Shown one piece after another: positions 1 to 42,900 of a stretch of DNA of 42,900 nt. How positions within the stretch are numbered: position 1 is the first letter of the stretch; the number at the start of each line of letters is the position of its first letter. The position numbers were made by a program, and so were the translations under genes. The notes beneath the pieces were generated by a model, which searched no databases, was not told the DNA's origin, and worked only from the letters and a program-made list of their open reading frames with translations. This stretch comes from Cytophagales bacterium (lineage in GTDB: Bacteria; Bacteroidota; Bacteroidia; Cytophagales; CCMP332): NCBI GenBank assembly GCA_028279065.1, contig JANQSY010000027.1:1-42900 (forward strand), in the 5' to 3' direction.

Positions 1-1
1 A

Positions 2-2236
2 GCAAAAGCCCCTGAGGGAGAGGTTCTATTTACCGTTGCAGGTGAATCCACCTCCCTTGAAGAATTCAACTACGTTTATAACAAAAGTAATGGCAGGCAG
101 GACGATGCCTACACAGAAAAAAGCCTTAAAGAATACCTGGATCTATATGTGAATTTCAGGTTGAAGATCAAGGAAGCAATGGAGCTTCGAATGGATACCT
201 CAATGGCTTTCAATGAGGAGTTAGCGCAGTACAGAAAGCAAGCCGCTCAGCCTTATCTGACCTCTAAGGAGACCCTTGAAAAACTGATGAAAGAGGCTTA
301 TGACAGAATGCAGGAGGAAGTCAGGGCATCACACATTTTGATCAGGGTTGGTCCCGACGCACTTCCTGAGGACACGGCAAAGGCATACACCTCAATTCAA
401 AACCTCCGCAACCAGATCATTGGAGGTGCGGATTTTGGAAAAATCGCGAGATCAAATTCCCAAGACCCATCAGCAGCTGAGAACTCCGGGGATCTCGGAT
501 ACTTCAGCGCTTTCGCAATGGTTTATCCCTTTGAAAGCAGGGCATATAATACTCCTGTAGGTGAGGTATCCGATTTTTTCAGAACCGACTTTGGCTATCA
601 TTTCATGAAAGTTCAAGACCGCCGCCCGACCAAGGGAACAGTAAGGGTTGCTCACATCATGCTAAGAGCCTCAGCAGGAATGGACCCCGAAGACTCCCTA
701 GCTGCCAAACAAAAAATAGAAGAGATCTACAAGGAGCTAAAAAATGGAGCTGAATGGAGCAAAATGGTCAACGAGTATTCCGAGGACGGTTATTCAAAGG
801 TTAAAGACGGCGAACTGGATCCTTTGAACGTGAACTCAAGGATCGTGCCCGAATTCAAGGAAAGGGCATTGAATATGAATGAGCCTGGTGAGCTGACGGA
901 ACCATTTCAAACAGCATATGGATGGCATATCATCAAATTCATCAGCAGGGATCTACAGAAATCCTATGAAGAAATGGAACCCCAGCTCAAGAAATGGGTT
1001 GAAAGGGATGCCAGGGCAAAGGTTCAAAAAACTACCCTTGTGAAAAGGCTAAAGCAAGAGAACAATTTCAAAGAATACCCCAAGAACCTTGATTGGTTTG
1101 CATCTCAGGTGGATTCAACCATTTTCGATGGAAATTTCGCGGTCGCTGAGGGCAATAAAAAATATCAGAAGAGCCTCTTCACCCTTAACAAGGATGGATT
1201 CAGTTCTATGGATTTTCTTGAATTCCTAAAGATGAGAAGGCCAAAATCCGATATCTCACCTGAATTCTTTGTCAGATTGCATTACCCTCAATTTGTGGAG
1301 GAATCGATAATAAAGTATGAGGAAGACCAACTTGAGAAAAAGTACTATGACTTTAAAATGCTCATGAACGAATACCATGATGGTATCCTGATGTTCAATT
1401 TGATGGAGGAAAGGATCTGGAACGAATCGACCAGGGATACCGCCGGCCTTGAAGCCTTTTTCAATGATAACCAGGATGATTTTCAATGGGGAGAAAGAGC
1501 GGAGGCATGGGTCTTTGATTGTAAAAGCGAATCCATCTTAAAAATCGTTGATGAGGAATTAGAAAGAGGGTTGTTCAGCGTTTCCAGACCCATACCAGGA
1601 ACCTACTACTACGAATTCAGATCAAAGGAATTGAGTGAGAATGATCTGAACATTTTCCTTGCAAGATTAAAAGTACTTGTCAATAATCCTGATCTGAGGG
1701 CAAAGGTCACTGTGAACTCATATCCAAAAGAGAGTTACGGAAAATACAGCAAGATCGGTGAAGAAAGGATCTCCTATATCAAGGAAAAGGCGGGAGAATT
1801 AGGCCTTCCTGAAGGGTCCGTCGAATATGTAAATGCAGGGACCAAGGATGCTGATGAAGACCCCGCCAAAGCCAGGAAGATCAGTGTGGTTTTCTATTCT
1901 GTAAACCCTAAGGACCTTCAGGCCAGTTTGAATAAAGCCGCTCCTTTGAGCCTAAACACAAGGACTGGAAAATTCGAAAAAGGTGATAATGAATTTGTAG
2001 ATCAGGTAGAATGGAAAGCCGGAACCTATGAGGTATCAAATGGGGATAGGGTGGTGAAGGTGAAGATCTTTGACACAGAGGATCCCAGGCCCAAAAAACT
2101 TGATGAAGTGAAGGGTGAGGCAATTTCGGCTTACCAGGACCATTTGGAAAAGGAATGGATAAAGGAATTGAAGGCAAAATACCCCGTTGAGATCAATGAG
2201 GAGGTATTTAAAACCCTAATTAAAGCCAACCCTTGA
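2..2236 (+). CDS. PpiC/SurA-type peptidyl-prolyl isomerase (5' partial)
   Basis: The reading frame is open from base 2, so the gene begins before the window. The first visible residues (a strand then LEEFNYVYNKSN) resemble the start of the mature part of Bacteroidota periplasmic isomerases, so probably only a signal peptide and a few residues are missing. Two parvulin-type rotamase domains follow, at about visible residues 107-207 (ASHILI ... GDLGYF ... FGYHFMKV) and 214-318 (AHIML ... YGWHIIKF). The remaining ~420 residues are a charged region with no domain I recognise. The likely role is chaperone/isomerase for outer-membrane or secreted proteins in the periplasm. It heads an operon: its TGA overlaps the TTG start of the next gene. 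A GTG at 149 is internal and not a credible start. Confidence 0.9.
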   Translation, partial: AKAPEGEVLFTVAGESTSLEEFNYVYNKSNGRQDDAYTEKSLKEYLDLYVNFRLKIKEAMELRMDTSMAFNEELAQYRKQAAQPYLTSKETLEKLMKEAYDRMQEEVRASHILIRVGPDALPEDTAKAYTSIQNLRNQIIGGADFGKIARSNSQDPSAAENSGDLGYFSAFAMVYPFESRAYNTPVGEVSDFFRTDFGYHFMKVQDRRPTKGTVRVAHIMLRASAGMDPEDSLAAKQKIEEIYKELKNGAEWSKMVNEYSEDGYSKVKDGELDPLNVNSRIVPEFKERALNMNEPGELTEPFQTAYGWHIIKFISRDLQKSYEEMEPQLKKWVERDARAKVQKTTLVKRLKQENNFKEYPKNLDWFASQVDSTIFDGNFAVAEGNKKYQKSLFTLNKDGFSSMDFLEFLKMRRPKSDISPEFFVRLHYPQFVEESIIKYEEDQLEKKYYDFKMLMNEYHDGILMFNLMEERIWNESTRDTAGLEAFFNDNQDDFQWGERAEAWVFDCKSESILKIVDEELERGLFSVSRPIPGTYYYEFRSKELSENDLNIFLARLKVLVNNPDLRAKVTVNSYPKESYGKYSKIGEERISYIKEKAGELGLPEGSVEYVNAGTKDADEDPAKARKISVVFYSVNPKDLQASLNKAAPLSLNTRTGKFEKGDNEFVDQVEWKAGTYEVSNGDRVVKVKIFDTEDPRPKKLDEVKGEAISAYQDHLEKEWIKELKAKYPVEINEEVFKTLIKANP

Positions 2237-3096
2237 GGTATTCCCCTTTCTTTTTTTTACTCATTATGATTGTTGGGGGATGTCAGCTTATCTCCTCTGA
2301 TAAAAAGGAAGAAAAGGAGGAAAGGATACCCCTGGCAAGAGTTGGAGAAAAGATCCTTTACGCAGATGACCTTGGATCCGTTACATCAACCGCACAAACA
2401 AGCAGGGACAGTGCGGACCTGGCTTCCAGGTACATCAAGAGTTGGGTCAAAAACGAGTTGTTGCTGAAAAGGGCAGAAGAATCAGTGGAATTCGACCTAA
2501 AGGAGATTAACCGGAAGGTCAACGATTACAGATATTCCCTCATGGTATTTGAGTTTAAAAAAGAATATATCGCACAGAATCTGGATACCGCAATTACCGA
2601 AGAAGACATCAAGGAGTATTATGATTCTCATATCGATAACTTCCTTTTGAAACAAAACATTATCAGAGGTAAGTATTTTCAAGCGCCACTTGAGGCTCCC
2701 AAACTTAAAAAAGCCAAAGATTGGATCAGAAGTGGTGAAGAAAAGGATCTTGAGAAACTGAATTCCTTCTGCATTCAGTTTGCTACCAGTTACAGCCTGG
2801 AGGACACCCTATGGATCAATTTTGATGACCTGATCCTGAACACTCCATTTCAGGCTATCCCAAACAAGATCCAGTTCCTGAAACGGAATCCCTTTGCAGA
2901 ATCGAGCGATTCCCTGTTTCAATATTGCCTGTTGATCAAGGATTATAAAATCCAGGACCAACTTTCCCCGTTAGAGTTTGTACGTGACCAGATCACCAAG
3001 ATCCTGATCAACAAACGAAAGGTGGAACTCAGTAAACAATTGGAGGAAAAGATCCTTAAGGAAGCCCGGCAAACTAAAAGTTTTGAGATCTATTAG
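2233..3096 (+). CDS. Lipoprotein of the SurA-like operon, no isomerase domain
   Basis: A 287-residue protein with a short hydrophobic signal ending in a lipobox (IVGGC, Cys at residue 17), so it is probably lipid-anchored. The TTG at 2233 overlaps the preceding stop (TTGA). The only alternative, ATG at 2266, would leave no signal peptide, so TTG is preferred. The body is helical and charged, like the N-terminal chaperone part of SurA/PpiC proteins, and I see no rotamase HIL...GYH signature. Sandwiched between two isomerase genes, it probably acts with them in folding of envelope proteins. The exact function is unknown; the helical-chaperone reading is inference from composition and position. 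Confidence 0.8.
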   Translation: MRYSPFFFLLIMIVGGCQLISSDKKEEKEERIPLARVGEKILYADDLGSVTSTAQTSRDSADLASRYIKSWVKNELLLKRAEESVEFDLKEINRKVNDYRYSLMVFEFKKEYIAQNLDTAITEEDIKEYYDSHIDNFLLKQNIIRGKYFQAPLEAPKLKKAKDWIRSGEEKDLEKLNSFCIQFATSYSLEDTLWINFDDLILNTPFQAIPNKIQFLKRNPFAESSDSLFQYCLLIKDYKIQDQLSPLEFVRDQITKILINKRKVELSKQLEEKILKEARQTKSFEIY

Positions 3097-4435
3097 ATTC
3101 AAAATCCTTCTTATGCTGACCCTAGGGTCAGCATCAGCCCTGTTCGGCCAGGACTCAACAAATTCTGTTGTGGTGGATAAGATCGTGGCCAAAGTGGACC
3201 AGTTCATCATCCTGAAGTCGGAAGCAGAACTGAATTATCTACAATACCTCAGTAGCGGTCAGGATCTGAGGGGAGATGTGAAATGCAGGGTTTTTGAGAG
3301 CCTTATCATCAATAAGCTTTTGTTAGCCAAAGCAGAGATCGACTCCGTGACGGTTGAAGACCAAATGGTGGAAGCTAATCTGGACCAGAGGATGCAGGTT
3401 TTCATATCGCAGTTTGGATCCGAGTCCAGGCTTGAGGAGTATTATGGAAAGACCATCGAGGAGTTCAAGGAGGAATTTCGGGAACAAGTTAGAGACCAGT
3501 TGATCATCCAAAGAATGGATGATAAGATCACGAGCCACATCGACGTCACCCCAAAAGAGGTAAGGAGGTTCTTTTCCAAGATCCCGGAGGATAGCCTTCC
3601 ATACTTCTCTACTGAGGTAGAAATAGGCCAGATCGTACACAAGGTGAAACAGGGAAGCGGTTCAAGGAAGGATGTGATCAGCAAGCTCCGGGAGATCAAA
3701 GGAAAAATAGAGGCAGGTTTTGATTTTGGTGAGATGGCAAGATTGTATTCCGAGGATCCGGGCAACAAAGGCAAGGGGGGAGAGCTAGGTTTCTGGAAAA
3801 AAACCGACCTTGATCCTGATTATGTGGCGGCGGCCATGGCTTTGAAGCCAGGAGAAGTTTCTGATGTAGTCCATTCACAGTTTGGCTTTCACCTAATTCA
3901 ATTGATCGAAGTGAGAGGCAATGAATTCAATTCAAGGCATATCCTTTTAAGGCCAACATTTTCAGGAAAGGATGTCGAACATGCTGCCGCCTACCTTGAT
4001 AGCATTCGTAAGCTGATCGTTGTGGACTCCATGCCTTTCGAAAAAGCAGCAAGGGATTTCTCAGAGGACATAGTTACCAGTTCAAACGGAGGGATCTTCC
4101 AGGACCAGCAAAGCGGATCAACCAGGATCCCGATGGAAAATGTGGATACAGAGCTCTTTTTTATTTTGGATTCAATGGAAGTGGGGGCCGTCACAAAACC
4201 TCTTGCCTATCGAACCTATGATGGAACGGATGCTCTTCGTCTGATCTATTTCAAATCCAAGGTGCCCCCTCATCAGGCCAATCTCGGCGATGACTACCAG
4301 AAGATCTATTTTGCGGCCCTTGACCAGAAACGATATTTAGCCAAAGAGGAATGGTTTTTGAAAACAAAAGATGAGGTATTCATTCAAATCGATGATGAAT
4401 ACGCCCATTGTAAGATCCTTGAAAACGAACAGTGA
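3083..4435 (+). CDS. SurA-like periplasmic peptidyl-prolyl isomerase
   Basis: A 450-residue SurA-like protein. A signal peptide (hydrophobic stretch ending SALFGQ) is followed by a helical N-terminal chaperone region with the SurA-type opening VVDKIVAKVDQFIILKSEAE, then a clear parvulin domain (EIGQIVHKV ... GELGFWKKTDL ... FGFHLIQL, about residues 173-275) and a second, more divergent rotamase-like segment (SRHILL ...). TTG at 3083 gives a complete signal peptide and a 14-bp overlap with the upstream gene; ATG at 3113 would shorten the signal. The protein would escort beta-barrel proteins across the periplasm. Its stop overlaps the start of the MoxR gene, indicating translational coupling. 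Confidence 0.9.
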   Translation: MRSIRFKILLMLTLGSASALFGQDSTNSVVVDKIVAKVDQFIILKSEAELNYLQYLSSGQDLRGDVKCRVFESLIINKLLLAKAEIDSVTVEDQMVEANLDQRMQVFISQFGSESRLEEYYGKTIEEFKEEFREQVRDQLIIQRMDDKITSHIDVTPKEVRRFFSKIPEDSLPYFSTEVEIGQIVHKVKQGSGSRKDVISKLREIKGKIEAGFDFGEMARLYSEDPGNKGKGGELGFWKKTDLDPDYVAAAMALKPGEVSDVVHSQFGFHLIQLIEVRGNEFNSRHILLRPTFSGKDVEHAAAYLDSIRKLIVVDSMPFEKAARDFSEDIVTSSNGGIFQDQQSGSTRIPMENVDTELFFILDSMEVGAVTKPLAYRTYDGTDALRLIYFKSKVPPHQANLGDDYQKIYFAALDQKRYLAKEEWFLKTKDEVFIQIDDEYAHCKILENEQ

Positions 4436-5400
4436 TGAATAAATTCAATTCGGAGGTCGAATCAGCCGACGCTTTCAAAAAGATTGTCCAGGACCTGAAA
4501 TCAGAGATCCATAAAAGGATCATCGGGCAAGATGAGGTGATCCAGCTTGTGCTGACCTCTATTTTCTGCAATGGCCATAGCCTGTTGGTGGGGGTTCCCG
4601 GGTTGGCAAAGACCATGTTGGTTCAAACCATATCCTCAGCCCTTGATCTGGATTTCAACAGGATACAATTCACTCCTGACCTCATGCCATCTGATATCCT
4701 GGGATCAGAGACCCTGGACGCAAACAAAAATCTCAAGTTCATAAAAGGACCTGTTTTCGCTAATATCATTCTGGCGGATGAGATCAACAGGACCCCTCCA
4801 AAGACACAATCTGCCCTTCTTGAAGCAATGCAGGAGAGAAAAGTGACCATCTCAGGAAATGATTATGATCTTCAGGCCCCGTTTTTTGTGTTGGCAACCC
4901 AAAACCCAATAGAGCAAGAGGGCACCTACCCACTTCCGGAAGCGCAACTCGATAGGTTTATGTTCCAGATCGATCTTGACTATCCTGATTTTGATTCCGA
5001 GGTAGAAATAGTGAAACAGACCACAACCCTAACAGACCAGGAGATCAATCATATCCTGAATGCAGAGGAGATCATCCATTTTCAGGAATTGGTAAGAAAG
5101 GTTCCTGTGCCGGATAATGTGATCGAATATGCTGTGGAACTGGTTGCCAAGACAAGAAAAGGAAGAGAAAAAGCCCATGAAATGGCAAACAATTACTTGG
5201 ACTGGGGAGCAGGCCCCAGGGCTTCACAATTCCTTATCCTAGGAGCCAAATGCAATGCCCTGTTCAATGGAAAATACTCTCCGGACATCGAGGACGTAAA
5301 GCATATTGCCATCCCTGTACTTCAGCATAGAATAGTAAGGAATTTCAAGGCTGAATCCGAAGGAATAGGGGTATCAGATATTATTTCTGAATTGACTTAG
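4435..5400 (+). CDS. MoxR-family AAA+ ATPase
   Basis: A 321-residue AAA+ ATPase of the MoxR class. Walker A is GVPGLAKT at residues 53-60, Walker B ILADEINR at 112-119, and the family pattern ATQNPIEQEGTYPLPEAQLDRF with sensor 1 and the arginine region follows. MoxR proteins act as chaperones that mature partner complexes, often with a von Willebrand factor A partner. No such partner is adjacent; the neighbours are isomerases, so assistance in envelope-protein assembly is plausible but inferred. GTGATG at 4432-4437 offers two starts; the ATG at 4435 overlaps the previous TGA. The gene ends tail-to-tail with the - strand lipoprotein, their stops sharing TTA at 5397-5399. Confidence 0.93.
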   Translation: MNKFNSEVESADAFKKIVQDLKSEIHKRIIGQDEVIQLVLTSIFCNGHSLLVGVPGLAKTMLVQTISSALDLDFNRIQFTPDLMPSDILGSETLDANKNLKFIKGPVFANIILADEINRTPPKTQSALLEAMQERKVTISGNDYDLQAPFFVLATQNPIEQEGTYPLPEAQLDRFMFQIDLDYPDFDSEVEIVKQTTTLTDQEINHILNAEEIIHFQELVRKVPVPDNVIEYAVELVAKTRKGREKAHEMANNYLDWGAGPRASQFLILGAKCNALFNGKYSPDIEDVKHIAIPVLQHRIVRNFKAESEGIGVSDIISELT

Positions 5401-5873
5401 GGATAATGCACCCACAGGACATTCCCCTGGAATTCTGTCCGGTATTGTACCAGGGGCTGACTGGCCGGGCTTTCTTTTACCTGCCCATTTAGGAAGAACT
5501 GGGAACTACAACAACTATCCCATAAAAATGTTAGGCTGGGATGCATGGTGACCTTGGCGCATTCGGAAAGCGGTAGGAATGTGCAATTCCGTTCAAAGGC
5601 CCTGATCTCTCCATTTGTATTGGATATCAATACCAATCCCTCACGACCACCATCCACATATTTGTATTGGCCGGGAAATAAAAGCTTTTGGTTATCCGGG
5701 TCCTGCAGATCGATGCTGACAGAGAATTCTACAAGTAGATCCCTCAACTCTGCATTCTGTACATTATCATCTTCATTGCAGGAAAAAAGGAGAGCAAAAA
5801 CAGCGTATAAAAGAAAGAGTCTAAGAATAATCGTAAAACCCCTTCCCGGATTTCTTGCCGAAATGGCCCGCAA
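5397..5873 (-). CDS. Rieske-like lipoprotein lacking histidine ligands
   Basis: A small secreted lipoprotein (about 158 residues from TTG at 5873; Cys of the lipobox LLFSC at residue 32). The C-terminal half has the layout of a Rieske domain: NGEIRAFERNCTF, then DSCCSSQFFLNGQV, then SPASQPLVQY and a closing strand. The metal ligands of a true Rieske centre (CxH and CxxH) are not conserved: cysteines are present but both histidines are missing. I know similar CC-type lipoproteins from Bacteroidota, mostly called hypothetical. No ATG lies near the end of the upstream dehydrogenase gene; TTG at 5873 with GGAAAAG upstream is the best start, overlapping that gene by ~53 bp. ATG at 5918 is an alternative. 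Confidence 0.65.
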   Translation of the reverse strand: MRAISARNPGRGFTIILRLFLLYAVFALLFSCNEDDNVQNAELRDLLVEFSVSIDLQDPDNQKLLFPGQYKYVDGGREGLVLISNTNGEIRAFERNCTFLPLSECAKVTMHPSLTFLWDSCCSSQFFLNGQVKESPASQPLVQYRTEFQGNVLWVHYP

Positions 5874-6681
5874 GAACTTTTCCTTCCTGTATCCGACTTG
5901 GTCTGAACTTGGAATCATAACTAAAGGATTCGAACATGGAGCTGGTCACCGAATAGTTTGTATCCACTCCGATAAGGTCCATCAATCTGAAAGGACCCAT
6001 TTTAAACCCTAACGACTCAATACATTTATCTATTGTTTCGTGGTCTGCAACACCATCCTCCAGGATCTTCAAGGATTCAACATAAAAATGCCTTGCAACA
6101 CGGTTAACGACGAAGCCTGGTGAGTCCTTGACCTTGATCGGGGTTTTTCCCCATGAAGTCGCGAGGTCAACAATGGTTTTTGTGGTCTCCTGATCCGTTT
6201 CAGCCCCGGAAATGACCTCAACAAGTTTCATAATATGAGCGGGGTTGAAGAAATGCATTCCTACAACCTTCCCCGGATTGTTCATTCCAAGGGCGATGCT
6301 TGTCACCGGAATAGAGGATGTATTGGTGGCAAAAATTGTATCCGTAGAATTCTGGGATTCCAATTCCTTGAAGACCTTTCTCTTTATTTCGATCTTTTCA
6401 ACGATTGCCTCAATGAAGATATCAGCCTTTAGGTTGGAGGTTGAAAGGACAGTTTTGATCCTTTTTTTTGCTCCCTCAGCATCTTCCTCCTTGAGCTTTC
6501 CCTTGGCTACTGCCTTATCCAGGCCAGAACTGATGCCGATCACCGCCTTAGCAAGGACATCCTTATCGATATCGAAAAGCTTGACCATATGCCCTGAAGC
6601 TGCGGCGACCTGGGCAATTCCTCTGCCCATGGTGCCCGCCCCGAGTACTCCTATAACCGGAAGACCATTTTCCTTGCTCAT
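5821..6681 (-). CDS. 3-hydroxybutyryl-CoA dehydrogenase
   Basis: A 286-residue member of the 3-hydroxyacyl-CoA dehydrogenase family. It has an N-terminal Rossmann fold with GAGTMG at residues 14-19, the catalytic region MHFFNPAHIMKLVEVI, the central DSPGFVVNRV motif and the C-terminal KKSGKGFYDYS ending. It oxidises (S)-3-hydroxybutyryl-CoA to acetoacetyl-CoA with NAD(P), in fatty-acid or butyrate metabolism in the cytoplasm. The length is that of single-domain Hbd/PaaH proteins, with no fused enoyl-CoA hydratase. The ATG overlaps the pheS stop (ATGA), so the two are co-transcribed, an association with no obvious metabolic logic. Confidence 0.93.
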   Translation of the reverse strand: MSKENGLPVIGVLGAGTMGRGIAQVAAASGHMVKLFDIDKDVLAKAVIGISSGLDKAVAKGKLKEEDAEGAKKRIKTVLSTSNLKADIFIEAIVEKIEIKRKVFKELESQNSTDTIFATNTSSIPVTSIALGMNNPGKVVGMHFFNPAHIMKLVEVISGAETDQETTKTIVDLATSWGKTPIKVKDSPGFVVNRVARHFYVESLKILEDGVADHETIDKCIESLGFKMGPFRLMDLIGVDTNYSVTSSMFESFSYDSKFRPSRIQEGKVLAGHFGKKSGKGFYDYS

Positions 6682-7703
6682 AATTCTCTTTGAAACTGTT
6701 TGAGAAAACGAATGTCGTTCTCAAAAAACAGTCGGATGTCATTGACCTGGTATTTCAACATAGTGATCCGCTCAATTCCCATCCCAAATGCATAACCTGA
6801 ATAAACATCCGGGTCAATATTGCAATTCCTCAATACTCTTGGGTCTACCATACCGGCACCTCCAATTTCCACCCATCCTGTTCCCTTGCAGATCTTGCAA
6901 CCCTTTCCCTTACAGAAAGGACAGGATACATCCAGTTCCGCAGAGGGCTCTGTGAATGGGAAAAAGGATGGCCTCAGCCTGATCTTGGTATTCTCCCCGA
7001 AAAACTCACGCGCAAAATGATAAAGGGTTTGCTTTAGGTCCACAAAGCTCACTCCCTTATTGATATAAAGGCCTTCTACCTGATGAAATATGCAATGAGC
7101 CCTTGCCGATATGGCTTCATTCCTGAAGACCCTTCCAGGTGATAAGGTCCTGATCGGAGGCTTTTCTGATTCCATTACCCTGACCTGCACAGATGAGGTG
7201 TGAGTCCTAAGTGTAATGTCAGGATCTCTTCCAATGAAAAATGTGTCCTGCATCTCCCTGGCAGGGTGATCAGGAGGGAAATTCAAGGCGGTGAAGTTAT
7301 GCCAATCGTCCTCTATCTCAGGGCCATGAGAGATATTAAACCCTATCCGCTCGAAGATCTTGATCATCTTATCCCTTACTATGGATATCGGGTGCCGTCC
7401 ACCTACTTTCCCGGGAATGTTAGGCAAGCCGGGATCAACAAAGTCTCTTTTCTCCTTTGAGTCCTTTTCCTGAACCTCTCCCTTGGCCAGATCGAATCTT
7501 TCCTGGGCAATTTTCTTTACCTCGTTTATGGCCTGCCCCATCTCTTTCTTCATCTCTCCCGGAACGTTCTTTAGATCCAGGAAAAGGGCAGGTACCTTAC
7601 CCTTTTTGCTAAGGAATTCGAGCCGATACTCTTCCAGTTGCTCTACCGTGCTGATGGAAGCTTTTTTTATCTCCTCTTTTACCTTTTCTATTGTTTCCCT
7701 CAT
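6678..7703 (-). CDS. pheS: Phenylalanyl-tRNA synthetase alpha subunit
   Basis: A 341-residue class II aminoacyl-tRNA synthetase alpha chain. It shows the N-terminal helical tRNA-binding arm, GRHPISIVRDKMIKIFERIGF, motif 2 (RVFRNEAISARAHCIFHQVEG), a CxxC...CxxC insert (CPFCKGKGCKICKGTGW) known from several PheS lineages, and motif 3 (YAFGMGIERI). With PheT, encoded elsewhere, it charges tRNA-Phe. ATG at 7703 is the only sensible start. It sits divergently from the outer-membrane barrel gene at 7808, with a TATATTTG element only a few bases before the start codon. Confidence 0.97.
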   Translation of the reverse strand: MRETIEKVKEEIKKASISTVEQLEEYRLEFLSKKGKVPALFLDLKNVPGEMKKEMGQAINEVKKIAQERFDLAKGEVQEKDSKEKRDFVDPGLPNIPGKVGGRHPISIVRDKMIKIFERIGFNISHGPEIEDDWHNFTALNFPPDHPAREMQDTFFIGRDPDITLRTHTSSVQVRVMESEKPPIRTLSPGRVFRNEAISARAHCIFHQVEGLYINKGVSFVDLKQTLYHFAREFFGENTKIRLRPSFFPFTEPSAELDVSCPFCKGKGCKICKGTGWVEIGGAGMVDPRVLRNCNIDPDVYSGYAFGMGIERITMLKYQVNDIRLFFENDIRFLKQFQREL

Positions 7704-7709
7704 TAATTA

Positions 7710-7717
7710 CAAATATA
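7710..7717 (-). promoter_or_regulatory. Candidate -7 element for pheS
   Basis: Read on the - strand this is TATATTTG, an exact match to the Bacteroidota -7 consensus TAnnTTTG, ending 6 bases before the pheS ATG, so the transcript would be almost leaderless. No convincing -33 TTTG lies about 20 bases upstream, so this remains tentative. Confidence 0.35.
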
Positions 7718-7791
7718 GGTAAGGCCAATGTCCGGTGGAATTCCGGAGAGTGTGGTGCAACAAAAAAAAGCAGCTATCGTAATCAATTTTC

Positions 7792-7799
7792 TATATTTG
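7792..7799 (+). promoter_or_regulatory. Candidate -7 element for the barrel gene
   Basis: TATATTTG matches TAnnTTTG and ends 8 bases before the ATG at 7808, mirroring the arrangement at pheS on the other strand. As with pheS, there is no clear -33 element, and the implied leader would be only a few bases. Confidence 0.3.
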
Positions 7800-7807
7800 G
7801 GGATATA

Positions 7808-8455
7808 ATGGGCTATAAAAAGCATACTGTTTTCGTTATTCTTGCTGCCTTGCTATGCTACCTGACCACAGGGCCATCGGCAATGGCTTCCAGCCCAAAA
7901 TACTTTTTGGCTCCTCCTCCCCCACCCAACAAGTCATTCGGGCATCCTACTCCAAACCTGAAATTGGTCCCGGCATTGATGTATTCAACCATAGGACTTG
8001 AGTTTGAGTACCCAACTGGTCGGCTATCTTTTGGTGGCACGGCCTTCTGGAAGTACGGAAACGGTTATGGCGCATCTTCAAATACACAAAGGCCTGAAGA
8101 ATACCAGGAACTTGGTTATCGAATTGAAGGCTTTGGGAGATACTATTTTAAGGGGCTGGCCCCTATAGGCTTTTTTGCAGAAGCAAAAGTTTACTACAAT
8201 ACAATAATGTATTACGATGGAAATGCCATTCCATTTACCATATACACTCAGGACCGACCTGAGGTTAATGGGCAACCAGCAGAAATTAAGAAACCAGAAC
8301 CCATAGGTTTCGGGGTTGGGGGCGGTTTCCAGGCTACAATAGTACCAAAGCTTGTAATAGCCAGCGTGAAGCTTGGGGTTGAGTTCAACCAGGACACATA
8401 CGATAATTATTTGATCTCATTATATTTCCAACCTGCAATCGGCTATATTTTTTAG
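7808..8455 (+). CDS. Putative outer-membrane beta-barrel protein
   Basis: A 215-residue protein with a signal peptide (hydrophobic stretch ending MASS at about residues 25-28), a proline run (APPPPPN), then alternating amphipathic strands rich in Tyr/Phe/Gly (GLEFEYPTGRLSFGGTAFWKYG, RIEGFGRYYFKGLAPIGFFA). It ends in Phe (AIGYIF), the usual terminal residue recognised by the barrel-assembly machinery. The ATG at 7808 is chosen because earlier in-frame starts reach back into the pheS promoter and coding region. It adjoins the next lipoprotein gene without a gap, so the two may work together at the outer membrane. The specific function is unknown. Confidence 0.8.
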   Translation: MGYKKHTVFVILAALLCYLTTGPSAMASSPKYFLAPPPPPNKSFGHPTPNLKLVPALMYSTIGLEFEYPTGRLSFGGTAFWKYGNGYGASSNTQRPEEYQELGYRIEGFGRYYFKGLAPIGFFAEAKVYYNTIMYYDGNAIPFTIYTQDRPEVNGQPAEIKKPEPIGFGVGGGFQATIVPKLVIASVKLGVEFNQDTYDNYLISLYFQPAIGYIF

Positions 8456-8830
8456 ATGAGGATCCTGCTCAGCCTTCTTGCGATTTTTTTGCTTAGTACC
8501 TGTGAAAAAAGGGAGATCACCGAAGATGCTTCTCTATTTGGAAAATGGAGTGATGACCTTGTTAGGTACACCTTCCAAAGCGACATGGAGTTCGGTAAAA
8601 AATCATTGGTTTTGGATCCATTTGACTCTTTGTTCGTGGATTCCTCCTGGGGAGTCTTTGAGGTTTATAATAATGAGTTGATCGTTTTCACCTTCAATGG
8701 GTATAGGATCAACGATACCCTGGTTGTGGATTCAACCTACCTTGGGCCTACTTGGAATTACACAATTGACGGCGATGTGATGAGGTACCAAAGTTCCACA
8801 AGTATCGGGACGCTCACCAAGGAACCCTGA
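8456..8830 (+). CDS. Small lipoprotein, lipocalin-like
   Basis: A 124-residue lipoprotein with signal and lipobox (FLLSTC, Cys at residue 16). The remainder is predicted beta-rich (LFGKWSDDLVRYTF ... WNYTIDGDVMRY), resembling the short lipocalin-like lipoproteins of Bacteroidota, where an initial GKW motif is common. The ATG directly abuts the stop of the barrel gene, and the TTG start of ccmB follows one base after its stop, so it is part of the same transcript as the cytochrome c maturation genes. A link to heme or cytochrome maturation is only inferred from position. Confidence 0.7.
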   Translation: MRILLSLLAIFLLSTCEKREITEDASLFGKWSDDLVRYTFQSDMEFGKKSLVLDPFDSLFVDSSWGVFEVYNNELIVFTFNGYRINDTLVVDSTYLGPTWNYTIDGDVMRYQSSTSIGTLTKEP

Positions 8831-8831
8831 T

Positions 8832-9497
8832 TTGAGATCTCCCCTCCTCGCCCTGATCCGTAAGGATTTCCAGATCGAATGGCGGAACCGTTTTGTAATT
8901 TCCGGAGCACTTCTATACATCCTTTCCTCGGTTTTTGTAACCTATTTGAGCTTTGAAACCTCAGTAGCCCCTTTCAATAGCTCGACCTGGCAGACCTTGT
9001 TTTGGATCATTTTCATTTTTTCTGCTACCAACTTTGTTTCCAGGAGCTTCGCCAGGGAGGAGGATAGATCAAAGATCTACTACTATCAATTGGTCTCCCC
9101 TGAGGCCATGATCCTGGCAAAAAATATTTACAATACCCTTCTTCTTTTTATTCTAAGTGGTCTTACCTGGGCTATTTATTCCTTAGTCTTTGGCTCTCCT
9201 TTGAAGTTGGATTCCCTGTTTTTTATGCTTCTGTTCATAGCCTCTTTCTCCTTATCGTCATCACTAACTCTTATCTCGGCAATTGCATCCAAGGGGGCAA
9301 ACCAAAGCACCCTGATGGTGGTCCTGGGATTCCCGGTCCTTGTTCCGCAACTACTGCTTTTTATAAAATTGAGTTCATTATCAATGGTAGAATCCGGCTG
9401 GGAAAATGTAGGTCCGACATTGCTTATTCTTTTGGCAATTGACGCTATTTTATTGGCTCTGTCCTACATCCTATTTCCTTATCTTTGGCGGTCATAA
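8832..9497 (+). CDS. ccmB: Heme exporter CcmB (cytochrome c maturation)
   Basis: A 221-residue polytopic membrane protein matching CcmB: an N-terminal cytoplasmic stretch LIRKDFQIEWRNR typical of the family, then about six hydrophobic segments with a charged FAREEDRSKIYYYQLVSPE loop between helices 2 and 3. CcmB is the membrane partner of the ATPase CcmA in the ABC complex that releases holo-CcmE from CcmC. No ccmA is adjacent, so the ATPase must be encoded elsewhere if the system is complete. The start is TTG at 8832, one base after the preceding stop. Confidence 0.9.
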   Translation: MRSPLLALIRKDFQIEWRNRFVISGALLYILSSVFVTYLSFETSVAPFNSSTWQTLFWIIFIFSATNFVSRSFAREEDRSKIYYYQLVSPEAMILAKNIYNTLLLFILSGLTWAIYSLVFGSPLKLDSLFFMLLFIASFSLSSSLTLISAIASKGANQSTLMVVLGFPVLVPQLLLFIKLSSLSMVESGWENVGPTLLILLAIDAILLALSYILFPYLWRS

Positions 9498-9498
9498 A

Positions 9499-10173
9499 AT
9501 GAACGTAGCAGACCGCCCGGTTTTCAGGATAATCACACTCATTCTATTGCTTTACACCCTTATTGGAGGGTTATTGATGCCCGTCCCAAGGGTAGGCATA
9601 GTGAATGAAACAATAAGGAATCAATATTTCCATGTAAGCATGTGGTTCAGCATGATGTTGGTCCTAACCATATCTGTTGTGTTCTCCATACGCTACCTGA
9701 TGAATTCAGATGATATGGACGATATCAATGCTGTGGAATTCGCAAATTCCGGTTTGATACTCGGCATACTGGGGATCTGCACTGGAGCCCTGTGGGCCAA
9801 ATTCACCTGGGGAGCATATTGGAGTTCTGATCCAAAACAAAATGGGGCTGCGATTGCAATGTTGATATACCTGGGGTATCTCGTACTAAGGTCAAGTATC
9901 CAGGATGAACAAACCAGGGCAAGGGTCTCCTCTGTCTATAACATCTTCGCTTTTGCATCACTGGTCCCCCTGCTATACATCCTTCCCAGAATGACGGATT
10001 CACTTCATCCCGGTAGTGGAGGAAATCCGGGGTTCAACATTTATGATCTGGATAACAATATGAGGATGGTATTTTATCCTTCCATTTTTGCCTGGACCTT
10101 TCTATTTATCTGGATCAGCAGGTTGAGGATAAGAACCAGAATTGCAGAAAAAGCATTAATAGAATTGAGCTAG
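9499..10173 (+). CDS. ccmC: Heme handling protein CcmC
   Basis: A 224-residue membrane protein of the heme-handling family with about six helices. It has a tryptophan-rich periplasmic motif of the WWD type in a variant form (FTWGAYWSSDPKQNG), followed by YLGYLVLRS as in CcmC. Histidines suitable as heme ligands are visible before the motif (FHVSMWFSMM) and after it (DSLHPGSGGNPG). CcmC loads heme onto CcmE. ATG at 9499, one base after the ccmB stop, is preferred to earlier in-frame starts inside ccmB. The genes run B, C, D, E, F in the usual order. Confidence 0.9.
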   Translation: MNVADRPVFRIITLILLLYTLIGGLLMPVPRVGIVNETIRNQYFHVSMWFSMMLVLTISVVFSIRYLMNSDDMDDINAVEFANSGLILGILGICTGALWAKFTWGAYWSSDPKQNGAAIAMLIYLGYLVLRSSIQDEQTRARVSSVYNIFAFASLVPLLYILPRMTDSLHPGSGGNPGFNIYDLDNNMRMVFYPSIFAWTFLFIWISRLRIRTRIAEKALIELS

Positions 10174-10404
10174 ATGGGAAAAAGTAGAATTTTACTCTTT
10201 ATGCTGTTTACCCTGATTTCAGTATCACAGGCATTTGGCCAGGATGTGGAAATGGCTGATCTGATGAGGTCCAGTGGGAAGATTTATGTGGTTGTTGGTG
10301 TGATACTGATAATCTTTGGAGGAATTTTGTTTTACCTATTCCAAACAGGAAAAAAAGTCGATAAACTCGAATCAAGGATCAAGGAATTAGAAGATCAAAA
10401 ATGA
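10174..10404 (+). CDS. ccmD: CcmD-like small membrane protein
   Basis: A 76-residue protein with an N-terminal signal-like segment ending AFGQ, a single strong transmembrane helix (IYVVVGVILIIFGGILFYLF) and a basic, coiled cytoplasmic tail (KKVDKLESRIKELEDQK). This is the architecture of CcmD, which stabilises the CcmABC complex and helps release holo-CcmE. The cleavable signal is not found in the proteobacterial protein but is usual in Bacteroidota versions. It abuts ccmC and overlaps ccmE by four bases (ATGA). Identification rests on topology and gene order. Confidence 0.75.
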   Translation: MGKSRILLFMLFTLISVSQAFGQDVEMADLMRSSGKIYVVVGVILIIFGGILFYLFQTGKKVDKLESRIKELEDQK

Positions 10405-10808
10405 AGAAAACACATATCATAATTCTGGTCATTATAGCTGCAAGCATAGCCATAATCCTCTCCACCGCAGGAGATGCTAGTCAATATGTGAGTTTTGAAG
10501 AAGCAAGGGAACTTGCCGAAGAGGGGAATGATAAGCTGATCCATGTGGTAGGCGACCTTCCAAAGGATTCCGATGGAAATATCCTGGGGATGGATGAATC
10601 ACAAAAGGTCATGTTTTCCTTTGATCTGGTTGACATAAACCAGGAGGTAGGAAGGGTGATCTATCAGGAACCCAAACCAGTTGATTTTGAAAGGGCAGAA
10701 AAAGTTGTGGTGGTTGGAAAAATGGAGGGAGAGCATTTCAAAGCCGAAAAGATCTTAATGAAATGCCCTTCAAAGTACGTGGAAGATGAATTAACTGAAG
10801 CCTCTTAA
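10401..10808 (+). CDS. ccmE: Heme chaperone CcmE, Cys variant
   Basis: A 135-residue CcmE: an N-terminal membrane anchor (residues 5-22) followed by the OB-fold domain (VVGDLPKDSDGN ... KVVVVGKMEGEHFKAEKIL). In the canonical protein heme is bound covalently by His in an HxxxY motif. Here the motif reads LMKCPSKY, so Cys122 takes the place of His and Tyr126 is kept. CcmE with CxxxY is known from Desulfovibrio-type systems, so it is likely functional rather than degenerate. It receives heme from CcmC and delivers it to CcmF. The start overlaps ccmD and the stop overlaps ccmF (TAATG). Confidence 0.92.
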   Translation: MKKTHIIILVIIAASIAIILSTAGDASQYVSFEEARELAEEGNDKLIHVVGDLPKDSDGNILGMDESQKVMFSFDLVDINQEVGRVIYQEPKPVDFERAEKVVVVGKMEGEHFKAEKILMKCPSKYVEDELTEAS

Positions 10809-13327
10809 TGCTGCAATTACTTCCGGGCCAGTTAGGCCATTTCTTTGTCGTCGTTTGCTTTGTATTCGCTGCTGCATCTGCCCTGGTTTACTATTTGGGC
10901 CTAAGGGAAAAAGATCCCAAAAGAGCTCAAACCCTTACCCGCTTCGGTAGGTCGCTGTTCATAATTCATGCTATCGGGGCAATAGGAACAATTTCCTCCC
11001 TCTTCTACATCATATACCATCACCTCTACGAATATCATTACGCCTGGTCACATTCATCAAATAATCTCCCGGTTCATTATATGATCTCATGTTTCTGGGA
11101 GGGCCAGGAAGGGAGTTTCCTCCTTTGGATCTTCTGGCATGTGATGTTGGGAATTGGATTGATCAGTTTACACCCTAAGTGGGAAGCCCCGACCATGACG
11201 GTATTTATGATGGTCCAGGCTTTTCTTGGATCCATGATCCTCGGCGTAGTCATTCCCGGGATCGAACTAAAGATCGGCAGCTCACCATTTATCCTTCTGA
11301 GGGAATTTATGCAGGATGCCCCGATTTTCGCTTCTCAACCGGACTTCATCCCGGAGGATGGTACGGGCTTGAATCCCCTTTTGCAGAATTATTGGATGGT
11401 GATCCATCCCCCTATTACTTTCCTTGGTTTTGCTTCCTGCCTGGTTCCTTTTTCATTTATGATAGGAGGATTGCTTAAGGGAGACCCAAAGGGTTGGGTA
11501 AACTATGCTTTGCCCTGGGCCCTTTTTGCTTCGGCTTTTCTTGGATTGGGGATAATGATGGGTGGTTATTGGGCCTATGAGACCCTGAACTTCGGTGGTT
11601 ATTGGAACTGGGATCCCGTTGAAAATGCAGTTTACATTCCATGGTTGGTATTAGTGGCTTCAGTGCATACCCTATTTACTTCCAAAATGTATGGGAAGGC
11701 TCTTAAGGCCAGTATGATCCTGGTTACTTCCACTTTCATTTTAATTCTTTACTCCACTTTCCTTACCCGTTCGGGGGTTTTGGGAGACACATCGGTACAT
11801 TCGTTTACAGACCTCGGGCTTTCTGGCCAGCTTCTGATCTATCTGTTCTTTTTCACCCTTCTGGCGATCTGGATGATCGCTAGAAATTGGAAAAAGATCC
11901 CCGATCCTCATAAGGAGGTAAACGCTTATAGTAAGGAGTTCTGGGTGTTTATTGGGGTTTTCGCCTTGCTATTGGCTTCCTTCCAGGTCCTGATGACCAC
12001 TTCAATACCGGTTTATAATTCTATCGTTGAAGGGCTTGGAGGAAGTTCAAATCTTGCACCACCTGCTGATCCGATTGCCCATTATGGTAATGCACAGATC
12101 TGGTTCGCTATTGGCGTTGCTATCCTGTCAGCACTTGGTCCCTTCTTTTGGTGGAATAAGCTTGACCTGAAGGAATTGCGGAGCTATGCAACTCCTCCAC
12201 TGATCATCACATTGATCATATCTTCTGTCATAATGCTGGTGGCTCAGATCAGGTCCATTCCCTACATTCTTCTTCTGACAAGCGCCCTTTTTTCGATCAC
12301 GGCAAACGTCCTCACACTGCAAAGATTGCATAAGGCCGGATTAAGGTTATCCGGAGGTAGTCTTGCCCATATCGGCTTGGCAATAGTGCTGATCGGAATC
12401 TTGTTCTCCGCAGGTTACTCAAGGGTGGTTTCGGAAAACCTAAGTGGGAAGATCTATCATGAGGATTTTTCTGAAGAGATGAATCTGAAGAATGTTCTTC
12501 TATGGAGGGGAAAAACCTATAATATGGGTGATTATGAATTGACCTATCTGGGCCCAAGGTTGGAAACAAGAAAAGAAGGGATCATGATCGACCGCGACAG
12601 GGTGATAAATACATCGGATCCAAATTTTGTGATCCTTGATTACGAAGCGGAGGAACTTCAGGGCCTGGCTTCGATCAATGACACCATTGAGGTATTTGGG
12701 GAGAACAATTACTACGAGATCCGATTCAAGGTCGAGGAAGGAAAAGAGTTCACTCTTTTTCCGAGGGCACAGATCAATCCTGATATGGGAGGTCTATTGG
12801 CTTCCCCGGATATTAAGAAGTTCTTTGGAAAGGATCTATATACCCATGTTTCCTCGATCGTTGATCCAACGGAGCCTCCCGATTGGAAGACAGAACCTTC
12901 ATTCAAGGCCAAGCTTGGAGATACTCTTTTCTTAAAGGACCACCCGGCCATTTTTGAAAATGTAGAAACCATAGAGCAGATCGCAGGCCATACCCTTACT
13001 GAAGGGGATATTGGTGTGAAGGCAAGGATAAGGATAATAGCCCCGGGTGGGGAAAAGCTCTTGGAACCCATTTTTATTATTCATGACCAAATGATCGGCC
13101 GAATAGCAGACGAAAATCTTGGGCTGGGTATACGAATTACATTGATGGAGATCCTTCCTGATGAGAATGCCTTTGTTTTCAAATTTCAATCCGGTCAGGC
13201 CGATTACGTGATCCTGAAAGCAATGGAAAAACCATGGATAAATCTCCTTTGGGGCGGAACTCTTCTTTGTTTATTTGGAATAGTATTGGCCATGAGGAGG
13301 CGTTTTTCTGATGTAAGAAAAGAATAA
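10808..13327 (+). CDS. ccmF: Cytochrome c heme lyase CcmF
   Basis: An 839-residue membrane protein with about 14 hydrophobic segments. The WWD motif is strong (GGYWNWDPVENAVYIPWLV), preceded by HPPITFLGFAS with a likely heme-ligating His and followed by SVHTLFTSKMYGKALK. A large periplasmic domain occupies about residues 545-800 before a last helix. CcmF attaches heme to apocytochrome. The length exceeds the proteobacterial form (about 650) because of this periplasmic domain. No ccmG or ccmH lies in the cluster, as in other reduced Ccm systems. Start and stop both overlap neighbours by one base. Confidence 0.95.
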   Translation: MLQLLPGQLGHFFVVVCFVFAAASALVYYLGLREKDPKRAQTLTRFGRSLFIIHAIGAIGTISSLFYIIYHHLYEYHYAWSHSSNNLPVHYMISCFWEGQEGSFLLWIFWHVMLGIGLISLHPKWEAPTMTVFMMVQAFLGSMILGVVIPGIELKIGSSPFILLREFMQDAPIFASQPDFIPEDGTGLNPLLQNYWMVIHPPITFLGFASCLVPFSFMIGGLLKGDPKGWVNYALPWALFASAFLGLGIMMGGYWAYETLNFGGYWNWDPVENAVYIPWLVLVASVHTLFTSKMYGKALKASMILVTSTFILILYSTFLTRSGVLGDTSVHSFTDLGLSGQLLIYLFFFTLLAIWMIARNWKKIPDPHKEVNAYSKEFWVFIGVFALLLASFQVLMTTSIPVYNSIVEGLGGSSNLAPPADPIAHYGNAQIWFAIGVAILSALGPFFWWNKLDLKELRSYATPPLIITLIISSVIMLVAQIRSIPYILLLTSALFSITANVLTLQRLHKAGLRLSGGSLAHIGLAIVLIGILFSAGYSRVVSENLSGKIYHEDFSEEMNLKNVLLWRGKTYNMGDYELTYLGPRLETRKEGIMIDRDRVINTSDPNFVILDYEAEELQGLASINDTIEVFGENNYYEIRFKVEEGKEFTLFPRAQINPDMGGLLASPDIKKFFGKDLYTHVSSIVDPTEPPDWKTEPSFKAKLGDTLFLKDHPAIFENVETIEQIAGHTLTEGDIGVKARIRIIAPGGEKLLEPIFIIHDQMIGRIADENLGLGIRITLMEILPDENAFVFKFQSGQADYVILKAMEKPWINLLWGGTLLCLFGIVLAMRRRFSDVRKE

Positions 13328-14136
13328 TGCCCAAATCATACAATATCTCCCTGATCGGTGCAGGCAACCTGGGATGGAGCCTTGCGAAAAGCCTCGAAGA
13401 TGCGGGGCACACCATCAAAGAGGTATTTAGCCAAACAATTGAAAACGCAGAGGAGCTTTGCATGGAGCTTTATGACGCTGTACCTACCCAGGATCCTTCC
13501 TTTGAAAACTCCAATTCCCAGATCTTCCTCATCGCTATAAAGGACGATGCACTTCGGGAAGATCTTGACCAATTTTCCTTCCCGGGAAACGCAATAGTCG
13601 CACATTGTTCCGGGGTAACCGGAGTGGAGGTCCTTCAAGGATTGTCGGAGAATTCTGGAGTGCTTTATCCATTGCAATCCTTTACAAAAGGCAAAAAAAC
13701 CGATATGAAGAATGTCCCGATCTTGATCGAGGGCAACGATTATGATGCCTATGAGGCCATGGAATCTATTGGGAGATCATTAAGCAAGTCGGTTTTTAAA
13801 ACAACAGGTGAACAAAGAAGGATGATACACCTTTCAGCTGTTTTTGCATCTAACTTTACCAATTACCTTCTTCATATTGCAAAGGAAAAGCTGGGAAGTA
13901 CAGGTGTAAACATTGACATCTTGAAACCATTAGTGGTCTGGACAATTGAAAAAGCCTTCTCAATAGGTCCTGAGAACTCCCAGACCGGACCGGCTTTTAG
14001 AAAAGATTTTGATACCATAGATCAGCACCTGGAGATACTGAAGGAAGAGCCTCACCTGGTGGAATTGTATGAAAACTTTAGCCGACAGATAATGGACCTT
14101 GGAGATGAGCTTCAAAGTCGGGATTTAACGAATTAA
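13327..14136 (+). CDS. Rossmann-like / DUF2520 domain protein
   Basis: A 269-residue protein with an N-terminal Rossmann nucleotide-binding fold (ISLIGAGNLGWSLAKSLEDAGH, GxGxxG at about residues 10-15) and a helical C-terminal domain of the DUF2520 type (HLSAVFASNFTNYLL ... TGPAFRKDF). The family resembles NADP-dependent dehydrogenases such as ProC and ketopantoate reductase, but its substrate is not established. It is the last gene of the ccm operon (TAATG overlap with ccmF). No functional connection to cytochrome maturation is apparent. Confidence 0.85.
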   Translation: MPKSYNISLIGAGNLGWSLAKSLEDAGHTIKEVFSQTIENAEELCMELYDAVPTQDPSFENSNSQIFLIAIKDDALREDLDQFSFPGNAIVAHCSGVTGVEVLQGLSENSGVLYPLQSFTKGKKTDMKNVPILIEGNDYDAYEAMESIGRSLSKSVFKTTGEQRRMIHLSAVFASNFTNYLLHIAKEKLGSTGVNIDILKPLVVWTIEKAFSIGPENSQTGPAFRKDFDTIDQHLEILKEEPHLVELYENFSRQIMDLGDELQSRDLTN

Positions 14137-14215
14137 TAATCCTCCTCTCCCCTATTTTTCACAAATTTGCGCCCGCTTATTGGATCTTGGAGGATCAAAT
14201 CCCCTCTTTTTTCTG

Positions 14216-15325
14216 ATGAAAGATCGACTCTGGACAAATATTCTCTTACTTGGGGTTTCCCTATGGCTGTTCCTTTTCTCCGTCAGTCTTCTTGGCTATT
14301 CCGCTAAGAGCCTGGGCTCAGGATTTGCACAGGAATTGATCAATGCCACATCAAATCCTTTCATAGGGCTCTTCATTGGTCTTCTCAGTACTGCACTGAT
14401 CCAAAGCAGTTCAACAGTAACCTCTATGACCGTAGCATTTGTAGGAGCTGGAACTCTTCCCTTTTCCAGTGCCATTCCCATAGTCCTAGGTGCAAATATT
14501 GGGACAAGTCTGACAAGTACACTGGTGGCCCTGGCTCATATCACCAGTAGAAGTCAATTCAGGAGAGCATTTGCCACCGGTACTGCTCATGACCTCTTCA
14601 ATCTTCTGGGCACAGCAATAATCTTTCCTCTTCAATATTACTTTGGGATCCTTTCTGTCCCTGCCAAAGGAATAGGGGGAGTGATCGACCTTGGAACCAG
14701 GAATATACCGGGATTCAAGGATGGCAGCCCCGGAAGGTTCGAACAACTCAGTGAATTCCTTACCTACCTAATGGGGAACTATTCCTGGCTGGTGCTGATC
14801 CTGGCCATAGTTCTGATCTTTTTAAGCATTAGGATGATCACAAGGTTGATCCGATTGCTGTTTGTAAAAGAGAGTCAACGCCAGTTTGAGGAAAGCTTTT
14901 TTGGCAACAAGAAAAAAGCCTTTGGTTGGGGTATTCTGTCCACATCTCTTGTTCAATCAAGCTCTCTTACCACCTCTCTGACTGTCCCTCTTGTCGCAAC
15001 GGGAAAAGTCAGGTTTGGAAGAGCCATACCATTCATCATCGGAGCAAACATTGGAACTACCTTAACCGCATTAATAGCATCTCTTCAGCAATCCATCGAA
15101 GCAAGGGAGATCGCCATTGTTCATCTGCTTTTCAACCTGTTTTGTGCCTTAATATTCGTCCCTGGCTCACCATTGGGTAAACTGCATTCGTTTCTTGCGA
15201 TCAAGTTTGGAGAAATGGCTTACAGGGAAAGATTGATAGGGTTTGTTTATGTCCTCTTTTTCTTCTTTCTGCTTCCGTTTCTTTTGATCTTCCTTTCAGG
15301 TGGATTTGATTTCAACTCCTTATAG
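14216..15325 (+). CDS. Na/Pi cotransporter family protein
   Basis: A 369-residue membrane protein with the duplicated architecture of Na+-dependent phosphate transporters (SLC34/NptA-like): two inverted halves each carrying the QSSS motif (IQSSSTVTSMTVAFVGAG and VQSSSLTTSLTVPLVATG), each followed by a GANIGT repeat (VLGANIGTSLTS, IIGANIGTTLTA). It lacks the C-terminal PhoU-like domain found in longer homologues. The likely role is uptake of phosphate with sodium. ATG at 14216 is chosen; a TTG at 14180 is in frame but would place non-membrane residues in front. The sequence CAAATTTG at about 14163-14170 could be a one-mismatch -7 element, which also favours the later start. Confidence 0.88.
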   Translation: MKDRLWTNILLLGVSLWLFLFSVSLLGYSAKSLGSGFAQELINATSNPFIGLFIGLLSTALIQSSSTVTSMTVAFVGAGTLPFSSAIPIVLGANIGTSLTSTLVALAHITSRSQFRRAFATGTAHDLFNLLGTAIIFPLQYYFGILSVPAKGIGGVIDLGTRNIPGFKDGSPGRFEQLSEFLTYLMGNYSWLVLILAIVLIFLSIRMITRLIRLLFVKESQRQFEESFFGNKKKAFGWGILSTSLVQSSSLTTSLTVPLVATGKVRFGRAIPFIIGANIGTTLTALIASLQQSIEAREIAIVHLLFNLFCALIFVPGSPLGKLHSFLAIKFGEMAYRERLIGFVYVLFFFFLLPFLLIFLSGGFDFNSL

Positions 15326-15359
15326 GATAATTTTTCGATATTTGGTCAAAAGCCACCCG

Positions 15360-15698
15360 TTGAAAATAGAGAGCATTGATAAGTTAATCGAATCCATTTC
15401 CGGATACCTGGAAACCAGGCTGGAACTGGTCAAACTGGAGGTCCGGGAGGAGTTTGCCGGATTCATGATCAAGACTGTCATGGTGGTGATGGTTCTGATG
15501 TTGGCCATGTTCTTTGTATTCTTTGCAGGGATTGGGTGTGCCTTTTGGCTTAATGATCTCTTGCATTCTGAATACCTGGGTTGGCTCATCGTAGGCGGGG
15601 TTTTTCTCCTCAAGATCATAAGCATACTATTGCTCAAGTTCACAGAATCAGGCAACAGATTCCTTTCCAGAATCATTGAATTTTTAGTCCAGGATTGA
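15360..15698 (+). CDS. Holin-superfamily-like inner-membrane protein
   Basis: A small membrane protein of about 112 residues from TTG at 15360, or 132 from GTG at 15300, which overlaps the transporter gene. An amphipathic N-terminal helix (DKLIESISGYLETRLELVKLEV) precedes two transmembrane helices (about 15470-15555 and 15575-15630 in base coordinates) and a short basic tail. This is the layout of the Phage_holin_3_6/YqjE-like family, found in chromosomes as a stress-associated membrane protein and usually paired with a YtxH/YqjD-like partner, as here. There is no sign of a phage. The start is uncertain. Confidence 0.65.
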   Translation: MKIESIDKLIESISGYLETRLELVKLEVREEFAGFMIKTVMVVMVLMLAMFFVFFAGIGCAFWLNDLLHSEYLGWLIVGGVFLLKIISILLLKFTESGNRFLSRIIEFLVQD

Positions 15699-15702
15699 CC
15701 TA

Positions 15703-16041
15703 ATGGGGAAATTACAGGATAGAAAAGAAGAACTTAGGCTGAAGGCCCGGCGTTATGAGTCGGAAATCGAGGCTAACCTTCTGGAAACCAGGGAGGAAAT
15801 AGGAGATCTGTTAAAGAATATCCTTATTTCTACTGGGGCAGGGTTGGCGGTCTGGATGCTGGGTTCGGGTTTGGCCAGTCTTTTGGGAAAGAGCAAGAAG
15901 AGAAAGGGCCGATTCGGTAAGGCCATGGTTAATCTTGTCAGCCCCATGGCTGCTAAGGTCATAGTTGATCTGTTAAAGGATCAGGGAGAAAATGGAAGTG
16001 AAAAGCACAAGATCGATGTCGCTGCAAAAGAGGATAACTGA
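15703..16041 (+). CDS. YtxH/YqjD-like membrane-anchored coiled-coil protein
   Basis: A 112-residue protein: a charged coiled-coil N-terminus (KEELRLKARRYESEIEANLLETREEIGDLL), a hydrophobic helix (ILISTGAGLAVWMLGSGLASLLG), a strongly basic patch (KSKKRKGRFGK), then a second weakly hydrophobic stretch and an acidic end. It starts four bases after the holin-like gene, and such pairs are common in bacterial genomes, where the proteins bind the inner membrane and possibly ribosomes. I infer the family from topology and pairing; no catalytic motif is visible. Confidence 0.65.
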   Translation: MGKLQDRKEELRLKARRYESEIEANLLETREEIGDLLKNILISTGAGLAVWMLGSGLASLLGKSKKRKGRFGKAMVNLVSPMAAKVIVDLLKDQGENGSEKHKIDVAAKEDN

Positions 16042-16765
16042 AATCCAAAGAACCCAAAGCAAGGGTCTGGTTCTATTAATGGATCCGGATAAGTTGGAAG
16101 GGGTCCATTTGAAGCAACGATTGGAATTCGCAAAGGAATTTGCAGAATTTATTTTACTTGGAGGGAGCATGACCCATGAATTGATCGAACGGGAAACGAT
16201 CAAGGAGATCAGAGACATCACTGGAAAACCTGTCGTTCTCTTCCCTGCAGATAGCATGCATGTCCATCCCGATGCCGACGCGATACTTTTCCTGTCACTG
16301 CTTTCAGGAAGAAACCCGGAGTACCTTGTTGGGAAACAGGTTACTGCAACCCCTTTCATCCAAAAGACTGACCTGGAAGTTCTTCCTACCAGCTATATTT
16401 TGGTCGGGACCGGAAGACCTACCACTGCAGAATACATTACGCAGACCACTCCGGTCCCTGCAAATAAGCCGGAGATAGCCGCTACTACTGCTTTGGCCGG
16501 AGAATATCTGGGCAAAAGCCTTACTTACCTGGATGCGGGAAGCGGGGCTGAGAATCCAATCCCTCCTGAGGTAGTAAAGATGGTGCGTCAAAACACAAGC
16601 TTACCCCTCATAATTGGCGGGGGGATCCGGGAAGCAGATAAGGCTGAAGGGATACTCGAGGCTGGGGCAGATCTGATTGTCATCGGAAATCTAATGGAGG
16701 AAAACCCCGATGCGGGAATCGATATTGCACTGATGATCAAGGAGAATAGCCTTCCCCAAGATTGA
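16016..16765 (+). CDS. Geranylgeranylglyceryl phosphate synthase family protein
   Basis: A 249-residue TIM-barrel of the GGGP synthase/PcrB family. Diagnostic segments are LLMDPDK (Mg and phosphate region), LLGGSMT, the central YIxVGTGRPTTAE-like loop, TYLDAGSGAENPI, and the phosphate-binding IIGGGIRE and GADLIVIGN. The family joins a polyprenyl diphosphate to glycerol-1-phosphate, the first step of archaeal ether-lipid synthesis. Bacteroidota carry their own branch whose product is not settled. ATG at 16016 gives the family-like N-terminus; ATG at 15992 is an alternative. Either way it overlaps the YtxH-like gene, so the two are co-translated. Confidence 0.88.
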   Translation: MSLQKRITEIQRTQSKGLVLLMDPDKLEGVHLKQRLEFAKEFAEFILLGGSMTHELIERETIKEIRDITGKPVVLFPADSMHVHPDADAILFLSLLSGRNPEYLVGKQVTATPFIQKTDLEVLPTSYILVGTGRPTTAEYITQTTPVPANKPEIAATTALAGEYLGKSLTYLDAGSGAENPIPPEVVKMVRQNTSLPLIIGGGIREADKAEGILEAGADLIVIGNLMEENPDAGIDIALMIKENSLPQD

Positions 16766-16815
16766 GGAATTAAGGGAAATTCCCTAAATTATAGGCCTGC
16801 TTTGTTCGAAAACCT

Positions 16816-17175
16816 ATGAAATTACGGCCTAACGAATTGTTTCTCTATTATGATCCCAAATCCAATGTTGGAAAGCAGACCCTGGCCTATGCGAAGTCTA
16901 TGACCAGCCACATTCTCGATGTGGATTGGAACCAACAGGCCTTATCCAACACCCTTTGGAAGGAGATACTTGGATATCTAAATCTAAAGCCGAAAGAGGT
17001 CATGGATAGAAGCTCAAAATACTATGAGGAACATATCAAGGGACACGACATTGCAATGACGGGGCTTTTGGAGATCCTTATCCATTCACCCCAGATCATT
17101 AAGGGGCCAATAGCAGTCATGGGAAGGAAAGCGATCCTGGTAAAGACTCCGACAGATGTCTTAAAGGTTCATTAA
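16816..17175 (+). CDS. ArsC/Spx-fold protein lacking the catalytic cysteine
   Basis: A 119-residue protein with the thioredoxin-like ArsC/Spx layout: an initial strand ELFLYYDPKSNVGKQTLAYAKSM, a middle helical stretch LNLKPKEVMDRSSKYYEEHI, and the family-like end LLEILIHSPQIIKGPIAVMGRKAILVKTPTDVLK. The arsenate-reductase cysteine (CxxC/CxxS after the first strand) is absent; the corresponding loop reads DPKSNV, and the protein has no cysteine at all. It is therefore unlikely to reduce arsenate and may be a binding or regulatory member. It is transcribed alone, with a short palindrome (AGGGAAaTTCCCT, about 16772-16784) in the gap before it. Confidence 0.75.
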   Translation: MKLRPNELFLYYDPKSNVGKQTLAYAKSMTSHILDVDWNQQALSNTLWKEILGYLNLKPKEVMDRSSKYYEEHIKGHDIAMTGLLEILIHSPQIIKGPIAVMGRKAILVKTPTDVLKVH

Positions 17176-17209
17176 AAAAAAAGCCCCGTTAGTAACGGAG
17201 CCCTTTTTA
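17176..17209. terminator. Bidirectional terminator between arsC-like gene and nrdA
   Basis: A run of A, then CCGTT (17186-17190), loop AGT, AACGG (17194-17198), then CCC and TTTTT (17204-17208). The outer A-run and T-run can pair as well, with a small internal loop. It lies between convergent genes and has a U-run in either direction, so it can serve both. Confidence 0.6.
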
Positions 17210-17227
17210 TTACAACAGCTATGAAAT

Positions 17228-19630
17228 TTAACTACCGCAGGCCTCACACTCGTCTGGGTTGTCCAGGGAGCATGCCATATCTTCAGCATTCTTTTCCCTA
17301 ATCTCAGCCTCGGTCATGGCTCCTTCAGCTTGAGCTACAGCAACTTGATTGACCACCTGCTTGTTCTCTTTTTGGATCGTGAATTTGATCGCATCGGTGG
17401 CGCTTTTGGTCCGGAGATAATACATCCCGGTTTTCAGACCCTTCTGCCATGCATAGAAATGCATGGAAGTCAACTTACCAAAGTTTGGATTCTGCATATG
17501 AATATTCAGACTTTGACTTTGACAGATATAGGCACCACGATCCGCAGCCATATCAATTATGGCTTTTTGGGAGATCTCCCAAACGGTTTTATACAGATCC
17601 CTTATATGTTGTGGGATCTCCTTGATATCCTGTATCGACCCATTTTGAAGCATGATTTTCTGCTTCATCTCCTCATTCCAAAGACCTTCTTTGATAAGGT
17701 CGCGCAATAAATGTTTGTTTACAACCACAAACTCACCCGAAAGAACCCTTCTCAGATAGAGATTTGAGGTGTACGGCTCAAATGCTTCGCAGTTGCCAAG
17801 TATCTGAGCTGTAGAGGCGGTTGGCATTGGCGCCAAAAGCAAGGAATTCCTCACACCATGCTTTTTGACCTCCCTTTTCAATTCCTCCCAATTCCATCTG
17901 CCGGAATCCGGGGTCACACCCCACATATCGAATTGGAAGATCCCTTTGGATACGGGACTTCCCTCAAATGTTTCATAGGGACCATGTTGGATGGCCTGAT
18001 CCTTAGAGGCTGTCATCGCAGCGAAATAGATGGTCTCGAAGATCTCCTTATTCAATTGCTTGGCCTTATTGGAATCAAAAGGCATCTTGAGCATAATGAA
18101 GGTATCCGCCAGACCCTGTACTCCTATCCCGATAGGTCTGTGACGCATGTTTGATCTTCTCGCCTCTTCCACAGGATAGTAGTTCACATCGATCACTTTA
18201 TTCAGGTTGGTCGCGGCTACATAAGCGATATTATATAATTGCTCATGATCGAAATCTCCATCCTTGACAAATCTTGGCAAGGCTATGGAAGCCAGGTTAC
18301 AGACAGCAACCTCATCTTTAGAGGTATATTCCATGATCTCAGTGCAGAGGTTACTCGACCGGATGGTTCCAAGATTCTTCTGATTGGATTTACGGTTTGC
18401 ATGATCCTTGAAAAGCATATAAGGAGTGCCGGTTTCGGTCTGCGATTCAAGTATCTTGAACCAAAGATCCTGAGCTCTCATTTGCTCCCTGTACTTCCCT
18501 TCCCTCTCATATTTTTCGTACAACTTTTCAAATTCCTCTCCATAGGAATCGTGAAGCCCGGGGGCTTCATTTGGGCAGAACAGGGACCAGACATCGTTGT
18601 TCTCAACCCTTTTCATGAAAAGGTCTGGAACCCACATTGCATAAAACAAGTCCCTGGCTCTTAGCTCTTCTTTACCATGGTTCTTCTTCAATTCAAGGAA
18701 GGATTCGATATCCGCATGCCAGGGTTCAAGATAAATGGCAAATGATCCTTTTCTTTTTCCACCCCCCTGATCGACATACCTGGCGGTCATATCGAAGTTC
18801 CTCAACATTGGGACTATCCCATTAGAGGTCCCGTTTGTGCCGCGGATGTAGGAGCCTTTTGCACGTACATTATGAATACTCAAACCTATTCCTCCTGCTG
18901 ACTGGCTGATCTTAGCACATTGCTTCAGGGTATCATAGATCCCATCAATGCTATCATCCTGCATTGAAAGAAGGAAACAGGATGAAAGCTGTGGCTTTGG
19001 AGTTCCAGCATTAAAAAGGGTTGGAGTAGCATGGGTAAACCACTTTTGAGACATCAGTTCATAGGTCTGTTTTACCGAATCCAGATCCTCTCCGTGAATC
19101 CCAACAGCGACCCTCATCAACATATGCTGGGGCCTTTCAATTACTTTGCCATCCAATCTCATAAGGTATGACCTTTCGAGCGTCTTGAACCCGAAAAAAT
19201 CATATTCATAATCCCTTGAATAATCTATGGCCTCATCCAATTGAGCTGCATGCTTTTGAATGGCACCAAAGGTCTCCTTTGAAAGCAAGGGAGCATTTTC
19301 CCCGGTCTTAGGATCCACATAGGTGTACAGCCTCTTCATGGTGTTGAAAAAGGATGTATTGGTTTCCTTATGAAGGTTGGATACCTCTATTCGAGCCGCA
19401 AGTCTAGCGTAGTCAGGATGTTTTGTGGCCATGGTAGCACAGGTCTCGGCTGCCAAATGATCCAAAGCTACCGTGGTAACCCCATCATATAGGCCATCGA
19501 TCACCTTTTTTGCTACTGTATGTGGGTCCACATAGTTCAGGTCCAGACCCCCGCATAATTTTTCAATTCTTGCAGTGATTTTGTCGAAGCGTACAGTTTC
19601 CTTACGCCCGTCCCTTTTTATTACAAGCAT
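17228..19630 (-). CDS. nrdA: Ribonucleoside-diphosphate reductase large subunit (class Ia)
   Basis: An 800-residue class Ia catalytic subunit. It begins with an ATP-cone domain ([26 protein letters not shown]), which gives allosteric activity control by ATP/dATP. It has the substrate-site cysteine in QLSSCFLLS, the thiyl-radical segment SNLCTEI, the partner cysteine in VAVCNLASI, the tyrosine pair region near [10 protein letters not shown], and the C-terminal redox pair in ECEACGS. It reduces ribonucleoside diphosphates for DNA synthesis, with electrons from thioredoxin or glutaredoxin and the radical supplied by NrdB, encoded 21 bp upstream in the same operon. Confidence 0.97.
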
Positions 19631-19651
19631 AGAATTATGGTTTGATAGAAA

Positions 19652-20635
19652 TTAAAAATCTTCGTTCAGTGAAAACTTATTCCCTTCTCCATTATCCATT
19701 ACCCCCGCTTTCTGATACTCACTGACTCTCTTTTCAAAGAAATTTGTCTTTCCTTGTAAAGAGATCATTTCCATAAAGTCAAATGGATTGGTAGCATTAA
19801 AGACTTTGGAACAACCTAGTTCCAACAGCAACCGGTCAGCTACGAATTCGATATACTGAGCCATGAGCTTTGAATTCATTCCGATCAGATCAACAGGTAG
19901 GGCATCGGTGATGAATTCCTTTTCAATTTCAACTGCATCAAGGATGATCTCCTTTACCTTCTCCTCGGGAAGTTTGTTCTTGATGTACTGAGTATAAAGC
20001 AGACAGGCAAAGTCACAATGCAAGCCCTCATCACGGGAGATCAGCTCGTTGGAAAAGCTTAATCCTGGCATCAACCCCCTTTTCTTCATCCAGAAGATCG
20101 AACAGAAACTACCTGAAAAGAAGATCCCTTCAACCGCGGCAAAAGCCAAGAGTCTTTCTGTAAAAGTACCCTTCTCTATCCACCTCAGGGCCCATTCACC
20201 TTTTTTCGCAACTGCAGGTACGGTTTCGAGGGCATTGAACAATCTTTCTTTTTCAGCTGGGTCATTGATATAGGTATCGATCAGGAGGGAATAGGTTTCG
20301 GAATGGATATTCTCCATCATGATCTGGAAGCCGTAGAAACATTTGGCTTCAGGGAGTTGAACTTCATGCAGGAAATTCTCTGCTAGGTTTTCATTGACTA
20401 TTCCATCACTGGCGGCGAAAAAAGCTAAAACATGGGATAAGAAATGACGTTCTCCGTCATTAAGATTTTTCCAATCGGTGAGGTCCTGAGTTAGGTCGAT
20501 CTCCTCGGCGGTCCAGAAGCTGGCTTCCCCCTTTTTATACATCTCCCATATATCTGAATACTGGATTGGGAAAAGGACAAATCTTCTGGTGTTGTTCTTG
20601 TCCTGTTTTAGCAAAATTTCATCCTGGTTGCTCAT
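19652..20635 (-). CDS. nrdB: Ribonucleoside-diphosphate reductase small subunit (class Ia)
   Basis: A 327-residue ferritin-like radical-generating subunit. Metal ligands can be read: Asp47 in EEIDLTQD, Glu108 and His111 in ENIHSETY, then [15 protein letters not shown] with the later Glu and His ligands. The radical tyrosine is retained as Tyr115 (seven residues after Glu108, as in E. coli Tyr122), so a tyrosyl radical is expected. It generates the radical for NrdA. nrdB precedes nrdA. The long spacer upstream (20636-21034) contains inverted repeats and DnaA boxes, suggesting control linked to replication; no NrdR box was recognised. Confidence 0.97.
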
Positions 20636-20681
20636 GGTACTTGCACATTGTTATTTAAAACACATAATAGTCCTCCTGCCT

Positions 20682-20705
20682 GGAATCAAGGGATTTTTTG
20701 ATTCC
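20682..20705. repeat. Inverted repeat upstream of nrdB
   Basis: GGAATCAA (20682-20689) and TTGATTCC (20698-20705) are perfect complements around an 8-base spacer, and the flanks CCT/TGG extend the symmetry with one mismatch. It starts about 47 bases before the nrdB start codon on the other strand. An operator or leader hairpin is possible; there is no U-run for a terminator. Confidence 0.6.
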
Positions 20706-20738
20706 TGGTTGAAGTGTTGTCAGAAAATAGGTAAAAGA

Positions 20739-20760
20739 GTATCCGGCGTCAGGCGGATAC
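20739..20760. repeat. Second inverted repeat upstream of nrdB
   Basis: GTATCCG (20739-20745) and CGGATAC (20754-20760) form a perfect 7-bp inverted repeat around the 8-base centre GCGTCAGG. It is more GC-rich than its surroundings, lies about 100-125 bp before nrdB, and has arm spacing similar to the first repeat, as for a dimeric regulator binding both. Confidence 0.55.
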
Positions 20761-20819
20761 AAATATTAAAAAGAGCTGGCGCACATCAAAGAGATTTACC
20801 AAAAAAAATTTCCACCTAC

Positions 20820-20845
20820 TTATGCACAGGTGAAAATGTGGATAA
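20820..20845. promoter_or_regulatory. Pair of DnaA boxes in opposite orientation
   Basis: TTATGCACA at 20820-20828 (+) and TTATCCACA read on the - strand at 20837-20845 both fit the DnaA-box consensus TTATNCACA exactly, 8 bases apart and facing each other. A third, TCATACACA at 20963-20971, has one mismatch. In E. coli DnaA boxes regulate nrdAB, and clusters also mark replication origins; either reading is possible here. Confidence 0.6.
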
Positions 20846-20975
20846 GTACTATAATACTCTGTTGAATAACCACTTAGGATTGTTAATGAAAAATTGAGTT
20901 TCAGGAATATTCTGTTAATAACTTTGTTAATTGATTGAAAATCAGCACATAGAAATATTTGTTCATACACAGGTA

Positions 20976-21006
20976 TTGTTAAAGAAAAATTAGACCTTTA
21001 TCTTTG
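20976..21006 (+). promoter_or_regulatory. rplU promoter (Bacteroidota type)
   Basis: TTG at 20976-20978 (-33 element) and TATCTTTG at 20999-21006 (exact TAnnTTTG -7 element) are separated by 20 bases, and the G of the -7 box is 28 bases before the rplU ATG. The leader contains a small palindrome GTTTTTCAAAAAC (about 21013-21025). This is the best promoter in the window. Confidence 0.75.
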
Positions 21007-21034
21007 CACTCCGTTTTTCAAAAACAGGCTTGAG

Positions 21035-21343
21035 ATGTACGCAATTGTCGAAATAGCTGGTAAGCAATACAAGGTCGAAAACAAGCAGACCATCTATACC
21101 CATAAGCTAGAGGGTAAGGAAGGTTCAAAGGTTGAATTCGACAAGGTCCTTTTTGTGGAAAAGGATGGGAAACCACAGGTTGGTACTCCAACGGTGAAAG
21201 GTTCCAAGGTTACCGGAAAGATCGAAGCCCATGTAAGGGGTGATAAGGTCGTCGTATTTAAAAAGAAAAGAAGAAAAGGATATAAGGTAAAAAATGGCCA
21301 TCGCCAGGATTATACCCAGGTCCTGATCGAAAGCATAAAGTAA
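21035..21343 (+). CDS. rplU: 50S ribosomal protein L21
   Basis: A 102-residue L21 with the family opening MYAIVEIAGKQYKVE, the VGTP strand and the conserved basic end KVVVFKKKRRKGYKVKNGHRQDYTQV. It is a structural protein of the large ribosomal subunit bound to 23S rRNA. It is followed six bases later by rpmA, the near-universal bacterial pairing, and both are driven by the promoter at 20976-21006. Confidence 0.98.
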   Translation: MYAIVEIAGKQYKVENKQTIYTHKLEGKEGSKVEFDKVLFVEKDGKPQVGTPTVKGSKVTGKIEAHVRGDKVVVFKKKRRKGYKVKNGHRQDYTQVLIESIK

Positions 21344-21349
21344 TATACC

Positions 21350-21628
21350 ATGGCGCATAAAAAAGGAGCTGGAAGTAGTAAGAATGGTAGAGAGTCAGAA
21401 AGTAAACGACTCGGTGTAAAGATCTACGGAGGTCAGTTTGCCAAAGCTGGCAATATCCTGGTACGTCAAAGAGGAACCAGGCATCATGCTGGTGATAATG
21501 TTGGGCTTGGAAAAGACCATACCCTTTTCGCTCTAGCCGATGGGATCGTCGAGTTCAAGAAAACAAGTGATAAAAGATCATTTGTTTCTGTAACGCCTCT
21601 TGAAAAAGAAGCTGCTTCGGCAAAATAA
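21350..21628 (+). CDS. rpmA: 50S ribosomal protein L27
   Basis: A 92-residue L27 beginning [24 protein letters not shown], whose flexible N-terminus reaches the peptidyl-transferase centre, followed by [29 protein letters not shown]. There is no N-terminal extension requiring proteolytic removal as in Firmicutes. It is co-transcribed with rplU and followed by a strong terminator. Confidence 0.98.
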
Positions 21629-21647
21629 TTCAGAAAAAACTAAGAGC

Positions 21648-21680
21648 AACCCCGTGGGAGAGGTCCTTCGGGGTTTTTTA
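21648..21680 (+). terminator. Rho-independent terminator of rplU-rpmA
   Basis: AACCCCG (21648-21654) pairs with CGGGGTT (21669-21675) around a 14-base loop, followed by a T-run to 21679. It sits 20 bp after the rpmA stop and slightly overlaps the end of the convergent DUF192 gene. Confidence 0.85.
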
Positions 21681-22193
21681 TTGCCTTTGAAAGACCATCT
21701 TGTCGCCCTCCTCTACTCCGTACTGGGCGCAAAATCCGGCTACAACCTCAATGACGTATTTGGCCTTGCCTTCGCTAAGAATAGGATCCTCGGAATAAGG
21801 CCGGGTATTTGGAGCCATGGAAACGATGATACCATCCTCTGAAGCAAACAGTATATCCAAGGAGATATAGGTATTCTTCATCCAAAAGGTTCTTGGCTCT
21901 TCTCTTGGGAAGATGAAAATCATGGCCTGCCTGTCCGACATGGTACCTCTGTACATCAAACCCTGGGCCTGCTGTGCCTCATTATCGGCGATTTCTATGT
22001 CAAGAACTCTAATGGTATCTCCATCAGCCTTGAGGAAAGCCATTGAGCCTTCCTTTTTGAATGGAACCTCAAATGTTTCACCCTTGGATTTGATCCTCTT
22101 CTTCTTGGAGGACTCCGTTATATACCAAGCTCCTACAGCAACCGCAACAATAAAAAAAACGACAAAGGTTCTCTTTTTTCCCTTTCCGGTCAT
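21678..22193 (-). CDS. DUF192 (COG1430) envelope protein
   Basis: A 171-residue protein with an N-terminal membrane segment (FVVFFIVAVAVGAWYIT), a basic spacer and a DUF192 domain from about residue 60: VLDIEIADNEAQQAQGLMYRGTM, then MIFIFPREEPRTFWMKNTYISLDILF, then YVIEVVAGFCAQYGVEEGDKMVF. The RTFWMKNTxxxLDxxF segment is diagnostic. The family is widespread, secreted or membrane-bound, and without established function. Its stop lies within the T-run of the rpmA terminator. Gene order places it downstream of the desaturase gene with a 14-bp gap, probably in the same transcript. Confidence 0.9.
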   Translation of the reverse strand: MTGKGKKRTFVVFFIVAVAVGAWYITESSKKKRIKSKGETFEVPFKKEGSMAFLKADGDTIRVLDIEIADNEAQQAQGLMYRGTMSDRQAMIFIFPREEPRTFWMKNTYISLDILFASEDGIIVSMAPNTRPYSEDPILSEGKAKYVIEVVAGFCAQYGVEEGDKMVFQRQ

Positions 22194-22207
22194 GATGGTC
22201 GAAAGAA

Positions 22208-23353
22208 CTAGCTAGCGTATTTTTCGGGGTTACCGAACTTTTTCAAAACCCTGACATGTGAAGCTATCGCACCAAAGAAAGTCCCGTGCTCCAGGTAGGG
22301 CAGATTGAATTCCTGGGCCGTCTGCTTTACGATCGGAGCGATCTTGGGATAATGGACATGGCAGACCTTGGGGAAAAGGTGATGTTCAACCTGGAAGTTA
22401 AGACCTCCAAACAGGTAATTGACAACCTTGTTCTTTATCGCGAAATCAGCTGTGGTATACATTTGAAAGTCAGCCCAAGGCATGTCGATCCGACCCTTAA
22501 GGCCCGGCTCAGGGAAGGAAGTCCCTTCGATCACATGGGCAAGCATGAAGATCACAGCCATGGTCAAGCCTTCTACAAAATGAGCGGCTACAAATCCTAC
22601 TAGGATCCAATACCAGGCCAGATCAATCACCACAAGTGGAATAACCAGGAATAGTGTGTAATAGATCGCCTTATAGAAGAACAATCTTATGATTTCCTTC
22701 CTAGGAAAGGTTTTCCTGTAATGCCCTCCAAGCTGATGTTGAAAGAATTTGATATAGTCTTTCACGAAAACCCAGGAAAGAGAAGCGAAACAATAAAGTA
22801 GGAAACAATAAATATGCTGGAACTTATGGATCCACCAAACCTTTTGAGTCGGTTCCATTCTTAAGATCGGCACCTGATGGATATCCTCATCATGGTGAGG
22901 TATATTGGTGTATGTATGGTGTACGATATTATGACTTATGCTCCAGACATAATCATTTGCCCCAACCAGATTGAAAAACACACCTATCCATTTATTAAGC
23001 TTTTGATTCTTGGTATAAGAACCATGGATGGCATCATGCCCAATATTCAAGCCTATCATTGCGGTGAAAAAACCATGGCAGAGTGCCAGGATCAACATGC
23101 CTATAGGATTAATGGCATTAGAAAGGATAAGGAGATAGGTACCCATCCAACCCGCCAGGATCAGGATCGTCTTGGTGACCATTTCAGAATTGGCATTCTT
23201 CGAGATACCATTCTTCTCAAAGTACTCATCGACCCTGGTCATTAATTCTTTTTGGAAGCTTTTGGGTTGAAGTTTCCCAAAGGTTACCTTCTCAAAAGGA
23301 ACCTTTTCTCTAACGTATTCTTGTTTTATGGCTTCAGTACTCATGGGCGACAT
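22208..23353 (-). CDS. Fatty acid desaturase (front-end/acyl-CoA type)
   Basis: A 381-residue membrane desaturase. The three histidine boxes are HDAIH (residues 106-110), HNIVHH (141-146) and QVEHH (321-325). The Q in the last box is typical of front-end desaturases (delta-5/delta-6, linoleoyl-CoA-like). Hydrophobic helix pairs lie around residues 60-105 and 225-275. There is no fused cytochrome b5 domain, so electrons must come from a separate donor. It introduces double bonds into membrane fatty acids, probably linked to cold or fluidity control. ATG at 23353 is used; ATG at 23344 is equally possible. Confidence 0.92.
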   Translation of the reverse strand: MSPMSTEAIKQEYVREKVPFEKVTFGKLQPKSFQKELMTRVDEYFEKNGISKNANSEMVTKTILILAGWMGTYLLILSNAINPIGMLILALCHGFFTAMIGLNIGHDAIHGSYTKNQKLNKWIGVFFNLVGANDYVWSISHNIVHHTYTNIPHHDEDIHQVPILRMEPTQKVWWIHKFQHIYCFLLYCFASLSWVFVKDYIKFFQHQLGGHYRKTFPRKEIIRLFFYKAIYYTLFLVIPLVVIDLAWYWILVGFVAAHFVEGLTMAVIFMLAHVIEGTSFPEPGLKGRIDMPWADFQMYTTADFAIKNKVVNYLFGGLNFQVEHHLFPKVCHVHYPKIAPIVKQTAQEFNLPYLEHGTFFGAIASHVRVLKKFGNPEKYAS

Positions 23354-23482
23354 TTAAGCCAATAAAGATGATTTTCTATGATTTCTAAAGAAAAAATCTC
23401 TCCTCCGGCAAATCGGCCGCAAGATACAACTTATTTGAGCTATTTATAAACTTTGGAAGGTCTGGAAACCCCTAAGGGTAAG

Positions 23483-23514
23483 AAAAAAGGGAAGATTTAT
23501 CATCCTCCCTTTTA
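23483..23514 (-). terminator. Rho-independent terminator of the VPS10-like gene
   Basis: On the - strand AAAAGGGA pairs with TCCCTTTT (23513-23506 with 23492-23485), extended by a G-U pair and GAT/ATC, with a GATAA loop, and ends in a run of T. It starts just after the stop of the large propeller gene. Confidence 0.85.
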
Positions 23515-23520
23515 TCATTC

Positions 23521-26500
23521 TTATTCATTCTTTTCGACAGATCGTTCCTCTCCAAAAGGCGTAAGGTTCGCTTCAGATACTTTCTGTTTAAACGGGGTAT
23601 AATCCTCCTTTAAGAACCTGTTAACACGGTCGGCTGCCATATTGTAGGCTTCCTTTCCTTCTGCAAGCAACAATTTATTGGTCTGCCCTGGAGGGGCCAT
23701 GGCATTATAAATTGCCGAATTCGCTGCTCCGACTTTATGCCAAACCTTATGACCCCAACGGACAATGCCTTTGGTTTCCTCGGGCCCAAGGATCATGTCC
23801 ATGAAACCATTAACTGAATCCTGCATGGTCTTCAGCTCTTTTTTCAATTCCTTGTAGGTGGTATCTTCCTTTGCATCAGGGATGAGCTTTTTGACCTTGG
23901 TCAGTTCCTTATTCGTCTCCCGCAACACATCTGTCATCTTCGCTGTTTGCCCGATCAACTTCTCGACTTCCTTCTGGATGCTGATCAATGCATCGATATC
24001 CTGCGAGGATAGATCCAGTCTGGGATCCCATTTAACTTCAACTTCTGAATTGGCAACCTGATCACCATACTTGAATTCAAGGCGATACTTTCCTGGCCTA
24101 GCACTATTTCCGGGTCTTTCCGGGCCAGAACGATCAGGCTCAGTCCTGCTGGGCCAGTATGGACCTTTTTCGTCCATTCCCCAATAGATAGTATTTACCC
24201 CTGAATCAGGGTATTGGCGCAGGGTCCTTATCAATCTATCCCCTTCATAGATCCTGACATATACACTATCGGGGTTTGAACCTTTTTCAGGTTTAGCTTT
24301 TTCTTTATCCCCCTTTTCTTTAGGCTTGGCTTTACCCTTCTTTTTGGCATTAGCCTTCTTTCCATCCCTGACATAGTACCTCAGTCGGGCTTGTAGGGTT
24401 CGATTATCCCCGGAGAACATATTATTTGAAGGAGCGAAGTAACCTCGAGTACCACTGGACTCCACTTTATATGCTGTTGGCTGGTCAAAGGCGACAAGCT
24501 CTTTTTCCAGCATCTGAGCATCTTTTGCCAATGCCCGAAGTGGACGAATATCATCGATAACCCAGGCGGCTCTTCCAAAGGTCCCAATGATAAGATCGGC
24601 TTCTCTTTCCTGGATCTTTAGGTCCATGGTGGAAGCGGTGGGATATCCTTTGGTCCATTTGTTCCAGGTAGTGCCCTTGTCAAAGCTCACATAAAGGTGA
24701 AACTCGGTACCCAAAAACAACAGATCTTCTTGAACAGGATCCTGAACCACACTCAGACAATACCCCCAAACCTTTTCTTCTGAAACAAGATTTCTCCAGC
24801 TCTTTCCTCCGTCAGAGGTGTAGTACAGATAGGGCTTCCAATCGCCCTGACGGTAATTGTTCAGGATTATGAAGGCCTCATTGACATTGTGTTTGGAAGC
24901 TTCTATATGAGGGACCCAAGGGTTCTCAGGAAGACCTTTCATTCTGGGGGTCATGTTAGTCCAGGAATTTCCACCATCCATGGTCAACTGTACATTTCCA
25001 TCGTCCGTTCCTACCCAAATCACATCCTTCTTAACCGGGCTTGGAGAAATTGCTATTATGGATGTATAGTTTTCAGCATTGGTGACATCAAGGGTCAGGC
25101 CGCCGCTCTCATATTGGTTCTGCTTAGTGGTATCATTGGTCGTCAGGTCAGGAGAAATTATTTCCCAGTTCATTCCCCTGTCCGTGCTTTTGTGAAGGAA
25201 TTGGCTTCCATAATAAATGGTTCCATCATCAAAAGGATCCTGAGCAATTCCGGCATTCCAATTGAAACGCAGCTCTTCTCCATCAGGATGAATCGGCTTT
25301 ATATTTATCGATTGCCCCGATTTCACATCCCATCTTCCAACATTCCCACCCTGCCACATGGCATAACCATATCTTGAATTTTTAGGGTCAGGGACAACGT
25401 CAAATCCATCTCCTCCCATGAGAAACTGCCATTCATAGTTCATTAGCCTGCTCCAGCTCCAGGTATAACCTGGCCCCTTCCAGGAGCCGTTATCCTGCAT
25501 CCCTCCATAAATATGATATGGAAGGTCGTTATCCACATTGATATGGTAGAACTGAGCCAAAGGAAGGTTTTCAACAAAGGACCAATTTTTTCCTCCATCA
25601 CGGGTGATCGCCAGTCCTCCATCATTTCCCGTGATCAGGTGATCGGGATTGCCGGGGTTGATATAAAAAGATTGGTGATCAGGATGAACCCCGGAGCCCC
25701 AACTAACAAATGATTCCCAATTCCTTCCCCCATCTCTGGAGACAGTCACGTTGGAGTGAATGGAATACAATACCTCTTCATTGCTTGGATCAGCATAGAT
25801 ATCAGCATAGTAAAAGGGCCGGTTACCAAAATTCCCTCGCTGTGACACCTTTCTCCATTTTTCCCCTCCATCATCGGATCGGTAGATCCCGTTCTTCTTT
25901 GCTTCAATGAAAGCGTAACACACCTTTGGGTTGCTGGCCGCAAATGAAAGACCCATCCTACCCAGTTCTCCTTTGGGCAGTCCATCCTTATCGGTTTTCT
26001 TTGTCCAGTTCTCACCTCCATCATAGGTGATATACAATCCGGATCCAGGCCCCCCTGACTTGAAGAAGTAGGGCCAGCGCCTGAATTCCCACATGGCAGC
26101 CATCATCTTGTTGGGGTTATTTGGGTCCATGACCAGATCGGCTATTCCTGTTTTCTGATCCACATACAATATCCTTTCCCAGCTTTCTCCCCCATTGGTA
26201 GTACGGTAAACCCCTTTGTTAGTGCTTTCATTCCAGGCTGAGCCCTGCGCTCCTACATAAACGGTATTAGGATCGCGAGGGTGAATAATGATCCTGTGAA
26301 TATTTCGGGTTTGTTCCAATCCCATATGCTTCCAGCTTTTCCCACGGTCGATGGACTTAAAAACACCATAGCCCGAGCTTTGACTATTTCTAGGGTTACC
26401 TTCTCCTGTTCCTATCCAGATCTCATCAGGATTGTCCTGATTTATTGAGATGGATCCTATGGAATGAACCTTTTCCTTCTCCATCAGAAGTTCCCAGGTT

Positions 26501-26721
26501 GCCCCAGCGTTTTCAGATCTCCATAGACCTCCTGAGGCAGCTCCGGCGTAAATAACATCGGGTGTTTTCTCAACTACCCCAATTGAGCTTACCCTTCCCG
26601 ACATCCCTGCAGGCCCTACATTCCTTGGTTTCATGTTTTCAAACAGATCCATGTTCACCTTCTGGCCAAAGGAAGTCGAAGGAAGGGCAAAAATTAGCGC
26701 GATTAGTATCCTTTTCAACAT
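23521..26721 (-). CDS. VPS10/BNR-repeat propeller protein (secreted)
   Basis: A protein of about 1066 residues with a signal peptide (MLKRILIALIFALPSTSFGQ). Repeated Asp-box/BNR motifs of the S/TxDGGxxW type (SENAGATWE, SIDRGKSWK, TYDGGENWT, SRDGGRNWE, SFDKGTTWN) build one or two large beta-propellers as in sortilin/VPS10 and photosynthesis-system-II-stability-like proteins. After about residue 810 comes a lysine/glutamate/proline-rich linker, then a beta domain (PGKYRLEFKYGDQ) and a helical region. No T9SS sorting domain is present at the end. Such proteins are frequent in marine Bacteroidota; a glycosidase role is often annotated but not shown. An earlier ATG at 26772 lies outside the signal peptide and is rejected. 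Confidence 0.88.
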   Translation of the reverse strand: MLKRILIALIFALPSTSFGQKVNMDLFENMKPRNVGPAGMSGRVSSIGVVEKTPDVIYAGAASGGLWRSENAGATWELLMEKEKVHSIGSISINQDNPDEIWIGTGEGNPRNSQSSGYGVFKSIDRGKSWKHMGLEQTRNIHRIIIHPRDPNTVYVGAQGSAWNESTNKGVYRTTNGGESWERILYVDQKTGIADLVMDPNNPNKMMAAMWEFRRWPYFFKSGGPGSGLYITYDGGENWTKKTDKDGLPKGELGRMGLSFAASNPKVCYAFIEAKKNGIYRSDDGGEKWRKVSQRGNFGNRPFYYADIYADPSNEEVLYSIHSNVTVSRDGGRNWESFVSWGSGVHPDHQSFYINPGNPDHLITGNDGGLAITRDGGKNWSFVENLPLAQFYHINVDNDLPYHIYGGMQDNGSWKGPGYTWSWSRLMNYEWQFLMGGDGFDVVPDPKNSRYGYAMWQGGNVGRWDVKSGQSINIKPIHPDGEELRFNWNAGIAQDPFDDGTIYYGSQFLHKSTDRGMNWEIISPDLTTNDTTKQNQYESGGLTLDVTNAENYTSIIAISPSPVKKDVIWVGTDDGNVQLTMDGGNSWTNMTPRMKGLPENPWVPHIEASKHNVNEAFIILNNYRQGDWKPYLYYTSDGGKSWRNLVSEEKVWGYCLSVVQDPVQEDLLFLGTEFHLYVSFDKGTTWNKWTKGYPTASTMDLKIQEREADLIIGTFGRAAWVIDDIRPLRALAKDAQMLEKELVAFDQPTAYKVESSGTRGYFAPSNNMFSGDNRTLQARLRYYVRDGKKANAKKKGKAKPKEKGDKEKAKPEKGSNPDSVYVRIYEGDRLIRTLRQYPDSGVNTIYWGMDEKGPYWPSRTEPDRSGPERPGNSARPGKYRLEFKYGDQVANSEVEVKWDPRLDLSSQDIDALISIQKEVEKLIGQTAKMTDVLRETNKELTKVKKLIPDAKEDTTYKELKKELKTMQDSVNGFMDMILGPEETKGIVRWGHKVWHKVGAANSAIYNAMAPPGQTNKLLLAEGKEAYNMAADRVNRFLKEDYTPFKQKVSEANLTPFGEERSVEKNE

Positions 26722-26743
26722 TTCAATCTTTTTTGTCAAGCCC

Positions 26744-26772
26744 CGAAAATAGGGATTCATTGATGTTCGCAA
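26744..26772 (-). promoter_or_regulatory. Candidate promoter of the VPS10-like gene
   Basis: On the - strand a TTG (26772-26770) is followed after 18 bases by TATTTTCG (26751-26744), one mismatch from TAnnTTTG. The -7 element is 22 bases before the start codon. A 17-base palindrome lies just upstream (26786-26802), well placed for an operator. Confidence 0.4.
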
Positions 26773-26785
26773 TAAAAAATTGTTT

Positions 26786-26802
26786 GAACGGAAGTTCCGT
26801 TC
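26786..26802. promoter_or_regulatory. Perfect 17-base palindrome, candidate operator
   Basis: GAACGGAA and TTCCGTTC are perfect complements around a single G. The layout resembles operators of TetR-family repressors. It lies between the divergent VPS10-like and TPR genes, about 65 bp and 52 bp from their starts. Confidence 0.5.
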
Positions 26803-26853
26803 GTCAAAGTCCTCTCTTTCGGAGGAAAAAGTTTTTGCTCTATTTTGGTCACT

Positions 26854-27600
26854 GTGAGAACCAAGATCTTAACGGGGTTATTATTGGTCATAGCTTCAAC
26901 CGGAGCAAGATCTCAAGTCCCGGGATTATATTATAACCTTCATAATCCGGACGCCGCTCTACCCTCATCCATTACCAATATTGTATTTTTTCATGTAATC
27001 ATTGACTCCACTACCCCTGGAGTGGATGCTTCAGAGCCCAGTGAGAATGTTGGAAGGATAGAACCATTTCCCACTCCGAGGTCTGAGAAATTTGAGAAGG
27101 CCCTTGTCAAGTCTGAAAAGCTTTACACGGAACAGAAGTATAGCAAGGCAGCAAAGGCCTTAAAAAAGGCCTATAAAAACGAACCAGATAACCCCTTTAT
27201 CAAATACAGTTATGCAAAGGCTCTTTATTGGGGCAAACAAACCCAATATGAGAGCTACTCAGTATACAAGGAACTCGTAGAGCAATTGGATAAGATGGGT
27301 GATGGAAGTGACACCACCCTTTTCATTGATTTTTGGTTTAGGGAAGCATATTGGAAGCTGGGAACCCTTCATATGGATTATCAGCGTTGGGATGAGGCTC
27401 TTTTTGAGATCAGCAGATTTATTATCACTATTCAGGACGCCCAAGGCACCGAGATCTATGATCAAGCCATGGCTTTTCTAACAGAATGTGCTTACCGGCT
27501 TGGAAACGAAAAACTTTGTCGGCATTTTGGAAGTCGGGCATTGATGTACAATCCTGAAAATGAATATGCCCGGAAGGTACTTGCAGAACTGGATAAGTAG
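26854..27600 (+). CDS. Secreted TPR-repeat protein
   Basis: About 248 residues from GTG at 26854 (TTG at 26845 is possible). A signal peptide (ILTGLLLVIASTGARSQ) is followed by a low-complexity stretch and then tetratricopeptide-like helical repeats: KFEKALVKSEKLYTEQKYSKAAKALKKAYKNEPDNPFIKYSYAKALYWG, with further helix pairs (REAYWKLGTLHMDYQRWDEALFEISRF and ALMYNPENEYARKVLAEL). TPRs mediate protein-protein contacts, so this is probably a periplasmic scaffold. The stop overlaps the GTG of the next gene (TAGTG). Confidence 0.8.
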   Translation: MRTKILTGLLLVIASTGARSQVPGLYYNLHNPDAALPSSITNIVFFHVIIDSTTPGVDASEPSENVGRIEPFPTPRSEKFEKALVKSEKLYTEQKYSKAAKALKKAYKNEPDNPFIKYSYAKALYWGKQTQYESYSVYKELVEQLDKMGDGSDTTLFIDFWFREAYWKLGTLHMDYQRWDEALFEISRFIITIQDAQGTEIYDQAMAFLTECAYRLGNEKLCRHFGSRALMYNPENEYARKVLAELDK

Positions 27601-28106
27601 TGAAAGAGAAGCATACCATATCGGATATTCGGCCAAGGTTTGATTTTACCATAAATATCACTGAAGAGGAGGCGTTCCGAAAGGTGGAGGATCAAAAGAA
27701 GAAGAATGAAGGCAAGGTTATGGTTCGAATAGAGGGCGATCAGGTAAAGCTTGATGTGCCACTGAAAGACCGGCATTATTGGTCTCCTCAGATCAGTTTC
27801 AGGATCGAAAAGGATGAAGATGATGCTTCCAAGACCAGAGTAAAGGGAGTGATCGGGCCCAGGCCAGCGGTCTGGACCATGTTCACCTTGATCTATCTGG
27901 CCATTGGCACTCTGGGATTAAGCCTATCATTCTATGGCATCTCAAAGTGGATGCTGGGAAATTTTTCTCACCTCGTCTGGGGCCTTCCTATCGCAGCTGT
28001 TTTGATGGCTACCGCGTACAAAGCCGGAAAGATCGGGGAAAAACTGGGGCATGATCAGGTCGAGATCCTTAAGGGATTTATTGATCAATCCTTTTTGGCC
28101 ACCTGA
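27600..28106 (+). CDS. Membrane protein of unknown function
   Basis: A 168-residue protein starting with GTG at 27600, inside the TPR gene's stop. The N-terminal ~85 residues are soluble and charged with beta character (FDFTINITEEEAFRKVEDQ, VMVRIEGDQVKLDVPLKDRHYWSPQISFRIE). Two transmembrane helices follow (MFTLIYLAIGTLGLSLSFYG and LVWGLPIAAVLMATAY), then a short tail. I do not recognise the family. The overlap suggests co-production with the TPR protein. Its last 22 bases overlap the end of the convergent gene on the other strand, with no terminator between them. Confidence 0.7.
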   Translation: MKEKHTISDIRPRFDFTINITEEEAFRKVEDQKKKNEGKVMVRIEGDQVKLDVPLKDRHYWSPQISFRIEKDEDDASKTRVKGVIGPRPAVWTMFTLIYLAIGTLGLSLSFYGISKWMLGNFSHLVWGLPIAAVLMATAYKAGKIGEKLGHDQVEILKGFIDQSFLAT

Positions 28107-29992
28107 TCCCTAAGGTAGAATCTCTCTCCCGTACAATCATTAGTTGATTTCAAAGTGAAAATGGAATCGAGGGAGGCTGGCATATCCGCTTTTTTTGACA
28201 GGAATAGATAATCCACATTGTACTCCTTGATAAACTCATATTGGGAGCCAGCAACATCGTCTCCGGAAAAACGAAAAAAAACAGAGTTTTCAATTAAATG
28301 CCTTTGTAGAGGAGAAGAGATTGGGGTAGCATGAACAGAAAGGGAAATCGGGAAATATTTTCCATCTAACAGACCCATTTCTCTGCCCTGCACTGAGAAA
28401 GTATGATATCTCGAAGGAGGTGATGAATAATCAGACGCATCGCGGATGAATGCACCAATTGGATTTAGTTCATGGGATTGAAAAGCAAGGGTCTCGAAAT
28501 ATTCAGAATCGCATATCCCTTTTGCTGGTTTATCAAACCAATGTGCCCAGGTCACAGCTATACTCAAAGCAATGATGACAAGGACAACCATGTTCATGGG
28601 CTTTTGAAAATCTTCTATTTGAAAAACAAAATACAGAGAGGATATTATGATCAGAACACCTATAAGTGGTGTTCCGATATTAGAAAACAGCTGAACTGAA
28701 TTGTTGGCAAAAAACAAAGTGGCCCAACAAAACAGTGCTCCGAAAAAAAGCATCAAGGAAAACCCCGTCAGATCCCTTAAACCTGAACCTCGACTTCTTT
28801 TCCAAACAATTAGTAAAAGAGGAATGATCCAAAAGAAAAGATAGGCGTAGCGGATCAGGGTCCCGGCAATAACGTTTATACGAGTGGAAATGTTAAACAG
28901 ACGATCCGGATCTAGCACGTTCCCACCCAGTCCTTTCTCTCCGAAAAGGAAATAGAATATTGGAACAAGTATTAAAAAGCCAAGAGAAGCAAATAGGTAA
29001 CCCAGCGTCAAATTTGGAATGTTCCGAGGCCTCAAGATCTTTATCAACAGCAATACCCCGAGGAATAAGATGACGGAGGGCAGAGCACTGATAAAGAGAA
29101 TCGCGATCACTATTAAAAGCATAATGGACCACTTCTTTTCCCCTATCAAAAAAAGGAAGGAGGCAAAGAGCAGGGCAGCCTGGATGATGATCAACTTATG
29201 ATAATTCAAGGGGTTGTAGGCAAAGATCTCTGAACCCTCGTACAGAGGGAGGATCCCATTCAGACTACCAAAGAACAAACCGGAACTTGGGATCAATAGA
29301 AATGGCAATAAAAAGTGCCACCACCTTCGATCGGATTTACTGAAATGCTCGACTAATCCGAATATGCCCAACAAAAGAAAGAGGAGGTGGAATGGGTAGA
29401 CCACAAGTACCAGGACATATGCTTCTGGTAAATCAAAAAGGAAAGAAAGCACCCCTGTGGTCCAAAGTTCAAGGTAGTGATATGGGAAAACTCCGGGGTT
29501 TGTTTTGTCAAACTGGAACAGGTTGGATTCGACCCCATATCGAACCAAATAATCAGCCATGTTTCCATAATTGATATAATCCGGAGCTGGAACCAACAGG
29601 CTGAAATCAGCCAGATTTACATAGTAGAAATGGAAAAGTACAAATGAAAAGACCGCAGAACCAAGGAGGATGAACAGGTTACATCGATCCGGGAGTGTTG
29701 AATTATCCTGGCTTTGCTTTTGATCCTGACCTTTGCCCATTGCCCACAAGCCCATTGCTCCAAAAATGAAGAGGATGAAAATGCTTTTTCCTTGGGAAAC
29801 AACAACAGCGATGAGCGCAATACAAATCAGGTGGCCAAGAAAAATCCAAATCCCCTCATTGGCTACCACATTTCCAGTCTCAAGACTGATAAATTTCCTG
29901 AGCAACCTTCCCATCAGGAAGGCGGAAAGGCCAAGGCCAATAAATGCCAGAAAATATAGTGGACCTGTTGTCAGCATGCGTTCCGGGCTCAT
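28085..29992 (-). CDS. Large polytopic membrane protein
   Basis: A 635-residue protein with at least twelve hydrophobic segments and a soluble C-terminal domain of about 130 residues (YNVDYLFLSKKADMPASLDSIF near the end). A periplasmic loop early in the chain (LLVPAPDYINYGNMADYLVRYGVE ... FPYHYLELWTTG) contains an acidic and aromatic pattern reminiscent of GT-C-fold membrane glycosyltransferases, which use lipid-linked sugars. That assignment is inference; I see no definitive motif. It is a single-gene unit convergent with the TPR/membrane pair. ATG at 29992 or 29977 could be the start. Confidence 0.75.
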   Translation of the reverse strand: MSPERMLTTGPLYFLAFIGLGLSAFLMGRLLRKFISLETGNVVANEGIWIFLGHLICIALIAVVVSQGKSIFILFIFGAMGLWAMGKGQDQKQSQDNSTLPDRCNLFILLGSAVFSFVLFHFYYVNLADFSLLVPAPDYINYGNMADYLVRYGVESNLFQFDKTNPGVFPYHYLELWTTGVLSFLFDLPEAYVLVLVVYPFHLLFLLLGIFGLVEHFSKSDRRWWHFLLPFLLIPSSGLFFGSLNGILPLYEGSEIFAYNPLNYHKLIIIQAALLFASFLFLIGEKKWSIMLLIVIAILFISALPSVILFLGVLLLIKILRPRNIPNLTLGYLFASLGFLILVPIFYFLFGEKGLGGNVLDPDRLFNISTRINVIAGTLIRYAYLFFWIIPLLLIVWKRSRGSGLRDLTGFSLMLFFGALFCWATLFFANNSVQLFSNIGTPLIGVLIIISSLYFVFQIEDFQKPMNMVVLVIIALSIAVTWAHWFDKPAKGICDSEYFETLAFQSHELNPIGAFIRDASDYSSPPSRYHTFSVQGREMGLLDGKYFPISLSVHATPISSPLQRHLIENSVFFRFSGDDVAGSQYEFIKEYNVDYLFLSKKADMPASLDSIFTLKSTNDCTGERFYLRDQVAKKD

Positions 29993-30113
29993 TGATTAGG
30001 CCCGATTACTTTCAAGACTCTAATAAAAGCAAGGAAAAGGCAACTTGATGCCACCACACTCTGATTTTCAGGATGAACCAGCTATTGCAGTATAATTCCT
30101 ATTTTTATGGAAC

Positions 30114-30794
30114 ATGAACAATGGCATGAGATCGACAATTCTTATTCTGATCCTTTCTTCTTTCGCTTTTGCTTCCTCGGCCCAGGTCAAGTCCGATGTG
30201 GTCGGGTTATCAATGGGCATTAATGCCAACCTAAATCGCCTAAACAAAAATGAACTGGGAATGGGCAGGTCATTTGGGGCAGTCTATGAGCATTATTTTA
30301 ACCATTGGTTTGGATTAGGAACAGGGATATATCACACCAGAACCAGCGGCATATATATCTACCAAGCCTACCTCCTTGACCGACCTTCCAGTATTTACTC
30401 GATCAGAGTTAGCAGACAGGAATACTTGCACCAGGTAGATCTTCTCGAAGTCCCCCTCGAATTATGCCTAAAGCTTTCAGGGCGACATGGGAAAACCACC
30501 AGTTGGTATTTTGTTCCATCCTATCGATATGGGTTAGGGACGCAAAAGGTATATTTTGAAGAAAATGGGTTTTATAATGTGTCTTCAAAAGAGCAGTTGG
30601 AATTCGGGGACCATAATATCCATACCATAGGATTTGGAACCAAAGTTGATTTTAATATCAGGAACAGCTTTCAACTAACTCTTGGCGGGGGCATCAATTG
30701 GATGCTGTACTATCAGAGGTCGATATTCTATGACGGCAGTACGAATTTCAATTTCTATGTCCGTTTCGGAAAACTCTTCATGAAGAAGGCCTGA
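30114..30794 (+). CDS. Outer-membrane beta-barrel protein (PorT-like fold)
   Basis: A 226-residue protein with a signal peptide ending SSAQ, then strands typical of an eight-stranded barrel: VVGLSMGINANLNRL, SFGAVYEHYFNHWFGLGTGIYHTRTSG, QVDLLEVPLELCLKL, SWYFVPSYRYGLGT, GFGTKVDFNIRNSFQLTLGGGINWMLYYQ and NFNFYVRFGKLF. The pattern matches the outer-membrane beta-barrel domain proteins common in Bacteroidota. ATG at 30114 or 30126 may be used. Function unknown; its neighbours give no clue. Confidence 0.8.
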   Translation: MNNGMRSTILILILSSFAFASSAQVKSDVVGLSMGINANLNRLNKNELGMGRSFGAVYEHYFNHWFGLGTGIYHTRTSGIYIYQAYLLDRPSSIYSIRVSRQEYLHQVDLLEVPLELCLKLSGRHGKTTSWYFVPSYRYGLGTQKVYFEENGFYNVSSKEQLEFGDHNIHTIGFGTKVDFNIRNSFQLTLGGGINWMLYYQRSIFYDGSTNFNFYVRFGKLFMKKA

Positions 30795-30819
30795 AAGCTA
30801 AATCCCAGTAAATTCGGGA

Positions 30820-31215
30820 ATGATGAAAAGGATCTCAACCCAATTCGCTTCCCGCTCGATCATTTTTCTTCTTTCGGTTATTCTGGTTTACCATCTCCTT
30901 ATCATATCATCCATCATTCCCTATGATGCCGTTTGGGGAGGCCGGTTAGAATCTAAGGGACAAATGATAAGGCTTGAGATCTTCTCAATTTCCATTAACC
31001 TCCTGATCCTTGGAGCTACTCTTCTTAGAGCAACAAAAAGCACCTCTCTCCTTTTAAGGATGGTATTCTTTTTATTCTCAGGCCTTTTCGCATTGAATAC
31101 TCTTGGAAATATTGCGTCAAAGAACATGTATGAGGCAGTGATCTTTACACCGCTGACCATGATTTTAGCAGTCCTTTGTTTTCGACTGGGAATGAAGGAT
31201 TTGCAGCCCAATTAG
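30820..31215 (+). CDS. Small four-helix membrane protein, unknown
   Basis: A 131-residue protein with four hydrophobic helices (FLLSVILVYHLLIISSII, SISINLLILGATLL, LLLRMVFFLFSGLFALNTLG and AVIFTPLTMILAVLCF). No motif is recognised. It starts 26 bp after the barrel gene with ATGATG, so the two are probably co-transcribed; there is no terminator between. Topology and length resemble small DoxX/DUF-type membrane proteins, but I do not assign a family. Confidence 0.65.
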   Translation: MMKRISTQFASRSIIFLLSVILVYHLLIISSIIPYDAVWGGRLESKGQMIRLEIFSISINLLILGATLLRATKSTSLLLRMVFFLFSGLFALNTLGNIASKNMYEAVIFTPLTMILAVLCFRLGMKDLQPN

Positions 31216-31254
31216 CTCGGTGTTATCTTCACGAGTTTCATTGTAGAAAAGATT

Positions 31255-33318
31255 ATGAGAAAACTATTTCTTCCATTCATTTTGGCTGGGACCCTTCTGT
31301 CCTGCGATCCATCACAAAACCAATCCGAAGTGAAACTGCCTGATAACCCCTTCCTAACGGAATTGAACCAACCAATTGATTTTCAAAATATTACATCCGA
31401 AGACATCAAGGCCTATGCCCAGATCGCCCTGGATATCTCCGTTGCGATCAGAGAGGAAATAAAAGGTCTTGAAAACCCCTCATTTGAAGAGCTCTTCTTT
31501 CCTTATGATAAAATGACTGGTGACCTTGGCCAAGCCTATCAGATCACCCATATGCTTTATTGGGTCTCTCCGGATTCGGCTTCGAGGGCTGAAGGAGAAA
31601 AGGGATTGCAGCGGCTGGATTCGATCTACAACAATATCTCATCGGACAAGGGACTTTATCAGCAGTTCGTAAACTTCAGGGATGGTGAAGAATACCAAGG
31701 TCTCCAGGGGCACAGAAAGCTTTTGGTCGATGATATCATTTTTGAAATGGAAAGAGCCGGTGTTTCCCTTGAGGATCAGGATCTGGAAAGGTTTAGAAAG
31801 CTGAATTCGGAAATAACAGCCCTGACCTCAGAGTATTCAAAAAACATGAATACCGCCAACCATGTCCTTTCGATCTCAAAGGAGGAAGCGGCAGGAATCC
31901 CCGAGTCCTTTTTATCCAAGTATGAAAATGATAGAGGTGGATACGATATCCCGGTGATGCCCGCAACCCGGCAGCCTGTGATGAACAACGCTTCTGTTGA
32001 AGAAACCAGGAAGCAATACAATTTCCTTTATAACACCAGGGGTGCGGAGAAAAACCTTGAGATCCTGGATCAATTGGTCATCAAAAGAGATGAATTGGGA
32101 GATCTAATGGGCTATGAGACCTATGCGGGATATAATCTTGCCGCCAAAATGGCCAAAGACCCTGAGACGGTTTGGAATTTTATCCAGGACCTTATGGACA
32201 GGGCAAAGCCAAAGGCTGAAACGGAATTGGTCAAGCTCAATGAGCTTAAATCAACCGATGTTCCGGGAGAAAGCATAAAGGCCTGGGATATCCAATACTA
32301 TCAGAACAAGATCCTGAAGGAGGAATACAATGTGGATCATGAATTGATCCGCGAATACTTTCCCATGCAGGAATGCCTTGATGGTATGATGGAATTGTAC
32401 CAGGAAGTCCTTGCTGTGAGATTCGAAAAGGTAGAAAACGCCTCTGTCTGGCACGCGGATGTAGAGATGTACAGGGTATATGACGGAGAAAGATTGATGG
32501 GCATGTTCTACCTTGATCTTTTTCCCAGACCGAACAAGGAGTCCTGGTTTTATGGCGTGCCCATGATTCCTGGCAGGGAAACAGGAAACGGATATCAGGT
32601 GCCTGTTAGTATGCTGCTAGGGAATTTCACCAAACCCACCGAAGAGGTGCCTTCTTTGCTGAGTTATCGAGAGCTTAACACCCTTTTTCATGAGTTTGGG
32701 CATATTATGGATGGGATGTCCTGGAAGGGTGAATTCTCCTATCAGAGCAGTTCAAAATCAGATTTCGTTGAGGCTATGTCCCAGCTCTTTGAGAACTGGA
32801 TCGAAGATTTTGATATCATCAACTCCTTTGCCAGGCATTATGAGAGCGGGGAGCCCTTTCCCAAGGAGATGTTCGACAATATGAAGGCGTCAAAAAATGT
32901 GAGTTCAGGACTGGATCTTGTATATGGACAGAGGAGCTGTTTTTATGATATGAGTCTCTATGACAAATATGATCCGGATTCTGAGTTCAATACAAACCAG
33001 CTCTGGGTGGACCTGGATAAAGAGATCGGTCTTGGTGAGCTAAGCGATTACAATACCCAGCCTCAAGCATGCTGGATACACATCAACACTCATCCCTGCT
33101 ATTATTATGGGTATTTCTGGTCTGAGGTTTATGCCAAGGACATGTTCACCCAGTTTGAAGAAAATGGCCTGAGAGATCAGGCAACCGGAAAAAGGTACAG
33201 GGAACTGATCCTGGCCAACGGAACTCAAAGGGATATAGTTGAAGCAGTCGAAGAATTCCTTGGCAGGCCTTCAAACAACGAAGCCTACTTGAGAAGTTTG
33301 GGGTTTGAGGATAATTGA
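31255..33318 (+). CDS. M3-family metallopeptidase, lipoprotein
   Basis: A 687-residue lipoprotein (lipobox TLLSC, Cys at about residue 17) with the fold and motifs of thimet/oligopeptidase A metallopeptidases. HEFGH at residues 479-483 is the zinc site, with Glu506 (DFVEAMSQ) as the third ligand. The downstream substrate-binding part is present (KNVSSGLDLVYGQRSCFYD, then HPCYYYGYFWSEVYAKDMF). It cleaves short peptides, here probably in the periplasm or at the outer membrane. It ends at a short hairpin, followed by the REP-like repeats. Composition is like the chromosome, unlike the island that begins after it. Confidence 0.93.
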   Translation: MRKLFLPFILAGTLLSCDPSQNQSEVKLPDNPFLTELNQPIDFQNITSEDIKAYAQIALDISVAIREEIKGLENPSFEELFFPYDKMTGDLGQAYQITHMLYWVSPDSASRAEGEKGLQRLDSIYNNISSDKGLYQQFVNFRDGEEYQGLQGHRKLLVDDIIFEMERAGVSLEDQDLERFRKLNSEITALTSEYSKNMNTANHVLSISKEEAAGIPESFLSKYENDRGGYDIPVMPATRQPVMNNASVEETRKQYNFLYNTRGAEKNLEILDQLVIKRDELGDLMGYETYAGYNLAAKMAKDPETVWNFIQDLMDRAKPKAETELVKLNELKSTDVPGESIKAWDIQYYQNKILKEEYNVDHELIREYFPMQECLDGMMELYQEVLAVRFEKVENASVWHADVEMYRVYDGERLMGMFYLDLFPRPNKESWFYGVPMIPGRETGNGYQVPVSMLLGNFTKPTEEVPSLLSYRELNTLFHEFGHIMDGMSWKGEFSYQSSSKSDFVEAMSQLFENWIEDFDIINSFARHYESGEPFPKEMFDNMKASKNVSSGLDLVYGQRSCFYDMSLYDKYDPDSEFNTNQLWVDLDKEIGLGELSDYNTQPQACWIHINTHPCYYYGYFWSEVYAKDMFTQFEENGLRDQATGKRYRELILANGTQRDIVEAVEEFLGRPSNNEAYLRSLGFEDN

Positions 33319-33383
33319 AAAGGATTTGATCCTATTCTAAAATCTTGGCTTCTAACTCAAATCACAGCAATACTTGAATCAAG

Positions 33384-33406
33384 ATTCCTGTGACAAGCAC
33401 AGGAAT
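33384..33406. repeat. REP-like hairpin 1
   Basis: ATTCCTGTG (33384-33392), loop ACAAG, CACAGGAAT (33398-33406): a perfect 9-bp stem. Together with the next hairpin, 19 bp further on, it has the paired structure of REP/REPIN elements. It could also stop transcription of the M3 peptidase gene, though no T-run follows. Confidence 0.75.
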
Positions 33407-33567
33407 GACGAAAAAAATGATTGTCATCACCGGGTCATTCCCGGTGATCGTGATTCCTATTTCGGATCAGAATATGATTGATCACCGTAACATAAAAGTT
33501 TGGATCGATCTTCATATCTGCATCCTCTTTTCCGGTTTTGACCTTGGTCCAGCGGAGGTCGTTGGGG
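33395..33567 (-). pseudogene. Decayed copy A of the M1 aminopeptidase 3' end
   Basis: Read on the - strand, this matches the last ~110 bases of the M1 gene (39259-39370) and about 60 bases of its downstream flank. It encodes ND-RWT-----GKEDADMKIDPNFYVTVIN at positions matching NDRRWTNIETEKEDPQMTIDPNFYVTVIN. An extra C before the AAC of 'ND' and a missing base after the last N shift the frame, so the copy cannot be translated as in the parent. The position equivalent to the parent stop codon is 33457-33459. Confidence 0.75.
33426..33448. repeat. REP-like hairpin 2
   Basis: ATCACCGGG (33426-33434), loop TCATT, CCCGGTGAT (33440-33448): a perfect 9-bp stem. The same place downstream of the intact M1 gene (about 39228-39250) has a similar but mismatched sequence, so the hairpin belongs to the shared 3' flank and is intact only here. 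Confidence 0.75.
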
Positions 33568-33628
33568 TAAGACTAAATAATTCTTTGCCCGGTTTACAGG
33601 CTTATTCAGCAAATAGCTACATAAGATG

Positions 33629-34528
33629 CTAGCAATAGACGTACTCCCAGGTATACTCTAAATAGTTTCCTGTATTGTTCCAGGTGAATTTCTCGTAGAC
33701 TATTCTGCCGGTTTTGTTATATCTTAAAACTTTGGTAGTAATTAGTTTTTCCTTAGAATAGGTCTTAATTGTTGTCTCATTTTTTTTATAGAAAAACTTT
33801 GAACAGGTCCTAATAGTGCTAACTTCTAGTTCTTCCTTTAGCTTTTGCTTCTTACCTTTATAGTACTTATATGTGCTATATTCATTTGTGACCGTCAAAT
33901 TATTGATTCTATATTTTGTCTTAATCAACCCATCAGAATTATAATGGTATTCAAAATGTTCCTTGGTAGTAAATTCATCTACTTCAAAAAACAACTCATT
34001 GCCTAAGGAATCAAATTTTGCCGTTACAACGTTGGAAACCTTTCCTTCATCGGAATACCGAATACAACTGGAATTGTCTTCAGGGCCCTCATAAGAGCAC
34101 TCCTCTCTTAGTACAGCTGAATCATATTCAAGTATTTGCAAAACATTTATATCATTCTTTAATTCTTTTAAGCTCCTTATATTTCTTATATAGCTAAAAC
34201 CCTCCTCCGAGCTGCGATTTGATAAGTACTCATGCCTTTTTGTTTGCCTTCCCTCTGAATCGTATTCATACGTTGAAATAGTAAAACCAATATTGGAATG
34301 TCCAAAAATAGACATCTTCTTACTTCCATCATTATTAACGTATTGACCTCCAAGCATTGTAACTGGGCCATATAAATCGGTGTTTTTGAAAAAGGTCAAA
34401 AAACCAGAAGTATCAAAATGGGAGATTGATTTAATAGTCGTATCCTGATATTGAATTATAAACTTTAGTCCCTTATTATTGGAGAAAAACAATAACTTAA
34501 AAAAAAGTATAATTACGAATAATTTCAC
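33629..34528 (-). CDS. YD/RHS-repeat-like protein, AT-rich
   Basis: A 299-residue protein from GTG at 34528. A short hydrophobic N-terminus (KLFVIILFFKLLFF) may be a weak export signal or anchor. Beta-hairpin repeats of the YD/RHS type follow: STYEYDSEGRQTKRHEY, TAKFDSLGNELFFEV, YHYNSDGLIKTKYRINN, LRYNKTGRIVYEKF. The protein is Lys/Asn/Tyr-rich and the gene very AT-rich (one 60-base line, 34441-34500, has only 14 G+C), unlike the chromosome. It sits between two decayed M1 3' ends, so it looks acquired. YD-like proteins can be surface shells or toxin-related, but nothing here identifies a toxin domain. Confidence 0.65.
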   Translation of the reverse strand: MKLFVIILFFKLLFFSNNKGLKFIIQYQDTTIKSISHFDTSGFLTFFKNTDLYGPVTMLGGQYVNNDGSKKMSIFGHSNIGFTISTYEYDSEGRQTKRHEYLSNRSSEEGFSYIRNIRSLKELKNDINVLQILEYDSAVLREECSYEGPEDNSSCIRYSDEGKVSNVVTAKFDSLGNELFFEVDEFTTKEHFEYHYNSDGLIKTKYRINNLTVTNEYSTYKYYKGKKQKLKEELEVSTIRTCSKFFYKKNETTIKTYSKEKLITTKVLRYNKTGRIVYEKFTWNNTGNYLEYTWEYVYC

Positions 34529-34560
34529 TTAAGAAAATATCATTAAAAAAATAGGTTTAC

Positions 34561-34675
34561 CTATAATTGCTTTTCTATATTAAGAAACGGATTGATCAAC
34601 GTCACATAAAAATTGGAATCGATCTTCATTGGCGGATCCTCTTTCCCGGTTTCGATATTGGTCCAATGTAGGGTT
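34561..34675 (-). pseudogene. Decayed copy B of the M1 aminopeptidase 3' end
   Basis: Read on the - strand, this encodes LHWTNIETGKEDPPMKIDSNFYVTLINPF before a different ending and a stop at 34561-34563. It parallels RRWTNIETEKEDPQMTIDPNFYVTVINPY of the M1 aminopeptidase. Only the last ~30 codons are present; the rest of the gene is missing and the beta-helix gene (stop at 34686) directly abuts it in another frame. No REP-like hairpin follows this copy. Confidence 0.75.
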
Positions 34676-34685
34676 GTAAAATCAA

Positions 34686-37661
34686 CTATTCTGTTTCACC
34701 TCCACCCCCACCCGAACCGCTACAGTCAAACTCTCCAGAAGCAGTTTTCAATACACTTGTAGGGGAAACACAGGAAAATGTTGGGGGATTGGGGTTTCCG
34801 GAAGACCAAAAATATTCAGCTATTGGAGATGGATTTAAAGAAAATTGGATATCTGTTGAGTTTTGAGTCACACAATTTCCCAGAAACTCATTCATCCAAT
34901 CTTCATTTGAGCTTCCAATGTCGGGCCAGGTGCCCGAAGAGGTTACAGATATACCTATTTCATAATTCGACAATTCATTGCAGGAAACCATTGCTCCATT
35001 ACCTGATAGCCGGATCCCTATTGAAAAACCATCAATATCATTTTTATGAACAGAGTTTAATTCACTAGAGTTGGAAACCAAAATTCCAGTTGTCTCAGTA
35101 CCATTGGTGCAGGAAATTGTATTATTGGCAATATTTCCACCATTAGGGTTAGAGCTTTTTATTCCGAAATTCTCAAACGAATTATAGTAGCCCAGAGAAA
35201 TTGTATTGCCAGAGATAAAGTCATTATTCCCATTGCTGGCGGAGATACCGCTTCCACTTACATAGTTTGAAATAATTGAATTGCCAGAAATATGGGATTG
35301 AGGATTTGATCCCCCATAGGATTGGGCTTTGATCCCAAGCAAGAGGGAATTCAATGTGTTATCACTGATCTGAATTTCTCCGCCAAAGTTTATTATTCCG
35401 GTTTCTATGCTTTGCCCAAATATGGTATTTCCAGAGATCAACGGATCAGAATGCTTGTAAACCTCGATAAATGAGCTCTTCTGGGAACCGAAGGTTTGAA
35501 GAGGTTGGCCTGGCGTAAAAGTTGAATTCATGATCTTCGTTGCAGAAGTAGCGTAATTGTATTCCCCTATTTTTATGTCCAAAAGGTTATTGGTAAATTC
35601 TGCTCCATCACACCAAATAATTCCACCACCATAGAGGGATTCCCCTGAATTAATAGCAATTTCAGCATGAGTGATCTTGCTCCCTTCTGTGATCCTGATC
35701 TCCCCTTGGCTACTTGTTTGCTGGTCAGCAAAAGGATCTCCATAAACAAATACTCCTTCCCAAAAACCACAATCCAGATAGCTGGTAAGCTCAGATCCGT
35801 TCTCCATTACAACCTTGCCACCAGGTTCAATCTCCAGCCTAGAAACAACGCCAGTGGCATCAAAATTCGAGAATTTCAGGGTTGAATTGTTCAGGGTTAA
35901 AGTGGCACCATTTTTTACAATTAGCTTCTTAAAAAAGGAGTACTTCTTGTTTGTCCAATCAATATTTGAAGTTATTTCATGATTTTCTTCGAATGTGTAG
36001 GCACAAGGAATATTAGTTCTTTGATCACAAGTCATCGATTGCACTCGATCCACATAGATACCGCCATGTTGAGGAATTGGTGAAACTCCTCTGTATATAA
36101 GGTTATCAGAATTAAATTCTACCACAGCTCCACTTCCACCATCATCGATGAACTCTAAATCGTATACCTGAACACAATCCTCAATCTTGACTGAACTTCC
36201 ATTCTTAATAATATATCTTGATTGCTGTCTTGCATTAAATGGAATATCTAACACAGAATTAAATTCAAGGTTAAAAATAGATAGCTCAGAAAGGGCTTGC
36301 TGAATTTCTGCGTCTGAGGGGTAGTTAAATAACTCAGGAATTATTTTAACTGGTGTCTTAAAGATATATTCGGATGGAAATACCAGCTCAATATTGCTTG
36401 TAAGCTCAATTTCTCTTGGATTATAAATGACTTTCTCATTTGGATTAATTACTGAAACGTCAAAAGGATTATCCAAAATATATTTATGTGGCAGACCATT
36501 GGTATTGGTTGCGGACCATCTGTTTTCTTCCATCCACGTTCCTTGGTAAAACACCAATGTTGTTGGAGAGAACGAGATATAGCTTCGGGGGTTAACCCCC
36601 TGTTCGAAAGGAAATTCTTCGGGATATTGATTTGAAGGGTCGTGATTTAAATCCCCACAAGTTCCAGAATTATACCTGTATGGAAAATAATCTAAACTTT
36701 GGATCTCAGAATCACAATAATAGGCGACACAACCACAATCACAATTTGCCGGATCATCACAGGTCTTAAAAGTTGTCCAATAGGGATTTCCGTCTAGACT
36801 AATTACTTCATTGAAGCCACTTAAATTTGAAGAATGGGGAGCAATTTCAGCGACACTTACGCTGAAATCAATATCGTATTGTACGGCTTGCGAGGCTTCA
36901 GAAAAATTAAAGTCAACCCAAGGATATTCCGGATTTTCCCAAGTATGATCGACCACGAAACTTATTGATTCTACTATGGGATCAGTTATTGAATTACCGC
37001 AGTGAAAATTTATTGTATGCTTTAGGGCAGTATGAGGGAAATATATTCTTCTGTTTAATTCAGGCCCCAAGCATCTAACTTTGAAAAAAATAGAAGCCAA
37101 TGCGGAATTATATCCAGGCCCAAATGCCTCCCAATTAACCTTTCCGTGCTCTTTTGGAAAATCACCATCGACCATATCAGGACCTAAATTTTCTATGGCT
37201 CTTTTGTTGTGACGCCAAATGGGCAGCAAATTGAAATCAAGAATGCCAGGAGTGCAAGTTGATAGATCTGCTGTTATTCCTGAATAAACATTTTCAAAAA
37301 CATCTCCATTTAAAAGATTAGAATTAGGGACTTTAAATTCCCGATCGGCGGTTGAAACTTGTGGAGGAAAATGGGATGGTAAATCAGGTATAAAAGGAAA
37401 TCCAACAACTTCAATTTCATAAGAAAGAATGTAATCCTTTCCACCGGAACCCCAAGGTCCAGTTCTTAGTTTGCTGCCTACAATATCATAAATGCTGTCA
37501 AACCACTTAAAATGATCTTGATAGACATACCATTCATATTCTCCAGTATACTCCACTTTGCATTGAGGTTCTTCCTCACTTAAAGCTGGATTTTGGGCGA
37601 AGGACAATGATGGTAGGAAGATCCCAATAAAAAGTTTAAGGCATTTCTTCATTTTGGACAA
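34686..37661 (-). CDS. Secreted parallel beta-helix surface protein
   Basis: A 991-residue protein with a signal peptide (LFIGIFLPSLSFAQ). The N-terminal ~450 residues are a beta-rich region with an unusual cysteine cluster (CDDPANCDCGCVAYYC). From about residue 480 comes a right-handed parallel beta-helix: repeated ladders such as GASVSG-type turns (ISGNTIFG, ISDNTLNS, ISGNSIISN, ISGNTISLG, IANNTISC), as in NosD/pectate-lyase-like surface proteins. It ends abruptly in GSGGGGGETE without a T9SS sorting domain and abuts M1 copy B, so its C-terminus may have been lost. It starts one base after the stop of the T9SS protein, forming one operon. AT-rich island gene. Confidence 0.8.
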   Translation of the reverse strand: MSKMKKCLKLFIGIFLPSLSFAQNPALSEEEPQCKVEYTGEYEWYVYQDHFKWFDSIYDIVGSKLRTGPWGSGGKDYILSYEIEVVGFPFIPDLPSHFPPQVSTADREFKVPNSNLLNGDVFENVYSGITADLSTCTPGILDFNLLPIWRHNKRAIENLGPDMVDGDFPKEHGKVNWEAFGPGYNSALASIFFKVRCLGPELNRRIYFPHTALKHTINFHCGNSITDPIVESISFVVDHTWENPEYPWVDFNFSEASQAVQYDIDFSVSVAEIAPHSSNLSGFNEVISLDGNPYWTTFKTCDDPANCDCGCVAYYCDSEIQSLDYFPYRYNSGTCGDLNHDPSNQYPEEFPFEQGVNPRSYISFSPTTLVFYQGTWMEENRWSATNTNGLPHKYILDNPFDVSVINPNEKVIYNPREIELTSNIELVFPSEYIFKTPVKIIPELFNYPSDAEIQQALSELSIFNLEFNSVLDIPFNARQQSRYIIKNGSSVKIEDCVQVYDLEFIDDGGSGAVVEFNSDNLIYRGVSPIPQHGGIYVDRVQSMTCDQRTNIPCAYTFEENHEITSNIDWTNKKYSFFKKLIVKNGATLTLNNSTLKFSNFDATGVVSRLEIEPGGKVVMENGSELTSYLDCGFWEGVFVYGDPFADQQTSSQGEIRITEGSKITHAEIAINSGESLYGGGIIWCDGAEFTNNLLDIKIGEYNYATSATKIMNSTFTPGQPLQTFGSQKSSFIEVYKHSDPLISGNTIFGQSIETGIINFGGEIQISDNTLNSLLLGIKAQSYGGSNPQSHISGNSIISNYVSGSGISASNGNNDFISGNTISLGYYNSFENFGIKSSNPNGGNIANNTISCTNGTETTGILVSNSSELNSVHKNDIDGFSIGIRLSGNGAMVSCNELSNYEIGISVTSSGTWPDIGSSNEDWMNEFLGNCVTQNSTDIQFSLNPSPIAEYFWSSGNPNPPTFSCVSPTSVLKTASGEFDCSGSGGGGGETE

Positions 37662-37662
37662 A

Positions 37663-38934
37663 CTAACGAATTACGATTTTAGAAGTGTTAATAGATGAAT
37701 CAGAGGAAACATAAACAAGGAAAATTCCCGGACCTAGGAAACTAAGATCAAATTCAAATTCATTAGAAAACGGATATTTTTGAAATACCAGCTCTCCCAA
37801 TAAATTGAAAACCTTTACATCATTCAAAATAACATTAGAATTAACAAATAATAGACCACTTGTTGGATTGGGATAAATACTAAAATCATTTGAGCTGAGT
37901 TCTTCTTGAATCGAAGAAGGCAATGAGTTTCCGTGTTTCACCAAACTAGTCTTCTCTGGTTCGCCTGGAAATTCGAATTTACCACAGATAACTAATTCAT
38001 CGTTAAATATTTCTATTGCGGAAATTTCACTTCCCAACGGCAAAGTGTCTCCTATTGGAAAAATGTTCAAGTTCGAATCTAAATACTGAATATTTCGCCC
38101 TGTCATTCCCACTGTATATAAGTATCCATTAAAAACCTTATACGCCCCAGAAAAGCTACCTGAAATTGGAAAGAATGTTGAGGTACCAGAAGTTAAATCG
38201 AGAAGTTTATTTCCGGAGAAAACATTTCCAGCATAGACAATCAAATTACCCGGAAGGTCAATATTTGTGTTCACTAAACTATCCAAATAAGTGTATATTG
38301 AACGAGTTATGGGGGGTATTTGATTGTAGCATGGCCCTGAAAGAATAAGGGTTTCATTTTCCACATCCAAATCAGCCACATTGCATAAATTCTGTTCACT
38401 TAATACTGAATCCTTAACAAAGTTGGAGCCATTATACTTAATGAAATTCCTTGATTCAGTACTTCCAAACCCAAAAAAGGCTCCTCCAATGAGTAACTCT
38501 GATCTATATTCAATTAAAGCATTTATAGGAAATTCATTCCCAGGAGATGAAATTGAAGAATCACTTAAAAGGGACCAGTTAAGGCCATCCCATTTGGTCA
38601 TCTTTCTATCGATATATGGAAGAAAAAGGCCAGTATTTCCTGCCATAATTAACTCATCATCAAATACCCTTAAGATTTCTGCTTTTCCTGTCATTGGAAG
38701 TGGTTGCCAATCTTGTCCATCCCACATTGCATAATTTTTAATTGGATGACTACCTATGGAGTCAAACTCACCCACTGCATAAAGGTTTCCCTTAAATACT
38801 TCAATATCAAGAACCGTCCCAGGATTTGGTTGGCTGATAGAGTTGCCAAAAAACCCATCTCCAACTGATATCCATTGTCCAAACGATGGGAGAGATAATG
38901 AGATTAAAAGGAAAAGAGAAAAGACACTTTTCAT
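37663..38934 (-). CDS. T9SS-sorted propeller-like surface protein
   Basis: About 423 residues from ATG at 38934 (an earlier ATG at 39000 precedes the signal peptide). A signal peptide (VFSLFLLISLSLPSFGQ) is followed by repeated units of about 50 residues (NLYAVGEFDSIG, ELLIGGAFFGFGS, YLYTVGMTGRN, ELVICGKFEF), with W-D-G/N motifs (MWDGQDWQPL, KWDGLNWSLL) as in small propeller-type surface proteins. The last ~80 residues are a type A T9SS sorting domain: FSIYPNPTSGLLFV ... VKVFNLLGELVFQK ... IFLVYVSSDS. It would be secreted by the type IX system and anchored to the cell surface. AT-rich, and co-transcribed with the beta-helix protein. Confidence 0.88.
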   Translation of the reverse strand: MKSVFSLFLLISLSLPSFGQWISVGDGFFGNSISQPNPGTVLDIEVFKGNLYAVGEFDSIGSHPIKNYAMWDGQDWQPLPMTGKAEILRVFDDELIMAGNTGLFLPYIDRKMTKWDGLNWSLLSDSSISSPGNEFPINALIEYRSELLIGGAFFGFGSTESRNFIKYNGSNFVKDSVLSEQNLCNVADLDVENETLILSGPCYNQIPPITRSIYTYLDSLVNTNIDLPGNLIVYAGNVFSGNKLLDLTSGTSTFFPISGSFSGAYKVFNGYLYTVGMTGRNIQYLDSNLNIFPIGDTLPLGSEISAIEIFNDELVICGKFEFPGEPEKTSLVKHGNSLPSSIQEELSSNDFSIYPNPTSGLLFVNSNVILNDVKVFNLLGELVFQKYPFSNEFEFDLSFLGPGIFLVYVSSDSSINTSKIVIR

Positions 38935-39258
38935 GGAGATAAAATCTTTTGGTAACATGTATAGTAAGGGCTCATGGCTCACTTTTTTAAGGTTTGTCAA
39001 TCATGTCAGACAAGCCAGGAAATCATTAAATTACAAAATGCTGTCAAAAACTCAAAGAAGCTTGAAGAATATCAAAGGAGAGGGCCTTAGCTTCTTCTCA
39101 TTAAAGTTTCCTGCATCAATTTTTATCACACCCATTCCAGCTTCCATTTCCAAAATTGGAGTTCGATAGAATGATTCAAAGGATAAAGAAAACCAGCACC
39201 GGAATAACGACAAAGGAAATGCTTGTCATTACCCGGTCCTTCCCGCAAATCGTGATTC
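38935..39258. other. Gap between the T9SS gene and the M1 gene
   Basis: 324 bp with no credible gene. It should contain the promoter of the T9SS/beta-helix operon on the - strand, though no clean TAnnTTTG element stands out. The right-hand part (39194-39258) is the 3' flank of the M1 gene that recurs beside copy A, including the degenerate counterpart of REP-like hairpin 2. Confidence 0.6.
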
Positions 39259-40902
39259 CTATTTCGGATTGGAATACGGATTAATCACCGTAACATAAAA
39301 ATTTGGATCGATTGTCATTTGCGGATCCTCTTTTTCGGTTTCAATATTGGTCCAACGGCGGTCATTGGGGACAACCCATTGCTTTTCACCATCAACCCAT
39401 ATCGCAATGGGCATATCGAATCCTTCAATGCAATTATTCCATTTGAAGTACAGGGTTCCATCATTTCCTACTGCATAACGCAAGGTGGGTATTCTGGTAT
39501 CCCGCAAATACTGATCAAAGAATTTCGCAAGATCCTTACCTGATTTTTCGATGATATATTCCTCAACCTGTGTTGAACTAACACATTGATGATAGAAATC
39601 CTTGTTCAAACCACGCAATATGTTCCTCCATAATGAATCGTTGTCTATGATCTGCCTGACCATATGCAACATCACCGCCCCCTTGGCATACATATCACCG
39701 GACCCCTCCTGATTGACATTGTAATTCGCAATAATAGGCTTACGATTGCTGATGCTCCATTGATAAATATCCTGAATGAACTCTTCCCCCGCTTCTTTTC
39801 CAAAATGGTAATCCACGTACAGGGCCTCTGAATAATTGGTGAAGCCTTCGTGGATCCACATATCCGCGGGATCGATATGAGTGATGTTGTTCGCAAACCA
39901 CTCATGTCCTGATTCATGGATCACGATATAATCGAATTTCATTCCCCATTTGGAACCCCGACCCCTGTAACCCATCTGATATCCATTTCCATAGGTCACT
40001 GAACTTTGGTGCTCCATGCCCAGATATGGGGCTTCCACCAGTTTATATCCATCCTCATAAAAAGGATAGGGGCCAAACCAATGCTCAAATGCCTCCATGG
40101 TCTTCTCAGCCTGATCTTTTAGGTGTTTTTTGGCTATCTCTTCATTATAGCTCAGCACATAATAATCCATGTCAAGGGTTCCTTTCTCCCCCTCATACTT
40201 TTCGCTGAAATGCACATAGTCTGCTATGTTGACGTTCACTCCATAGTTGTTGATCGGGTTCACTACCTGCCAGGTGTAGGTCTTGGTACCCCTTTCCTTG
40301 TTATGTTCCGTCTTGATAAGTCGGCCATTGGATACGTCCATCAGGTTTTCCGGCACCTCAACCTTCATTATTATTCCCTCATCCGGTTCGTCATACGCGT
40401 GATCCTTATTGGGCCACCAGACGCTGGCACCCAGGCCCTGATTGGAATTGGCAATAAAATCAACACCATTTGAATCCACTGACCATGTCAATCCCCCATC
40501 CCAGGGCGGATGCTTGGCTTCTCTCGGTTTCCCTCCAAAACTCAGGACAACCTCATACTCCTGCCCTACTATTTGTTCGGGAATCGTTAAAAAATGAAAA
40601 GCCCTATCCTTTTCGAACTCGATCTCCTCGCCCTTGAAAACAGCCTTCTTCAATACCATAGGTTTCTGCAGTTCTATCTGCATGCGCTTCGGTTCGGATA
40701 TCACTTTATACCTTATAGTATTGCTTCCTTCTATAGTCATTTCTTTTGGGTCAACCTTCACCTCCAATGTATAGTGCTGAAGATCCCACCAGGCCCTTTC
40801 CGGGGTTATGGACCCTCGCAGGGTATCGTATCTGGTGAATTCCTGTGCTCTGGAGGCCTGGAAAAGGAAAACAGCAATGACAAAAAGTAAGATCCTGATC
40901 AT
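39259..40902 (-). CDS. M1-family aminopeptidase-like metallopeptidase
   Basis: A 547-residue secreted protein (signal peptide ending ASRAQ). It has the N-terminal beta-domain of M1 peptidases (HYTLEVKVDPKEMTIEGSNTIRYKV), the exopeptidase motif as GMEHQ (295-299) instead of GAMEN, the zinc motif HESGH (329-333) and the third ligand Glu352 in WIHEGFTNY, the canonical spacing. It lacks the long C-terminal helical domain of aminopeptidase N but has a short beta tail (LRYAVGNDGTLYFKWNN ... IDPNFYVTVINPY). It probably trims peptides in the periplasm or outside. The final ~110 bases recur at 34561-34675 and 33395-33567. Confidence 0.92.
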   Translation of the reverse strand: MIRILLFVIAVFLFQASRAQEFTRYDTLRGSITPERAWWDLQHYTLEVKVDPKEMTIEGSNTIRYKVISEPKRMQIELQKPMVLKKAVFKGEEIEFEKDRAFHFLTIPEQIVGQEYEVVLSFGGKPREAKHPPWDGGLTWSVDSNGVDFIANSNQGLGASVWWPNKDHAYDEPDEGIIMKVEVPENLMDVSNGRLIKTEHNKERGTKTYTWQVVNPINNYGVNVNIADYVHFSEKYEGEKGTLDMDYYVLSYNEEIAKKHLKDQAEKTMEAFEHWFGPYPFYEDGYKLVEAPYLGMEHQSSVTYGNGYQMGYRGRGSKWGMKFDYIVIHESGHEWFANNITHIDPADMWIHEGFTNYSEALYVDYHFGKEAGEEFIQDIYQWSISNRKPIIANYNVNQEGSGDMYAKGAVMLHMVRQIIDNDSLWRNILRGLNKDFYHQCVSSTQVEEYIIEKSGKDLAKFFDQYLRDTRIPTLRYAVGNDGTLYFKWNNCIEGFDMPIAIWVDGEKQWVVPNDRRWTNIETEKEDPQMTIDPNFYVTVINPYSNPK

Positions 40903-41025
40903 CTGATTAATTTTGAAAGCGAGCCAAACTAGGCCTTAAATCCTTCAATACCAAGGGGATATTATACCAAGGATAGGATGGCTTATTTGACCGCTGATCT
41001 TCCATTTTCACCCCAAGTGAAAAAC

Positions 41026-41058
41026 TTGAATTCAAAAGAATCTTTGCCCTCATCTTTG
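41026..41058 (+). promoter_or_regulatory. Candidate promoter of the GNAT gene
   Basis: TTG at 41026-41028 and CATCTTTG at 41051-41058 (one mismatch from TAnnTTTG) are 22 bases apart. The leader to the ATG at 41120 contains a 6-bp inverted repeat CTGCAA/TTGCAG (41063-41081). Confidence 0.3.
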
Positions 41059-41119
41059 TTCCCTGCAAAATTCCATTGCAGTTAATTAATTCTCAATATG
41101 GCCTTAGGGACCTTTTTTT

Positions 41120-41629
41120 ATGATCAGGGTTGAGAAAAAAGAAGACCAGGGATCAATTTACGAGATCCATAAACTGGCGTTTGGTCAGGAGGATGAATCA
41201 AGACTGGTTGATGCATTGAGGAGATCTCCTGCATATATTCCGGAACTAAGCTTGGTGTTCGAGCATGAACAGAATTTGATTGGCCATATTCTGTTTACCA
41301 GGATCTCAATCCATAAGGCTGAAGACCAAGTTTTCGAAAGTTTAGCCCTTGCACCCATGGCTATTTTGCCTCAATTTCAGAAAACGGGATTTGGGGGAGA
41401 ACTGATTCGAAATGGATTGACCAGAGCAGAAGGTCTGGGTTTTGGATCTGTGATCGTTCTTGGTCATAAGGATTATTACCCGCGTTTCGGATTCGAGTCG
41501 GCCTCCAAGTTTGGTATCAGGGCCCCTTTCGATGTCCCTGATGAAGCCTTTATGGCCTTGGAGCTTAGAAGAGCTGGGTTAAAGGAGGTCTCCGGAGTGG
41601 TTTACTACCCGAAGGAATTCGGGATCTGA
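41120..41629 (+). CDS. GNAT-family N-acetyltransferase (YhbS-like)
   Basis: A 169-residue acetyltransferase of the YhbS group. The opening IRVEKKEDQGSIYEIHKLAFGQEDESRLVDALR is followed by the LSLVFEHEQNLIGHILFT strand pair, the acetyl-CoA loop LAPMAILPQFQKTGFGGELIRNGL (QxxGxG/A) and the VIVLGHKDYYPRFGFESA segment common in the group. It transfers an acetyl group from acetyl-CoA to an unidentified amine substrate in the cytoplasm. It is a single-gene transcript closed by a hairpin terminator. Confidence 0.9.
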   Translation: MIRVEKKEDQGSIYEIHKLAFGQEDESRLVDALRRSPAYIPELSLVFEHEQNLIGHILFTRISIHKAEDQVFESLALAPMAILPQFQKTGFGGELIRNGLTRAEGLGFGSVIVLGHKDYYPRFGFESASKFGIRAPFDVPDEAFMALELRRAGLKEVSGVVYYPKEFGI

Positions 41630-41656
41630 CAACTCCCTTTATCCATTACTCCCGGG

Positions 41657-41675
41657 AAGATCTTTGATCTTTTTT
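41657..41675 (+). terminator. Rho-independent terminator of the GNAT gene
   Basis: AAGATC (41657-41662), loop TTT, GATCTT (41666-41671), followed by TTTT. It lies about 28 bp after the GNAT stop codon. The stem is short but perfect. Confidence 0.6.
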
Positions 41676-41750
41676 GAAGTATTATCCACCGGCGCTCAAA
41701 ATGACAATGTGAGTGACTGGATCCGGCAAGAGCGAGAAGCACACTAGTTT

Positions 41751-41779
41751 TTTGACTCTGATAAAAAAAATAAGCTTTG
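41751..41779 (+). promoter_or_regulatory. Candidate promoter of the BCCT gene
   Basis: TTTG at 41751-41754 and AAGCTTTG at 41772-41779 (one mismatch from TAnnTTTG) are 17 bases apart, and the ATG follows 23 bases later. Confidence 0.4.
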
Positions 41780-41802
41780 GTTTGCCCAATGATTCTTCCT
41801 TC

Positions 41803-42900
41803 ATGAAGGGAATAAAGCCTCTTGTTTTTTATCCTCCGGTGATCCTGTTGATATCAGCATCGGTTTTCAGCCTGATAGACCTTGATGCCTTCTTGTACAG
41901 CGTCAATGCAGCCAAAGATTGGATCATCAAATACTTTGGATGGCTGTTCCTTTGGGCTACCTTTTCATTCCTGGCAATCGTTTTCATTGCTCTTTTTTCC
42001 CCGATCGCCGAAAAGAGGATCGGTGGACCTAAGGCAAAACCCCTTCTCAACAAATGGCAATGGTTTTCCATCACCCTGTGCACCACTATTGCCACCGGAA
42101 TTTTATTTTGGGGGGTCGCTGAGCCGGTTTATCACATCCACAAAGGGCCTGTTGGGGTTTCGGATCCGGAGATCTTCGCCATGTCGACCATGTACATGCA
42201 TTGGACCCTTATTCCTTATGGGATCTACACCATGGCTGGTCTTGTTTTCGCCCTCGGTTTTTACAACCTCAACAAGCCCTTCTCAGTTTCTACCATGCTA
42301 TATCCCTTGTTTGGAAACAGGGCCTTTGGGCCAGTCGGCAGGATAGCGGATATCATCTGTTTGTTTGCTTTGGTCTCAGGTATGGCAGCTTCACTTGGAG
42401 GAGGAATACTTACTATTTCAGGTGGAATAGGGAAATATCTTGAATTTGATCAGGAGCCGTTTCTTTTCGGGGCCATCGCTCTAATTGTGGTGGGGGCATT
42501 CGTTGCTTCCGCGGTATCGGGATTGCAAAAAGGCATCAAATGGCTTTCCGACATCAATATGAGGTTCTTTATTGTCCTTGCTGCATTTGTTTTGCTGACC
42601 GGACCCACATTCATGATGCTGAAGCTTGGATTTAAGGGAAGCATAGACTTCCTTGTCCATTTCCTGCCAAGGAGCTTGGGCCTGGATAAAAGTCTTGATT
42701 CGGAGTGGATTGGGAGCTGGACAATTTTTAATTGGGCGAATTGGCTTGCATGGACACCGGTGACAGCGCTTTTCCTTGGCCGGATTGCCTATGGATATAC
42801 CGTAAGACAATTCATTATTTTCAATCTCCTCCTGCCGGCTCTGTTTGGATCGCTTTGGATGGTGGTCTTCAGTGGGACTACAATTGGTTTTGATCGAATC
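41803..42900 (+). CDS. BCCT-family transporter (3' partial)
   Basis: The gene runs off the window end; 366 codons are visible and the frame is open to base 42900. It has about eight hydrophobic segments and the family motifs FWGVAEPVYHI in helix 2 and ALVSGMAASLGGGILTISGG. BCCT carriers import betaine, choline, carnitine or related compounds with Na+ or H+. The signature region of the substrate site reads WTIFNWANWLAWTP, where the usual form has three tryptophans (WAWWISW-like); one is replaced by Asn (codon 42739-42741). The substrate may therefore differ from the classic ones. The ATG at 41803 is the only suitable start. Confidence 0.93.
   Translation, partial: MKGIKPLVFYPPVILLISASVFSLIDLDAFLYSVNAAKDWIIKYFGWLFLWATFSFLAIVFIALFSPIAEKRIGGPKAKPLLNKWQWFSITLCTTIATGILFWGVAEPVYHIHKGPVGVSDPEIFAMSTMYMHWTLIPYGIYTMAGLVFALGFYNLNKPFSVSTMLYPLFGNRAFGPVGRIADIICLFALVSGMAASLGGGILTISGGIGKYLEFDQEPFLFGAIALIVVGAFVASAVSGLQKGIKWLSDINMRFFIVLAAFVLLTGPTFMMLKLGFKGSIDFLVHFLPRSLGLDKSLDSEWIGSWTIFNWANWLAWTPVTALFLGRIAYGYTVRQFIIFNLLLPALFGSLWMVVFSGTTIGFDRI

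What the first reader, a model, noticed from the sequence alone, without database searches (positions are those of the whole stretch)
33395..39370. Three copies of an M1 peptidase 3' end punctuating an AT-rich surface-protein island
The last ~100 bp of the M1 gene (39259-39370) recur on the same strand at 34561-34675 and 33395-33567, each time immediately downstream of a different gene: copy B behind the beta-helix gene, copy A behind the YD-like gene. The encoded tails are alignable by eye (RWTNIETEKEDPQMTIDPNFYVTVINP, HWTNIETGKEDPPMKIDSNFYVTLINP, RWTKVKTGKEDADMKIDPNFYVTVIN) with many synonymous differences, so the copies are old paralogues rather than recent repeats. The genes between are visibly AT-rich. 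One explanation is a tandem M1 array in which gene bodies were replaced by accessory genes; another is that the conserved 3' end is a recombination site through which surface-gene cassettes are exchanged. Neither is shown; the repeats themselves are read directly.
Basis: partly seen in the sequence, partly recalled or inferred. Interest (0 to 1): 0.75.

Follow-up and report, generated by a model that had tools for sequence, protein, structure and literature searches.

The report
Leftover peptidase gene ends beside inserted genes
In this Bacteroidota genome, extra genes appear to have been slipped in at least twice next to the end of one peptidase gene, each time leaving behind a ~100-base stub of that gene's old end: a readable fossil record of stepwise gene insertion, interesting but of a kind already described elsewhere.

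Summary
The 3' end of the M1 gene (39192-39370) recurs at 33393-33567 (82%, including ~67 nt of 3' UTR) and 34579-34671 (85-86%). These are the only copies in the genome. The interval between is AT-rich (36.8% vs 44.2%). Copy A keeps the best hairpin-plus-T7 terminator, facing the convergent M3 gene, so it probably marks the original M1 end; 33568-39191 looks added.

The one congener (G001) lacks M1, tails and island at M3-BCCT. It carries the same two-gene unit (T9SS-tail protein plus 991-aa repeat protein, 40-50% identity, AT-rich) at another locus without any M1 tail. In the window's genome that other locus appears empty (two contig ends overlap by exactly 99 nt). So the gene pair changes place, but the tail is not its general exchange site.

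Best reading: stepwise additive insertion (homology-anchored illegitimate recombination) at the M1 3' end, M1-[unit 2]|tail B-[unit 1]|tail A-terminator, formally like displaced effector 3' ends in Vibrio T6SS arrays. A decayed tandem M1 array is the main rival. No integrase, att core or M1 body remnant was found. No same-species genome was available, so the mechanism is inferred.

The parts
39259..40902 (-). Full-length M1-family metallopeptidase gene (547 aa; HESGHEW...E zinc site intact)
   Evidence: Pfam PF01433 E 5.5e-16 at 264-465; PDB relatives are M1 peptidases; motif read from the translation
39192..39370 (-). M1 3' end repeat: last ~37 codons plus 67 nt of 3' UTR with a degenerate terminator hairpin
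   Evidence: 179-nt match to copy A; fold z -2.2
34579..34671 (-). Tail copy B: relic M1 3' end, no start codon or body, frame open to 34561
   Evidence: 86% to M1 over 80 nt, 71-76% protein identity over 29-31 aa
33393..33567 (-). Tail copy A: relic M1 3' end plus 3' UTR; 1-nt deletion before the stop
   Evidence: 81.6% to M1 over 179 nt; alignment
33404..33465 (-). Hairpin ACCGGG-AATGA-CCCGGT followed by TTTTTTT in the UTR of copy A: the best preserved M1 terminator, between convergent M1 tail and M3
   Evidence: Fold z -5.2, none of 200 shuffles as good. The strict terminator scan did not list it because the T run does not follow the stem directly
37663..39000 (-). 445-aa secreted protein with C-terminal T9SS type A sorting domain (first gene of the two-gene unit)
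   Evidence: PF18962 E 3.8e-10; TIGR04183 E 5.9e-11
34686..37661 (-). 991-aa repeat protein (beta-helix-like by composition, fold not confirmed), second gene of the unit
   Evidence: No Pfam/NCBIfam/PHROGs match; 49% identical gene in the congener next to the same partner; structure model too poor to use, pLDDT 31
33629..34528 (-).
   Evidence: No family match, no homologue in 98 relatives; model pLDDT 42
33568..39191 (.). Segment inferred to have been added between the M1 gene and its original 3' end (contains tail B)
   Evidence: Flanked by the M1-A direct repeat; G+C 36.8% for 33319-39258
31255..33318 (+). M3 peptidase, convergent with the M1 strand; left flank
   Evidence: PF01432 E 5e-103; 72% identical orthologue in the congener
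41713..42900 (+). BCCT transporter (cut by the window end), right flank shared with the congener
   Evidence: PF02028 E 7e-98; same contig as M3 in G001

Best explanation
The M1 gene once ended at copy A, directly facing M3 across a terminator. At least two later additions put new DNA between the M1 body and that old end. Each incoming piece carried a related M1 3' end followed by accessory genes. It joined the resident M1 gene by homology on one side, and on the other side by a non-homologous joint about 100 nt before the old M1 stop. The first addition brought tail B with the 299-aa gene and stranded tail A. The second brought the present M1 3' end with the T9SS-tail protein and the 991-aa protein, and stranded tail B with the 299-aa gene. 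The tails are therefore inert scars, not working sites. Shown: the repeats, their uniqueness, the AT-rich content, the better terminator at A, and the gene pair occurring at a different locus without tails in a congener. Inferred: the order of events, the donors and the recombination type.
For: Order M1-unit 2-tail B-unit 1-tail A-M3 and the tail lengths. The tail frames are separate from the genes before them, so they are not fused domains. Copy A alone keeps both the UTR and a strong hairpin plus T7 facing M3. No trace of M1 body or 5' region in the island. The tails differ from M1 and each other at dS ~0.55 with dN/dS 0.14-0.29, as expected of M1 alleles that diverged before being stranded, and well below the saturated dS of M3 between the two congeners (simulation). 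G001 has M3 and BCCT on one contig ~4 kb apart without M1 or island, and the two-gene unit elsewhere with no tail. The matching site in the window's genome appears empty: C145 end and C56 start share an exact 99-nt overlap. Precedent: successive insertion displacing effector genes and shifting back an effector 3' end in V. cholerae (PMC5361080).
Against: No donor genome with a closely related M1 followed by either unit was found; the best M1 relatives are ~60% identical. The joint lies near the M1 stop in both cases, which the model does not require. The signal of coding constraint in the tails is weak, and the M1-A UTR has diverged no faster than the coding part, which also fits neutral decay after a simple duplication. 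G001 is too distant to show a before/after state at this locus, and gene order around M3 has changed there.
Confidence: 0.48

Rival explanations
1. Decayed tandem M1 array: M1 was duplicated into three copies, accessory genes landed between the copies, and the bodies of two copies were later deleted, leaving 3' ends.
For: Tandem full-length M1 pairs of this subfamily occur in Flavobacterium loci L063, L071, L082 and L109, with tails 49-60% identical. The tails look like diverged, formerly coding copies.
Against: No M1 body, 5' end or upstream sequence survives beside either tail; only 32 nt separate tail B from the next gene. Two independent deletions would have had to stop at nearly the same point. 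M1 is single-copy in this subfamily in the genome; its other M1 proteins are <=34% identical and it is absent from the family relatives.
Confidence: 0.25
2. Campbell-type insertion-duplication: circular DNA carrying an M1 3' end plus accessory genes recombined once with the resident M1 end, giving direct repeats of the 3' end around the insert.
For: Direct repeats of tail plus UTR flank the insert; nothing else of M1 is duplicated.
Against: The repeat is only 82% identical with exact blocks of at most 21 nt, poor substrate unless most divergence came later. Such an insertion should also have been unstable, and B lacks the UTR.
Confidence: 0.14
3. Site-specific accretion of recombinase-less elements (CIME-like) at an attachment site in the M1 3' end.
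For: Insertion at a gene 3' end with tandem units is the CIME architecture (PMC7563491).
Against: No integrase in the island, no identical core among the three copies (longest shared blocks 21, 13 and 12 nt pairwise, none long common to all), and the repeat edges differ between copies. The gene pair in the congener has no such repeat at its ends.
Confidence: 0.07
4. Assembly artefact: a chimeric contig.
For: The genome is a 191-contig draft.
Against: The copies are 15-19% diverged, so they cannot have been collapsed or joined by an assembler. The gene pair has the same order in another genome.
Confidence: 0.03

Closest known systems
Sequential displacement arrays of T6SS effector-immunity modules in Vibrio cholerae (PMC5361080), and orphan 3' regions of Rhs/CDI genes
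   Same: An intact gene followed by its partner, then stranded 3' ends or partners of earlier versions; explained there by homology-facilitated illegitimate recombination
   Different: Here the stranded gene is a metallopeptidase, the partners look like secreted or surface proteins, no toxin or immunity family is matched, and no strain series documents the steps
CIMEs in tandem at gene 3' ends (fda, rpsI, rpmG) in Streptococcus (PMC7563491)
   Same: Recombinase-less cargo units in tandem behind a gene 3' end
   Different: No att core, no related ICE/IME, no integrase; repeats diverged and of unequal extent
Tandem M1 peptidase gene pairs in Flavobacterium (loci L063, L071, L082, L109)
   Same: Neighbouring diverged copies of the same M1 subfamily
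   Different: Full-length genes there; only the last ~100 nt here, with unrelated genes between

Membership tests
Sequential displacement array (homology-facilitated illegitimate recombination) | Intact gene followed by one or more stranded 3' ends of the same gene, each with its own downstream gene | tested here: met
   M1, then tail B with the 299-aa gene, then tail A. Tail A has no extra partner before M3, as expected for the original end
Sequential displacement array (homology-facilitated illegitimate recombination) | Stranded ends match full-length alleles with the same partner in other strains | tested here: inconclusive
   No same-species genome held; the one congener and the family relative lack M1; best M1 relatives ~60%, none with the unit
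Sequential displacement array (homology-facilitated illegitimate recombination) | Homology on one side of the insert, non-homologous joint on the other | tested here: inconclusive
   Sharp loss of M1 similarity upstream of both tails, but the pre-insertion state is not available
T6SS/CDI/Rhs effector-immunity module | Effector (toxin) gene paired with an immunity gene | tested here: not met
   M1 peptidase, T9SS-tail protein and unknown repeat proteins; no such family in Pfam, NCBIfam or PADLOC scans
CIME / integrative element | Direct repeats with an identical att core | tested here: not met
   Exact blocks of 21, 13 and 12 nt pairwise, no common core
CIME / integrative element | Related element with site-specific recombinase for the same site | tested here: not met
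   No recombinase in the island (ORF list). Other integrases of the genome were not surveyed
Tandem gene array | Remains of full gene bodies or 5' ends | tested here: not met
   Only the 3' ends match at E<0.4
T9SS cargo | C-terminal sorting domain | tested here: met
   Met for 37663-39000; not met for the 991-aa and 299-aa proteins

The most novel reading that the evidence does not exclude
The M1 3' end of this lineage is an active entry point at which T9SS/surface-gene units accumulate in strain-specific stacks, an accretion process analogous to T6SS immunity arrays but operating on surface proteins without any toxin.
Probability: 0.12. Interest if true: 0.65.

Novelty: new variant of a known kind. 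Interest (0 to 1): 0.38.

Why it matters
If the reading holds, it shows that the stepwise displacement known from toxin-immunity loci also builds stacks of secreted-protein genes in Bacteroidota. It also shows that diverged gene-end stubs can be used to order such additions from a single genome. The movable two-gene T9SS unit, found at different loci in two congeners, is a concrete case of surface-gene relocation.

Tried and rejected
Tails as a conserved C-terminal domain fused to the upstream genes: rejected, since they are out of frame and behind stop codons. Tails as a dispersed family or gene-cassette site: rejected, three copies only, and the congener's unit has none. A further remnant of M1 in the island: none. 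RNA families, tRNA, defence and phage families: none. Orphan tails near M1 in 80 other loci: none convincing; only tandem full-length genes, weak protein matches and short repeats in UTRs. UTR of copy A as a dispersed palindromic repeat: only its partner behind M1 in the genome. Structure models of the 299-aa and 991-aa proteins were too poor to search. A 'GGTGAAA' match between M1 and the sequence just upstream of tail B: seen by eye, not tested against chance, not used.

Full report
Observation. The three M1 3' ends are real and unique. Within 30-42.9 kb the only significant repeats are 33393-33567 vs 39192-39370 (81.6%, 179 nt), 34587-34666 vs 39276-39355 (86%) and 33476-33551 vs 34590-34665 (82%). 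In the whole 3.59-Mb draft genome only these three places match; the fourth hit has E=0.56. A carries a 1-nt deletion just before the old stop. The intervening DNA is AT-rich: 36.8% against 44.2%, GC3 29-35% against 47-52%.

What the parts are. M1 (39259-40902) is a full M1-family peptidase with an intact HExxH...E site; the repeated tail lies outside its catalytic domain. 37663-39000 encodes a secreted protein with a T9SS type A sorting domain. 34686-37661 (991 aa) and 33629-34528 (299 aa) match no family in Pfam, NCBIfam, PADLOC or PHROGs. The labels 'beta-helix' and 'YD-like' are composition-based guesses; the models were too poor to confirm them. The genes before the tails end in their own stop codons in other frames, so the tails are not C-terminal domains of those proteins.

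Which copy is the original end. Copy A keeps the UTR with the hairpin ATCACCGGG-AATGA-CCCGGTGAT followed by a T7 run, folding far better than shuffles (z -5.2). The corresponding UTR behind M1 is degenerate (z -2.2). Copy A sits between the M1 strand and the convergent M3 gene, the natural place for a terminator. I infer that M1 once ended at A and that 33568-39191 was added.

Relatives. The genus holds one other genome (G001) and the family one more (G002). G001 has no M1 of this kind and no tail, and G002 has no M1 of this kind. In G001, M3 (72% identical) and BCCT lie on one contig about 4 kb apart with different genes between and no island. The two-gene unit (T9SS-tail protein, then 991-aa protein) is on another G001 contig in the same order, AT-rich (mostly 36-39%, flanks 46-48%), 40% and 48% identical, and no M1 tail is next to it. 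The genes flanking it there are found in the window's genome at the end of contig C145 and the start of contig C56, and these two contig ends share an exact 99-nt overlap found nowhere else. They are therefore most likely neighbours in the assembly graph and the site is empty; this is not verified with reads. The unit thus occupies different loci in the two species, and each species lacks it at the other's locus. That argues against the tail as the unit's general exchange site, while supporting the idea that the unit moves.

How it came about. The arrangement M1 - unit 2 | tail B - 299-aa gene | tail A - terminator - M3 is what two successive additive insertions at the M1 end would leave. The same logic was proposed for V. 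cholerae T6SS loci, where incoming modules displace the effector but leave older immunity genes, and in one case an effector 3' end, downstream, perhaps by homology-facilitated illegitimate recombination (PMC5361080). The tails differ at dS ~0.55 with dN/dS 0.14-0.29. Neutral simulations reach as few amino-acid changes in 2-11% of runs. This weakly favours divergence while still coding, that is, tails from different M1 alleles. Synonymous sites of M3 between the two congeners are saturated, so the tail divergence is probably younger than that split.

Rivals. A decayed tandem M1 array gives the same final picture, and tandem M1 pairs do exist in Flavobacterium. It needs two body deletions that end at nearly the same point and leave nothing else. 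Insertion-duplication by a circle is possible but the repeats are short and diverged. CIME-like accretion (PMC7563491) lacks an att core and a recombinase. A chimeric contig is unlikely because the copies are too diverged to be confused.

Verdict. A genuine, well-delimited relic structure that most likely records stepwise insertion beside one gene. The kind of process is known, and its use here on secreted-protein genes behind a peptidase is a variant. The mechanism cannot be settled without genomes of the same species.

Noticed in passing
L141 (G001:C161) 953-3966: The congener's copy of the 991-aa gene is split into a 219-aa and a 744-aa frame with a TAG between: a pseudogene or a sequencing error.
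   Followed up: no
L141 3963-6917: In the congener two related T9SS-tail genes stand in tandem in front of the 991-aa homologue, i.e. the unit has an extra paralogue there.
   Followed up: partly
G000:C145:44797-44895 and G000:C56:1-99: Two contig ends share an exact 99-nt overlap, suggesting an assembly branch at precisely the site where the congener carries the gene unit; the source population may be mixed for the insertion.
   Followed up: partly
window 31255-41713 vs L142: The M3-BCCT interval has entirely different gene content in the two congeners (M1/GNAT/island versus membrane protein, barrel protein, T9SS protein, cytochrome c peroxidase), so it is a variable locus in its own right.
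   Followed up: partly
L063, L071, L082, L109: Tandem full-length M1 genes of the same subfamily in four Flavobacterium genomes.
   Followed up: no
L055 and L099: Bacteroidota-type M1 genes (56-58% identical) in records named Thalassomonas and Bacteriovorax: transfer or mislabelled contigs.
   Followed up: no
window 39001-39191: About 190 nt between the M1 3' UTR and the T9SS gene without detectable similarity to anything in the window.
   Followed up: no
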